A stretch of 64,000 nt of DNA from Amanita rubescens (lineage: Eukaryota > Basidiomycota > Agaricomycetes > Agaricales > Amanitaceae): positions 37,541-101,540 of the forward strand of contig WION01000200.1 in assembly GCA_015039365.1 (NCBI GenBank), in the 5' to 3' direction. The notes beneath the pieces were generated by a model. It had not been told where the DNA came from. It did not search any database and saw only the letters and a list, made by a program, of their open reading frames with translations. Both the position numbers and the translations under genes were made by a program. Position 1 is the stretch's first letter; each line of letters opens with the position of its first letter. Below are positions 1 to 64,000 of this stretch, piece by piece.

Positions 1-1830
1 CAATAGCTTGTGAGTGACATTGCACATGTTGTGAAAGGCAGTCTCATCACATCTTTTCCTATGACCAACAGGGAGTGAGTGACAGTGCACATTTTGTGAA
101 AGGCAGTCTCATCACATTTTTTCCTATAACCAACAGGTAGTGAGTGATATTGCACATTTTGTGAAAGGCAGTCTCATCAAATCTTTTGCTATGAATAACA
201 GGTTGTGAGTGAGATTGAACATTTTGAGAAAGGCAATCACATCACATCTTTTGCTATGACCAACAGCTTGTGAGTGACATTGCACATTTTGTGAAAGGCA
301 GTCTCATTGCATCTTTTTGTATGACCAACAGCAAGTGAGTGACATTGCACATTTTGTGAAAGGTAGTCTCATCACATCTTTTCCTATGACCAACAGCTTG
401 TGAGTGATATAGCACATTTTGTGAAAGGCAGTCTCATCACATCTTTTTGTAACCAATAGCAAGTGAGTTACATTGCACATTTTGTGAAAGGCAGTCTCAT
501 CACATCTCAACAGTTTGTGAGTGACATTGCACATTTGTGTAAGGTAGTCTTGTCACTATGACCAACAGCAAGTGAGTGACATCATACATTTTGTGAAGGG
601 CAGTTTCATCACATCTTTTCCTATGACCAACAGCTTGTGAGTAATATTGCACATTTTGTGAAAGGCAGTCTCATCACATCTTTTCCTATGACCAACAGCA
701 AGTGAGTGACATGGCACATTTTCTGAAAGGCAGTCTTGTCATATCTTTTGGTATGACCAACAGCAAGTGAGTGACATTGCACATTTTGTGAAAGGCAGTC
801 TCATCACATTTTTTCCTATAACCAACAGGTTGTGAGTGACATTGCACATTTTGTGAAAGGCAGTCACATCACATCTTTTGCTATGATGAACAGCTTGTGA
901 GTGGCATTGCACATCTTGTGAAAGGCAGTTTCATTACATCTTTTCCTATGACCAACAGCAAGTGAGTGACATTGCACATTTTGTGAAAGGCAGTCTCATC
1001 ACATCTTTTGGTATGTCCAACAGGGAGTGAGTGACATTGCACATTTAGTTAAAGGCTGTCTCATCACATCTTTTCATATGACCAACAGGTTGTGAGTGAC
1101 ATTGCACATTTTGTGAAAGGCAGTCACATGACATATTTTGCTGTCACCAACAGTTTGTGAGTGACATTGCACACAGACTTGCACACAGAAGTCTCATCAC
1201 ATCTTTTCCTATGACCAACAGCAAGTGAGTGACATTGCACATTTTGTGAAAGGCAGTTTCATCACATCCTTTCCTATACCAACAGCTTGTGAGTGACATT
1301 GCACATTTTGTGAAGGGCAGTCTCATCACTTATTTTGCTTTGACCAACAGCAAGTGAGTGACATTGCACATTTATTTTGTGAAAGGTAGTCTCATCACAT
1401 CTTTTCTATGACCAACAGTCTGTGAGTGACATTGCACATTTTGTGAAAGGCAGTCTTGTCACTATGACCAACAGCATGTGAGTGACATTGTACATTTTGT
1501 GAAAAGCAGTTTCTCACATCTTTTCCAATGACCAACAGCTTGTGAGTAATATTGCACATCCTGTGAAAGGCAGTCTTGTGGCAGTCCAAGTCTCATCACA
1601 TCTTTTCCCATGATCAACAGGAAGCAGTGAGTGACATTGCTCTTTTTTTGAAAGGCAGTCTCATTGCATCTTTTGATATTACCAACAGGGAGTGAGTGAC
1701 AATGCATATTTTGTGAAAGGCAGTCTCATCACATCTTTTCCTAGGACCAACAGGAAGTGAGTGACATTTCACATTTTGAGAAAGGCAGTCTCATCACATT
1801 GTTCCTATGATCAACAGCTTGTGAGTGATA
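1..1830 (+). repeat. Tandem intron-like minisatellite, 65-bp unit, about 29 units
   Basis: About 29 head-to-tail units that probably begin before the window. The consensus unit starts GTGAGTGACATTGCACA, ends CTATGACCAACAG (62 nt) and is followed by a variable 3-nt spacer. Spacers read in order include CTT, GGA, GTA, GTT, CAA, TTT, TCT, CAT and GAA; one is 6 nt (GAAGCA, near 1616). None is a stop triplet, the first base is never A and the last is always A or T. The unit opens with a fungal 5' splice-site consensus (GTGAGT) and closes with a pyrimidine-rich stretch and CAG. Bodies differ by substitutions and indels that are not multiples of three (for example the short units near 500-590 and 1440-1530). 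I saw no CpG in the array. It could be an ordinary minisatellite inside one large intron, or a run of separate introns. Confidence 0.9.
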
Positions 1831-2014
1831 TGTACATTAGAATGTTTTACTCTATCTCATTGATAGTCTGAAATTTTCTCCATTTTTGGAGACAGGGAAA
1901 GGCTGTTTGCAATCCAGGTATCTTGTTCTTTTATTATGTGGGTAGTACACAACTGATGCAATGCATCAAGCCTGCTGATTGCCAGATTTTAGTTTGTAAA
2001 TTATTCCTTTTCAT

Positions 2015-2290
2015 ATGTGGTATTTATCCTTAAAACTTCAAGCAATTATCATTATTGCCAAGCTATCCTTTTGGATCGATGCATCACTTCAGCTATCAGT
2101 AGCACAAGCCTTGTATCAATACAAGCAAAAAGGCTACATTCAAAAACTAAAGACTGACATTACTGCTGACCTTCTGCACTATGGTCATAAAGATTTGGTC
2201 ACATTGCTCTATAGGAAGGTGACTCACATTGATGGTGGGTCCTTTGTCTACTCATGCACTAGTACTTATGAACAATTTATGGCAGGGTGA
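2015..2290 (+). CDS. Probable C-terminal exon of an unidentified gene downstream of the 65-bp array
   Basis: Open frame ending in TGA at 2288-2290. The exon probably starts a little inside the given start, near 2030-2043, after an AG. The first part reads AIIIIAKLSFWIDA and resembles the last exon of the two G-domain genes in this window (AILICLEHSFWIV), which also follows directly behind an intron-like array. The rest (about 70 residues, ending TYEQFMAG) shows only weak similarity, chiefly a Cys-containing patch before the end. I infer that this is the terminal exon of a third gene with the same architecture whose 5' part lies left of the window. The family is not recognised. Base composition is AT-rich and CpG-poor like its surroundings. 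Confidence 0.45.
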   Translation: MWYLSLKLQAIIIIAKLSFWIDASLQLSVAQALYQYKQKGYIQKLKTDITADLLHYGHKDLVTLLYRKVTHIDGGSFVYSCTSTYEQFMAG

Positions 2291-3051
2291 AGTACCCAGC
2301 ATGCTTTTCAAGTGATTCAGTGTCTATATTGCCTTTGCATTGAGCTCATATTCATTTGTACATAGATCACTTCCAATCATATGCCTTCCTTTGGTTACTT
2401 ATCCATGTGTCTGAGCCTTTCTTTCTAATGATATGGTTATTTCCAATAAATTCAGTGACAAGTTTGATGTGGGTAAAATGTGTGTATAAATTATAATGGT
2501 GGCTACATAATAATTTATAGGGACCTATTTGAGTTTGGTTCCTGGCTTTAGGGTATACAGGGGGATTCAGGCTTTGATTTAGCATCAGCTGACATGGCAA
2601 AAGTCTGATCATGTCTGATTTAGTTCCAAGGCCATACTAGTGAAAGAAAGGCTTCAGTCTTATGCTCACCAGGTCAAGTGGGCACTTAATGTACTGATAC
2701 ATAGTTAAGATATGACTTCCAGGAACCATAATATGTACAAACAAACTGCACTAGGCATCAGCAAACAGGGGGAAAATCTGACAGCATCTGACTATGCTGG
2801 AACACTAGTTGTCTGATCTCTGGTTGTCTGGTTGTCTGACAAATGCTGGAACACTAGTTGTCTGACTGCCTGATTGTCAGACAACTTCTGGAATTGGCTC
2901 AGCATCAAGAGTTTCTTCTTGATCACCAAAATCCTGAAACAATTCTTCATGTCCATCTCAGAGTCTGAGATTTCAGATTCAGAAGTTGCTTCTTCTACTA
3001 GGTCTGCATTTTCATCCATTTCTGAAGGATTCAGAGATGGTGTGCAATTGT
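2291..3051. other. Gene-free stretch with a small direct repeat
   Basis: AT-rich, CpG-poor sequence with no convincing coding frame. The words CTGGAACACTAGTTGTCTG at 2797 and 2846 form a 49-bp-spaced direct repeat surrounded by GTTGTCTG iterations, which makes 2790-2890 low in complexity. The short frames here lack recognisable motifs. Confidence 0.6.
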
Positions 3052-3898
3052 TAGTGATTGGAGGTTCAGTTATGTAACCACAAATTAACCATAACTTAAC
3101 TGAACCTAACTGATAATTAACTGGTCAAGCAGTTAAGGTTAGGTCTTTCCCATGAATGAATTTAACCAGTTATGACTGGTTAAAATTACATAATATTCCC
3201 AGCTGGTAGAGCAGGTCATTAGTATCATTTTGAGCCCTTATTAATGTAATTTGGCCCAGTGGTTCATGAGATATGAAGTATTTTGAGGGGATGTCAAAAT
3301 TATTGTGTTTCCCATCAGCAATGTGGTCCATGACATGCAAAAAGCAATATACAGTTAGTTTCTCATGTTCAATCTGCTAGCTATTTCCCTCACCACACTC
3401 AGAAACATAGTTCTCTGGGATGCTGATGAGGAGCAAAGTTTTGCATGGCTGTCACTGAGGCTCTAATTTGTATGCAATTTTCATTATGTTTATCATTCTG
3501 TATTGGACAATATACTTCTGACTTAGGCTGTTGGCATTTGGGACTTGTTTCTGACTTACATATATTGATCAGTTATGAGCATCATAGACAACATTGCTAA
3601 TGGTAAACCAATCATCTTGACATCCCTCACAAAACACTTCATATCTCATGAACCACTGGTCCAAAGGGGTCAAAATGATGCTAATAACCTGCTCTACCAG
3701 GTTACATAATTTCAATTGGTTATAACCAGTCCAGTTAAGGTTAAGGAAATTCTGGGTCATTAGTTAATTGATCAGTTACAGTTAATCAATTTTGGGGCAA
3801 TTAACTGGACTTAACCTAACCTCACAACACTAATTATCAGTTAGGTTCAGTTAAGTTACGGTTAATTTGCAGTTACATAACTGGACCTCCAATCACTA
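3052..3898. mobile_element. hAT-like foldback element (MITE) with ~290-bp inverted arms
   Basis: The left arm (3052 to about 3345) and right arm (about 3580 to 3898) are long imperfect inverted repeats. The left end reads TAGTGATTGGAGGTTCAG and the reverse complement of the right end reads TAGTGATTGGAGGTCCAG. TAGTG termini fit the hAT superfamily. The flanking 8-mers GCAATTGT (3044-3051) and GCAACAAT (3899-3906) could be a diverged 8-bp target duplication (5 of 8 identical). No transposase is encoded in the ~235-bp centre, so the element would be non-autonomous. The arms have drifted, which indicates age. Confidence 0.72.
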
Positions 3899-4579
3899 GC
3901 AACAATAAGGATGTCAAAACCCTCAAGTTTGTCAGCTGCACTCCCTCATTCATTTTCTTGCATGGACATCTTTTTGTTCATACTCACAATCTTGCACACT
4001 TGTCATATTGTCTTGCAATCAATGCATCCCAGTGCTCTGGGTGGGACATGTTCTGACAGCACATGATGGGTTTCTGGCCCAGATTTCTCACTGGGCATGA
4101 GTCCTGGAAAGCCCACCACACAGCCAGGCTTGGGCCAGGCTTATTAGGGCAGGCAGGCTTAGGGCTTCAGGCCCAAGCCAGCACATGACTAATTTCACCA
4201 TTGCTTCTGCCATTCCCCACACACTACCATCTATTCCTGATGAGCAAGGGACATTTCCTTATACCAAGCAGTCAAATTGAACAGTCCAGAGGGGTGTGAC
4301 AGCAGTGGAGAGGAGAGGCTAAGCACTCCTGCAGAACTCCTGCTGTTGTGACATATATATCACTACTTGTCACAATCAGCCCAAGATTGAAGGCTCAATA
4401 TCTCAAAAACTGGACCACTGATTTCTTAGGTTGGTAAGTGGTATATGATAGCTTCCACTGATACAATAACATCTGGAGAAAGTGATGATATGTTTATAGC
4501 ATTAGTGTTATAAAACACTGTATAATGATCAAGTGGAGGTTTTAGGATGTGCTGAAGATATATCAGCTAATATTCCAGC
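3899..4579. other. Non-coding sequence between the foldback element and G-domain copy 1
   Basis: No gene seen. At 4110-4180 there is a short GC-richer patch with repeated GGCTTAGGGC/CAGGCTT words. Sequence from about 4540 upward is homologous, inverted, to the 3' end of the second G-domain copy near 60790; the duplication seems to end at the shared word TATATCTTCAGCACA. Confidence 0.6.
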
Positions 4580-7500
4580 TCAAAGAAAACTGGGACTGGA
4601 CTTACATAATAAATTGCTAAGAACTATTTTTCTGTATTCAGCACACTCTTCATCAGATGGGCAATGCTTTATAATGAACCAATCATTGATGCCCATTAAC
4701 CTTAAGTAGTTGTCCAAGTCTTGATTAACCAGTGCATGCTGGGTGTTGAGATAAAATTTCCAGGCCTTGGTGAACCCATCATTGGGATTGTAGCCTTGCT
4801 GGACAATCCAGAAGGAATGTTCAAGACAGATGAGGATTGCTGTACATGTAATGGTAAGAAACTGTAAATATAAGAAAAGGGTAGGATTAATCAGACCAGG
4901 GAAACAATGCAAAGAAGGCACCTATGTAATTGGGAATACTTAAGTTAAGGGAATGAAAAGAATGAAATATGATCTTACATTGAATTGAGTGTTCACAAGA
5001 CCCTGAACATTGTTCATCTGTGAAATTCATGCCTATTAATGAAGTAGGGCAAAGAGAGTAGGTGGGAGAAGACAGGTACAAACTAAACAAGTTGTGAGGG
5101 TGATGTCAGCAATTCAGGACTCAGAGGTGCACAGTGACTCACAAGCTGGATGGGATTTCATGGCAACATGTCAGCAATTTGAATTGAGCAAGGAGGCACA
5201 CAGTCACTCACAAACTGGATGGGATTTCATGGCAACATGTCAGCAATTCAAATTGAGCTAGGAGGCACACAGTCTGTTACAACATGGTACGGACTCCCGC
5301 ATTATGCTTACATGATACGTCGGACATGTTTATTTTCTTATGCCTACCTTACTCGTCGTCTCCCTTATGCTCGATTCATACGGACAAGCTCATTTCCTTA
5401 CTTATACCATTCCTTGTTCCACATATGACGCCGTCTTTATACTCCTTTCGTACTTACCATTATTCATTAATTAGTACGTCTCATTGTACTTGCTAGTATA
5501 AATACCGCATGTATTCTAGAGTCGAACCCTAAGTTCGACTTAGCTGTTTATTGTCGTCTGGCAATATAACCTTACTCTTAACTCAACTACCACAATCGTC
5601 CTCAGATCCTAAGTCAACGTCTTGACTTAGTATTGAACTTATAATCTTAACGTTTGACTTAAGACTTGTAATCGTAACTAGAGTTGCCGCTGCAACTTAG
5701 GTTGAGATTAACGAGTTCGTAACACAGTTGCTCACTTGCTGGATGAGATTTCATAGCAACATGTCAGTGATGAAAATATATAAAACCATATATTATAAAA
5801 CCATATATTATAATGATAATATATTGTAGATATTTCTTATCTTATCTTCTATCTTATCTTATCACAAGATAAGATAGAAGATAAGATACTGATAATCAAA
5901 TCTATACTAAAGGATATAGATTAAGTAGATATAAATACGCTTGCGTCATAGTTACTAGATATGATTCCTTATGAATCATATATCGTCATTCTACAGCAAT
6001 CTGTCAAGAATGAACTCTATAATATCTGTCATACAGCAATATGTCAGATATGACAGAACACTATAATTTCTGTCAATCATTATGACTAGGAATAGATCAT
6101 ATGATGAGTCAATATGATGATAGCTGTGTAATACAATACACACCTTATCATCCAATAGGATAAGGTCCGTAGATAGCATAGTTTACACTTATTTGTATCT
6201 CAGACAATATAAAAGGAGGGACAATTCGTTGTTCCCTCCTAACTTCTTACTCTCATCTACACATCTTATAGTTGAGCCTCAGCTCCTATAAAGTCCCTCA
6301 AATCAACCTCCCACCTTCACAGTAAGTCAGTTCCTTACTCAGTATCATGTATGCTGCGCTGCTGCGTTGGACTCCATGATGAGGAGTCTTCCAACTTCAT
6401 CAGTCAGCAATTCAAAATGAGCTAGGAGGCACACAGTCACTCACTCCCTGGATGGCAACATTTCAGGAATTAAATCAGGTGAAGGAGGTACACAGCAACT
6501 CACCTTCTAGATATGAGGTGAATCTTTTCTATCAATTTGGAATTCTCCATGTAACTTGCTTATTACCTCCTATACACTACATTCACAAGTTACCTTCCTG
6601 CCACTTTGAAATTCTTACATTTTCCCCCTTATCATTTGCATAATTAGTATATTGTCAAATTAGCTTAATGTCATACTCACATACTGAATATCCAGGTTAA
6701 GCTTTGTCATCAATATTTGATCATGATACTTACATCCTGAAATATCTCTCATCATCATCTTGGGCCCTGGCTCAAGCAGAAGTGGACACTCACATGATCC
6801 TTCTCAATTTCAGCCACAGCTCAAGAAAATGCATTCAATTTGCACACCTGCAAATAGCAATGTCCAAACCAAGATGCAGCTTTGTGAATCAAGTTGTACT
6901 TTGTTCATTTGAGCACTCAAATTTCTACAATTCAAGAAAAATTGTACCACTGTTGAGGTATCCTCAAAGATAAACCTGAAATAGAGAGATAAGTTGAAGC
7001 AACAGCAGACAAGTGGATACAGACTTGTTCACTGCATATGCAATGCAGACCTCTAGGTTATTCTGTTGGACAGTGACAAACAACATCTTCAGTGCCAAGT
7101 TGTCAATTGACACTGCTGTCTGTTTGATTAGTTCCCCAACTTGTTCCTGATGATTACCATTGTCCTCTTGGATGGCTGGACATGCTATAAGTCCCAAGAC
7201 CAGTTGCTAAAGGAGAAGAGACATACATTCAAATTGCACATATGCACAAGGTGGAAACTTGTAGCCCTTAAGTGGCTTCTCAAATTTCTTCTCCAAGGTA
7301 ACACAAGCAATTTCTCTATTCTTCTCGTCTTCTTCATTCCTATCATAGACTTGCATGATGAGATCATCAAATTTTGTGAAGATTGCCACAACTGGAACTG
7401 TCTGTGGTCAGTCATGGTGAAGAGTTTGGAGATTCTAAACAATCTTACCATTCCCACAATATTGCTCATTGAAGAACCTCTGTTCCAATTCCAATAATGG

Positions 7501-8202
7501 GCAAGATACATCCAGAGCAAAACAAAACCTGAATGCATTGTCAGTTGCACCACATAAAGGAAGGATATCATGATAACACACCATATTGCATGGATTTGGT
7601 CCTTTACCTCAGTTGCTTTTGCCTTCTCCCGTATGAAAGAGCATACATCCTGAAGTTCCTGCTCACCTCCTGCCTCGAAACCAGGAGAATCATGGAAGAT
7701 AAATTGTGGGTTACTCTGGAATGAAAACTCATCATGGACATTATGGTTCCCTCGCTACAGCATCAAAGTCAAAGACCTGTTTAGAGAAATGTGCAAGGAT
7801 CACCTTTGAGGTGGGGTTAATCTGTCAGTGATGGGGTGTCAGATGATAGTGGGGTATCAAGTGAAGCAGATATCTTACCTGGCTGTAAACTGGATCCCTC
7901 TTTGTATTGCAGACTCCCCGCTTCAGCAGCATCGTTTTACCAGCATTTGCTCTCCCGATAACGAGGATACGGAAGTGGGTGTACTTGGCCCGGATTTTCG
8001 CAGCTTCTAGTGCCGGGTCGGTTGTCATCATTGACACAGTGGGTGCTAGACTCTCAGCTGGAGGCATAGCAACGGTTGGAGGCGCCGAATTCGAGAGGCT
8101 AGGAGGCGTACTCAGGATCTGCGATCCCCGTCCGAACATCTTCTTCAGGCGATTGCGAAATCCCTTGGACTCTTTGGCAGTCTGCGACCGTTGGTCAGCC
8201 AT
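4580..8202 (-). CDS. AIG1-like G-domain protein, copy 1 (multi-exon)
   Basis: P-loop GTPase of the AIG1/septin-like class common in Agaricomycetes; it probably binds GTP, cellular role unknown. Exon 1 (8202 to about 7885) opens MADQRSQTAKESKGFRNRLK with a basic N-terminus, then a Ser/Pro-rich linker and the G1 motif GRANAGKT. Later exons carry G3 (DSPG, near 7690), G4 (TKFD, near 7370) and a helical stretch ending EYAVNK. After several short exons comes a small array of intron-like 69-bp units holding two solo LTRs (5105-6515). Then follow exons with CSGSCEHSIQ and a last exon containing AILICLEHSFWIV, stop at 4580. Exon 1 is CpG-rich; the rest is CpG-depleted. One codon (GGA) is inserted after the P-loop relative to copy 2. 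All recognised exon frames are open, so the gene may be functional. Exon borders are read by eye from GT/AG. Confidence 0.7.
5275..5724. mobile_element. Solo LTR (450 bp)
   Basis: Begins TGTTACAAC and ends GTTCGTAACA (TG..CA ends, TGTTAC/GTAACA inverted). Flanking 5-mers CAGTC (5270-5274) and CAGTT (5725-5729) fit a 5-bp target duplication with one change. The LTR interrupts a 69-bp unit. A TATA-like AGTATAAATACC lies near 5500. It contains CpG, unlike the DNA around it, so it inserted after or escaped the CpG loss. No internal retrotransposon region is present. Confidence 0.85.
5768..6402. mobile_element. Solo LTR (635 bp) of a second family
   Basis: Begins TGATGAAAATATA and ends AACTTCATCA (inverted TGATGAA/TTCATCA). 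It is flanked by a perfect 5-bp duplication GTCAG (5763-5767 and 6403-6407), inside a 69-bp unit. A TATA-like ACAATATAAAAGG lies near 6210. A near-perfect hairpin of about 22-bp arms made of ATCTTATCTT words lies near 5838-5888. Unrelated in sequence to the LTR at 5275-5724. Confidence 0.9.
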
Positions 8203-8236
8203 ATCGATGAGGGGAGGATATAAGAAGAGCTTTCAG

Positions 8237-8741
8237 TTTGGAAGGCGATCGTTACACAGTTCTCCCACGTTCACGTCCTCGCCCTCATCAACACGTTCTT
8301 CTTCTCGACAGGAGGTCTCTCAGACCTCAGCACCTACCAACCTGGAACTCCCTCGCTCATGTCCAACACGACCTCATCTTCCTCGGTTCCCAATCTTGTT
8401 CTCCCCACGGAAAACCCGCCGCTGCTGTCCTTCTTCCTCTCGTCGTCGTCGGCGCCATCGTGATCTGGGACATGGTCGAACGACGATGTCTCCTTTGCCA
8501 CCGACCTCGCCCTTCCACAGATTCTCGTCATACAGCCAGTACTTCCTGCGCCTCTCACGTAATCCATTCTGCTTATGCGCCGCCTGTTCTTTCTCTTCCT
8601 GCCGTGTGCAGTCACAAAGAAAACTCAGTCAAAGTCGACGTCAGCCTTCGTCCGCGGCAGGTTGTCTCACTCTCAGCCCGGGAGATATTTGCGTCAAGAT
8701 ACAGAGTGGTTAGGGCGACGACGACGTTCTCCCCGCTCTAG
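8237..8741. other. Conserved block upstream of G-domain copy 1
   Basis: This block and 55918-56390 (inverted) are clearly homologous. Reading + here, one frame in both copies encodes a hydrophobic stretch AVLLPLVVVGAIVIWDMVER (isoleucine for one valine in the other copy), which would make a transmembrane helix, followed by a Cys/Arg-rich segment. A second frame has an ATG followed by NTTSSSSVPNLVLPTENPP but stops soon after. On the opposite strand a frame with DHVPDHDGADDDERKK is also open in both copies. I cannot decide which strand, if any, is coding; it may only be the duplicated 5' flank or an uncalled upstream exon. Confidence 0.35.
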
Positions 8742-8789
8742 CTAGTAAGTTCACTCCTTCTCTTACAACGGATGATATCTAATCCACTA

Positions 8790-9360
8790 CCTCAGTGATG
8801 CGCACCGGATCATGTGCCTCTACAAACAACCCCCTCAGCCCGGTTTACGAATCTTCTTCGATAGTCGAAATTGAGGAATAATAGGCCGAGGGCGGAATTG
8901 GCACCGGCTGACTAGGTGCCCCACATTCCATATCCACTTCCTCCCTCAAACACTTATCCACATTTACCGCCACGCGATGCCCTGTGGTAAATTGTTCATA
9001 CCGCGTACCAAGCATATATGTAAACACTGCTCTCGTCCCGGCGCGGCGCGGTACTTGTCTTCTTTGATGAGGTACCACAATCTGGTAGCATAACCTGTCG
9101 ATGTTGCGTACCGTGAGTCGGTGGCCAGGAGCTTCAGTGGTCCCGAACTGTTCGCACCCGTCTGGGATCTGGATCCCCTCAAGGCCGTCATCGATCCCGT
9201 GACTATTGCACTTGACCTGCCTATCGCTGGCTTGGAGACGCTCAAGAGTCAAGAGGTAGGGAACAATGGGCTTCTACTTCAAAGTGGGTAAAGATCATTA
9301 CGCCGTGACGACCCGCCACGTCCTGTTCCCTGAAGACGAAAGTAATTCTCTTTCTTCATT
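8790..9360 (+). pseudogene. Remnant of an Agaricomycete chymotrypsin-like-fold hypothetical family
   Basis: The frame from about 9105 reads VAYRESVARSF, then PELFAPVWDLDPL, ALDLPIAGLETL, and after a shift FYFKVGKDHYAVTTRHVLFP. This pattern (RESV, LxxPIAG, then GFYF..VT.RHVLFP) is one I know from a family of Agaricomycete hypothetical proteins with a trypsin-like core; the His of RHV would be the catalytic one. About 4 extra bases (GTAG near 9262) break the frame just before GFYF, and the region upstream (8790-9100) is disrupted by stops. Downstream sequence to 9400 gives no continuing frame. I call it a decayed copy. The family assignment is from memory of motifs. Confidence 0.5.
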
Positions 9361-9979
9361 CTACCCCGACTCGTAGGATTCTCCCTCCCCTACCCCAAGT
9401 CGCTTGCCTCTCCTCTCGTATAAATACCACTCGGTTGTTACTCTCTCCATGCCAAATGGACATTATTATTGATGCCGTTTTAAATCACGCGTGATAAGTA
9501 AGCTGAAGTTCGATGCCTAGGTAACGCCATTTGGCTGCGCGACTCTTCTAGTTAACGTCCTCGGAAACTCCACGAATCGACTTTCTCTAACGACTTCTTA
9601 GAACTTCGCTCCTACGACTCGGGACTTTCGACTTTACTCCGATGTATGCACCATCGTCTGCCCTGTTTGAATGACGACGATGACGACATTGAAATAAGTT
9701 CGAAACGATGAGGATGCTGGTACTAAATGGCGTAGTCGTCTATAGCAAACCGTTGTAATCGATTCATCGATATCCGTCTGCGATTTTGTGCTTTAAATTC
9801 GCTCTACTTCGTCTTGAGCAACTTGGATTGGTCTAGATAAGGTTTCTTCGGAACACTCACAAACGGACAATAGACGATATAAAAATGTACGATTTCCAGG
9901 AATACTATATGTACAGAATGTTCACGGTCTGCTATGGATGACCGATGAAGCATCCCAAACAAAGGATTGAGGTACGAAC
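9361..9979. other. Non-coding or fully decayed sequence
   Basis: CpG-rich sequence with many stops in all frames. It may hold remains of the C-terminal part of the preceding protease-like gene, but no motif could be followed. A TATA-like GTATAAATACC occurs near 9418. Confidence 0.5.
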
Positions 9980-11560
9980 ACTCACTCTACAACACAAAAA
10001 AGTTTCTTCTCAAGATCGATGTAATCTTTGTACGGCGGCAGATCAATGCGGTTAAAGCCAGTATGGCTCTTTGGAGATTCTGACGGGTCACCCCATTTCG
10101 CGACTGTAAACCGTCTTTGCAGCTCTTGAAAACCTTTGACAGAGACTCGTGGTGATCCAGTGGTAAACCTCAAAAGACGCGATTGACGTTCTGAGGACCA
10201 ACTCCGCACGCATTTCCAGAACCACTGAATCACGTCATCATCGCTCTCATACCCATCGTATACCGTATGTTTCGCCCAATCGTCACTATCGCGTTGAAAG
10301 AGTTAGCTGCTCAGTCGCTTCTTGACATAGAACTTGAACTCACACATCAATATCCGACGTGCCACCGATAAGGAGCTTCAATTCATTTTCGTCGAATACC
10401 CTGATTAGATCCAATGGAATGATTTCGCTGAAGCCAGACATGAATGCGTCAAATTGATCTTGGACGCGTTTACAGAGGCAATACTCGACGTGCAAGTCCA
10501 CGTATTCCTTCTTATTCTCTTCGGTTACTTTGATATCGTATCCTCCAGGTTTAAACTCAAACGTTTTGATCCCGCCAAGTCGTTCTTCTGTGACTGTGAA
10601 ATTCGAATCGAATTTACCTGTGATGTCGTTTTCACTGTATCAACTAAATAAACGGGTAATGGTGCGCGTGGGAGTACGACTCACAGTATCCGTGTCAACC
10701 GGCTATACAACTCGGTATCGATGCTTTCCAAGTCTGCCAGGTTGACTTTTTTGTTAAGGATCATCTTGTAGAAGCTGGTAGTAAAGGAGGCGTCCAGGAG
10801 GGAACGATGGAAAATACATAGGCCGATGCACCGGCCGACGAACTTGAGATGCTCTGGGTTCGTTTCTTTAGCATCGGATGAATATTCGAATAGGGAATAT
10901 GATTGAGTGGATATGTCGCGCGAGAGTAAGTAGAAAAATTCCCTGGAAAAGTCAGGCGCCCGAGGAGACGACTCGGAAGCGGAATCCAGATCATCTGATT
11001 CGCCCTCAAACGTGATCAAGAGTCGACGTTTCAAATCTTCCGGAGTTTTTCGCATAATTTCGGCAAAACTATCTTCAAAGATGTGACTTCGCCTGACTTT
11101 GACCTGACATAGGCCGCCTTCCTGCGCGCGCATAACAGGTTGGCTTCTGAAATAAATGCGTTTCCTGAAAAATTGCCGCGTAAAGTCGTGAAGACGACTT
11201 GGCAATGAAAGACGAGGATCGTCCCAAGTCGTTATTTTTGCAATATGGTCGACGAAGTAAACTTTCCCTTGTGAATTGACGCGCATTTCCCAGCGCGGCC
11301 TGGGGGTAAATGGCCGGGCTCGGCAGCGCTTTCAAGCACGTTTGGGAGTGGCTTCAAGGACTGAGGGTTGGACCAGTGTGTGGTGCGAGTGTTGTGATCA
11401 ACGTAATAGCGTTGACCTGTTGGGGTGAATCGCTCCTCCCAACCCTTTGGAATGTTTTCATCGTCAGTCACAGTATCCGCCACTTGACATTGCATCAGAA
11501 GTTGGTTGTGAGAGAGAGAGAGAGAGAAGACGGCAGTGACTATATTTAGTAGCATCATAA
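9980..11560 (-). pseudogene. NEDD4/Rsp5-type HECT E3 ligase, 5'-truncated and without catalytic Cys
   Basis: Ubiquitin-protein ligase family (WW domains plus HECT). On the - strand: first WW domain (PKGWEERFTPTGQRYYVDH), second WW domain (VYFVDHIAKITTWDDPR), then HECT N-lobe (FEYSSDAKETNPEHLKFVG, LLDASFTTSFYKMIL), an exon with EERLGGIKTFEFKPGG and FDENELKLLIGG, and the C-lobe ending [18 protein letters not shown]. Three defects are visible. No C2 domain is found before the first WW. Five extra bases (CGCGC near 11296) break the second WW domain. The C-lobe reads [15 protein letters not shown] where the family has HTCFN, so the thioester cysteine codon is GGC (Gly); the preceding loop GSDGP is also deleted. 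Introns have normal borders. Most likely a pseudogene; a catalytically dead protein is less likely. Confidence 0.75.
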
Positions 11561-11598
11561 CTATATCGGGCCGATTCGGCTACGCTACTCCGTCGCCC

Positions 11599-13492
11599 AT
11601 GACACGGACGTCGGATGAACAAGTTCCTCTTCTACAGGATACTACTATTGAACAAACACAGTTTCCATGGTTACAATTCTCGATCATCTTTGCATTGAAG
11701 ACTTCAGAATTCCTGACGTCAACCACTACACATCCGTTCATTCCAGATGTAAGTACGCTCTCTGAACCCCGTCATTCATTTATACTGATCATCATTGTTC
11801 TTACTAGCTAGTACGACATGTCGGGATAACAAACGGAGAGAGGAACGTCGGATACTATGTTGCTTTGCTGGTACGAAGGTCTTCTCCCTCAGTGTATGTC
11901 ATCGCTGAAGGAGATGATTCCGTCAACAGCTATCCACGTTCTTTGCTGCTGAGACAGTTACAACGTTCCTTTTCTCTCACCTTTCGGATCTGGTAGGCCG
12001 CAAGCCTGTTCTTCTCACTTGCGTAATCGGCTTGTCGATATGCATCTGTGGCTTTGGGGTTTCGATGACGTTCTGGATTCTAGTCCTGTGGTTCGTACTA
12101 TGTTCAAATCAATACAAAATTTCTGATGCTTCGATAGGCAAGCTATAATGGGCGCACTGAGTCAGCATTTTATTGGAAATGCCGTCGTGGTTGAACTTTG
12201 ACGTGTATCTTAGACGGGACAATGGGCGTAGCGAAAAGGTTCGTCATCGTCATCTCAATGCTCCCTGGTACTGATTCTGTCATGCAGCATGTTGGTAGAA
12301 GCAGCCGATTCAACCCATCTCGCTCGAGTGCGTGCCAGATTTAGTTCAGAACATCACGTTCTCACTGGGACGTAGGCAATAGGCTATTTTGGCACCTCGG
12401 CGTACGTTGCGAATATGGTGGGTCGTATTTCCTTTGTACTACCTCACGCATGATTGATTATATGCGCCACAGATTGGGGGTAAGATCGGCGGTTCACTGG
12501 CAAGACCAGTCGAGCAATATCCACACCTGTTTGGTTCCAGTGAATTTCTCAAGAAATACCCTTACTTTCTTCCTTGCGCCGTCTCCTCAATCTTACTGTT
12601 CATCTCCTGGCTATCCGGGGTTGCTCTCCTGAAGGAAACCGTAGCGAAGCCATTACCTATTTCTAGCATATTCAAACGCAATGCACGGGAAGAGACCTCG
12701 GAAGAGGGAACCGAAAGCGTCAGAAAACCACCATTACGTGCGATCTTCATACGCCCAGTCATAATCGCCGCAACCAACCTTGCAGCCCTGGCTCTAGTCG
12801 ACAGATTCTACATCGCCGCCGACGCTCTCTATCTCTCCACTCCAATCAAAGACGGCGGCCTCGGCTTTTCCGTAAACGCCATCGGTACTTTCTCTTCTAC
12901 CTCTGGAACGGTCGTATGCGTATCTCAGCTATTCTTCTTCGCACCCATACACGCCAACTTGGGCTCGAAATATCTATTTATAATTGGTCTATCTGCGGCG
13001 CTTCCGCGATTTGCGTTGTGGCCTGCGATGAATTGGATTGCGAGGAACGACGGATATATGGGTTGGGTGTGGTTCGGGCTTGGATTTCAGATGTGTTGTT
13101 CGGCGTTTATTCAGTTTGCGTACGGTAAGTCGTTGCGTATTCTATCTACATGATGCCACGTCATAGGCTGTATATAGGTGCGATTTGGGTTTTGATTGCT
13201 CGATCTCCTGGAAACCGCAGTTCCTTGGGTGCGGTAGTGGGATTCTGTCATGTACGCTGCTTCCAAGTTCTTCCGATTTCGATACTATGAGCTCAACTAT
13301 TAACAGGTGGGGAATAATGTAGTACGCACCATAGGCTCTGCAGTATCAAATTCGCTCTTTTCGCTGTCGATTGATAAAGGGTATCTGGGTGGATATTTCG
13401 CATATTTCATCTTCATCTGTGTTACGATCATAGCGCTGTGCGCGACATTGTTATTGCCCAGAGACGAGATTACGCAGGAAAGGAAGCGCTAA
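11599..13492 (+). CDS. MFS transporter, ZIF/SLC46-TetA-like family (paralogue 1)
   Basis: Twelve-helix major-facilitator transporter of the zinc-induced-facilitator/TetA-like group; plasma or vacuolar membrane exporter, substrate unknown. The start MTRTSDEQVPLLQD followed by FPWLQFSI is the family's N-terminus. After the first intron comes VGITNGERNVGYY; the signature loop SDLVGRKPVLLTCVIGLS lies after TM2. Small exons give MGALNGTMGVAKS, then IGGKIGGSLARPVEQYPHLFG, KKYPYFLPCAVSS, a polar central loop and the C-half with LYLSTPIKDGGLGF and RFALWPAMNWIAR. Stop TAA at 13490-13492. At least eight short introns are needed. Every exon has an open frame and usable GT/AG borders, so it looks intact. 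It is the most diverged of the four paralogues and lies head-to-head with the HECT remnant, about 40 bp apart. Confidence 0.85.
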
Positions 13493-13819
13493 GCACATGT
13501 ACTCGTATACTAACACTACAAAACCCTATTCAAAGAAATCGGTATTAGGTTCTTGATATCATCAAGCCAGGCCTCGGACGAGGTAGTGGCCCATACGGCC
13601 AAGTGAGTTATAAAACTCTTCACACGGTAGGCATACATGCAATACAATTAGCTACAGAAGAAGTCATCTGTCCAGGTCCATGCCGCAACGATCTTGTCAA
13701 TGTACATAGGAGTCTGGTCGGATAGCCATCGAATGAACGTTGAACGTTGAACGGTGATGGCAATTCTTCCTTATTCATTCTTTGCCGGCCGGTCTGGAAC
13801 GCATATCTAGCTCGATTCA
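13493..13819. other. Convergent 3' region of MFS paralogue 1 and the phosphotransferase gene
   Basis: No gene. The first part (to about 13560) is the source, or sibling, of the copy at 15665-15825, sharing CCCTATTCAA.GAAATCGGTATTAG.TTCTTGATAT. Confidence 0.6.
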
Positions 13820-15506
13820 TTACATGTACTCCTCTTCGTTCATGTCGTCAAAGGGCCAGTGCGCTGCGATCTGAGCCCGTTCCTCCTCGGATCCGGCCTT
13901 CGCCAATGTATCCAACTTCAGCTGCTTGCTGCGCATTATGGCCTGCTCGTAGTTCCTGGCGGGCACCCAGACCTCCGGCCCGCAGCCGATGATGATTCGG
14001 CACGCCTCTGGAGTCACGTCCGCTCTTCTCTGTTCCGCATCTAGCCTCATGGTCTCGTATACGTCCTTGGCGTCGAACACGAGAGGACACGGCGGGCCTC
14101 CCCCCGTAAGCGTCTCCCAGTTCACCGTTGCTTCTATCAGCGCAACCTTCAGCGCGAGAGTTTCGCCTTCCCACGGGTCACTGGCGTAGCAGAAGAGGCG
14201 GCGGCAGAGCACTCCCATGGGGATCGTCAATGCCGCATAATGAAGCTCGTTGTACTCCTCCGTGCATTTGACGTAGTAGTAATGGACGAGGCGTTGACGG
14301 TAGAGTTCCTCATCTTCCAAATTCTCCGGTAGCGAAGGCCGCGTCATAGATTGCGAGATAGCATCATCATAGCTCTGTAGCCGTTGGGGTATACCGGCAA
14401 GGAGAAATAGAGGTAGGATCGAGGTATGTTGCCAGTCGATTAGGCTGACGACGCGTAAGCTAGAGTCGGGCGACCTGGAAACGATGATATTGCTCGGCTG
14501 GAGGTCGGGATGGCGGATGCAGAAATGACCGAGGGCTGGGTCCCTGGGGATCAGTGACGACGCGATGAGGAGATAGCGGTCCAGGTTCTCGATGTGATCC
14601 GACGGGAGCTGCTCCTGGTATTGGTAACCTTCCCTCCTTATGCATTGGAACGGCAACAGTGGTCGACCAAACCGTTCCAGATAAGCTAGTTCCTTGTCAG
14701 CTCCTCTTACGAGTGCTGCTTCGGAACTTTCGTCTATAGTTATCAGTTAGTTTAAGGGAGTAATAAAAAAGGCAAAGAGCAGCCTACATGGTCCCCGATC
14801 TACGTCGAGCTGTGATCTCCTACCATACCACAGAGGCAGTGCTGTATCTGGACCGATGCAGAAACGCTTGTCCTCTAGCGGGATGCACGGCCTCCCGGCC
14901 ACATTCTCCAAGTCTTTTGTATAGTACAGGCTTCCGCCAGCCGGGAAAGCAATCGACATCATCTTCGACTCGAGTTCAGCAAGCTGGCATGAGACTGAAA
15001 TAATGTCCTCTTCCCCTAGGTCAAACCATATGTCGCTCAAGCTAGTGGCTTCTACGAATTCCATAAAGATATACTCAGTCTCTGCCACGTTGTCCGATAC
15101 AGGCGAGTATCCATATACCTCAGGTATAGGCAGCCCAGAGGAACGGAGTAAGGCCATAGTAGCCACTTCACTGGCGACAGCGAAGTACTTGGGAATCGTA
15201 GCCGGGTACGGGATACGCGCTACCATTTTGAAGCCACCGCTCATGGTGATAAGGAAGGTACGGTTAAACCCACCCTCGGCGAATTTTTTCAGGTCGACAA
15301 TATCATCAGGACTCCGATCGACGGACTGTGCTGCAAGTCGACGTAGCCCATCGACGTTGAAGACCCGTCTACGCTCTGCGTGGCGAAGGACATCGTTGAT
15401 ACTAGATTACGGGTTACTAGACATATACCCCGTAGAATAACATGCATGAGGCTTACATCCACCGCCCTGACGTGTAGTCAAAAAGGTCGTGACGAAGATG
15501 CACCAT
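13820..15506 (-). CDS. Aminoglycoside-phosphotransferase-like kinase (APH family)
   Basis: Protein-kinase-like fold enzyme of the APH/choline-kinase family, a large family in Agaricomycetes; natural substrate unknown. ATG at 15506 gives MVHLRHDLFDYTSGRW, the usual N-terminus of the fungal group. After an intron (about 15456-15401) come RRRVFNVDGLRRLAAQSV, KKFAEGGFNRTF and KMVARIPYP (nucleotide-binding lobe), then SSGLPIPEVYGY and YIFMEFVEA. A second intron near 14800-14750 precedes the C-lobe: ELAYLERFGRP, the catalytic-loop motif HPDLQPSN (H-x-D-x4-N) and the metal-binding LIDWQHT. The C-terminal ~180 residues end MNEEEYM. All expected motifs are present and frames are open, so I consider it intact. 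It lies antisense between MFS paralogues 1 and 2. Confidence 0.88.
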
Positions 15507-15664
15507 GATAGAGAACGCACGACGTGGCGGCCAACGGGTCGTAGAGCTCAAGTAAGAAAAGTGAAATGAACGCAGTGAGAGCAAGGATGGCGCAGAGACA
15601 GTGAGACTGGAACTGCCAGAAAGGAGAGTCAAATACGGATCTGAAAAGAAGGGCTAGCTTGTTT

Positions 15665-15825
15665 TGTTGATGTTACGATCATAGCGCTGTGCGTGACATC
15701 GTTATTGCCCAGAGACGAAATTGCAAGCGCTAGGCGCAATGGGTCGCCACTCGCTAGAGTACATCTACTCGTATACATCTCATTACAAGGCCCTATTCAA
15801 CGAAATCGGTATTAGATTCTTGATA
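15665..15825 (+). repeat. Duplicated 3' end of MFS paralogue 1
   Basis: Matches 13415-13560: the coding tail ACGATCATAGCGCTGTGCG, the words TTATTGCCCAGAGACGA, and the flank GAAATCGGTATTAG. The copy is separated from the parent by the phosphotransferase gene. Similarity stops at TTCTTGATAT (about 15825), inside the last codons of the NTPase gene on the opposite strand. Confidence 0.85.
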
Positions 15826-18728
15826 TGCCTACGTTTGCAGCCCTTGGCAGCGTCAAGTTTGTCCCGGAAGTCCAGCGTCTTCCTCCTCTTTTCCCTACTA
15901 TCACTGTTCTCGTCATCAGCGTCTCGCTCCCTTTTCTGACTATCCACCGATTTCCTACTGCTGCACTCAGAAGCGTCAGAATCTTCCTCCCTCTTCACCA
16001 TTTTCCTCCTCTTTTCCCCGCCTTTACCACACTCGGCAACGTCAGAACCTCGTCTTTTCTTTGAAACCCGGTCATTCGACTCCATCCACGCTCGCTCCCG
16101 TTTTTCGAGGATATTCAAAGGAGACAAGTCCTTCGTTACCTCCTTCACAAGTTCCATGTTGAGTGTCGCAATCGGAGGGTCACCGTTCTCTTTCCAATTC
16201 TTCTCGTTGCTGACATCCGCGCGCGCCGGAAATGAAGCGATGACGCGTAAAAGGTTGTATGACCCTACGTCATCGCACCCATCTGGTAGGCTCTTCAATA
16301 GCTCTCGTGTGTCCCTAACGAGACGGTTACGAGCGCGGCTAGAAAAGGATTTCCCGTTCTGTAAAGATATGTTTAGTCGGTCTTGACGAGCATATTAGGC
16401 ACAGACCTTGAAACGAAAGAACTTTTTTGGCGTTACACTTCTTACCGCGTCTTTCATTGTCTTGTTATCAAGAAAGTTTTCCGAGTATTTGGCTTGCAGG
16501 GCGACCCATAGCAGCTGTCCGTTGTACAACTCCAGCACAAAGATGACGTCCGGCCCCATGTTGACACATGGGAAGCAGAAGGGCTGTCGAAAACCATGCT
16601 TTAGCCACTTCAGAGTTTGCTCAGGCGTTTTCGCGTACATCCCCAGTGCAGCAGAAGGTCCGATAGACCCAGTACGATGAACGTAATAGATATTCGGTTT
16701 ACAATCAGCTGGGGACTCGCCGGAGGAATCAGTCGGAGAAACATGGACAGAAACCAATCTTGCAGGCTTTTTGGCCCATGAGGGGATAGTCCCGGGGAAA
16801 TTGAATATGTGTTTCAATTTCCTTTGCTTTTCCGCGCCAAATATAAGGTCAAGACAGCAGACGATAAAATTTTCCAAGCCGTTTGATGACCCTTTGTTAT
16901 CGTTTATCCCTATACTCTGAGCGAAGTATGCATAGCTTCGATTACGTTTTTCGTTAAACCAGCGATGAGCGGCCGCGACGACTAGATGTTCATCGAAAAC
17001 CACATGAACAGTTCCTCCTTCCTTTCTAAGTCTCCCCAGGCCGTGCTCAACCCATAGCTGATCGTCATCGCCGAGGGGGCCAAGAAGGATGGACCGCATA
17101 ACATAGAGTGGCAGTATGTCACGAAATTTTGCAAACTTATCTTTATCTGATAATTTACTAGTATTCAATATTCATATACGAGCCAAGTACATGCCGCTCT
17201 CACCATTTTCCAATTTTTTAAAATCGAACATGTCCCTCTCCTCAAGTTCTATATCCTCCAATTTTGCTTGTTTCTTGTTTCGGACGGCCTCGCGATTAAT
17301 CGCGGGTTTGAATCCAATGGCCCGAGAAACATATGTGTCTAAAAGTGGAATCGGTTGCCGGTACCCGTGAAGAAGTAGTTCAGTGACGAAACCAGCCGCA
17401 AATCTGTACCTGTGTGAACAGAACAACATCGATACAATCTCATGAGGTTAGAAAGCAGGCCCCGACCTTCCGTTTAACCAGTATTCCATGCGTTCTTTGA
17501 GTTTCTTTCCCTTCCGTTTGCGAAAGATCCATTCGGGCACGAACCGCCTCACCCAGCCAGACATCCCGTTTTTGCCTTCCCATCCCTCAAACGCACCGGT
17601 GTCGTAACATCGTCGGTACTTCGACTCTTTCATGACGGCAGATGTCACCGTTTCATCGACATCTGAATGGGAAAGACCCGTTCCCGCGAGAATAAGGAAG
17701 GCGTCAAGACCGAGAGTCAGAGCAGAAAAGGTAAGAATGAGTGGGCGTAGAATAGGACGACGTTCCATGTCTTCTGAACGGAACGCTTTAGTATGTTCCG
17801 TCGCGGCGAACCGGGCTTCGTCGATGATGCAGTACAAGGGCATGCATCCAGATGACGACGTCGATGTTATACAGGATTTAAGGGCGTTCCGTATGTAAAG
17901 AAGCACCTTTTCCGTCAACTCATCCAAGTCGTTATCGAGATATACCGATAGTTTGCGCGTTAAGTCATGAAATGGATCGGATATATCGGTAAAGAAGGAT
18001 GGCTGGAGTTGAAGGAGCAACCATTTGCGTCTATAGTTTCTAAAATTGCTTTCGGTAAAACCGTCGTCTGAGCTAATGCTTGCCTTCATAGCTTCTACAA
18101 ACAGATGAAAAATCAAAACGCGTGCCAGAAACACGCGTTTGAATGCACGTCCCGCGAGTTCTTTATTAGATTCATGAAGAGTATGGTATTCGGGTGAGGT
18201 AGACGGGGGAAGAACGGGACAGAACTTGGGATCGTTGCGAATCGTTGACTGAATTGCCTTTTGAAGGTCGGCAGACCCCAGGGAGCTTGAATCGACGTAG
18301 GAAGTGAAATAGAGGCCCCAATGTTGGCATAATCCTTCGAACAGCAAGCGCGTCTTTCCGGAGCCAGAGGTGTTGATAAAGATCGCATTTTGGGGACGGA
18401 ATACATCATTGACCCTCTGCTGCAACTCAGGTTCCTCGGCAAAGTATCCGAGGTTATGCAGCAATAGGCTCGGTCTCTCGCGAACACAAGGGAGTTCAAG
18501 GTTCTTCAAAAAGGTTTTGGTTCGCTCGTCGAGCTGAGATTTCACGTTTTCAGGCGGCATCCACGTGGGGAGGGTGAGGCGGTTTAGATCAACCAAGTGG
18601 GGTTCAAGAGATTTTAGAAAAGAGAACACGTCTTTTTCGCGTAGAATCAGAGGATGGTCAAAGATATGAGCTCGCAGCTCGCAATACCCTGGGCTTGTTG
18701 GTCCATCTGTGCGTGGGGCAGGGCTCAT
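15783..18728 (-). CDS. P-loop NTPase with C-terminal PD-(D/E)XK-like nuclease domain
   Basis: Large multi-domain protein of about 900 residues. The N-terminal part contains TSPGYCELRAHIFDH and PTWMPP, then a Walker A motif NTSGSGKTRLLFEGLCQHWG (about residue 120) followed by YFTSYVDSSSLGSADLQ. A Walker B-like strand LYCIIDEARF and a sensor-like ILAGTGLS follow, giving a STAND/AAA-type NTPase. Short exons (17409-17204, from about 17146) lead to YVMRSILLGPL and a segment with MGPDVIFVLEL and LLWVALQAKYSE, which fits the D..Q/E-x-K core of a restriction-nuclease-like fold. The last exon (about 16370-15783) is rich in KKRR, EKRRKMVKRE and REKRRK, probable nuclear localisation signals. The arrangement recalls Crinkler-RHS-type NTPase-nuclease proteins known in fungi. 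An upstream GTG reading to 18794 exists; I chose the first in-frame ATG. The last ~13 codons lie in a duplicated MFS tail. Confidence 0.72.
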
Positions 18729-19633
18729 ACCAGAGTGCGTAACCAAGTTTGGCCCATCCCCCTTAGTAACGGAACCCTGAAACGACTCCCACACTCTGTC
18801 ATCACATAACGAGCTTGATTTTGATTCTTCACCGTCGACGTTCGAGAATAGGGGGCATTATAAACGGAAGGGAGGATTTGAACATGGTGGATTGTAGGTA
18901 TGTAGTAAGTCAGAGCATAAAAGCGGAGATTTATGGATTGAATTAACTGTCGTCCGTATTTGGATCTTTCGCATGATCGACCTGGGAACGCGGCAGAAAT
19001 GCAAAATCCTCGTTCAACGACGATGGAAAATGTAGTTCAAGCTGGACTACTGTAAGCGTAACGTATAGATAGTATCAGGTTGGCACGACTCATGACTCTC
19101 TTCTCAGATTTATCTTTCGGACTTTTTTATCTTGTGACCAGTCATCCTCTCCTTTGTCCAGGTGGCTCCGTGATTGACGGTCGGGCGATTGCGCTGATGA
19201 TACATTTATATGACCCTTCCAAAGGACTGATGCCCCGCGAACCCACGACGTGAGCCGCGTGAGTCTGTCAAGCATGATAAGAGAAGATCTCCCCGGTCCC
19301 GTCACAATGTCGCATATGTACGTCTCGAAACAAAGCTTTCAATCCGTCGACCTAGCCTCCTGTGATGTTCATTTGAGCGGCTACTTGTCAAAGTCAGCCA
19401 GATGCAGAAGGAGTAAGTAGTGACCATCATATCAAGCAGAATCTCAGGGAATTCCATATCTGGCATCCGTCCAATCAGCAGTGAGTCTCTTTATAGGTTG
19501 CAGGGTAACGTCACTCAGAAGTCATTTAGTAGACACGACCATGATCTCAATGCTGTCCCGTTTGAGTCAAATGCCCGTTGGCTCGAAACGGTTATCTCCT
19601 TCCCCTACTTCCATTCCCCTCTCTCGTTTGGAT
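18729..19633. other. Intergenic region between the divergent NTPase and MFS paralogue 2 genes
   Basis: No gene seen. It should contain both promoters. The MFS side carries the conserved promoter block at 19461-19495. Confidence 0.6.
19461..19495 (+). promoter_or_regulatory. Conserved upstream block of MFS paralogue 2
   Basis: TGGCATCCGTCCAATCAG followed 8 nt later by TCTTTATA, 173 bp before the ATG. The same order (GGCATCCGTC or GGGTCCGTCC, then CAAT, then a CTTTAT stretch) occurs 159 and 158 bp before the ATGs of paralogues 3 and 4. The last part resembles a TATA element and the middle a CCAAT box. Shared regulation is inferred. Confidence 0.5.
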
Positions 19634-21518
19634 ATGAGGATTGATTCGAGAACAGGAGATGATGAGGAAGTCCCTCTTCTCTCTGATCAACGGACTCGCG
19701 AGCGTCTTGAGCGGCGGGCGCCCTTTCCGTGGTTCCAGTTTTCGATCCTTTTTACCCTGACATTTTCACAGTACCTGACGTTGAACATCCAAAATCCTTT
19801 TGTTCCGGATGTATGTTTTCCTCATCGTCTGAGCCATTCCGCACACTAATCATTATCTATAGTTAATTAGACATGTCGGGATAGCGCGTGGATTCGAGAA
19901 GAACGTGGGATATTATGTTGGGTTGCTGGTGCGTCTCCGGGCCCTTGTATCATTACAATCTCTAATGAAACAGAATAACAGACGTCTACGATATATGCCG
20001 CCGAAGCTGCTACCTCTTTTCTTTTCTGCCGGCTTTCTGACCATATAGGCCGCAAACCGGTTTTTCTCGCCTGCATAATTGGTTTGTCGATAATCATCTG
20101 TGGCTTTGGGCTATCGACGACGTTCTGGGCTCTCATTCTGTGGTTCGTGCGACGTTTGAATTTACGCACCGTTCTTGATTATGCCTAGTGAAGCTCTCAT
20201 TGGAGCGTTAAGTGAGTCGTTTACTCGGAAACTCCCACATGTTTAATCTCGTTTCAGATGGGACTTTTGGATTAACGAGAAGGTTAGATAAACGTTATAA
20301 GAGCTACATTCCTTCTGATTCGACCGTGTAGTATGCTGACGGAGATGATCGGCCAAACGGACATCGCTAGGGTACGTTCGTAGTTCTGGATTATCTCATT
20401 TTCTCATTGCCGCGAGCAGGGAATCGCCTACTACGATATCTCATGGTATCTCGCGGGTGCTGTATGTCATATTCTCTTTTCACAGTGCGCATTTTTGAAC
20501 ACGATACCTTTCCGCAGATTGGGTCCAAGGTCGGCGGTTCTCTCTCGAGACCTGCGGAACAATTTCCAGGGCTATTCGGTTCGAGCGAATTCCTCAAGAA
20601 ATATCCATACTTCCTTCCTTGCGCCATCTGCTCCATGTCACTCTTTGCTTCGTGGCTACTTGGAACAATCTTCCTGAAAGAAACTCTGCAAAAGCCATTA
20701 CCACTCTTTGGTTTCAAAACCCAAGAAAGCGAACCTGTGGATGATTGTGACACTACAGAGGAGGACGAAAGCACCGAAAGGCCATCTCCATTACGCGCAA
20801 TCTTCGTACCCAGGGTCATTATTTTTGCCATAAATCTAGCTGCGCTTTCTCTACTAGAGAAATTCTATTGGGCAACTGAAGCACTATTTCTCTCCACACC
20901 TATCAGGGTTGGCGGCCTTGGCCTTTCGCCCGGCGCTATCGGCACCTTCCAATCGTACTCCACATTATTCATAGGAATTTCTCAATTGTTCGTCTTCCCC
21001 CTCATGCATGACAGATGGGGATCGAAAAATATCTTTATACTCGGGGTATTCGCAACACTCCCCCGATTCATAATGTGGCCTGTCATGAATGGGATTGCGA
21101 GGAGTGATGGCCACCCTGGTTTGGTGTATTTCGCGCTAGGTTCTCAGGTCTGCTGCTCAACCTTGGCTGAATTCGCATATCGTAAGTCGTAATACGGAAC
21201 CACAGTTCTTCTAAATATACATCGATTTTAGTTTCGATTTGGGTAATGATCACCAAGTTGCCTGGAAACCGTGACTCGTTGGGTTCAATACTTGGATTTT
21301 GTCAGGTGAGTTGTTCTTGATTTCCTCATATCGGGACCTCATTTTTCGGGCACCAGACGGTGACGAGTATAGTGCGCACTGTAGCTCCTACCGTTTCCAA
21401 TACCCTCTTTTCGCTGTCAACAGACAGGAACTATCTCGGTGGATATCTAGTTTACTTTTTCTTCGTTTATTGCTCGATAATGGCATTGTGTGCAGCATCG
21501 ACACTGTCCAGATATTGA
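19634..21518 (+). CDS. MFS transporter, ZIF/SLC46-TetA-like family (paralogue 2)
   Basis: Same family as the gene at 11599 and closest to paralogues 3 and 4. The ATG at 19634 gives MRIDSRTGDDEEVPLLSDQ, with FPWFQFSIL at TM1; an upstream in-frame extension is possible but the family starts shortly before the VPLL motif. Exons encode GFEKNVGYYVGLL, YAAEAATSF, the signature loop SDHIGRKPVFLACIIGLS, NGTFGLTRSMLTEM, IGSKVGGSLSRPAEQFPGLFG, KKYPYFLPCAICS and a central acidic loop (DDCDTTEEDEST). The C-half has LFLSTPIRVGGLGL and RFIMWPVMNGIAR. The last exon is NTLFSLSTDRNYLGGYLVYFFF, stop TGA at 21516-21518. About ten introns of 45-60 nt. No defect seen. Confidence 0.85.
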
Positions 21519-22469
21519 ATTGTACAAGAAAGGGGGATAGAAATGGGAGAAGTCAACGCATCTTCAACTTAGCATTTAGCATTGCAATGTACAATAGCAT
21601 GATACCAACTCTCTCCAAGTTGAACGCGGGTGTGCGTAAGATTTGAGTTCCCGGGGTCCGCGCTGCTTCGGAGTACGAGTTTCGGCTCCGACCCTTCGCC
21701 AGCACTCGTTTGCGTCGTTCGCCTTTCTTTAACTGCTTTGGAGATCTGCGACAAAATCAATGCGGAACTGCTGTTGTGTTCGAAGATGAAGGGTGTTGAA
21801 AGATCGAGGTTCTATGAAATGTCCCCGGGGCCGGTCACATAGGCGCAACTTGCAAGTGTACTATTCACAGGTAAGTCAGGTTGTTAATTAGAATGTTAGT
21901 ATTGGGCACGACCTGAGTTGTTTATCCTACGAGGTCAAGATATCGCGGATATAGGGGATTCGGTCTTTATTTGTCTTATCCGAGCTCCGGTATCTCAGTC
22001 ACGTCTGCCTGCCAGCATACCCCATGTTATCGCGCCTTCCCAATCTCCATCTGGCCCTTCAGCTCGATTCCGATACCCTGCAAACACGCCACGTGCGCCG
22101 TGCAACACTGCGTATGGGTCTGATAAGACGAGAATCTCATATAATGTTACGTAGGTATCCCTTGAAACGACGAGTCGGATACCTTCAGGTCACTAACTTT
22201 GGCCTCTTCTTATAGTCGCTTGACAGTACTATTCACGTCAAAATCTGTCTGATGTGGAAGGGGAGACAAGTGACCATCATTCTCAGTAGTATCTCTGGAG
22301 TTGCTATATGCGGCATCCGTCTGGCAATCAGCGACAGGTTCCTTTATTACTTATAGAACAACAGGCCCGTAACACCGTGTACACACCTCAATCCCTGTCT
22401 AATTCAAATGCCAACACGAAACGTTATCGTCTTCCCCCGCCTTTGTTCCTCACTCTGGCACCTCTGGCT
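21519..22469. other. Spacer between MFS paralogues 2 and 3
   Basis: No gene recognised; several overlapping short frames lack motifs. Its last ~250 bp resemble the promoter region of paralogue 2 (GTGACCATCAT, then GGCATCCGTC), showing that the duplicated unit includes upstream DNA. Confidence 0.6.
22311..22347 (+). promoter_or_regulatory. Conserved upstream block of MFS paralogue 3
   Basis: CGGCATCCGTCTGGCAATCAG followed by TTCCTTTATT, 159 bp before the ATG at 22470. It corresponds to the blocks before paralogues 2 and 4. Confidence 0.5.
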
Positions 22470-24394
22470 ATGGCGACTGATCCAAGGGACGAAGAAGTCC
22501 CCCTCTTAAACTCGGAACGACTTGGATCTCGAACGCGCATCGAGCAGACGCACTTTCCTTGGTTACAATTTTCAGTTTTCTTCGCATTGGAGACTGCAGG
22601 ATATTTGACATTGAACACTCAACACCCCTTCATTCCCGATGCATGTCTTTTTCATCATTTAAACCTTTCCATTCAATGATCATCGGCTATCTCATTCAGT
22701 TGATTCGAAATATCGGGATAACGGGGGGAGAGAAGAATGTGGGATATTACGTCGGTTTGCTGGTGCGTGTTTCGGTCCCGATATGTCTCGCGCGAACGAA
22801 ACAAATAACAGACATCCACAATATACGCGGCTGAAATGGCCACGACGTTCTTTTTCTGTCGGCTTTCCGATCATGTGGGCCGCAAACCTGTTTTTCTCGG
22901 CGCTATCATAGGTTTTTCAGTATGTATCGTCGGTTTTGGGCTTTCGACAACGCTCTGGACACTTGTTCTGTGGTTCGTACGCCACTTGAAATAACACGCC
23001 GTTCTTGATTTATTTAATTCACAGTGAAGCTCTCATCGGCGCGTTGAGTAAGTCATTCTGTGGAATGATCGCCACGTTTATATAACCTCCGAAATCGTAT
23101 CTCAGGCGGGACTCGCGGATTGACGAGAAGGTTGTGTAATCGTTAGAACAACATCGTCCTGCTGATTTGATTATGCAGCATGTTGACGGAGATGGTCAAG
23201 CCCACAGATGTTGCGCGCGTACGTCTTTAGTAAGCACATGGATCGTAACTGTTTTTAACTGGCGCGAGCAGGCATTCGCGTACTCTTCCGTCTCGTGGTA
23301 CGTTTCGGGCACCGTGGGTCTTATTCTTTACAGCATGGATACTTTAACATATTAGTAACAGATTGGGTCCAAGATCGGTGGTTCTCTGTCGAGACCCGTC
23401 GAACGATTCCCCGGATTATTTGGTTCAAGCGGATTCCTCAAGAAATATCCATACTTCCTTCCTTGCGCGTTCTGCTCCGTATTGGCTTTCGCTACATGGG
23501 TCATGGGTGTTATTTTCCTGAAAGAAACTATGGAGAAACCGTTGTTCAAAGACAAGGCCCAACAAGACGAATCTTCATCGTCCGCAGATCACATACTGGA
23601 AGACGAAATTCAAAGCATTAGAAAGTCGCCACCATTACCGGCCATCTTCGAACCCAAAGTTCTCGTCGTTGCCACCAATTTGGCTGCGATATCTCTTGTA
23701 GAGAAATCCTACTGGGGAACAGAAGCACTATACCTCTCGACGCCTATTGCGGACGGTGGTCTTGGTCTTTCTCCAAGCGTTATCGGCACTTTCGGATCAA
23801 TCACCGCAATCGTCGTGGGCATGTCTCAGCTACTCATCTTTCCCCCCGTGCATGCCAAATGGGGTTCGAGATCCATATATCTTTTCGGTGTTATTGCGTC
23901 GCTCCTGCGATTCGTGTTGTGGCCTGTAATGAACTGGATTGCGAGGGTGGAAGGCCCCGCTAGTTTGGTGTTGTTCGCGCTTGGTTTTCAGATCTGTTGT
24001 TCAGCTCTGGTTGAATTCGCGTGTAGTGAGTCCTCGTTTATACTGAAGCGATATCCTGAACGTGCATTTAGTTGCAATTTGGATTTTGATTGCCCAGTCT
24101 CCTCGGAGTCCTGACTCGCTGGCCAGAGTACTCGGCTTTTGCCAGGTGCATTGTGGTTGGTTTCTTAACTTCAATATCATAACTGACGTTGGGTGACAGA
24201 CGGTGGCGGGTGTATTGCGCACCGTAGCCCCTGCAATTTCAAACTCCCTCTTTTCGCTCTCAATAGACAAAGGGTATCTCGGCGGATACCTGGTTTACTT
24301 TTTCTTCGTTTGTAGCTCGGTGATCGCGTTGTGCGCAGCATCGATGCTTCCGAGACAACGAATTGCCCAGAATCAGCAGGAAAAACGGCGATAG
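22470..24394 (+). CDS. MFS transporter, ZIF/SLC46-TetA-like family (paralogue 3)
   Basis: The ATG at 22470 gives MATDPRDEEVPLLNSERLG, then FPWLQFSVFF. The first intron must start with GC (CCCGAT|GCATGT) and end CATTCAG to keep DLIRNIGITGGEKNVGYYVGLL in frame, a GC-AG intron. Further exons encode YAAEMATTFF, SDHVGRKPVFLGAIIGFS, small exons to LTEMVKPTDVAR, KIGGSLSRPVERFPGLFG, KKYPYFLPCAFCS and the loop SSSSADHILEDE. The C-half has LYLSTPIADGGLGL and RFVLWPVMNWIAR. The last exon, NSLFSLSIDKGYLGGYLVYFFF, ends with TAG at 24392-24394. It looks intact. Transport of a small metabolite or metal by proton exchange is the family expectation; no substrate can be read from sequence. Confidence 0.85.
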
Positions 24395-25067
24395 AATTGT
24401 TGGAGAAGTCAACGTCACAAGCGTCGGCACGAGGTAACGGGATTTAGCATTACGATGCACAAATTCTCTGATAACAACATTCAGCTGGACATTGCTGTAT
24501 TAAGCTCATTTACGCCGCGCGTTACCTCTCATTTGATGATGTGCGCTTGCATGATGTTATCGAGGTGTTTGCTACCACTGTGGCATGAAAGGAAAGAGGT
24601 AAATTGAAGGTGCAGGTATGATCCAGGGCTAAGGACTGATATTATGCTTTCCGAGTCAGTCTCGGTAGATAGTCGCGCCGGAGATAGCTATCATAATCCC
24701 CGTACAACCCTTAATTAGCGGGATTCTGTTTCCCCGCCAAGTTCCAACACGCCACATGACATGGGCGGCCCGATAAGACAAGTCAATGTCACGTACTTAT
24801 CTCTTGACGCCGCTCAGATAACATCGACTTACTTATAGTCGCTGAAAGGATGCAATGACTAGTGTTAAACTTAGACTGATATGGAAGGAGTTCGGCACCG
24901 GCAACATCTGGGGTCCGTCCATTCAATTGGTCCCTTTATAGAACTGCAGGGTGGGCTGCTTAACAGCATGTACCTGACACATTGCTGTCACCCCAACCTG
25001 ATTCAAATGCCTGGAAGCAAGGGTTATCAACGGTTTCCCCACCGTCCTCTCTCTTTCCCCTTTGATC
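24395..25067. other. Spacer between MFS paralogues 3 and 4
   Basis: No gene. It contains the third copy of the promoter block (24910-24940) and a short stretch rich in pyrimidines directly before the ATG of paralogue 4. Confidence 0.6.
24910..24940 (+). promoter_or_regulatory. Conserved upstream block of MFS paralogue 4
   Basis: GGGGTCCGTCCATTCAATTG followed by TCCCTTTATA, 158 bp before the ATG at 25068. Confidence 0.5.
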
Positions 25068-26900
25068 ATGACGGCTGATGATGAGGAACAAGTCCCTCTT
25101 TTACACTCAGAGCAAGTTCGGGTACGAGCCCCCTTTCCATGGTTCCAGTTCTCTATTCTCTTCGCATTACAAACTGCGGGCTATCTGACGTTGCGCAGCA
25201 CAAGTCCCTTCATTCCGGATGTACGTTTTTAATCCCCATGATGCGAACCTTCCCAATCTGATCATTGCTCATAGCTAATTCGAAATATTGGGATAGCAAG
25301 GGGAGAGAAAAACGTGGGATATTACGTCGGATTTCAGGTACGTCTCGTGGTATTGTATATTCAGAGCTTCTATATAAAACTCAACTTCAGACATCTACGA
25401 TATACGCTGCTGAAACGGCAACAGCGTTTTATTGCTGTTGGCTTTCCGACTATATAGGCCGCAAACCTGTTTTTCTCGCGAGCATAATAGGATTGGCGCT
25501 ATGCATGTGCGGCTTTGGGCTATTGAAGACGTTCTTTGCTCTACTTTTCTGGTACGTATGATGCTTAAATTAATTATCATATGAGTTTTCATATTGCTTG
25601 ACAGGGAAGCTCTGATTGGCGGGTTAAGTAAGCTTTTTCATTGAAAATGCCGCGATAGCTAACCGCTAATATTGTATTCAGACGGGACTTATGGATTGAC
25701 GAGAAGCATGTTGGCGGAGATGGTCGATCCAGCAGATATTGCTCGAGTACGTTTCAATTATGGGTTGCGACTCGAGTTTGATCAGTTGCGAACAGGCATT
25801 CGCGTACTCTGATCTAGCATGGTACGTTGCGGGTACCGTGAGTTCTATTTTCTTTGTAGTGGCGACGCGCACGAGTAAATCCATTTGCACTAGATTGGGG
25901 CCAAGATTGGTGGTTCCCTCTCGAGACCTGTCGAGCAATTTCCCGGATTATTTGGTTCCAGCGAATTTTTCAAGGAATATCCATACTTCCTACCTTGTGC
26001 CGTTTGCTCTTTTTTATTATTTGTTGCATGGCTAGTGGGAACGGTATTCCTGAAAGAAACTCTGGTGAAGCCATTCCAAAAGAAAACCCAAGAAAGCGAG
26101 CCAATTGCATCTATGGAAGAGGGGGACGAAAGTACCGAGCGACCTTCATCTCTCGCACCCGGCATTATTATCATTGCTATCAATCTAGCAGCGATATGTC
26201 TAGTGGAGAAATTCTATTGGGCCACCGAAGCATTGTTTCTCTCTACACCTATCAAGGACGGCGGTCTCGGTCTTTCACCACGCGCCATCGGCACCTTTTC
26301 ATCCTTCTCTTCAATTCTCATAGGCACATCCCAGCTATTCATCTTTCCCCGCATGCATGACAAATGGGGGTCGGGCTATGTATTCATACTTGGTGCATCA
26401 GCATCGCTCCCGCGATTCGTATTGTGGCCCGTGATGAACTGGATCGCGAGGAGAGATGGGAACCCTAACAGTGTTTTGGTGTTGTTCGCTCTGGGTTCTC
26501 AGAGCTGCTGCTCTGCTTTGGTTCAATTCGGGTGTAGTAAGTCGTCCTACACCCCTGGTTATCATTAAAGTTTGTTGACCGCGCTTTTAGTTGCGCTATG
26601 GGTTTTAGTTACTCAGTCTGCTAGAAGCCCTGAATCACTTGCTACAGTCGTTGGTTCCTGTCAGGTGCGTTGTTTCTAGTTTCTGGACTTCAATACAGTA
26701 ATGCGAGTTATCAGTCGGTAGCGAGTGTAATGCGCGCCATAGCTCCAGCACTTTCAAACTCCCTCTTTTCGCTTTCAATAGACAAAGGGTATCTTGGTGG
26801 ATATCTAGTTTACTTTGTCTTCGTCTGTAGCTCGGTGATAGCATTATGCGCAGCGTCGTTTCTACCCAGAGTAAAGAAAACACGCAAGTCTATAGTATAA
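25068..26900 (+). CDS. MFS transporter, ZIF/SLC46-TetA-like family (paralogue 4)
   Basis: The ATG at 25068 gives MTADDEEQVPLLHSEQ, then FPWFQFSIL. Exons follow the paralogue pattern: GITKGEKNVGYYV-like exon near 25290, YAAETATAFYCCWLSDYIGRK (signature loop), NGTYGLTRSMLAEMVDPADI, AFAYSDLAWYVAGT, IGGSLSRPVEQFPGLFG and KEYPYFLPCAVCS. The central loop is EPIASMEEGDEST; the C-half has LFLSTPIKDGGLGL and RFVLWPVMNWIAR. The last exon NSLFSLSIDKGYLGGYLVYFVF ends with TAA at 26898-26900. No disabling change was found. Its 3' end and downstream flank recur at 36523-36760. Confidence 0.85.
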
Positions 26901-27340
26901 ATGAATCGCTATCACACCATACCATTAGTAGCAGTATTGTACGATAAATTGGCTGGTAATATGTGCAAGAATACAGACGCATCACACACAACTGCAAGTC
27001 CGATAAAAATGAAAGAAAGAAAAACACGACTATGAAACGCCCACGACACCCATACAAAACCTAACAACCGTGATTCGACCCGGAATGACGCAGTGCGTGT
27101 CGTAGAGCGAGGGAGACTTGGTCCCTCAGAAACGCACAGCAGCGTTCTGAAATGGAGTGTTGTGGTATTCTGGGTACATGGGAGGGATCTATTCATTATT
27201 TGATTATTTAAGAGGTTAATTGGACGTTGGGGATACGCGCTTTGGGTCTGGTAGGAACGCAAATCTGGCTCGAGTTCTTGTCGCATGGCGTACAGGTACT
27301 AGCATCCTCCGGTGCGTCTTTTTCCGCGCACGAACCAGTT
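26840..27340. repeat. Deleted copy of the block at 36523-37370
   Basis: The end of MFS paralogue 4 plus flank (AGCATTGTACGATAAATTG-type words, GTGCAAGAATACAGACGCAT, ACGACTATGAAACGCCCACG) matches 36523-36760. It then jumps at about 27100 to sequence matching 37158-37370 (TCGTAGAGCGAGGGAGACTT onward). About 385 bp present in the right copy are missing here. On the - strand this removes the middle of the hypothetical gene found whole at 36705-37253 and leaves only its two ends. It continues into the last codons of the zinc-ribbon gene. Confidence 0.8.
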
Positions 27341-27885
27341 GGACGGCCAGACGGGTGCTCGCTTTACGAAGGTTCCTTCGCTGACCTGCTTCCACATCCG
27401 TTGCCCAACCACCATTTTCTATTCGCGTCTCCGCCAGGCCATCACAACTTGAACTTAACCAATCTTGTAATCAAACCAACAAAGGTACGAGGGTTGAAGA
27501 CTGACGGTGGATCACCGGAGCCCTCTTTCACCAGATACCCATAACATTGCCTGGCGATATGCGGAGGACAAGGTATAAGAGAGAAATCACCTCGCTAACG
27601 TCGTGATTTCGGGTAAGCAAGCTAGCGCTGTTCAGGCCATACGGTGAACGAATGGAAAACGACGGAGATGGACACAAGGGACCAGCACTTACTGTGGCCT
27701 CGTATCTTTCATTCAGGCTGTAACTCCTTGATCCACACTGACGCCCATCCACCGCACAAATGCGACCTTCACCTTCTCGACGAATCCAACTTCATTCTTC
27801 CAATCGCTCCGAGTAACTGTAAGTAACAGTAAGTTCGTGACGGTTATGTTCGGCAGAGGTTTCACGTGACAAATCCTGCTTCAAA
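27341..27885. other. Unassigned sequence
   Basis: No coding frame with recognisable motifs. A small palindrome ACGAAGGTTCCTTCG lies near 27368. Confidence 0.5.
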
Positions 27886-29380
27886 CCACCACGATTTTAT
27901 CACGACTATTCGCAGAGGAACAACGCAGAAGAATAAATCCCGGAGGCGCCTCGTGCCACCATCATCGATAGCGCTCGGCTGAAACGCTTAGAGCGCCTGG
28001 AACAGAAGCGACGTCATGACAGTGCGTGCTCATCCAGACAAGGCAATTCATGAAAGAGCTTCGAGGCAGACGTGCTGGGCATCGATGGCATGATGTATCT
28101 CTCGCTGCTTGACAACGACGAAGAGGCGTTGGCTATCTGGTCTCGTGCCGTATTAGCATCAGGATCAGGCATTCTGACGTTCTTTGTGCAAGTGGCGAGC
28201 GTGCATCGACCAGTTGAAGGTTGGCTCGTGGTTATGCGAAAGCTAAGCCTGTTCATGCTACGGTCCATTGCAAACGCACCACAGTGAGTTTTTGAATTCA
28301 CCTCTTCACGGTCTTAACGATACTTGCTAGGTCAAACCATGCACTTAACCACCTGCTCGTATTGAACACCCTATTATCACCTAAACAATTCACGCAACCT
28401 TACGACACTCAAATTCCAGAGTACCTTTTCCGCAACAGCCTATATTCATTAATATCAAATGCGTCTAGAGCAATCGTGAAGTTCGTCTTTGTGGTACCTG
28501 CTTACAAATCGCGTACCCCGTAGAGTCAAAGTCGTCGCCATCCGTCTCTCAGTCACCACAACCATAGCACCCTCAAGTCGTTTGTCAAGTCCTTGCAAAC
28601 ATCCTCACAATTCCAATGCTTCCATACCGTCTACCTCTCAAATCCCTAGGCCCCGCTCACGTTCTTGCCGTGCCTTCCGCCCCTCACCCCACATTGGACC
28701 CTCGCACCTGACACTCAACGTTGTATGGCCGTCGAGGAAGGAGGGTCGGTGAGGGAACTGTACCGCAGGTACAGAAGGAGTTTGCCACTCGGGAGGGACC
28801 ATAGTCCATGATCCATCCTAGATCCGGCACTCATCTTCCTCGCAAGTCCAAGATCAAGCCACAACATTGCTCTCCGATTTGTGCAATTAAATGCTGCTTA
28901 CGATGGGAGATGACGTGTTTTTCGGGACAAACGACACGAGTACTTCATCCAGAAACACTCTTTCACTGGACAAACTCAAGTCGTTGAGTCGTCGACTGCT
29001 GATCATTGCATTTCCTCTCTTTCAACGAGAAGGACAGGCCGATTGGCAGATTTACTTGGGAGAATGTGAAAAAAGTGACTCAGTGCCTCGTTGCGGTTCA
29101 CTCACGAGAGTACGTTATGTTTGTATTCTTTTCTTTCGATAAAACGACCGACCTTTCCGTCATAGTTCACGAAAACCATTCGTTCCTCCGGATCATTGGC
29201 TCGTCACCACATGGACTCGTTTATAGAAGCGGCGATGTGAGTTGTCACTTGATTGGTCCGATTCGTTGCTAACGAACTTTCTTCTGAAGCTTCGAGGAAC
29301 AAAAGCTTACGGATGATATCCCAATAGCCGGGCTTCTCACGAAGCGGCAAATAGCCGTCATGTAATGGAATTTTTTCCAA
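27886..29380 (+). pseudogene. HUL5/UBE3C-like HECT ligase N-half, decayed copy A
   Basis: Pieces of the N-terminal half of a HUL5-type E3 ubiquitin ligase. LFAEEQRRRINPGGAS starts near 27905, but the frame then breaks before the IQ-like helix. FEADVLGIDGMMYLSLLDND and EEALAIWSRAVLAS occupy about 28060-28165, and GWLVVMRKLSLFMLRSIANAPQ ends at 28285 with a clean intron after it. SNHALNHLLVLNTLLSP follows. Later pieces are LKSLSRRLLIIAF, then (other frame) EKVTQCLVAVHSRE near 29070, KPFVPPDHWLV near 29180 and FEEQKLTDDIPIAGLLTKRQ near 29300. Frames shift several times and there is no HECT domain. Homologous to the copies at 31690-33095 and 52436-52930. Confidence 0.7.
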
Positions 29381-29637
29381 GGGAGTGGCTGACCGGCATC
29401 CTGCGCTGTTCTGGAGGCGGGGTAGAACCAAGATTGTAGGGAACGCTGCTCAAGACGGGTTTGATGCCGATTGAGATTTTGTTTATTGATTAATTTGAGA
29501 AGAGTGGGTACTGGATGTAAGTCGGCCAAGTAGTGACTTCCTCGTCAAATCAAAACGCGGAATGATTAGATTTCATTAGATATGACTAAGATCAAATTCT
29601 TAATCATCTGGTTAACCTTCGATTATTAATTGAAGAG

Positions 29638-30287
29638 TTATGCAGTGACTGTGCCAACCTTACCTATGTTACCATACTTATTTTTATATGTTTTAACGGC
29701 ATAATAAAGGCCGATCGCTGATCCTGCTAATCCTACGAGAGTGCTGATGATGGCGATTATGTCAGAGTGGTTCAAAGAGTTGTGCCCGAGCATTGTGGAA
29801 CTGGTAGGAGTTGTCGGATTGGAAGTGGTACTAGTAGGAGTTGTCGGATTGGAAGTTCCTGTTACAATGGTCAGCACTGTTGAGTGGATACGGAGGATGG
29901 TATTATACCTTGAGTAGTAGGCGATGTCTGCAGGTTGAGGCTTGAGGTTGCCAACAACTGCGCGCAAAACCCATTCAAAATGGATGTCACTGATGCGACG
30001 CCGTCCGTTTGAGATCTGCATGCAGTGATAGCCACAGAGGAAACAGCTGCTGGCGCTGCAGTGAACTGGTTGCAAGCGCACCTCCAAGTGTCACAACCCA
30101 CATCACAAGGTATACAGTTGCCCGGATATCCAGGGTATGCACAGCTTGGCACACAGTAACTGTCAAAGGCGTTCTGCACACAGGTCCTCTGATCGCCCAT
30201 TCCTGGCCAGTTGGACGGGTCTGTCATCTGCGCCCTCACTGCAAGCGCAACCACTGGCATCAACGAAACATAGACAGGGGAGAGCAT
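29638..30287 (-). CDS. Secreted CFEM-like cysteine-rich protein with C-terminal membrane helix (copy A)
   Basis: Extracytoplasmic protein anchored by one helix. The start MLSPVYVSLMPVVALAVRAQ is a signal peptide. The mature part has regularly spaced cysteines (CVQNAFDSYC, CIPCDVGCDTWRCACNQF, AC, GFCAQL) resembling the CFEM module, with an Asp shortly before the CxC pair as in heme-binding CFEM proteins. An intron near 29920-29866 joins TTQ to a Thr/Pro/Ser linker with repeats of SNPTTPTST, then a transmembrane helix (DIIAIISTLVGLAGSAIGLYY) and a short basic tail. It has more cysteines in the first loop (CVPSCAYPGYPGNC) than copies B and C. Role unknown; CFEM proteins act in iron/heme uptake or host interaction. 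Confidence 0.72.
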
Positions 30288-31600
30288 CCTCGGTTGCCGT
30301 CAATGGCTATGCAGGTGTCACACCAGCAGCTTCAGCGTGGTTGATGGGTGTAAAATGGACAACGATGATCGATGGTATACTAGTCTTGTACTTACATATT
30401 GGTAGCGGCGCTGTAGTATCTTTAGCATCCAGGAACCCAGGAATGACAGACGGAACGCTCCTAACCGCATGGTTACAATTATGGGGCATCCGAATTGATC
30501 GGGAGTTGCAATGGGGGCCTGGCTCTAGCCTAAATTATGTACTTGTCAATTATGGGCCACCGCTTCGTGTGGCATGGTCCTAGGCAGAGAGGGACTATAG
30601 GGCCTTGTAACATTTTCATTTACTGCGACTTTTAGGGTAATGTAGAATGAAACAAGAGTCGGCAACGAAAATCCAGATCCCGTGTTACGCGATAGCAAGT
30701 CAGACTTGTAGACGAACACCTGCTCCCTCCTTCATGGCAACGTATACGATCAGTGGAGTAGGCAAATAAGTGGTTAAGCTCAGGGACAGAAGTTAAATAA
30801 TAGCGAGGAAGACTCTGCATCCGACAAGTAAGCAAAGTCTGTTCCATTGAGGAGAATAAACTGAGATGGACGAGACAATTCCGCGTCAATGGACGCTGCA
30901 TGTGCTACAAGCTCTTCGAAAGGCGAATGCAAATGCACGAGGCGCGGCGAGCTAGTATCGGTCTTGAGAGTAGTCTCGTTTCCAAGACTGTGGAACCCAG
31001 ACATGTTTAGCTGCCACATGAAACTTGAGAACTGAGAACACAATCAGTCGTCACAGAAGAAAAGCAGAGATGAAGGGGCATACTACGTTGTCGTGTTTGA
31101 AGTGAGGATACTGCGACTAAATTCGTCGATGCTGGCGACAATAAAAAAAATCCCGAGATCCGTCTAGGAGATAAAGTGTTGGGACTTGGCGTTGCTAACG
31201 ATTCTTCTGAAGAGGTTTCGTCAGGCCGACAGGGAATACGACAGACAGTTTGAACTTATACTGGTATAACTTGGTGACAAAGTTATTCATGCCAGTGAGT
31301 TTAGCGAGAACGCCCTCGTCACGCCGACGTAGATGCTCGCATCTGATTCGTAATCAATGAGAATTCCCGCTACGTAAGTAGTGGGTTCAGTCCGACGAAC
31401 GACTGGGGCCCAGCAGTCAAGTTTGTGGGAGGAGGCATCGTCGAACGTCACCCGTCACGCAGCATGTCAATTGAACTCAATTCTCATGGCGGCCGTAACC
31501 CGAGTTTGAGCACTTTTCGTACCTGAGCTGTCAAAGGCGCTACTAATATATGTAAGTACAAGACTCGGTACTCGGATCACCGTTATCCATCTTACACCCA
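30288..31600. other. Spacer with unidentified coding remnants
   Basis: A - strand frame at about 31043-30780 reads LNMSGFHSLGNETTLKTDTSSPRL in part, followed by HLHSPFEELVAHAASI, then QFILLNGTDFAYLSD, with good codon character. It could be part of a gene I do not recognise. It has no acceptable start or end. The remainder (31060-31600) has no supported gene; 31540-31600 matches the region upstream of the CFEM gene at 34561. Confidence 0.4.
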
Positions 31601-31684
31601 TCACGCTGACCCTTGTCTATGTTTCGTTGATGCCAGTGGTTGCGCAACTTGCGCTTGTGGGGGCGCAGATGACAGACCCGTCCA
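31601..31684 (+). pseudogene. Truncated CFEM-like gene (copy D)
   Basis: Encodes a signal-peptide-like start (LTLVYVSLMPVVAQLALVGA) and QMTDPSS, then ends abruptly at about 31684 where homology changes to the HUL5-like pseudogene. Upstream sequence matches that of copy C at 34561. The breakpoint marks the junction of two tandem blocks. Confidence 0.75.
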
Positions 31685-31689
31685 GCGTC

Positions 31690-33095
31690 ATGGTCTCATT
31701 CCACGTGACAAATCCTGCTTCAAACCACCACGACTATTCGCAGAGGAACAACGCAGAAGAATAAACCTCGGAGGCGCCTTCTCGTGCCGTATTAGCATCA
31801 GGATCAGGCATTCTGACGTTCTTTGTGCAAGTGGTGAGCGTACATCGACCAGTTGAAAGTTGGCTTGTGGTTATGCGAAAGCTAAGCCTGTTCATGATGC
31901 TACGGTCCATTGCAAACGCACCACAGTGAGTTTTTGAATTCACCTCTTCACGGTCTTAACGATACTTGCTAGGTCAAATCATGCACTTAACCACCTGCTC
32001 GTATTGAACACCCTATTATCACCTAAACAATTCACGCAACCTTACGACTACCTTTTCCGCATCAGCCTATATCCAGACCAATGCGTCTGGAGCAATCGTG
32101 AGACCTGCTTACAAATCGCGTACCCGTAGAGTCAAAGTCGTCGCCATCCGTCTCTCAGTCACCACAACCATAGCACCTGTTACCCCGCATCTCGCTACGC
32201 CAATCGTAGAATCCCTCGAGGAGTCTTCCAGAATCTACCTGCTTTCCAACCTCATATCATTTGTTCCCCCTCGCTATCCTTTGTCAAAAGAGGCCATTTC
32301 TGCATATTTGCGGCCTCCTCAACTCTCTACCAATCTCAACTTTGGATCCATCAGCCGCCGCTCCGCAGAGAGCATCTCATGCATCAGAAGGCGATGGTTC
32401 GGATTTAGAGCCCCCGCTCACGTTCTTGTCGTGCCTTCCGCCCCTCATCCTGCATTGGATTAGGACCCTCGCACCGCACTCAACACTGTATTGCCGTCGA
32501 GGAAGGACCAGGTGCTTGGTGCAGCCGGCATGTATGCGAGCGGAGGAGGGTTAGGGAACTGTACCGCGGGTATATAAGGAGTTCGCCACTCGGGAGGGAC
32601 GACAGTCCAGGATCCACGCTTGGCCGCCACTCATCTTCCTCGCCGATTTCTACAATTAAATGCTGCTTACGATGGAAACCCTCTTTCACTAGGCGAACTC
32701 AAGTCGTTGAGTCGTCGACTGCTGATCATTGCTTTTACTCTCTTTCAACGAGAAGGACAGGCCGATTGGCAGATTTACTTGGGAGAATGTCCGAGAAAAA
32801 GTGACTCAGTGCCTCGTTGCGATTCACTCACGAGAGTACGTTATGTTTGTATTCTTTTATTTCAATGAAACGACCGACCTTTCCGTCACAGTTCACGAAA
32901 ACAATTCGTTCCTATTGGCTCGTAAGTTCCCAGATTGACATTGTCTCGTTTATAGAAACGGCGATGTGAGTTGTCACCTGATTGGTCCGATTCGTTGCTA
33001 ACGAGGAACAAAAGCTTACAGATGATAGCCCGATAGCCGGGCTTCTCACGGAGCGGCAAATAGCCGTTATGTAATGGGCTGACTGGCATGCTGGT
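31690..33095 (+). pseudogene. HUL5/UBE3C-like HECT ligase N-half, decayed copy B
   Basis: Homologous to 27886-29380 over most of its length. It begins with the word CACGTGACAAATCCTGCTTC shared with 27863, then a deletion fuses GGAGGCGCC directly to CTCGTGCCGTATTAGC. Recognisable coding pieces are WLVVMRKLSLFM near 31870, LKSLSRRLLIIAFTLFQREG near 32700 and REKVTQCLVAIHSRE near 32800; EEQKLTDDSPIAGLLTERQ follows near 33005. It is broken by deletions and frame changes. Confidence 0.7.
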
Positions 33096-33330
33096 AAGGC
33101 GAGGGAGCGTTGCTCAAGACGGGTTTGATACCGCGGTGCCGATTGAGATTTCGTTTATTGATTAATTTGAGAAGAGTGGGTACTGAATGTAAGTCGGCCA
33201 AGTAGTGACTTCCTCATCAAATCAAAAACGCGGAATGATTAGATTTCATTAGATATGACTAAGTTCAAATTCTTAATCATCTGGCTAACCTTCGACTATT
33301 AATTGAAGAGTTATGCAGTGACTGCCAACC

Positions 33331-34019
33331 TCACCTATGTATGTTACCATAATTATTTCTATATGTTTTAATGGCATAATATAGGCCGATCCCCGCGATC
33401 GCTGATCCTGCTAGTCCTACGAAAGTGCTGATGATGGCGATTATGTCAGAGTGGCTTAAAGAGTTGTGCCCGAGCATTGTGGAACTGGTAGGAGTTGTCG
33501 GATTGAAAGTGGTATCGGAAGTGGTAAGAATTGGCGGATTGGTAAGAGTTGTTGGATTGGAAGTGGTAGGAGTTGTCGGATTGGAAGTGGTACTAGTAGG
33601 AGATGTCGGATTGGAAGTTCCTGTTACAATGGTAAGTACTGTTGAGTGGATACGGAGGATGGTATTATACCATGAGTAGTAGGCGATGACTGTAGGTTGC
33701 TTGGGGTTGTCAACAACTGCGCGCAAAACCCATTCAAAATGGATGTCGCTGATGCGACGTCCGTTTGAGACGTGCATGCGGAGCCAACCACAGAGGAAAC
33801 AGCTGCTAGCGCTGCAGGGAACTGGTTGCAAGCGCACCTCCAAGTGTCACAACCCACATCACAAGGTATACAGTTGCCATATCCACAACAGGAAGCGTCA
33901 AAGACGTTCTGTACACAGGTCCTCAGATCGCCCAGTCCTGGCCACTTGGACGGGTCTGTCATCTGTGCCCCTACAAGCGCAACCGCTGGCATCAACGAAA
34001 CATAGACAAGGGAGAGCAT
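33331..34019 (-). CDS. Secreted CFEM-like cysteine-rich protein with C-terminal membrane helix (copy B)
   Basis: Paralogue of the gene at 29638. Signal peptide MLSLVYVSLMPAVALVGAQ; cysteine pattern CVQNVFDASCCGYGNCIPC, CDTWRCACNQF, ACTSQ, GFCAQL. After an intron near 33670-33620 the Thr/Pro linker is longer than in copy A (additional TTSNPTTLTNPPILTT-type repeats). The helix is DIIAIISTFVGLAGSAIAG and the tail YYAIKTYRNNYGNIHR. Intact by eye. It is divergently arranged with copy C, about 540 bp apart, just as copy A is with truncated copy D. Confidence 0.75.
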
Positions 34020-34560
34020 CCTCGGTTGCCGTCAATGCCAGGCTATGCAGGTGTGACACTAGCAGCTTCAGCGTGGTTGATGGGTGTAAAATGGACAACA
34101 ATGATTGATGGTACTAGTATCATTGTCAAGTCTTGTACTTACATATTGGTAGCGGCGTGTAGTATCTTTAGCATCCAGGAACCCAGCAGTGACAGACGGG
34201 ACGGTTACAATTATGGGGCATCCGAATTGATCGGGAGTTGCAATGGAGGCCTGACTCGTCACTCTAGCCTAAATTATGTACTTGTCGATTGTGGCCACCA
34301 CTTCGTGGTGGCATGGCCCTAGGCAGGGAGGGACTATAGGCCTCGTAACATTTTCATTTACTGCAATTTTTAGAATTGAACGCTATCTAATTACGCTATT
34401 CTCATGGCTGGGCAGCCGTAACCCCGTTGCCACCTTCTCCGCCCCCAACTTGTTATGGGGTTTGAGCACTTTTCGTACCTGAGCTGTCAAAAGCGCTACT
34501 AATATATGTACAAGACTCAGTACGATCACCGTTATCCATCTTACACCCATCACGCTGAGG
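34020..34560. promoter_or_regulatory. Divergent intergenic region of CFEM copies B and C
   Basis: About 540 bp between two divergent starts. The two halves are partly inverted copies of one another near the start codons (TTACACCCATCA words near 34080 and 34540), so the pair probably arose by inverted duplication. Promoter elements for both genes should lie here; no specific motif stands out. Confidence 0.45.
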
Positions 34561-35072
34561 ATGCTCTCCCTTGTCTATGTCTCGTTGATGCCAGTGGTTG
34601 CGCTTGTGGGGGCGCAGATGACAGACCCATCCAAGTGGCCAGGACTGGGCGATCAGAGGACCTGTGTACAGAACGTCTTTGAAGCTTCCTGTTGTGGATA
34701 TGGCAACTGCATACCTTGTGATGTGGGTTGTGACACTTGGAAGTGCACTTGCAACCAGTTCCCTGCAGCGATAGCTGCTGTTTCCTCTGTGGTTGGCTCC
34801 GCATGTACATCTCAAACGGACGTCGCATCAGCGACATCCATTTTGAATGGGTTTTGCGCGCAGTTGTTGGCAACCTCAAGCAACTTGCAGGCATCGCCTA
34901 CTACTGCACCACCTCATGGTATGATACCGTCCTCCGTATATGCTCAACAATGCTAACCATTGTAACAGGAACGCCTACCTCTAACGGTGCAGGCCGTGTC
35001 CAGACCATCGATACGCTATCCGATGTCCTATCTCTTAGTTTTGTATGTTTCTCCTTGGCTACTTATTTTTAG
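34561..35072 (+). CDS. Secreted CFEM-like protein with GPI-signal-like C-terminus (copy C)
   Basis: N-terminal signal MLSLVYVSLMPVVALVGAQ and cysteine module CVQNVFEASCCGYGNC, CDTWKCTCNQF, ACTSQ, GFCAQL, nearly identical to copy B. After an intron (about 34919-34970) the protein ends GTPTSNGAGRVQTID followed by LSDVLSLSFVCFSLATYF and a stop at 35070-35072. There is no cytoplasmic tail: a small-residue site (SNGA) plus a short hydrophobic end fits a GPI-anchor signal. Copies A and B instead have a Thr-rich linker, a helix and a basic tail. The anchor type has therefore changed between paralogues. Confidence 0.72.
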
Positions 35073-36119
35073 GCTAGAGCGCTCTTGTACTTGTATCCGT
35101 AGTATTGCTGCCTTGTATATTTCCGAATATAGGGACTTGGGCAAGATCTGTCGTAATCATGGGCGAAATGGAATAGAGGATCTGTCAGAACTAGTCAGGC
35201 AAGCATGTTTGAGTCACTGAAAACTCACCATGTCTTTCAATAGTAATTCTACAACGAGCCCTTGATTTTTATCCGCTGCAAATTTGAGTGCTCCCATCGT
35301 AAGCGGTGAAGAACCACTACAAGGTACCATGAGTAAGTGCACCAATGAAGGATTAGGATTTTCGCTTCCTGCAAAAGTACCGAGAGCTATATACGATGAG
35401 AAGAGATGGCAACGAACGTTACGGTCAGAATTGTGAGCACTTGAACAGTATCTGGGGTGTGGCTTATTCGCTTCTATGATGCCACTCAATGTATTGCTGG
35501 GCTCAAACGGCACACCACTCACACACAGTGCATCTGGCCATTACAGTGAAAAATGAAGTAGCGGGTATATGAGCTTACCTTTCAGCTTGATTTAAATAAA
35601 ACCACCCTTTATCTAGGACGCTGTGGAAGCGCACCTTGGTGTAAGGAATTGGAACTTCAGTGAAGACCGCAACTGATATGGGTTGTTGATTTCATAGTGT
35701 TTGACGACGACGTCTTGATCCAACATGGTTTGCGCGTATATAGTAACGGCAGCGACGAGAGACTGGTAAGGGGTTTCTTGCACGTTTTGGTTGCAGCGTC
35801 CAGCGAGCCCTCGATGAGAGTAACCCTGAAATCAGGGTTGGTGTTTGGAGCCGAAACGAAGCAGCATTCACTAGGAGTCAAGTGAAGCCTTTGTAAACGC
35901 ATGAGATGCCAGGATGCGTGGTGCCACTATAGTAACAGAATGGTGTACAAACTACGCCACACAATTGGATCACGGTCTTCAAGTTCAACTCGGACCACCT
36001 GCCAGCCGTCCGAGGTGATTGCCAGCGATTCGATCATTGGTTGAAGTTGATTCCGAGTATTGCGCCTGGGAAGGCAGCTTCGTCTCGTCTGTATAAGAGT
36101 GATTTGCATTTGCACAGAT
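35073..36119. other. Unassigned region with weak coding signals
   Basis: A - strand frame at about 35522-35220 ends with TMGALKFAADKNQGLVVELLLK, weakly reminiscent of an ankyrin-type helix pair, but there is no second repeat. Another - strand frame at 35902-35657 has no motif. Several stops and no coherent gene model; probably decayed. Confidence 0.35.
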
Positions 36120-36195
36120 ATTGCGTAACTATACATTATGCGACTTTCCATTGCCAACGAGCTCCGACCCGAGTGCTACGAGCCCAACATTAATC
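36120..36195 (-). pseudogene. Fragment of an F-box gene 3' end
   Basis: On the - strand the sequence reads RWQWKVA followed by a stop and ATGTATAG, matching the last exon and flank of the F-box gene at 49565-49620 (SWQWKVA). It is a short stray duplicate. Confidence 0.6.
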
Positions 36196-36480
36196 ATAGT
36201 ATTAACGAAGAAAAAGATACTTACTGCTCTGCACCAGTCCACATACCCACGAACCGGATCGTCTACTCTCACAAGACAATTTGTGTCAAAGCCGACCGGT
36301 ACGCGAGGAAAAGTGGGATTATGCGGTATTTTCGAATCGCGCGTCGCCTCGGGCACGCCAATGGAAGTGGACAAGTCAAGGAAACTCAAAACAGTCGAAA
36401 GACCAGGAGGAGAGGGAGGCCAACCAGATCGGATTCGAATACGAGTACCAGCAGTTTATCGTCGCTTGTGATGAATCGTA
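36196..36480 (+). pseudogene. Fragment of a zinc-ribbon protein gene
   Basis: The + frame includes CVKADRYARKSGIMRYFRI and SDSNTSTSSLSSL, matching CVKADWNARKSGIMRCLQV and SDSSASMSSLSSL of the gene at 37281-38705. Cysteines are lost and the frame is interrupted. It is in the opposite orientation to the intact gene. Confidence 0.7.
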
Positions 36481-36499
36481 GCATCGATATCTCCTGGTA

Positions 36500-36704
36500 C
36501 CGCTATCGAAATGATAGCATTGTGCGCAGCATTGTTTCTATAATACGCAAACGCGCAAGTCTATAATATAAACGAATCGCTATCATATCATACTATTAGT
36601 AGCATTGTACGATAAATTGACTGGTAACATGTGCAAGAATACAGACGCATCAAACACACAACTGCAAGTCCAACAAGAACGAAAAAAAAAAAAAAAAAAC
36701 ACGA
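36500..36704 (+). repeat. Duplicated 3' tail of MFS paralogue 4
   Basis: ATAGCATTGTGCGCAGCATT, CAAGTCTATA.TATAAA.GAATCG and GTGCAAGAATACAGACGCAT match the end of MFS paralogue 4 (26838-27000). Only the last ~25 codons and the flank are present. A run of 18 A lies near 36683. Confidence 0.85.
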
Positions 36705-37253
36705 CTATGAAACGCCCACGACGCCCATACGAAACCTAACAACTGTCATTTGACCCGGAACGACGGAATGCGAATCGTCTGAAACGGTGATAATGTCCAA
36801 CTCTCCTTTAATATTTCTTCTGATTGCGTCTTCCGCATCCTTGTCCGCTGTCACCCCTCCCTCGGGCGCAAACAACGCCAACGGAATCGAATGTGCACAC
36901 GCGAACCTCATCGCAAACCCTTGTTTAAACGCCACGAGCGGATCGCGCTGGTTCTGAGGTTGTAACCTCAAACGGGACGAGCGTTCGAGTACGGTCCGGA
37001 CGTGGGAGATGTGCCGGAGGATGTTTGGTTTGTGCGTGGGGTGTGTGATGTCGGGGGTGGGAGAGACGGTGGAGAATTGGCCGGAGAAGGTGAAGAGGGC
37101 GGGTGCAGGTGCAGGTCCCACGGAATCAAAGGTTCGTGTGGGAGGGGAAGATTTTTGTCGTAGAGCGAGGGAGACTTGGTCCCTCAGAAACGCATACAGC
37201 AGCGTTCTAAAATGGACAGAGAGAGAATGAAGGGTGTGGTATTCTGGGTACAT
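36705..37253 (-). CDS. Hypothetical protein, 182 aa
   Basis: Open frame MYPEYHTLHSLSVHFRTLLY to MTVVRFRMGVVGVS. A Pro/Thr-rich segment lies around residues 40-75, followed by FKQGFAMRFACAHSIPLALF and ADKDAEDAIRRNIKGELD. No family recognised, no signal peptide or membrane helix. The same reading frame survives at both ends of the internally deleted copy at 26980-27190 (ending GRITVVRFCMGVVGVS), which gives some support for a coding role. It lies tail-to-tail with the MFS tail copy and just downstream of the zinc-ribbon gene, same strand. Confidence 0.45.
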   Translation of the reverse strand: MYPEYHTLHSLSVHFRTLLYAFLRDQVSLALRQKSSPPTRTFDSVGPAPAPALFTFSGQFSTVSPTPDITHPTHKPNILRHISHVRTVLERSSRLRLQPQNQRDPLVAFKQGFAMRFACAHSIPLALFAPEGGVTADKDAEDAIRRNIKGELDIITVSDDSHSVVPGQMTVVRFRMGVVGVS

Positions 37254-37280
37254 GGGAGGGACCTATTCATCATTTGTTTA

Positions 37281-38705
37281 TTAACAGGTTAATTGGACGT
37301 TGGGGATACGCACTTTGGGTTTGGTAGGAACGCTCGAGGTCTTGTCGCATGGCGTACAGGTACTACTAGCATCATCCTGCGTCTTTCTCCGCGCACGAAC
37401 CCGTTCGACGCGGTTCATCTCCCAAGCTTTTCTCTTTGTACACTGCACGCACAACGATCCTGATCCCGAGCTTTCCACCACGAGCACACCGCAATCCAAA
37501 CTCGCGCATCTCTTCCTCCCGGGCACCAAATCCCCTCCTGTAAACCCGTTCCACGATTCTTTTGCCTCGTTGCCACCGCGGATGGAAGAAAAGAACCGTC
37601 TACAACCAAGACACATGTTATGCTTGTACTCTTCCATAGGTGGGAGTATATGCGAGCACGGTCGTACCACGCAGAGTCTTGCGCCCGGAACCACGTCTAG
37701 TGTTTCTTCTTCTTTCATTTCCCCTCCCATCTCGTTCGTATCACCACCATCAACCCTCCTCCTCCTCAAAACAGCCAACTCCTCAACAAGCTCCCTCGTC
37801 CTCTGCCTCGCGCGCGCTCTACAAGGGACACACCGAACGCGGGTGTATTCCTTGTCTAGCTTTCGCGAACAACTTGGGTCGCAGCAGTATCGGAAAGATG
37901 TAGTGCTGTGGTAAAGGATTGAGCGGAATCGAAGGGTTAACTTTGGAGGTGGGCGTTTTGACGTGGTCATAGGTGCAGGTAGAAGAAGTGGAGGCACAGA
38001 GTCCTGGCTTCCGTCGATAGTGGTAGCGGGAGTATAGATGCTGCGCTCCTCATCACGGTCTTCGTCCTCATCCGAACTCGTCAAAGTCGAAAGAGACGAT
38101 AAGCTGCTCATGCTCGCACTTGAATCCGACCTCGATCGCCCTGGTTGTGGGCTTGGTCTTTCGACTGTTTCGGCTTGTCCGCCTCCATGCTCAATGCGAC
38201 GCGCGACTTGCAAACACCGCATAATCCCACTTTTCCTCGCGTTCCAATCCGCTTTGACACAAGACGGACAGTGTCGCGTGAGTGTAGACGATCCGGTTGG
38301 GATAATCCCCGCACAAGATGGTGTCGTGCACGGTTTGGGTGTAGTCGTAGTCGTAACTGCGGGTATGGCTGAATTCTCTGCCGCCGTGTTTGCGATGGGC
38401 GCGTTTGAAGGCAGAGAACGATTTGGAATAGGAAGAGGACGCGGGTTGCGCCATTTAAGGGTTAGAGGGGGGACGGAGTGGGGTCCTGAAACGGAAGGGA
38501 TTCTACATCTTGGACCTGGTTTGGGTCGTTTCTTGGCTATGATTGGTGGTGCGGGCGGATTGGTTGCAGAGATGATGGTGGGGTTGGTAGTGGGGGTAGT
38601 TGGGTGTGATGAAGAAGTAGGGATGGATACTGGTGGAATGGGTGTTGAGGAAGACGCGGCGTTGGGACCGCGACACTGGCCGTCGCGTCGAATTTCATCT
38701 GGCAA
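37281..38705 (-). CDS. Protein with four Cys4 zinc-ribbon-like modules
   Basis: Single-exon frame of 474 residues. A Pro/Thr/Ser-rich N-terminal third is followed by four similar modules of the form C-x3-4-C-x(n)-C-x2-C: CTTPSCAGIIPTG..CPSC (about residue 120), CCDPSCSRK..CVPC (about 275), CVVRPCSHI..CLGC (about 350) and CASLDCGVL..CVQC (about 410). Each is followed by a basic stretch (KADWNARKSG, RARARQR, RRFF, KRKAWEMNR). Between modules 1 and 2 lies an acidic serine-rich stretch (SSDEDEDRDEER). Likely a zinc-binding nuclear or nucleic-acid-binding protein; no known family name can be given. Start chosen at MPDEIRRDGQ; upstream is a plausible promoter. Confidence 0.65.
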   Translation of the reverse strand: MPDEIRRDGQCRGPNAASSSTPIPPVSIPTSSSHPTTPTTNPTIISATNPPAPPIIAKKRPKPGPRCRIPSVSGPHSVPPLTLKWRNPRPLPIPNRSLPSNAPIANTAAENSAIPAVTTTTTPKPCTTPSCAGIIPTGSSTLTRHCPSCVKADWNARKSGIMRCLQVARRIEHGGGQAETVERPSPQPGRSRSDSSASMSSLSSLSTLTSSDEDEDRDEERSIYTPATTIDGSQDSVPPLLLPAPMTTSKRPPPKLTLRFRSILYHSTTSFRYCCDPSCSRKLDKEYTRVRCVPCRARARQRTRELVEELAVLRRRRVDGGDTNEMGGEMKEEETLDVVPGARLCVVRPCSHILPPMEEYKHNMCLGCRRFFSSIRGGNEAKESWNGFTGGDLVPGRKRCASLDCGVLVVESSGSGSLCVQCTKRKAWEMNRVERVRARRKTQDDASSTCTPCDKTSSVPTKPKVRIPNVQLTC

Positions 38706-39362
38706 TGAAATAGATGGAAGAGGCGGTGGTGATGGGTAAACGAGGGGAAATGGATAAGGATACGGCCAAAGGTAACTTATCTGAAAAAGTTATGTGAGGT
38801 TAGATAATGAATTTTATGATAAATTCGCGTACTGAAGGGGGATAATGAATGATTTCTCCCCGCGAATTGTAGTGTTCCATATTCAAACTTGTCTGCTTGA
38901 GTAAAAAAAAGAAAATCGGGGAGTCACCGGGAAAAAAAAGTAAGCTAATATGATAAGGGTAAATTGTAGAGTAACCGGAACGTACTAGTGAGTCAGGTAC
39001 AGGGATGAATTGATCTTGAAGAATGCATGTTGTCGCCGTGAGTGGGAACTATAATTTGATTACGATTTTACTAACGATACTAAGATATAAATTTGACTTA
39101 CCTGGCGTGTAGCAGAGTCCGATGATGTTGGCTTCAAGTTCTCGCCTTGAAAACCCGTTGAAAAGCTCGAGATCGGAGCCATCAATAAGCTGGTCATCGT
39201 GTGAGGCAGCCATCAAGTCATGCTTACTAAGCATCCACCCTCGCTTGCTCTCACTTCCATCCAGTCATGGCAGACAAAGTCAGTTAGAATCAAATTTAAC
39301 CTAGTATTAGTAGACTCACATAACATAACTAGGGTCCCACTGTCAGCGCAAAGCAGCTTGCC
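38706..39362. other. Intergenic region between the zinc-ribbon and PIN-domain genes
   Basis: No gene recognised. AT-rich, with A-runs near 38900-38940. Short frames around 39049-39304 lack motifs and overlap on both strands. Confidence 0.55.
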
Positions 39363-40509
39363 ATGTCTCGCGCACTTGGAGCTGCCTTTCTGACTCATCA
39401 AGTTGAGCAGCTTGAAAAGAGCGTCAACGCTAGGGGAGGTCCCGGTTCAGCAAATTGGAGGGAAACTCAGCGAACTCTAATGCCACAGAAACGATTTCAG
39501 AACTCGCGGAGTCCGGCAATGTTGGCCAAGATGAAACCCCGCGATGTCCAGGATGACAATGATGCGAAAGAAGCGGATATCATCGTAGTCGACGCTAGCG
39601 TGCTGGTTCACGCCCTTTATCAAGTTAAACGGTGGTGCAAGGACGGGAGAGACCAAGTCCTTATTGTTCCTCTCGAAGGCGAGTCGTATACCAGCGTACT
39701 CCCGTGCGAAGCGTTGACGCACCCCAGCGCTTAACACCCTCGACCTTCTCAAGAAGGGAACAAGCTCTCTCGCCCAACGCGCCCGCGCTGCATCTCGTAT
39801 CTTGGAAGCCCAAGTGGGTACCAACCCCCGAGTAAGGGTTCAACGAGACGAAGCGTTCGTCTTCTGGGATAAGATCACCTTTACCACTAACGACACTGGT
39901 ACACCCCTCCCGTCACCGGAATGGGTCCGCAGAACCGTTTGTTGCGCCAAATGGGAAACCGAAAATCCTCTCATTGAACTCGGCACCGACGGTAGCCCCA
40001 AACCCACCCCACGTGTCGTCTTTGCAGTTTTATCTCCCTCTTCAGATGGTGACCAGGCTACCAACATGCCCGTCGTTCCGCTCCCTGCACCTTCCAACAA
40101 TCCCAACATCAACAAATTTGAACCTAGGTCGACCGGTACACTCGTCTCCTACTGGGCTTCCAAAGCCGGCGTCGAGATTCTCGAAATCGATGCAGCTGCG
40201 CCTGGTCACGGACGAGGCCCCGGCTCAGGAGAAGGAGATGAGGAAGAAACTGTTGGTCCCCGAACCGGACGAAGGGGACATTCTCATCATGGGCATGGCT
40301 ATCATGGACACGCCCGAGGAGGGAGGCGAAAGCCGTCCATTGGCTCTATAGGCGATAATGCCAGTTCCGGGATAACCATAACCGGGACGGGAGGGAACGG
40401 CCCAGGTCTCGTTGAGCGCCCGCCCGCCGTCATGGCGATGATGGAGATGGTCTCCCAGCCCAGTAAAGTCGTCCGAGTCTTGGCTCGCGGCGAGAAGTTG
40501 GATCCGTGA
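39363..40509 (+). CDS. PIN-domain nuclease-like protein
   Basis: Two exons (39363-39678 and 39728-40509) joined by an intron with a GC donor (GAAG|GCGAGT ... CCCCAG|CGCTT) give 365 residues. The N-terminus is MSRALGAAFLTHQVEQLEK. The PIN core starts at DIIVVDASVLVHALYQVKRW (first acidic residue in VVDAS) and continues VLIVPLEALNTLDLLKKGT, ARAASRILEAQVGTNPRVRV, DEAFVFWDKITF. The C-terminal half has a Gly/His-rich stretch (GHSHHGHGYHGHARGG) and ends SKVVRVLARGEKLDP. PIN domains are metal-dependent RNases of the EST1/SMG6 type; whether all acidic residues are kept cannot be settled by eye. Without the GC-AG intron the frame stops at 39734. Confidence 0.75.
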
Positions 40510-41153
40510 GGGTGTAAACTGTGATCGCGCCGCTTGGTAGATCGAGCTATTGAACTCAATCGTTGGATGGACTTTTGGAAGAGTGAGTGGGAACTGACTC
40601 GGATGACAAGGTACGAAATTCAGCTTCATATTTGCGGGATTTGACTTGACTGACGGACGGACTTGGAACAGATTATTGACAGCCTAGAGAAAACCACATC
40701 AGTTACGACGACTACATCTTTCATTTTCCATATCCTATGCCTTCGTTGCTCGCGTACCCAACATCGTCTCGATCAAAAGGGAGCGAGCCGAAGAACAAAT
40801 CTCAGCCAGCTATCCACTACCCAACTGAACCCTATTCCAGAGACTATAACTACATTCCCCCTTAGTATTACTCACCTTGGCGGTGAACTGGAAGGAGGAA
40901 TGCAATGAGAAAAGTTCTTTTTTTTCTTTCTTTACCATCTATATGAACATGTACTGGTTCTGCTTGATTCCATGTATGTACAGTATTGAATATATGATTT
41001 AAGACTTCTGAATAGGCATTTGCACCACGCAATCACCGTGATGTTCTCGTCATCATCCAAACTGAGCGCTGTACCTGAATGACGTAGACCAATTTTTATC
41101 CAGCTCTACCCTCACCGTTCTCGCCTCTGCTAGCAAGCGTCGGACTACTGACG
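40510..41153. other. Convergent 3' region
   Basis: 3' flank shared by the PIN-domain gene (+) and the gene at 41154-42108 (-). No gene seen. Confidence 0.55.
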
Positions 41154-42108
41154 TTATGCGCCCGTCAACTTCCAAACTTGGGAAAAAGGCAAGAACACAC
41201 CGTTCGCGAACCGGGACTGGGGCTCATTTCCCAAAACCTGGGAATACTGCGACCCAAACGTCGTCTCATAACAAGACCTGTTAATTGATGCGGGTTGATC
41301 AAAACCACCGATATGAACTGCCTGCTGCGCATTGAGCATGGTTTCTACTAGTCGAGCAGGGTACAGGGCTGGATCTTGCATAGCGCGAATTTGGCCCTTC
41401 TAATTCAGATGTGAATTTGCGTATCGAAATGAAGGAAGAGATGAACGGACGCGAATATACATGTCTCGTCAATCCTTTACATCCATCGAACCCTTCCGCC
41501 CAAACATTATTAAAATAGCGTCTCGGCGCTTCTATGCACTCCTTAAGCACATGGCTCACAAGTCATGAATTGAATGGACAGAAACTTACCGTCTGCCCAA
41601 CGGTGCTCACCCGCATATTAGTCGGTGTGAACGACTTTCTACACCAGTTCGTCGTTGCTATGGCGGTTGACATCTTCACATTCCCCTCCTCTACTGTTAC
41701 GATAGTTGTTTCTCCAATGTCGACAAGGGCAACTCTACCCCATGACCGAGAAAAAAGGCTCAGGGATAGAAATATCTTATGGCGTTTTAAGAGTAGAGGG
41801 CGGAAGAGTTGGATAGTTTGGGTATGGACGCCCATAACGGTTGCGCGGTGGTCATTACGGGCGTTTCGCTTGCGGCGTGTAACGGCAGCGCCAGTAGTTG
41901 TTGTTTCCTCGAGTACCGAGCTTGCTGACACCGGACCGACCCAACAACTAGTGTCCCGTTTTCGCTTCCGTTGCCATTTGGTGATATCCGCTTCAACCAC
42001 GACCAACCCCCCATCAGTAACGTTACAAATGAAACGCGGCCGTGGAAGGGATCTGTTTAGACGAGATGGTGCGGCGATGAGCATCGATAATGAATCTGAC
42101 GCCTTCAT
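41154..42108 (-). CDS. Hypothetical protein, possibly mitochondrial (three or more exons)
   Basis: Exon 1 (42108 to about 41590) starts MKASDSLSMLIAAPSRLNRS, arginine-rich and without acidic residues after position 5, which could be a mitochondrial presequence. It continues through a KRKRDTS basic patch to MSTAIATTNWCRKSF. A GT intron near 41588 leads to ECIEAPRRYFNNVWAEGFDG, and after another intron to IRAMQDPALYPARLVETMLNAQQ, GGFDQPASINRSCYETTFG and the end SQVWKLTGA. I do not recognise the family, but the C-terminal part has strong coding character. Splicing is inferred. The opposite-strand frame over exon 1 is also open but gives no sensible continuation. Confidence 0.5.
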
Positions 42109-42350
42109 GGCGTTCTAGATGTGCAGGACAGTGAAGTGACTGGGTGGATGGATAGTACGAAGAAATTTATCATGGCTTGTCAGATAAATAGGATCAAGAG
42201 GACGTACAAATGCAACAATGGCCGGTCAAGATTTCCAACTTATCATGATAACTTCGATGCTGTTGCGCTAAATGTTCATTGTCAGGATTCATACCACGCC
42301 ACCAGGAGAAAGATGTGCGCTGCTCACCACCATGCTCGTCGCCCGTTTCA

Positions 42351-44242
42351 GATGCAAGTTGCCGCATCGCATCTTGATCTCATACCACCACCTTCCTCTT
42401 TAGGAACATGCACCGACACCGCCCAGGACAGCCCTTGAACAGAAGTCGTGGTAGTTTTCCGTCTCACATTCCACCGCGCGGACGGGGTTCTGGAGCCTCT
42501 GGCTCTGATGCCTCGTTTGGCGCGGATTCACTAGATGCCCATATCGCAATGGATACTGAGGGGGATGACCATCCCCCGTCGACCCGACAACCATCTCAGG
42601 CGGGTTCAACCCACTCTGATGGCTTCCCCGAGGCCCCGGACCGCTTTGGCTTCATTCATGAGGCCTGCGCGGACTTTCGCACTGCAATCGATGGGATCCA
42701 CGCCATCGATCTCCCCCGAGATGTTCATGAGTCGCTCGGACAAGTCTTGGCACCCTTTGCCCTGGCATTAGGAATAGAATCCTTTGTCGTTGGGGGTCGA
42801 AGGGTCACTGTGACTCGAGCTGCGGGCACTGTTGTGGAGGATCGCCCCCCTGAGGTGATCTCCACGCCTGCCCCAATCCCACCTGCCACGTCAGAACCTC
42901 CCCCACCCACGGGGACGGCGTTCCCCGTGCCCCCTATCACCACGGACCCCGCCTATATTAGGATCAACAAGAAACGGCTTCTCGGCCGCCCTCCCCCCCC
43001 GCCTCCTGCCAGGCGTTCCTATGCTAGTGTTGCCGGTAAAGGCCCTGCCGCTCCCCCGATACAGCCTCCTCCTCATGGACCCTCAAAGCAGACCGCTAAT
43101 ATCAAGTCATGCACTCGTCAGGGGACCAAGGCTTCGGCCCTGGTTCTTCGTTTCCGTCCCAGTCCCACTGGCGCCGTCATTCCCCCCCTCTCTGATGTTC
43201 AGAGGATCCTTGCTGGCTCCTCCCCCCCGCCTGCTCATGTAGGCTATACCTTGCGTGGCGATCTCCTGGTGCGTTTTCCCCAGGCGATCGGCCCTGAACT
43301 CAAGAAGGAGGTCATATCCCTCCTGTCCACTTTGCATGCGGGAGGCGTCCAGCTCCTCAGCCGGGATACGACATCCCTTATCAAATTCATGCACGTCCCG
43401 ACGCACCGCCTGAATGGGGGTGCGACTACATCTGACTGGCTCCACGCCACCGTTTCATCCCACCCCCGTTGGAAGGGGGTTCATTTCGTACAGCAGGCCC
43501 ATTTCGTCATTCCCTCCGGCAAGACGATTGGCTACACCGCCACCGTGGTGGTTGAGGTCGCCGACGACCGTGCTTCATCTGTCGCACGTCGCCTTCTCCA
43601 GACGGACGTCAACTTCGATGGCATCCCCTGTCGTGCCCGCCCTTGGGTCTTGCGCAAGGCCTCTCGCCAGTGTGGTATCTGCCTCCGGTGGGGCCACACT
43701 TCCCATGTTTGTTCGTCACGCCTTCCTTGGTGTGCCCTTTGCGCCAACTGTCACAGCACGGCCGTTCATGAGCAGGCAGTCCAACAGGACGTCACCATGG
43801 AAGACATCAAATGCATCAATTGCCGTGGGCCCCATCCCGCCATCTCGCGGGACTGCCCCTTCTTTATCTCTAGATTCGACGACAAAGCGCTTGCCGCCCT
43901 GCAAGCCAAACGGTTGAAGCAAGTCCGCCAGGCTCGCGATCAACGCCACCAAACCAAACAAACTGCCCGTGTCGCGGCGCGTTACGAGGGCCTAGGCTTA
44001 GACTAGGCCCCCTCGTCCTTCCACGGCTCATTGCTCCTCCCTCATCGACTTCGTCCGGGGGTGGACTAGTTAAACACTGTATGCGGCCCTATGCCGACTT
44101 CGTGATTAGTATAAGTATTTAGCTTACGGGTTCTTTTCCTCACCTAGTGTAGGTTTTTTCCCAGAGTACCTCTGTAGTGTGTTGTGGCAATACACTCGCC
44201 TTCTATTCAAAAAAAAAAAAAAAGATGCAAGTTGCCGCGTCG
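42351..44242 (+). mobile_element. ORF1-only LINE (non-LTR retrotransposon) with target duplication and poly(A)
   Basis: A 532-codon ORF1 is followed by a ~200-bp 3' region and 15 A (44209-44223). The word GATGCAAGTTGCCGCATCG at 42351 recurs as GATGCAAGTTGCCGCGTCG at 44224, directly after the A-run, as expected for a target-site duplication (18 of 19 identical). A second matching word (CATCTTGATCT..TAC.ACCAC) follows on both sides, at 42370 and about 44283, so the duplicated target may be longer with ~40 bp added on the right. No reverse transcriptase is present. GC-rich with long C runs, unlike its neighbours. Confidence 0.8.
42408..44006 (+). CDS. LINE ORF1 (Gag-like nucleic-acid-binding protein)
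   Basis: 532 residues, uninterrupted. The N-terminal 250 residues are Pro/Ser/Gly-rich with poly-proline (LLGRPPPPPPARRSYASVAG). The middle carries a possible RNA-binding region (ALVLRFRPSPTG, TLRGDLLVRFP, ISLLSTLHAGG, WLHATVSSHPRWKGV). The C-terminus has zinc-knuckle-type clusters: CGICLRWGHTSHVC, CALCANCHSTAVHE and CINCRGPHPAISRDCP. The layout is that of ORF1 proteins of fungal Tad/I-type LINEs, which coat the RNA for retrotransposition. The frame is open, so the insertion is recent or ORF1 is under selection. No ORF2 follows. Confidence 0.8.
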   Translation: MHRHRPGQPLNRSRGSFPSHIPPRGRGSGASGSDASFGADSLDAHIAMDTEGDDHPPSTRQPSQAGSTHSDGFPEAPDRFGFIHEACADFRTAIDGIHAIDLPRDVHESLGQVLAPFALALGIESFVVGGRRVTVTRAAGTVVEDRPPEVISTPAPIPPATSEPPPPTGTAFPVPPITTDPAYIRINKKRLLGRPPPPPPARRSYASVAGKGPAAPPIQPPPHGPSKQTANIKSCTRQGTKASALVLRFRPSPTGAVIPPLSDVQRILAGSSPPPAHVGYTLRGDLLVRFPQAIGPELKKEVISLLSTLHAGGVQLLSRDTTSLIKFMHVPTHRLNGGATTSDWLHATVSSHPRWKGVHFVQQAHFVIPSGKTIGYTATVVVEVADDRASSVARRLLQTDVNFDGIPCRARPWVLRKASRQCGICLRWGHTSHVCSSRLPWCALCANCHSTAVHEQAVQQDVTMEDIKCINCRGPHPAISRDCPFFISRFDDKALAALQAKRLKQVRQARDQRHQTKQTARVAARYEGLGLD

Positions 44243-44469
44243 TGGCAGAAAATGTGACAGAAACTCGTGACACGTCCATCCCATCTTGATCTTGTACTAC
44301 CACAACTGCGTATCGCCATGAACGTGAATCCAATTCAACTATGTTTGCTGTTCAAGCTGCATTAAACAAGAATGATACACAAATTGTATCAAGGGAATAT
44401 TGCTCAAAAATTACACAAAACTAGACTAGACTAACAAGCAAAGCATACCCTCTCTCTCTCCAACTAGCC

Positions 44470-47017
44470 TTACAACTTCCTCTTCCAATAATCAGCAGAA
44501 TATTGGTTCTGAACCCTTCCATACCTCCCAATCTCCCACTGTTCCCTCTCCTTCCTCTCCCTGTCTGTCTCTGGTCTTCCCACCACACTAGGAGGGGGAG
44601 GACCTCTAGACAAAGAAGCATTGAGGATGTTTTCCATAGAGGTACCAGGTGCTTGGGAGTGTTGCCCTTGAGTAGGGCTGGGTAGGAACAAAGGGATAAA
44701 GTTGGGATTGGAAGTGGAAGAGGGGGGTCTATGAGAGGGTAGTTGATGGGAGGTTGGGGGCATTCCAAGTCCACCTTTGAAATTGGGAAAAGGAGTACTC
44801 GGTGATCGTGGTGACGGTGGAGGACCTACGCTCGTATATGATCCCGATCCGTCGATAAGAAAGAAAGGACACGTACCGTTGCTGCTATTCCCATTTGTCC
44901 CGACCGATCTCGGAGCCAAAGGTAGAGATGGATAACTCTGGGCCGCAGCAGCTCTCGCTGCTCGTAAACCCGCCAATCGGTCCATCTTGGGTTGGGTCGG
45001 CGGGGCTTGAGTGGTCGTTGGACTCTTTAACGGAGGTGGAGGCAATGGAGGCGCCGATTGCGATGGCGTCGGCGGCTGTGATTGGACCGGCGCCGGTAGG
45101 GGCGCGGTGGGCATCGGCGGGCCAACCGGGCCGGAAGTCAACGTTGGACGAAGGTTCGGTAAACTCTTGGAAGGGCTTGCAGCAGAGGTAGTAGGCGCCG
45201 TCGGTGGCGATCGCTTGACTTTCTTGCTCTGTTGTTGTTCCTCTTCGCTCGAGTCGCTCAAGTCGGTATCGTTATTTGTTTCGCCGTCCACATCCATCTC
45301 GTCTCTTCCCCGTTTCCGCTTCGGAACCGTTGAATTAGGCGCCGGCTTCGACTTTGCGACTGCCGCCGCCGTTTGATCGGGAGCCGTCTTGGACGCCTTG
45401 AGGCCCCTCATAAAGTCCACCATGGTCTTGGTTACTTTTGAGTTCATGCGTATATCGGTATGGTACATTCTGACGTCTTCCCTCATCTTCGCGATCGACT
45501 CACTCAGCTCTGCCAAACTCATCTTGTCCTTCCACACCGCGATCAACACGACGATGAGGATGAACTCGACGGGAGAGACTTTGGTGGGCTTCTTGAAGGC
45601 CGATTTGGTGGCCTTGTCGTGGACAAGGAGGACAAAGATGTCGAAGGTGTCCTTGATCTTATTCCGGAACGATGTTGTTACGGTGCTATCGTCCGATAGC
45701 CATTTTTCGATTTGGAGGATGGTTGGGGAGGTTTTGTAGGCGGGAGAGTACTTGTCGATGGTATAAATGGCTTGGGCGAGACCCCGAAAGTCGGAACCGC
45801 GAGAACGGTCCCAGTCTAGGGCGGAGGTGGTGAGTCCGCCACCTTGTTCTTTGAGGTAGTTGGCTTGAAGTTCACGGATGAATTGCGCGCGCGGCGAGTT
45901 GATGACTTGTAGCTTTTCTGTAGTAGAGCATGTGAGATGTGGTACAATGTGGAGAAGCGGGGTCTGACCTGCAGGAGTCAACGCCATACCCAGTTGGACA
46001 CGCTGTGGGGCAGACCATGTTAGCCGTTGACAGCGACGAACGAAAAAAACACGTACCTGGAAAATTTCTCGTTCGTCTTGGTCATTAATATCATGATACT
46101 CGACGCATACAATCTGTTTGTTAGCGAAGAGACGACGATACTTTTCCGGGAGAATGGTCTTGCGTTTGGAGCTTTTCGTCTTCTGACCGACATCCTTGTA
46201 CCATAGTTTTTCGCCAGTGAAGCTGTGTGTAGGCCGTAAGAAACGTTGACGGGTGGCCGGGGGATTAGGTACTCACGGGTCCTTGTCTGTTTAGCATAAT
46301 TAGACTCGCTACGCGATATGGAAAAAGTTAAGCTATACTTACGTGGAATCTTTAAGTAGCAGTTGTTGTATTAGATGACTCGACATGGGAGGTGTAACAT
46401 GCTTACTAGTCCGTCCATGAACCTGTAGTCGTATTAACATTCACTCAAAGAAAAATGTAGTTGGTAACTCACCTATATACCGATGTCAACCGCTGCTTTC
46501 CATCTATGCACGTTCTCGTTTCGGAACCATCGTCAAACGTGTTGACGGCTAATAGACCCAACATAAGCAAATCCGTAAAGGCGGTAGTGGCGGGACGTAC
46601 CAAAAATGACGGGCGGGATGTAAAAGTTGCGAAAGACGGAATCGATTATTCCGATTTGCTTCCCTTCTGGCCAAACGACATCTAGGATGGACATGATTAG
46701 GCCGAGGTGGAGACAAAGTGCAGCGGGGACTGACCCCGTTGGTAGTCTGGTTCCAAGTTGATATCAGAGCCGTGTATTTGGTCTATTTGGATAGTAGTGA
46801 GTGAATCGAGCAGAAAAAAACACGATAGGCACGGACCATAAAGAGCCTGGACGGTATAGGTTGTTGGACGGGGAACCTTTAACGCGTTTTTGACCCTGAA
46901 TCCACCTGCTGCAGAAGCTGATGAGTTTGACTTTGAAGATTTTTTCTTTGAGGGAGAGGGTCCATATTCGTCATTGTCAATATCGGTGAGGTCGGAGTAG
47001 TCGTCGTCGTCGGACAT
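44470..47017 (-). CDS. DUF262 (GmrS-type) domain protein
   Basis: Multi-exon gene. The start MSDDDDYSDLTDIDNDEYGP is acidic, followed by a KKKSSKSN basic patch. The conserved core spans several small exons: YTVQALY, DQIHGSDINLEPDYQRG, DVVWPEGKQIGIIDSVFRNF, YIPPVIF, then CIDGKQRLTS (the D-G-x-Q-R motif of DUF262) near 46500. The larger exon has GMALTPAEKLQVINSPRAQF after removal of an intron at about 45968-45919, then LDWDRSRGSDFRGLAQAIY. The C-terminal 300 residues are low-complexity: nuclear-signal-like KRKRGRD and SKKVKR, acidic and Pro-rich stretches. The bacterial relatives act in modified-DNA restriction; the fungal role is unknown. It shares a ~90-bp divergent promoter with the F-box gene. 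Confidence 0.82.
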
Positions 47018-47109
47018 GGCGGGTCGGCGGAACGCGTTATAAGTTGTTTGTGGTTGTTGTCATCATTTGGGATATGTTGACCGGCGATTTCGGACCGGTC
47101 GCTTGGATT
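47018..47109. promoter_or_regulatory. Short divergent promoter between the DUF262 and F-box genes
   Basis: Only 92 bp separate the two ATGs, so the promoters and 5' leaders must overlap. No clear TATA box on either side. Confidence 0.5.
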
Positions 47110-49613
47110 ATGATCACCGCAGTACCGCAAGAGCTCATCGAGCATGTCGTCGTAGTCGCTGCTAAAGACGGCTTTCCGAACGCGGTCTGTGCACTTTCTC
47201 AGACATGCTCACATTTCTACAGTTTTCTCGGCCAAAGAAGTGAAAACAAACATCTCTGGCGCGCGCTTTTTCTAGCCATATTCGATCACCCACACTTGCA
47301 AGAGGGATCGTATGACTGGAAGCTCCAGTTTCTCAACAGAATGTGTGCAAAAAGGCTCTTCAGGCAATCCCACGCCGGGAATCAACCTGAGCAAGAACCG
47401 TTGCTCCACGCTCTGCGCACGCTGCTTACCGCCGTAACGACCGAAAACTCGGTAATGTGTTCCGTTGATGATCCCTTGCACATGCAAGACGCAACCCTTT
47501 TCGGTTCCCCCTTGTCCGAGACGCGTCTAGCTTATCCCCTCGCCATCGTCCTCCACGCTCTCGAATTGCAAGGAAAACTCCAGCGCACAACCTCCGCGTT
47601 AACTCTGAACGAGTCATGGGGATTAAGTTTCTTGGAACATATCAGGTCTTCCACGTCTGCGTGGGCAGAAGACGTGCTGCGTAATGGATACCCACCAGGT
47701 CTCGTGGATCGTTTGCGCAAGTTCAACCCATGGATTCATCGTCGTCCCCGGAGGAATCGAGAAGGAAAGCAAAAACAACCCTCGAATTCCCCCTCCATCA
47801 CCGACGATCCCGAATGGGAATTAACCGAAACCGGGCGCTTATTCTACAAACTTGTATTCCTGAAAGGTCCTCTCTTGGACCGAACTCAAGCCGACACTAA
47901 ACGTTCTCAACAACAAATCCGGATTGCAGCGAGGAGGAGAGTGTACGATATGCGCTACCTCACAAAACATCGACTCTACGGCCCTTTCCTCCCTGTAGCC
48001 CAACCTCTCAGTTACGGCGTCCCTCTCGACGGAAAAGGAAAAGAACGCCTCCGCTCCCCCTCCCCCCTCTCCTCAGGTTCAGAAGAAGAAGAAACAACCC
48101 AAATTCATCTCGACATGCTCACCCTTCTCTCTGCTGGTATACACCCCCATTTTCTGCTCCACCACAACCTCATCCATCCCAGCATCGATCCCTTTTCAGG
48201 CGATTCGCTTGACGAAGGAGTCGCTGACGAGCACCCTCCGCCACAACAGCTCAAACCCGAGGAAGTTTCACCGCATAGGATCGTCCCCGATTACCCGTTC
48301 CTCTCCGCCGCGAGGTATTTGATAGAGGCGAATATGAAAGAGGCGTGGGGGAACTTGATCAACATTGCTCAAGATATTGAAGGTATTGTAGATGAAGACG
48401 AGGATGGGGATGATAGCGACTCCGAGGATGAGGGTGAGGATGAGGATGAGGATACCGACAACGATGATGACGACGTGAGTCTTGGCAATTTCCTATTACT
48501 ACCGGACTCCGACCTTGCGCGTATACAGATTTCGATAGTAGCAAAAGATGTCTCCTCCGACGCCCAAGATTCTGAACCGTCTAGCAGCCAACCCACCGGC
48601 GCCGCCTCACCTCTTGCACCCACTGAAGAAGAAATGGATGGAGAAGAAGACCAAGGCCTCACAAACCACGAATGGTCCGTTTCGATCCAAAATACGCGTC
48701 GCTGGGTCGAACGACTCGTCGATTCTTTTTCTTATCTCGATTTTGTCAGGATGGGAGGTGCATCAGGGTATTGGAAGGATGGAATCAAGGAACGGTGGGA
48801 AGCGTTGAAAGCTCGTCGGGGATGGCCAAATTCAGACGACGCAGGCGTAGTGGATGGATGGGATTGGGCGGGCGTTGAAGGCGAATGGAGGCGCGTCGTG
48901 TGTTGGATGGATTATCAAGATTTGTTGCGTGCGTGTTCTCTCCTATTCTCTGATTCACACAACTCACCCGCACGTTGCATAGTTCATAGCGTAAGTACCA
49001 CCATATTGGGCCTAATGAGAGACACCACTTCACCACAGCTTTTACAGTCAAGAACTGGCCGATCAACAGGAAGTGAAGAAGACGTCAACGAAGCCATTCG
49101 GCTATTCCCAATCACGCTCCGCATAACGGGGTACTCTCCGCCTCCTCCTCGTCCTACACCTTCCTCTTCTTCCTCAACCCCAATTCAAGACGAATCAGCC
49201 GATCCAAACGCCCTCATTTGGCACCTCCCCGTTATCCACTTCTCTGGCGAGTCCAAATTGGCAGAGGAAAGTACCGGAACGCAACCGCCGATCAGAAAGC
49301 TGAAAGGGACAGTCAAGATGATCGGTGATGGGGCCGTTTTATGGACCATGGCGAGTGTCCCACGTTTCCTCTTACTCGTTTGTTAATATAAAAGTAGACG
49401 TCAAGCTATGTTGAACAAGATGATCCAGAGTGGGTCGTGAATGGTGTTCAGATTGGATGTATTGGTTCAGCGGCTGGGTTCATTGGTATGTGGACTGGTG
49501 CAGAGCAGTAAGCGTCTCTTTTTGTTCGTTAATGCTACTTATGATTGATGTTTGGGGCTTGTAGCACTCGGGGAGATCCCATTGGGCCGAGTTGGCAATG
49601 GAAAGTCGCATAA
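47110..49613 (+). CDS. F-box protein
   Basis: Substrate-recognition subunit of an SCF ubiquitin ligase by family. ATG at 47110 gives MITAVPQELIEHVVVVAAKD, then ALSQTCSHFYSFL and HLWRALFLAIFDHP, the F-box with its following helix. The middle is conserved in Agaricomycete relatives (SWGLSFLEHIRSSTSAWAED, VYDMRYLTKHRLYGPFLP). A strongly acidic run DEDEDGDDSDSEDEGEDEDE lies near residue 430. The C-terminal part includes AIRLFPITLRITGY and WVVNGVQIGCIGSAAGFIG. Three introns are inferred: 48991-49038 (in frame, could be retained), 49351-49397 with a GC donor (ATG|GCGAGT), and 49508-49564. The last exon is GDPIGPSWQWKVA, stop at 49611-49613. An upstream in-frame ATG at 47044 falls inside the neighbouring promoter and was rejected. 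Confidence 0.85.
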
Positions 49614-49794
49614 TGTATAGTCTGTGTACAGATTGTTATACTCGACAGCTTTTTCCCTATTGAGTAAATAAATGAAGCCTTCCCGAGAGATACAAAGCGT
49701 CCATGGCACAATACAGAAATCGGATACTGACTTCACCGAATGAATCGCCAACAATCACTTTGGAAAGCTACTAATCGTAGAGCAAAATGTCTGG

Positions 49795-50376
49795 ATGGCT
49801 GTCACATTGCAGTGGCTGTGTTGGTTCAGTCTGAGTCTTGACCCTGATGGATGTCGACCCGACCAAGCTTCCTCTTCCACTGATAAACGTGCCAAAATTT
49901 CTCTGCCGGATAGGCAACTGACTACGCTCGACTCCAACATGAAAATGCATGGGACGAGCCTGTGGCAAAAGCTTGTCGGTGGCGCCGAGGTCGACGATCC
50001 CGTGTGGGGGGCTCTGCTCCCGCTCGTCTTTATACAGCTCACGCGGGAATTGGCGGTCACAGACATGAAAGACAGCGTTATCCCGGATCCGTCCCTTAAC
50101 TACGCGTATGAGATGGTGAGGGGTTTAAACGAAGACGAGTTGAAGGTGTGGAAGGATAGTGTTAAAAAGAACAATTGGATTGACCTGCTTGCGCGTCGTA
50201 CGTACATTTCGGATTATCAGATAATCCGATCGTATTTAATCGCGACCACAGCGGAACTCAAATCCAAGATGCCGAACATAACCCCCAAGACCGAGTCCTT
50301 TGGCCTCGGAAAAGCTAGGGAAAACGGTATAAAACCGAGACCTTTCATTTCGTTTCGGCCTCAGAACCAGGAATAA
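49795..50376 (+). CDS. Hypothetical protein, 193 aa
   Basis: Open frame; the first convincing part starts at MKMHGTSLWQKLVGGAEVDD and runs through ALLPLVFIQLTRELAVTDMK, MVRGLNEDELKVWKDSVKK and LARRTYISDYQIIRSYLIAT to SFRPQNQE. Helical, without signal peptide, membrane helix or known motif. It lies between the F-box gene and a decayed G-domain/MACPF gene. It may be the last exon of a longer gene or a remnant; no paralogue was found in the window. Confidence 0.4.
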   Translation: MAVTLQWLCWFSLSLDPDGCRPDQASSSTDKRAKISLPDRQLTTLDSNMKMHGTSLWQKLVGGAEVDDPVWGALLPLVFIQLTRELAVTDMKDSVIPDPSLNYAYEMVRGLNEDELKVWKDSVKKNNWIDLLARRTYISDYQIIRSYLIATTAELKSKMPNITPKTESFGLGKARENGIKPRPFISFRPQNQE

Positions 50377-50461
50377 TAAACAGAATGCAAGTACTGGTAT
50401 TTGTAGCAAAAGTGCGTACAACGATGTTACAGCGAAATCCGAAATATCAAAAAGTTCAGGC

Positions 50462-52435
50462 TCAACGTATAATCCTCCGCCATGCCACCCTGAATAGTCC
50501 GACAACTTGATTGTGAGTTCTGCGGCGATCTTCAGGGCCGCCAGGCGGCGTATTACCATGACGGCCGTCCTCCGTGATCAGATCCCTCTCTGGCCGCGCC
50601 GCGAGATACGACTTTGAAGCTCGCTTGAGATCCTCCTTCTGTTTCGGGGTGAGAGGTCGTGCAGCCAGCAATATTCGGTCTTTTCATCATCCGGGAAAAA
50701 CACTGGATCGTTCTCCAATTCATTGATCCATTGCGCACAAACATTGGCCCAATCAGGGTGCGACGACACTGACGAGGGGTTTCGAGGACCGGAGAACAGT
50801 TGTTCCAATGTCCGTACAAGTTGACTTGCGACCGCACTTCCTCCATCACGGAGAATCATAGCCTGATATGTCTCAGTCGATCGCCGACTAGTTATTCCAG
50901 TAGGTCCAGCATCCTGATGGGGCCCTGAAGATATGCAGGTTGGTGACCTACGTATTCTTCCTTGATGGTTTGCCGAACGACGCGCAGGACGCCACCGAAT
51001 GCGACGCGGAGAACAATGTGTGTACCGTGAGATGCGAAGAAATCATCGTACTGCCGCATCGACGGAGTTGATTCAGTCGATCCATCGACAGGAGGCAATG
51101 GTGGCAGTTGCCCGATTCGAGCGATCATTTCTTTCGATCATGCCGGTTTGATGGGACCGCTCGCGACCGCAGTAACACAATGTAGGAGATGAAACTCTCC
51201 CAACGACCTGACAGACTTGAAGGCAAGGGACGAAGAGTAGTGTGATCTCAAGCCTGGAACATCGCGCATCGGGAAGTCAATGGCAAGTCGAGAAGCCGGA
51301 GGGTCGCTATCATGTTTGGTAAGAACAAAGTCCTTGGATCGATGATCAGAAAACGGTTCGATCCTGATATCTGATTGGTTCAATTCGAGAACGCATACGC
51401 GTCCAAACGTGCCGTTGACAGGGTTGTATGTAACCCCAAGATACTTATCAACAAGAACAGAGATTCTGTCGGAAGGAGAAGGGGCGATGGGAGACATGAG
51501 AGGCGTTTCAATCATCTGGTTCAATAAGGTTAGTCACGTAGCCAATGTGAGCAACTCATGTCTGTGCTCACCGTGTCATGTGGCTCCGACACCAGAGTTT
51601 TGGTCGTGGCTCCATCTAAGGGTTCTACGCCAGTTAGTACTCGAAGCGCTTGTAACCCAGCAAGATCATTCTGTCCGATGACGTTACAAATAGCCCCGAA
51701 TAAATTCCGATGGCTGTGGCCATTTGGTAGTACGCGGTACGGCGCATCCATCTTGCTGCTACCCCCATTCTCGATGAACACGACAGGCCATGTTGTTGAT
51801 TTTGGGAAAGCTTTGCGCTGGAGATCGAGGATGATGGTGGATCGTCTACCGGCTTCAATTTTCCATTGAATACTCTTCTCTTCTTCGCCCTCGTAGTCGT
51901 CGAATTGGTGCCAAGATGACATCGACTTGGTGACTACCACAATGACGTTGGAACGCCTGAGATCGACCAAGCCTGAATTTGTCAAGCTGAACACAGACTT
52001 TCCGATGGCGGAGATAAAATATGCGGGTTCGTTATGAGAATCCGGTGTGATTGAGTCCCACGTCGCAACAAGGAGGATTACGTGAGGAAATGTGTGATGA
52101 TTGAGGACTTGGGATGTCTCAGAGCGACTATGAGGTTCCGGAAAGTAACGTTGCTTGTATTGCCGCATAAGAATCGCATTGGTGTCTCGATGGCGGTATG
52201 TCGTATCTTCAAAGCCTGGTGTATCATCGAACGCGATCGTTACGGTGACTTTTGTTTTGGAGTCTCTTATAGGAACTTCAACTCGCTGTATGACCTGTGC
52301 AGGATATATGTTTCTGAGTGTGACAATTTAGAGAGGAAAATCTCTACCTTAGTTGTCGACCCCAAGGTACTCCTTCCGACCTGGCAAGGATCGTTAGGAG
52401 CGTTGACGACGTGGATTCAAAGAAAAAAGACATAC
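50462..52435 (-). pseudogene. Truncated G-domain/MACPF fusion gene
   Basis: From the - strand: a GTPase part without its P-loop, beginning IHVVNAPNDPCQVGRST next to the 52435 junction, then a switch-I-like segment, G3 motif DDTPGFEDTTYR near 52230 and G4-like VVVTKSMSSWHQFDDYE near 51930. QWKIEAGRRSTIILDLQRKA and VVFIENGGSSKMDAPYRVLP follow. Downstream come a membrane-attack/perforin-type segment with YDDFFASHGTHIVLRVAFGG near 51040, and DGGSAVASQLVRTLEQLF and FFPDDEKTEYCWL near 50700. The region between is interrupted (stop after SGPIKPA near 51140) and a frameshift follows WLHDL near 50650. This matches an Agaricomycete family with G-domain plus MACPF. The P-loop loss at the junction with the HUL5 fragment and the internal stops indicate a pseudogene. 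Confidence 0.68.
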
Positions 52436-52930
52436 TGTGGTGCTTTTGCAATGGACCGTAGCATGAACAAGCTTAGCTTTCGCATAAGCACGAGCCAACT
52501 TTCAACTGGTCGATGCACACTCGCCACTTGCACAAAGCACGTCAGAAAGCAACAGTGGAGAATTAACAAGCACACTTGCCTGATTCTGATGCTAATACGG
52601 CACGAGACCAGATAGCCAACGCCTCTTCGTCGTTTTCAAGCAGGACGAGACACCTCATGCCATCGATTCCTAGCACGTCTGCTTCGAAGCGAGCCCTGAG
52701 CTCTTTCTTGAGTTGCCTTATCTGGATGACACCCCTCCACCACTCTTGCAGCTTGCACGCACTGTCGTGACGTCGCTTCTGCTCCAGGCGCTCTAGGCGT
52801 TTCAGTCGAGCGCTATCGATGATGGTGGCGTGCGAGACAGCGGATGAGGCGCCTCCGAGATTTATTCTTCTGCGTCCTTCTTCTGCGAATAGAGGTATTC
52901 GCTGCATGTTGAGAAGATCGTGGTGGTTTG
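52436..52930 (-). pseudogene. HUL5/UBE3C-like HECT ligase, fragment C
   Basis: The best-preserved copy of the N-terminal exon: MQRIPLFAEEGRRRINLGGA, IIDSARLKRLERLEQKRRHD, an IQ-like helix (ACKLQEWWRGVIQIRQLKK), FEADVLGIDGMRCLVLLEND and EEALAIWSRAVLASESG. A ~30-bp disruption near 52560 follows, then WLVLMRKLSLFMLRS-type sequence in reverse near 52440-52500. It ends where the G-domain/MACPF gene loses its P-loop. In copies A and B part of the same exon is lost, so this fragment shows what the parent looked like. Confidence 0.72.
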
Positions 52931-53099
52931 AATCAGGTCAGTTCTCGAGCGATGGCCACGCTCATTTGTCACGTGAAATGCCATCGCGTCAGCATTCTTA
53001 CTAGCACTTTGCGGTAATTAAGGACTTACGCCCGCATGCGCGGCAGGACCCGCAACCCCGGTTTTCTCTGAATTTGTTTACAAACTATAAGTACACGTA

Positions 53100-54400
53100 A
53101 AATCCAGGAGCGCATGCTATTGCTCAAATCACTCGTCAACGACCATGTTACTCTCATTTCCCTTCGCCTTTCCTTGGGGGCCACGAGGCTGTATAAGTGC
53201 AATAACCATGAGTCGACGCTCTGCTTTGTTTCATTCAACGTACCGAAGATCTTAACTTTTTCTCGGCGGATTCTCCGGAAGGTTCGCCCGTTGAAGGCGC
53301 GGTGGTCGATGACTGAATGTAAGCGACTGATAAGCTGCTGTGGCCAGAAATGTATCAGGCCTAAAACATACCGAAGAACTGCTAGCAGAATTTTTTGGGA
53401 GCGGTTCAGCAACATCAACATCGTCGAAGCATTTCATGAATTCGCCGTCGCTATCCGGTTCACCATTTTTCTTCTGTTGCGCATCTTCAGGAACAAACTT
53501 TTTGGTCTGAACGTCCACGGTTCATCTGAAGGCAACACGACTTTAATTCTGTCAGCGTAAATTTGAGGGCGATTTCCCTGAGGAAACCGACGAGCATGAG
53601 CTCGATACGCGATCGTTAAACGATTCGCCTGGTGTATGGCCAGATACATCTGGCGATAAAGAAATCATTAACTTCCACGAAAGTGACGAACGATTGTCGA
53701 TGGTGTGGTGAGCGCTCTCCGACGTGGAACAAACATCTTCAGACATGTGTAATTGAGGAAACCCGCCGTCATTGCAGTCATATAATGCGACGGAACTGCT
53801 CTGCGAAAAGACGATCATGCCATGTCGTTGACCACTGTTATATTGAAAACCAACACCGGCAGAGGGCAAGGCTGAACATTCCAAAATCAGAGAAGGAGTG
53901 TGCGATGAGATCGACGTCACACGTACACAGATCCATTTTCTGTCCTACAGCATCGGACACGTGTTCGGCGATATGTATAACCACCGACGACGAGACACTT
54001 CTGTCACTCATGGGAGCTGAAATGAGAGTGGTATCCCCATGAGACAGGCCTAGACGTAAAGCAAAAGAAGGGCAGATCGTGGTTGTCTGCAGCGATGTGT
54101 TAACTACGGCGGTGGCGGAAATACCATTAACGCTGAATAAGGACAAAGTAGACATGGGTAGCAAATGGACAATCAGTGGTGCAAAAGTGAGTCGCTAGGA
54201 ACACAAGATGGCGATCCAATTACTCGTCGATGATCATGTTACTCTCTTTGGTCTCCTTCGCCTTGCCACGAGTCTGTATAAGCGCGATAATCATGAATCC
54301 CCTTTCTATGAGGATACAGAATACGTACCGAAGGTCTCAATTTCTTCTCACCCTTAGGCTTGCTCATTGACGCAGCAGTGGTCGACGACTGAGCATAACA
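53100..54400. other. Decayed region with an internal ~200-bp duplication
   Basis: 53114-53300 and 54209-54400 are diverged direct copies (ACTCGTC.A.GA.CATGTTACTCTC, then GCT/TCTGTATAAG.GC.ATAA.CATGA). Between them, on the - strand, a frame reads VNGISATAVVNTSLQTTTIC and IHIAEHVSDAVGQKMDL. The first part vaguely recalls a retropepsin-like strand-turn with the DTG position changed; I do not rely on it. No intact gene. Confidence 0.4.
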
Positions 54401-55917
54401 GCAACAGTTGAGGGCAGAAATGTAGAGTGGTGATTCACTTCCCCTTGGTCCACTACAGCAGTAGCCATCCGGTATCGGGGAGGTCGGGGAGTGCAGACCC
54501 TCCCCACCTGTACGCAGTCAATAAAGGAGAAACGAGCATGAATCCATGCTCACCTGTACCAAACGCTACTTCGACATGTGACAAACACTGGCACCAGTAA
54601 ACAAAGAACAGGCCCGAGACTAGGACGGACATGCAGCGGACGGCCGAGAAAAAAACTCCAGAAAGAGAGGGAAGGCGGATTCGCGTCGTTTATCGTTGCT
54701 TCGGCAGCTTGCGGCGTGGGTACTACCCTATCGGACGCATTACCTGAATGACTTTCTTTCCAGGCTTGACGCAAACGACGCTTTGCTGTCGTAAAGATAG
54801 ACTAAGTTGGGAACCTGCAGGGTGAGTTGTCCAGTGAGAAGAGCACAGTTTAGCAGGATGACGAGCATCCATTCGTGCATCGAATAGTCGTCTAGATTTC
54901 AGCTCGCAACGTCGTAGCAGAATCGGTTGATCGGCCGCCCACCGTTGCAGACGTGGATGACACGCGCAGGTCCAGCGCACAGGAAAGGGGGATAAAGAGG
55001 GCCCACGAGATCACGTGAGCTCAATTTTTCTCCTACTCTTTACCCTTACAGGTGAAAAAAAGGGCTAAAAAAGGTCACGAGATCACGTGAGTCCAGCTTT
55101 TCGTCTGGCGGGAGGTCCACTCTAGAACCCTCCACCTTACAGGTTGCGGGTGATGTACGTCGTATTCGTCTAACATTTGGGGCGAATCATTATTTTAAAA
55201 ACTTTATCTACAAGTTTGATCGTTTACTAAATGAGGTTGACCAAGTCTGCTGTTGGGAGTCATCAGTTTGTCAAACGAGAAAGGTCGTGGAATTACCTGC
55301 GGCTTTCACATGTGCAGAGGGCCTCGTGAAGCAGTGGGGTATGATGAACGCGTGGTAGTGCTGTGAGGTAGTTGGGTGATTAAACTGGACGAAGTGATTG
55401 GCACACCGTCAAGTTTCTGACTCGGTGCGGTTGAAGAGGTTGGATTCTGACGTACGGATGATTTCGGAATCTGGGTTACGTCAAAATTGGTCATTCACCA
55501 CGAATCTCGCGAAAACACGCACGAAAACACCCAATAAGAACCTGATGTTTGTCGATAGGCTGTAATTGGGTGGGAGATGGCACTGATGTGAAGTTTATAA
55601 ACGTTGAGGTCGCATTTGGGTCGTGGATGGGCGCCGGGTGTGGATCAAGGATGTTGGCAGCCTGAATGAAGGATCTGAGGCCTGAGGAAGAGGGTCGTTC
55701 AAGGTATGAATGATACAGAAAGGGATGAACGCACCTTCGTAAGTGCCAGTGGACCCTTCTGTTCGTCTCCATCGTGGGCCGTATAGCCTGAACAGCCCGC
55801 ACACCTCTTCCTTTGATTGATAAGTCATCGAGGATTCGGAAGGGATGGAGCACCATCGTAAGCGAGCTCCCGTCTGTAATATTGTTGCGTCACTCAGAGC
55901 CTGAGAGTCTAGAAAAA
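54401..55917. other. Unassigned sequence
   Basis: Scattered frames on both strands without motifs. Two copies of the word GAGATCACGTGAG (55009 and 55080) with similar flanks form a short direct repeat. Nothing else supported. Confidence 0.45.
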
Positions 55918-56390
55918 ATGCCGTATCTTGATGCAAATATCTTCTGGACCGAGAGTGAGACAATTTGCCACGGACGAGGGCTGACGTCGGCTTCAATAAT
56001 GACCGAGTTTTCTTTGTGACTCTACACGGCAAGAAGAGAAGGGACAGGCGCATAAGAAGTGCTTGCTGTATGACGAGAATCTGTGGAAGGGCGAGGTCGG
56101 TGCCAGCAAAGGAAACACCGTCGTTCGACCATGTCCCAGATCACGATGGCGCCGATGACGACGAGAGGAAGAAGGACAGCAGAGGTGGGTTTTCCGTGGG
56201 AAGAACAAGATTGGGAACCGAGGAAGATGAGGTCGTATTGGACATGAGCGAGAGAGTTCCAGACTGGCTGAGGTCTTCTCGGGTTGCTGAGTTCTCGCGC
56301 GAGAACAGTGCAGAAGGAAGGGAATAAGGTCTGTGAGACGGTACGGTAGCCTATCATTTTTTGACAGACGACGTGTAACGATCACCTTCC
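55918..56390. other. Conserved block upstream of G-domain copy 2
   Basis: Inverted homologue of 8237-8741. On the - strand the same frame encodes AVLLPLVVIGAIVIWDMVER, a potential membrane helix; on the + strand DHVPDHDGADDDERKK is open. Homology to the left block fades near 55918. Confidence 0.4.
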
Positions 56391-56460
56391 ATAAGTAGCG
56401 TTCCAGGCTGAAGTGACTAGATGGACCCTAAAGCTCTTCTTATCTCCTCCCCTCATCGAT

Positions 56461-59400
56461 ATGGCTGACCAACGGTTGCAGACTGCCAAAGAATCCAAGG
56501 GATTTCGCAATCGCCTGAAGAAGATGTTCGGACGGGGATCGCAGAACGCTACGCCTCCTAGCCTCTCGAATTCGGCACCTCCAACCATTGCTGTGCCTCC
56601 GAGTCCAGCTGATCTAGCACCCACTGTATCAACGATGACGATCGACCCGGTAGAAGCTGCAAAACTCCGGGCCAAGTACACCCACTTCCGTATCCTTGTC
56701 ATCGGGAGGGCGAATGCCGGTAAAACGACGCTGCTCAAGCGGGTCTGCAATACAAAGGAGGATCCGGTTTACAGCAAGGTAAGATATCCGCTTCCCTTGA
56801 TACCCTGGCACTATCATCACCCCTTCACCGACAGATTAACCCATCCTCGAAGGTGATCCTTGTGCATTTCTCTAACCAGGTTGTTGACTTTGATTCTGTA
56901 GCGAGGGATCCATAACGTCCATGACGAGTTTTCATTCAATAGCAACCCACAATTTATCTTCCACGACTCTCCCGGTTTCGAGGCAGGAGGCGAGAAGGAA
57001 CTTCAGGAAGTATGCTCTTTCATACAGGAGAAGGCAAAAGCAACTGAAGTAAAGGACCAAATCCATGTGATATGGTGCGTTATATCCTTCCTTTATGTAG
57101 CACAACTGAAATGTGTTCAGGTTTTGTTTCACTCCGGATGTATCTCGCCCATTATTGGAATTGGAACAGAGGTTCTTCAATGAGAAATATTGTGGGAATG
57201 GTAAGATCATTTAAAATCTCCAAACTCTTCATTGTGACTGACAATGAACAGTTCCAGTTGTGGCAATCTTCACGAAATTCGATGATCTCATCACGCAGGT
57301 CTATGATATAAATAAAGAAGAAGAGGAGAATAGAGAAGTTGCTTGTGCTACCTTGAAGGAGAAGTTCGAGGAGCCACTCAAGCATTATAAGTCTTCACCT
57401 TGTGCATATGTGCAATTTGAATGTATGTCTCTTCTCCTTTAGCAACCAATCTTGGGACTTATAGTGTGTCCAGCTATTGAGAAGGATGAAGGTAATCATC
57501 AGGAACAAGTTGGGAAACTAATCAAACAGACGGCGGCATCAATTGACAACTTGGCACTGAAGATGTTGTTTGTCACTGTCCAACAGAATAACCTAGAGGT
57601 CTGCATTGAATATGCAGTGAACAAGTCTGTGATTCACTTGTCTGCTGTTGCTTCAACTTATCTCTCTATTTCAGGTATATCTTTCAGGATACCTTAACAG
57701 TGGTACATTTTTTCTTGAATTGTACAGATACTATGAGTGCTCAAATAGACAAAGCATGACTTGATTTACAAGGCTGGATCTTGGTTTGGACATTGCTATT
57801 GGCAGGTATGCAAATTGAAATACATTTTCTTGAGCCATGACTGAAATTGAGAAGGATTATGTGAGAGTCCACTTCTACTTGAGCCAGGGAAGATGGTGAT
57901 GACAGATGTTTCAGGATGTAAGTATCATGACCAAATATTGATGACAAAGTTAACCTGGATGTTCAGTATGTGAGTATGACATTAAGCTAATTCAACAACA
58001 TACTAATTATGCAAATGATAAGGGGGAAAATGTAAGAATTTCAAAGTGATAGGAATATACCTTGTGAATGTAGTTTATAGGAGGTAATAAGTAACTTATA
58101 TGGGAGAACTCCAATTGATAGAAATGATTCACCTCATATCTAGAAGGTGAGGTTGCTATGTGCCTCCTTCACTGGTTTTGATTGCTGACATGTTGCCCAT
58201 CCAGGGAGTGAGTGACTGTGTGCCTCCTAGCTCAATTTGAATTGCTGACATGTTGCCATGAAATCCCATCCAGGGAGTGAGTGACTGTGTGCCTCCTAGC
58301 TCAATTTGAATTGCTGACATGTTGCCATGAAATCCCATCCAGGCAGTGAGTGACTGTGTGCCTCCTAGCTCAATTTGAATTGCTGACATGTTGCCATGAA
58401 ATCCCATCCAGCAAGTGAGTGACTTGTGCCTCCTAGATCAATTTGAATTGCTGACCATGTTGCCATGAAATCCCATCCAGCAAGTGAGTGACTGTGTGCC
58501 TCCTAGATCAATTTGAATTGCTGACATGTTGCCATGAAATCCCATCCAGCTTGTGAGTGACTGTGTGCCTCCTAGCTCAATTTGAATTGCTGACATGTTG
58601 CCATGAAATCCCATCCAGGCAGTGAGTGACTGTGTGCCTCCTAGCTCAATTTGAATTGCTGACATGTGCCATGAATCCCATCCAGCAAGTGAGTGACTGT
58701 GTGCCTCCTAGATCAATTTGAATTGCTGACATGTTGCCATGAAATCCCATCCAGGGAAGTGAGTGACTGTGTGCCTCCTAGCTCAATTTGAATTGCTGGA
58801 CATGTTGCCATGAAATCCCATCCAGGGAGTGAGTGACTGTGTGCCTCCTAGCTCAATTTGAATTGCTGACATGTTGCCATGAAATCCCATCCAGGGAGTG
58901 AGTGACTGTGTGCCTCCTAGCTCAATTTGAATTGCTGACATGTTGCCATGAAATCCCATCCAGGGAGTGAGTGACTGTGTGCCTCCTAGCTTCAATTTGA
59001 ATTGCTGACATGTTGCCATGAAATCCCATCCAGCTTGTGAGTGACTGTGTGCCTCCTAGCTCAATTTGAATTGCTGACATGTTGCCATGAAAATCCCATC
59101 CAGCGAGTGAGTGACTGTGTGCCTCCTAGCTCAATTTGAATTGCTGACATGTTGCCATGAAATCCCATCCAGCGAGTGAGTGACTGTGTGCCTCCTAGCT
59201 CAATTGAATTGCTGACATGTTGCCATGAAAATCCCATCCAGCTTGTGAGTGACTGTGTGCCTCCTAGCTCAATTTGAATTGCTGACATGTTGCCATGAAA
59301 TCCCATCCAGCGAGTGAGTGACTGTGTGCCTCCTAGCTCAATTTGAATTGCTGACATGTTGCCATGAAATCCCATCCAGTTTGTGAGTGACTGTGTGCCT

Positions 59401-60776
59401 CCTAGCTCAATTTGAATTGCTGACATGTTGCCATGAAATCCCATCCAGCTTGTGAGTGACTGTGTGCCTCCTAGCTCAATTTGGAATTGCTGACATGTTG
59501 CCATGAAATCCCATCCAGGGAGTGAGTGACTGTGTGCCTCCTAGCTCAATTTGAATTGCTGACATGTTGCCATGAAATCCCATCCAGGGAGTGAGTGACT
59601 GTGTGCTCCTAGCTCAATTTGAATTGCTGACATGTTGCCATGAAATTCCATCCAGCTTGTGAGTGACTGTGTGCCTCCTAGCTCAATTTGAATTGCTGAC
59701 ATGTTGCCATGAAATCCCATCCAGCTTGTGAGTGACTGTGTGCCTCCTAGCTCAATTTGAATTGCTGACATGTTGCCATGAAATCCCATCCAGCTTGTGA
59801 GTGACTGTGTGCCTCCTAGCTCAATTGAATTGCTGACATGTTGCCATGAAATCCCATCCAGGGAGTGAGTGACTGTGTGCCTCCTAGCTCAATTTGAATT
59901 GCTGACATGTTGCCATGAAATCCCATCCAGCGAGTGAGTGACTGTGTGCCTCCTAGCTCAATTTGAATTGCTGACATGTTGCCATGAAATCCCATCCAGC
60001 TTGTGAGTGACTGTGTGCCTCCTAGCTCAATTTGAATTGCTGACATGTTGCCATGAAATCCCATCCAGGGAGTGAGTGACTGTGTGCCTCCTAGCTCAAT
60101 TTGAATTGCTGACATGCTTGCCATGAAATCCCATCCAGTTTGTGAGTGGACTGTGTGCCTCCTAGCTCAATTTGAATTGCTGACATGTTGCCATGAATTC
60201 CCATCCAGGAAGTGAGTCACTGCATTTCCTGAATTACTAACATCACTCTCACATCTTGTTTAGTTTGTATCTGTCTTCTCCTACCTACTCTCTTTCCTCT
60301 ACTTTATTAATAGGCATCCATTTCACAGGTGAACCATGTTCAGGGTCTTATGGACACTCAATTCAATGTAAGATCATATCTCATTCTTTTCATTCCCTTC
60401 AATCAAGTATTCCAATTACATAGGCACCTTCTTTGCATTGTTTCATTGGTCTGATTAATTTTACCCTTTCTCTTATATTTACAGTTTCTTACCATTACCT
60501 GTACAGCCATTCTCATCTGTCTTGAACATTCCTTCTGGCTTGTCCAGCAAGGCTGCAATTCCAATGATGGCTTCACCAAGGCCTGGAAATATTATCTCAA
60601 CACCCAGCATGCACTGGTGAACAAGACTTGGACAACTACTTGAGGTCAATGGGCATCAATGATTGGTTCATCATGAAGCATTGCCCATCTGAAGAAGAGT
60701 GTGCTGAATACAGAAAAATAGTTCTTAGCAATTTATTATGTAAGTCCTGTTTCTGTCTTCTTGGGCTGGAATCCTA
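56461..60776 (+). CDS. AIG1-like G-domain protein, copy 2 (contains the large intron-like array)
   Basis: Inverted paralogue of the gene at 4580-8202. Exon 1 (56461-56778) is MADQRLQTAKESKGFRNRLK, Ser/Pro linker, then ILVIGRANAGKTTLLKRVCN (G1). Exon 2 (56902-57074) has G3 FIFHDSPGFEAGGEKELQEV. Exon 3 (57121-57200) reads CFTPDVSRPLLELEQRFF, and exon 4 (57252-57422) has G4 VAIFTKFDDLITQVYD. Exon 5 (from 57443) includes NLALKMLFVTVQQNNLEVC. Short exons lead into the array at 58156-60212. After it come CSGSYGHSIQ and the last exon with TAILICLEHSFW. In the last exon one base is missing relative to copy 1 (CTGGTGAACAAG against CTGGTTAATCAAG, near 60620), giving an early stop; the copy-1-like frame would have ended at about 60776. 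It retains more CpG than copy 1. The G domain is intact and the C-terminus is probably shortened. Confidence 0.68.
58156..60212 (+). repeat. Tandem intron-like array, 69-bp unit, about 30 units
   Basis: Consensus unit: GTGAGTGACTGTGTGCC at the 5' end, an internal TTGCTGAC (CTRAC branch-site consensus) about 26 nt before the end, and CCCATCCAG at the 3' end: 66 nt plus a variable spacer. The spacers in order are GGA, GGA, GCA, CAA, CAA, CTT, GCA, CAA, GGAA, GGA (three times), CTT, CGA, CGA, CTT, CGA, TTT, CTT, GGA, GGA, CTT (three times), GGA, CGA, CTT, GGA, TTT, GAA. Only one is not 3 nt. Bodies are nearly identical apart from scattered one-base indels. The first unit (GTGAGGTTGC...) and last unit (GTGAGTCACTG...ATTACTAACATC...TTGTTTAG) are diverged, and the last has a perfect TACTAAC. 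The opposite strand can be read as a 23-residue repeat, but indels break it. Confidence 0.92.
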
Positions 60777-61290
60777 GCTGATATATCTTCAGCACATTAA
60801 TATGAATTTTATACTTATATTTGTATGTATAACAAAGAACCTGTTGAAAATATATAAAAGATTATAAGTTATTGGGACTCTCCAGGGTGGTGGTAGGGTA
60901 ACACAGAAGGCTTAACTCCTAATTTAGGGTTAAGCCTTTTTGGCTGACCTTGGTAGTACTCATGAGGCCAGGGTGGTCAGTGCATGCATTTGATGGCTGA
61001 CCTGGCTGGACAGTAATGAGCCCAGACCTGCCTGCACATTATATAGGCCTAAGTCAGTAAGGGTGGGGGTTCAGGGTATACAGGGGGGGGTTCAGGGTAT
61101 CAATTTTGCCCACTGCATGGTCCAAAGTTTTAAAAATAATGCGCGGATATATTTGGTTAGAATGTATATAACACATATGAAACCTAACATATATATTGAC
61201 ATAAAAACATATGTGGCTGATGCATCTAGAAGTGTGGGTGATGAGTTTCAGGGTTCTGAATTGGTATTTATATCATTCAGTACATATTTA
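60777..61290. other. Flank of G-domain copy 2
   Basis: Homology to the left copy ends near 60800. A hairpin AAGGCTTAACTC...GGGTTAAGCCTT lies at about 60907-60941. GGTTCAGGGTATACAGGGGG-type words near 61068-61100 form a short direct repeat. No gene. Confidence 0.5.
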
Positions 61291-63182
61291 ACCGCGGATG
61301 AAGACATGAGAATAGGCGGAATGATTTCTGCCTTCAGAGCATAACATGACTTATGATCCGCCAATGACAACATTGGAATTGGCGGAACATTTCTCTGTCT
61401 TTTCATCAGCCGATGATGGCATTTGAATAACTATTATTCCGCCGATGTCAATGTTAAAATAGGCGGATCTCTCGTTTCTATTTTAATGTTAAATAATACA
61501 AAGCGTCTTGTGCCAGGTTAAAGTACTATCCGCGAATTCACACATCAGAATTGGCGGATGAGCAGGAACATATTGAAGAGATTGATTGATGTTGAGAAGT
61601 GAAGTAGTTGTGACGAGAGTCCATGCTCAAGCGTGAGTGTCGCTAGCAGCTTGTGTGAGAGGCGAGGCCATTCATGAGAGAGATAATCATGGTGGGAGAC
61701 GAAGATAGCTGTGGCGAGACTCTGCACTCAAGCCCGAGTTGTCATTAGCACGTTGAACGAGAGGCCAAGTCATTCCCTAGAGAGATATTGCTGTTGAGAA
61801 ACAAACGTAGCTGTGACTGAGACTCTGCGCTCAAGCCTGAGTGTCGTTAGCACGTTGAACGAGAGGCCAAGTCATTCCCTAGAGAGATATTGATGTTGGA
61901 CTCTGCGCTCAAGCCTGAGTGTCATTAGCAGCGTCAAACGAGAGGCCAAGTCATTCCCTAGAGAGATATCAACGTCGAGAAACGAATGTAGCTGTCAAGC
62001 CCGAGTGTTGTTGGTGGCTTTGAATGAGATGCCAAGCCATTGATGTTGAGAGAGAATTGATGCAGAGATGTGAACGTAGCTGTAATGAAACTCTGCGCTC
62101 AAGCCCGAGTGTCATCAGCAGCGTTGAATGAGAGCCAGGCTATTGGTGAGAGGAGAGCTGCGTGGCAATGATAAAGTGGAAGCCGCCGATTCAGACATCG
62201 GAATTGGCGGAGGCGTCCAAACATTTTCCGATCAACATATTTGAGTATCCGCCGATTCAATCGTCCTGAATCGGCGGATGCCTGAGCAACACAGGAACAT
62301 CATTAAGTAAAAAGAGATGATCAGACTTCTTACCCAGTGTGTTTTGATTACTAGAGCGGTGTGGCAACGTGAAAGTGGAAGCCGCCGATTCAGACATCGG
62401 AATCGGCGGAGGCGTCCAAAACATTGCCCAATAGGATGGTGGGTGGGGATATAGGAAGATGTTCCCACGCGATACGAACTTCTGGACCTAATGTCCACCA
62501 ATAGGTACGTATGTTATGAAGGCCATATATGCACTTGCTGATGTGTAAAAGGTTGGGGGGATGCAGAAGTGCTTACAGAACGTAGGAAAGAGGCTGAATT
62601 GTTGAGGTGGCAGGTACGTCATGTTCACATATACCGTCGTCATCGTCAGTGGACATTTACAACTGATGGACTTGTGCCAGCTGTCTTGTGTTACGCCGCA
62701 TATGCAATTGTCAACATCGGCGGATGATCACACCGCGTATCTGATTGTCAACATCGGCGGATGATCACACCGCTTCTCTGTGCACCAAGCCGAATAGTAC
62801 AAGAATATGAAGAGATATGCCATGTGAGTACTTAATGCCCACCAATGATGACGTTAATAGTGGCAGACTCCACGCATGCCACCGTCATCCGCCAATAACA
62901 AGGTTCAAGTAGGTGGACCATCTCTCAGATATACCCAGAAACCTTCGCCACTGACGACGTTCAAGTACACCGCTCAGGCATACCAATGCCGTCCGCCGAT
63001 AACGACATTCAAATAGGCGGACCGTCTGCTCAGATATACCCAGAACCTTCGCCACTGTGGACGTTCAAGTACACCGGTCAGCTATACCAACGCCGTCCGC
63101 CTATAACAACGTTCAAATAGGCGGACAATGTGCTCAGAAATATCACCATCATCCGCCGATAACAATGTTCAAGTAGGCGGAA
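61291..63182. repeat. Cluster of about 13 dispersed ~30-bp palindromes
   Basis: Imperfect inverted repeats with arms TCCGCC...GGCGGA and an A/T-rich centre close to GATAACNACATTCAAATA. Clear copies: 61292-61320, 61357-61386, 61438-61467, 61529-61558, 62182-62213, 62248-62278, 62381-62412, 62693-62723, 62732-62762, 62888-62917, 62992-63021, 63096-63125 and 63152-63181, plus weaker ones near 61406, 62944 and 63056. Spacing is irregular (about 10 to 600 bp) and the copies lie in otherwise unrelated sequence. The centres differ while the outer six bases are kept. They could be a miniature transposable element, protein-binding sites or transcribed hairpins. Confidence 0.8.
61590..62150. repeat. 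Degenerate ~100-bp tandem repeat, about six units
   Basis: Units contain GTAGCTGTGA, GACTCTGCGCTCAAGCC, GAGTGTC.TTAGCA, TTGAACGAGAGGCCAAG and TCATTCCCTAGAGAGATAT in that order, with length changes between units. The second to fourth units are the most similar. No conserved reading frame. Confidence 0.75.
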
Positions 63183-63189
63183 ATTCTGC

Positions 63190-64000
63190 ACACACATATG
63201 GCCTCACTCACGCACCTACAGTCATCAACGTCGAATATTTCGCTGAGAAGCTCTGAGGATAAGGTGGTATGATTCCAAATGGATATTGAAGGTACATTGG
63301 TGCGTACGCGAACGCTATCATAGATTCATAGCTGACCACATGCTCGCATCTCAGCATTTACTATATTCGTTCCTTACATCATTGTTACTGTATAAATACG
63401 TCCCATATCAAATGAAATCATACAAGTAGATCGACCAAAACGCGTGTAGCGCAACATGTAGCGCCTTGTGACGCATTAATATTCCCTCAAATGTGCTGAA
63501 ACACCATATGAAACGCTTCACCCGTCATCCCTTCCTGCCTAGCAAGCGCCCCTATCCACACCAGCAGGGGCTAACCTTGATGTGATCTTTGTCCACTTTG
63601 CACAAGGCATGATAGGAGTCAGGACGAGTCAATAGATCAGCAGGTATTGATGTCGGTAAGCGATTTCGCCTGTTTCACTTGTTCGCTTGCCGATTAATCC
63701 AACGTGTTACAGCTAAGGGTCAGCGATGATAAGTAGAGTACGGCTCACTGTCACCAATTCCCGTGTATCTAACATCATGTCTGACACAACCGCTCAATCT
63801 GAAAATGTCTTTAACACAGCCAATATCGAGAAAGAAGAGGAAAAACATGGGTTTAAACCGAAGGTGAGCTTATATGATACTACAATCTGTCGGTTGGAGC
63901 GGCTGACAACTGATTTAGAAGATTCCTGTTCCTCGCCCGGCGAATCGCGCTAAGCAGGTCATGAAATGGAGAACATGGATGGATCCAATATGCAAGTGGA
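63190..64000 (+). other. Possible 5' part of a gene running off the window
   Basis: A TATA-like TGTATAAATACG lies near 63390. Further down, ATG at 63778 gives MSDTTAQSENVFNTANIEKE followed by EEKHGFKPK and a GTGAGC donor at about 63865. If unspliced, the frame stops at 63953. It could be a first exon whose gene continues beyond the window; there is no motif to confirm it. Confidence 0.3.

Follow-up and report, generated by a model that had tools for sequence, protein, structure and literature searches.

Downstream of the exons for a GTPase in Amanita rubescens, we observe a tandem array of intron-shaped units separated by spacers of a single codon, and the same pattern recurs genome-wide at thousands of boundaries, many of them with strongly diverged introns. 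From the DNA, we consider it very probable that the units are spliceosomal introns and the spacers exons of one codon, and that unit and spacer have been multiplied together by tandem duplication to give a variable tail. In the proposed mechanism, each unit would be an ordinary U2-type spliceosomal intron, each 3-nt spacer would be a phase 0 exon of one codon that is joined into the mRNA, and the segment of intron plus codon would have been duplicated repeatedly, head to tail. The outcome would be a GTPase C-terminal tail of about 9 to >100 residues in which every codon is a separate exon; because a spliced repeat adds one sense codon, the gain, loss, and shuffling of units would keep the frame. 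The splice sites would thus be used in the RNA, inclusion of the spacers would be mostly constitutive, and the tail would be made as protein. Three independent signals in the DNA, namely the conservation of splice letters, the genome-wide spacer length of 3 nt, and the purging of stop triplets, agree with one-codon exons and support the micro-exon reading put forward in an earlier note on this DNA.

Table 1. Features of the two arrays and the GTPase gene in the window (the whole 64,000-nt stretch analyzed).
Feature	Positions	Strand	Basis
Second array (array B), other body (mostly 62 nt), same YAG-NNN-GTGAGT grammar	1..1828	+	alignment
Probable C-terminal exon of second gene (IIIIAKLSFWIDASLQ..HYGHKDLVTLL)	2041..2218	+	by eye; similar stretch after L055 array
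Inverted GTPase gene paralog; array cut to few units, ~1.2 kb interruption	4727..8202	-	
GTPase exon 1, P-loop GRANAGKTTLL	56461..56778	+	open; 96-100% identity with nine further full-length copies of this genome
GTPase exons 2-7, ordinary introns	56835-56852, 56902-57074, 57121-57200, 57252-57422, 57474-57624, 57675-57702	+	boundaries by eye against annotated models P0001, P0006
Exon 8, HDLIYKAGSWFGHCYWQ, ends in phase 0	57755..57805	+	paralog alignment; P0001 has HDLIYKAASWFAHCYWQ
Putative one-codon exon GAT, flanked by non-repeated introns (TTTCAG/GAT/GTAAGT)	57915..57917	+	GAT in 14/15 aligned rows
Putative one-codon exon TAT (TTCAG/TAT/GTGAGT)	57967..57969	+	TAT in 15/15 aligned rows
Putative one-codon exon AAG, directly before array	58144..58146	+	paralog alignment
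Tandem array, 30 intron-shaped units (GTGAGT..CTGAC..ATCCAG) and 29 spacers (3 nt in 28 cases; the other is the 4-nt GGAA)	58147..60208	+	boundary reading, Tandem Repeats Finder
Last (30th) array spacer GAA, then non-repeated intron GTGAGTCACTGC..CTAAC..TTTAG	60209..60211	+	paralog alignment
Putative one-codon exon TTT, 3' of array (TTTAG/TTT/GTATCT)	60264..60266	+	TTT in 14/15 aligned rows
Exon VNHVQGLMDTQFN, phase 0 at both ends	60329..60367	+	paralog alignment
C-terminal exon FLTITCTAILICLEHSFWLVQQG..	60485..60739	+	26 genome matches

The tandem run of about 30 intron-shaped units with one-codon spacers reported in the earlier note is confirmed at 58147-60211 (Table 1), but the start given there, 58156, falls inside the first unit, which is shortened and has its donor at 58147. 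Tandem Repeats Finder resolves a period of 69 with 29.3 copies and 95% matches (58196-60222), and the unit has at least 650 matches in the genome. Thirty-one boundaries read as [CT]AG-spacer-GTGAG, comprising the flanking AAG and 30 array spacers that run from GGA at 58205 to the final GAA. This reading returns the spacer counts of the note: 29/30 are 3 nt, with GGAA as the remaining one, seven triplets occur (GGA, GCA, CAA, CTT, CGA, TTT, and GAA), and none is a stop. The bodies are 66 nt long in 20 of the 28 measured and 64-67 nt in the other 8. As evidence, however, the constancy of 3 nt is not significant in the window copy alone, because 8 changed bodies over 66 positions predict fewer than one changed spacer; it is the rest of the genome that carries this argument. 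Indels in the bodies are more frequent in the window copy than in its close paralogs L034 and L035, where every array step is 69, and the C-terminal exon of the window copy carries a one-base deletion, so that this copy is either decaying or affected by assembly errors.

To count spacers outside the body type of the window, we used the pattern GTGAGT, 44-74 nt, CAG-NNN-GTGAGT, with the reversed pattern as a control. Spacers of 3 nt occur 2688 times (control 8), those of 2 nt 24 times (control 16), and those of 4 nt 14 times (control 8), and two regions (C749 and C13:582 kb) contribute 13 of the 2-nt and 5 of the 4-nt spacers. These controls rule out a chance origin of the pattern. A search for 6-nt spacers was left unused, its control being inflated by self-overlap of the reversed GTGAGT (46 versus 43). 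Body length floats genome-wide while the spacers hold at 3 nt. The stop triplets TAA and TGA (TAG is outside this count) are found once (control 1), versus 1880 times (control 0) for six VRA triplets, and T-first spacers total 552. In 21 sequences we counted 512 spacers, including flanking ones; the length is 3 nt in 507, 6 nt in three, and 4 nt in two, and no stop occurs among them. The spacers thus behave as coding micro-exons should, in length as multiples of 3 and in lacking in-phase stops. One point against the reading is that G is nearly absent at the last exon base of the spacers; ordinary donors prefer G at this position.

Splice-site conservation is evident in the old array L057, the units of which are only ~73% alike; 116 of them were found with the 12 boundary letters masked. 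By column, identity reaches 99/98% for the acceptor AG, 98% for the donor G, and 93% for the donor T, versus 40-57% in the spacer and 67-94% in the other body columns. The boundary is exactly 12 nt in 108 of 112 measurable cases (15 in two, 13 and 14 in one each), and in the long arrays, spacers of 3 nt account for 102/105 boundaries in L054 and 105/110 in L057, with no stop triplet at those of the strict YAG-N3-GTRAGT form. Departures from this form number 33/117 in L057, 16/60 in L055, and 1/27 in array B. Some are alignment slips and others are weak donors (GTCAGT, six in L057 and one in L055; GTGAAT, four in L057) or AAG acceptors. Among the variants of the splice letters, the frequent ones are forms that splicing tolerates: GTAAGT, TAG, and GC donors as GCAAGT. 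All seven GC donors (six in L057, one in L055) read GCAAGT and no other GCNAGT occurs, with A at +3 in just 17 of the 116 L057 units. Apart from a weaker minority, the unit ends are thus those of U2 introns, with GT-AG, a purine at +3, and GC donors as GCAAGT. The combination of near-invariant AG/GT with variable spacers is consistent with selection acting on the splice sites of every unit and on exons of one codon.

A U2-type branch motif is also found upstream of the acceptor, in the form CTNAY. It is present in 68/96 L057 bodies (shuffles: mean 30.9, maximum 47), and CTRAY is present in 29/30 L034 bodies (shuffles: mean 4.2, maximum 9). Counts of CTNAY in L055 (35/59; shuffle maximum 34), array B (17/26), L034 (29/30), and L043 (29/33) likewise lie above the highest value among 500 shuffles. 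The narrower CTRAY does not hold up in the older bodies (L057 2/96, L055 5/59, array B 0/26), where the branch site must therefore be CTNAY or another form; YTRAY occurs in 13/96 L057 bodies versus 38.5 in shuffles.

Paralog matches and alignments bear out both the GTPase context and an exon downstream of the array. P0001, the annotated model matching exon 1, scores above the Pfam cut-off for MMR_HSR1, and the exon joins, set by eye, are in phase 0 on both sides of the array. Among the loci aligned on the GAT exon, L041 has GAG in its place, and the donor after TAT is GTGGGT in L043. The AAG exon and its surroundings are missing from L036, L038, and L041, and the TTT exon is missing from L041 in an alignment that leaves out L036, L038, and L039 (not placed). 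For the exon that follows, a start 15 nt farther upstream was passed over in favor of 60329, since a 1-nt deletion immediately precedes that position in L043. The C-terminal exon is open in 16 of 18 copies found, with a pooled pN/pS of 0.54; the GTPase exon has a pN/pS of 0.12 (5 open of 6 copies found). A segment similar by eye to the C-terminal exon is found in P0013 of Phlegmacium glaucopus. This exon has no Pfam match above cut-off, and a protein search with the C-terminal region of P0013 returned only P0013 itself, so its conservation rests on the paralogs.

Elsewhere in the window, array B presumably marks the end of a related gene whose start lies left of the window. Its spacers are 3 nt in 28 cases and 6 nt in one (GAAGCA), and in a 24-row alignment, its GTGAGT columns are unchanged while its spacer columns are the most variable. 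Genome-wide, arrays of this kind are found at 19 of 20 fetched GTPase loci, the exception being L042, and of the 9 arrays listed from the genome search, at least 5 have a GTPase exon 1.4-1.8 kb upstream on their own strand. L056, considered as a possible allele of L054, matches the L054 array over only ~2.4 kb and was therefore excluded when the units were tested.

The main alternative for the array as a whole is a minisatellite within a single large intron or, past an early stop, within a 3' UTR; its splice-like boundaries would be only apparent. The window array does have tandem units in the minisatellite range (10-100 bp), the annotated A. rubescens models consulted (P0001, P0002, P0004-P0007, and P0012) all stop upstream of it, and read-through beyond exon 8 meets a stop codon inside the next intron. 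A minisatellite, however, predicts free drift of the boundaries, whereas the columns of the splice letters rank with the best conserved and those of the spacers are the most variable; GC donors carry a compensating A, spacers stay at 3 nt with stops purged, and an exon 3' of the array is conserved among paralogs. We therefore regard this alternative as very unlikely. A coding repeat on the antisense strand, in which 69-nt units would give 23-residue repeats with one variable residue, has a negligible chance of being correct. It takes its appeal from the L034 array, whose minus strand has one frame without stops over 662 codons, but a period of 23 codons easily yields a stop-free frame by chance, and neither the plus-strand splice constraints nor the purge of TRA is predicted. 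Moreover, the minus frames of the window copy hold 18, 23, and 19 stops, and in the part of L057 examined (65-nt period), minus runs do not exceed 185 codons, which led us to reject minus-strand coding.

Other alternatives accept the introns but differ on how the spacers are used or how the units arose. Rather unlikely, in our estimate, is that the introns are spliced while the spacers are mostly skipped or included in variable subsets, so that the array would switch splicing or supply alternative tails instead of one fixed peptide. Micro-exons are difficult for the splicing machinery to recognize and may be skipped (PMC7392893), and any subset of spacers would keep the frame; constant skipping, on the other hand, would neither hold the spacers at 3 nt nor purge stops, an argument that does not extend to partial inclusion. 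This possibility overlaps with one-codon exons in everything except constitutive inclusion, and the odds of the readings do not add up to one. As to origin, copies of a single intron could have entered an existing coding stretch between its codons, in an introner-like manner, which would be compatible with one-codon exons. Consistent with insertion, the commonest A-type body (248/344 units) follows any of 11 triplets, and among the 2302 within-array unit pairs with the same body, 80% differ in the preceding spacer. Insertion in the same phase at every codon boundary is nonetheless implausible, units of the old arrays are homologous in register, and adjacent identical spacers are in excess (85/327; shuffles: mean 58, maximum 82), as tandem duplication predicts. 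We thus give insertion only a slim probability. In A-type arrays, spacer diversity is 30 times body diversity, and rare triplets (0.0021 per nt, from only two such triplets) arise at a rate similar to that of rare body alleles (0.0016); hypermutation of the spacers is not supported.

Several known systems share elements with these one-codon exons. In schistosome micro-exon genes, much of the coding region consists of very short exons in multiples of 3, giving variable products, and these exons are several codons long (runs of 6-36 nt) with introns that are not a tandem satellite. The Amanita spacers, in contrast, are 3 nt and rarely 6. Introner-like elements are near-identical introns dispersed over unrelated genes, whereas the Amanita introns lie head to tail, one codon apart. 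Reports cover schistosome micro-exon genes (PMC5825161) and the introner-like elements of fungi, introns that multiply within one genome (PMC4457414). Summaries of micro-exons describe one of 3 bp in Drosophila homothorax (PMC7392893) and others of 1 nt in plant APC11 and VPS55 (PMC8831610). Like the Amanita spacers, these animal and plant exons are ≤3 nt, lie between ordinary spliceosomal introns, and are often missed by annotation, but as outlined there, they number one or two per gene rather than tens to >100 in succession among related introns (PMC7392893, PMC8831610). In the potato RdRp gene, as abstracted, tandem duplication created one new intron that inherits its splice signals (PMC4974935), whereas the Amanita runs extend to tens to >100 units across a gene family. 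Stwintrons, an unusual arrangement of U2 introns in fungi, are outlined as one intron interrupting a splicing element of another (PMC8469720), unlike the complete, successive Amanita introns 3 nt apart. Among the titles and abstract openings searched, with subscription journals mostly outside the search, no comparable arrays were found.

Should transcripts agree, >100 consecutive codons would each be an exon, with ~20 nt of intron per coding nt. Such genes would probe how small an exon can still be defined and how efficiently introns in series are spliced, would provide an example of a satellite growing within a coding region without breaking it, and would offer a direct view of intron multiplication; the tails of such mushroom families would have been missed by annotation. 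As a guess, the tail may give the GTPase a variable segment for interaction or recognition. It is possible, though doubtful, that this is a diversity-generating gene family in which duplication and shuffling of intron-plus-codon units permute single amino acids in the tail, while the bodies are kept near-identical by a separate homogenizing process, either gene conversion that halts at spacers or renewed copying of introns, and selection keeps about ten kinds of codon in use. On this view, the tail would evolve quickly as a recognition segment, such as one used to sense viruses or to tell self from non-self. Tests for amphipathic or heptad order in the encoded tails (18 in total) gave nothing consistent, the lowest p values being 0.009 (period 4, L057) and 0.014 (period 3.5, array B). 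Separately, nine stretches in viral contigs match a two-exon pattern, and the matched pieces look like unrelated repeats.

The earlier note described the window array correctly: 30 spacers lie within 58147-60211, 29 of them exactly 3 nt long, and they comprise seven triplets and no stop. Bodies are 66 nt in 20 of the 28 lengths printed. While the count behind the claimed constancy of spacer length (29/30) stands, the window array alone is no stronger as evidence than the body indel rate permits. The host gene is a P-loop GTPase with Pfam domain MMR_HSR1, whose best protein match is the Amanita rubescens model P0001, with further matches in the same species (P0004-P0007 and P0012). In the 75.7 Mb assembly, where the window is C114:37541-101540, the first GTPase exon has at least 30 close copies (split matches merged to one) and the C-terminal exon has 26 matches. 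Exons 1-8 were placed by eye from P0001 and P0006, both annotated models. Exon 8 closes in phase 0 and is followed in order by GAT, TAT, AAG, the array, TTT, an exon of 13 codons and lastly the C-terminal exon. In a paralog alignment, GAT, TAT and AAG are putative one-codon exons flanked by introns of unique sequence, and thus, 3-nt exons would extend beyond the repeats. The pN/pS is 0.12 for one GTPase exon (6 copies found by script, 5 open) and 0.54 for the C-terminal exon (18 found by script, 16 open). By eye, the C-terminal stretch resembles the Phlegmacium glaucopus protein P0013; a protein search with the C-terminal region of P0013 matched only P0013.

Among 20 paralog stretches fetched on the basis of exon matches, 19 carry an array, the exception being L042. 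Pooling these 19 with the window gene plus its truncated copy gives 512 spacers, of which 507 have a length of 3 nt, three of 6 nt (GGCCCA once, ACTGCA twice) and two of 4 nt (CTTA, GGAA); none of the 512 is a stop. Independent positions would give about 23 stops in 438 spacers (identical arrays merged), a guide figure only, as units are non-independent. Individual stretches have 3-nt spacers at 102 of 105 (L054), 105 of 110 (L057) and 66 of 74 boundaries (L055, where the count takes in ordinary sequence ahead of the array).

Genome-wide, the pattern GTGAGTNNNV N{40,70} CAG NNN GTGAGT, with the A-type body of the window left out, has 2688 matches versus 8 for the reversed control. Versions with 2-nt and 4-nt spacers give 24 (control 16) and 14 (control 8), respectively, and a GTAAGT version gives 329 (control 2). 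Contigs C749 and C13 hold 13 of the 24 2-nt matches; their irregular arrays may be either decaying genes or assembly errors. Of 9 arrays among the pattern matches listed, at least 5 follow a GTPase exon of the same strand at a distance of 1.4-1.8 kb. Counting any body, six VRA triplets occur as spacers 1880 times (control 0). T-first spacers number 552 in all (control 2) but TAA/TGA only 1 (control 1), and therefore T is tolerated at the first spacer position while these stops are not. No stop triplet, TAG included, occurs at the strict YAG-N3-GTRAGT boundaries checked in fetched stretches (563 for the 20 paralog loci and window pieces; 89 in L054, 55 in L055, 22 in L056 and 90 in L057). We found no published account of such arrays in one open-access library, where for some topics the best 20 of many matches were covered.

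Positions of further arrays, repeats and a paralog
Feature	Location	Strand	Remarks
Array B, different older body	window 1-1828		probable own C-terminal exon at 2041-2218
Inverted GTPase paralog	window 4727-8202	minus	array down to few units, broken by ~1.2 kb of other sequence
More tandem repeats	window 61585-63142		period 37-104; adjoining the GTPase gene
GTAAGT-type array, third body ~68 nt	C223:1460595-1463084	minus	spacers TAT, GAA, AGA, ACA and others
Irregular array	C749:2137-4206		several 2-nt and 4-nt spacers
Irregular array	C13:581982-583222		several 2-nt and 4-nt spacers

L054 and L057 share a gene tail at 99.7% identity, and its units are about 73% alike. When 12 boundary letters were masked in the L057 unit search, the 116 units recovered had the acceptor AG conserved at 99/98%, the donor G at 98% and the donor T at 93%, compared with 67-94% for the remaining body columns and 40-57% for the spacer columns, the most variable; boundary length was 12 in 108 of 112. 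Array B, presumably part of a related gene whose start lies to the left of the window, displays a like contrast between conserved splice columns and variable spacers in 24 aligned rows. Boundaries off YAG-N3-GTRAGT (33/117 in L057, 16/60 in L055) are partly alignment slips and partly weaker sites (GTCAGT or GTGAAT donors, AAG acceptors). All seven GC donors in these two stretches are GCAAGT, as is the rule in GC-AG introns. For each of the five sets examined, the branch-like motif CTNAY is commoner than in any shuffle, by a narrow margin for L055 (35 versus a maximum of 34), while strict CTRAY is upheld in A-type bodies only. Judged from sequence, a spliceosome acting on each unit would explain the conservation of splice sites, whereas reading the array as a single large intron leaves this per-unit conservation unexplained.

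The contrast between spacers and bodies is also seen in 344 A-type units (near-duplicate arrays, the truncated copy, bodies not of 66 nt and spacers not of 3 nt dropped), where diversity per site is 0.571 in spacers versus 0.019 in bodies. Among 2302 within-array pairs of units with identical bodies, the upstream spacer differs in 80%. Hypermutation of spacers is unlikely because rare variants in 320 core units are roughly equally frequent per nt in spacers (0.0021, from two rare triplets only) and bodies (0.0016). Neighboring spacers are identical in 85 of 327 cases (shuffled mean 58, maximum 82). Array spacers appear to draw on a pool of about ten codons, old and limited, that has been reshuffled, with either selection maintaining the codon mix or homogenization of bodies stopping at spacers.

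The third position of 186 B-type spacers is A in 51%, T in 46%, G in 4% and never C, while 303 codons from four exons of L034 are even (A/C/G/T 21/28/25/26%). Ordinary donors prefer G at the last exon base. Avoidance of NAG (a second acceptor) and of C before the donor G (CpG) would account for most, not all, of the spacer-end bias. Spacer codons in L055 and L057 nearly all end in A or T, with G avoided as the last exon base. No shared periodicity was found in the predicted encoded tails, which vary by gene: Q/K/E/L-rich in L057, G/E/L/R-rich in L055 and G/A/R/L/F-rich in A-type arrays.
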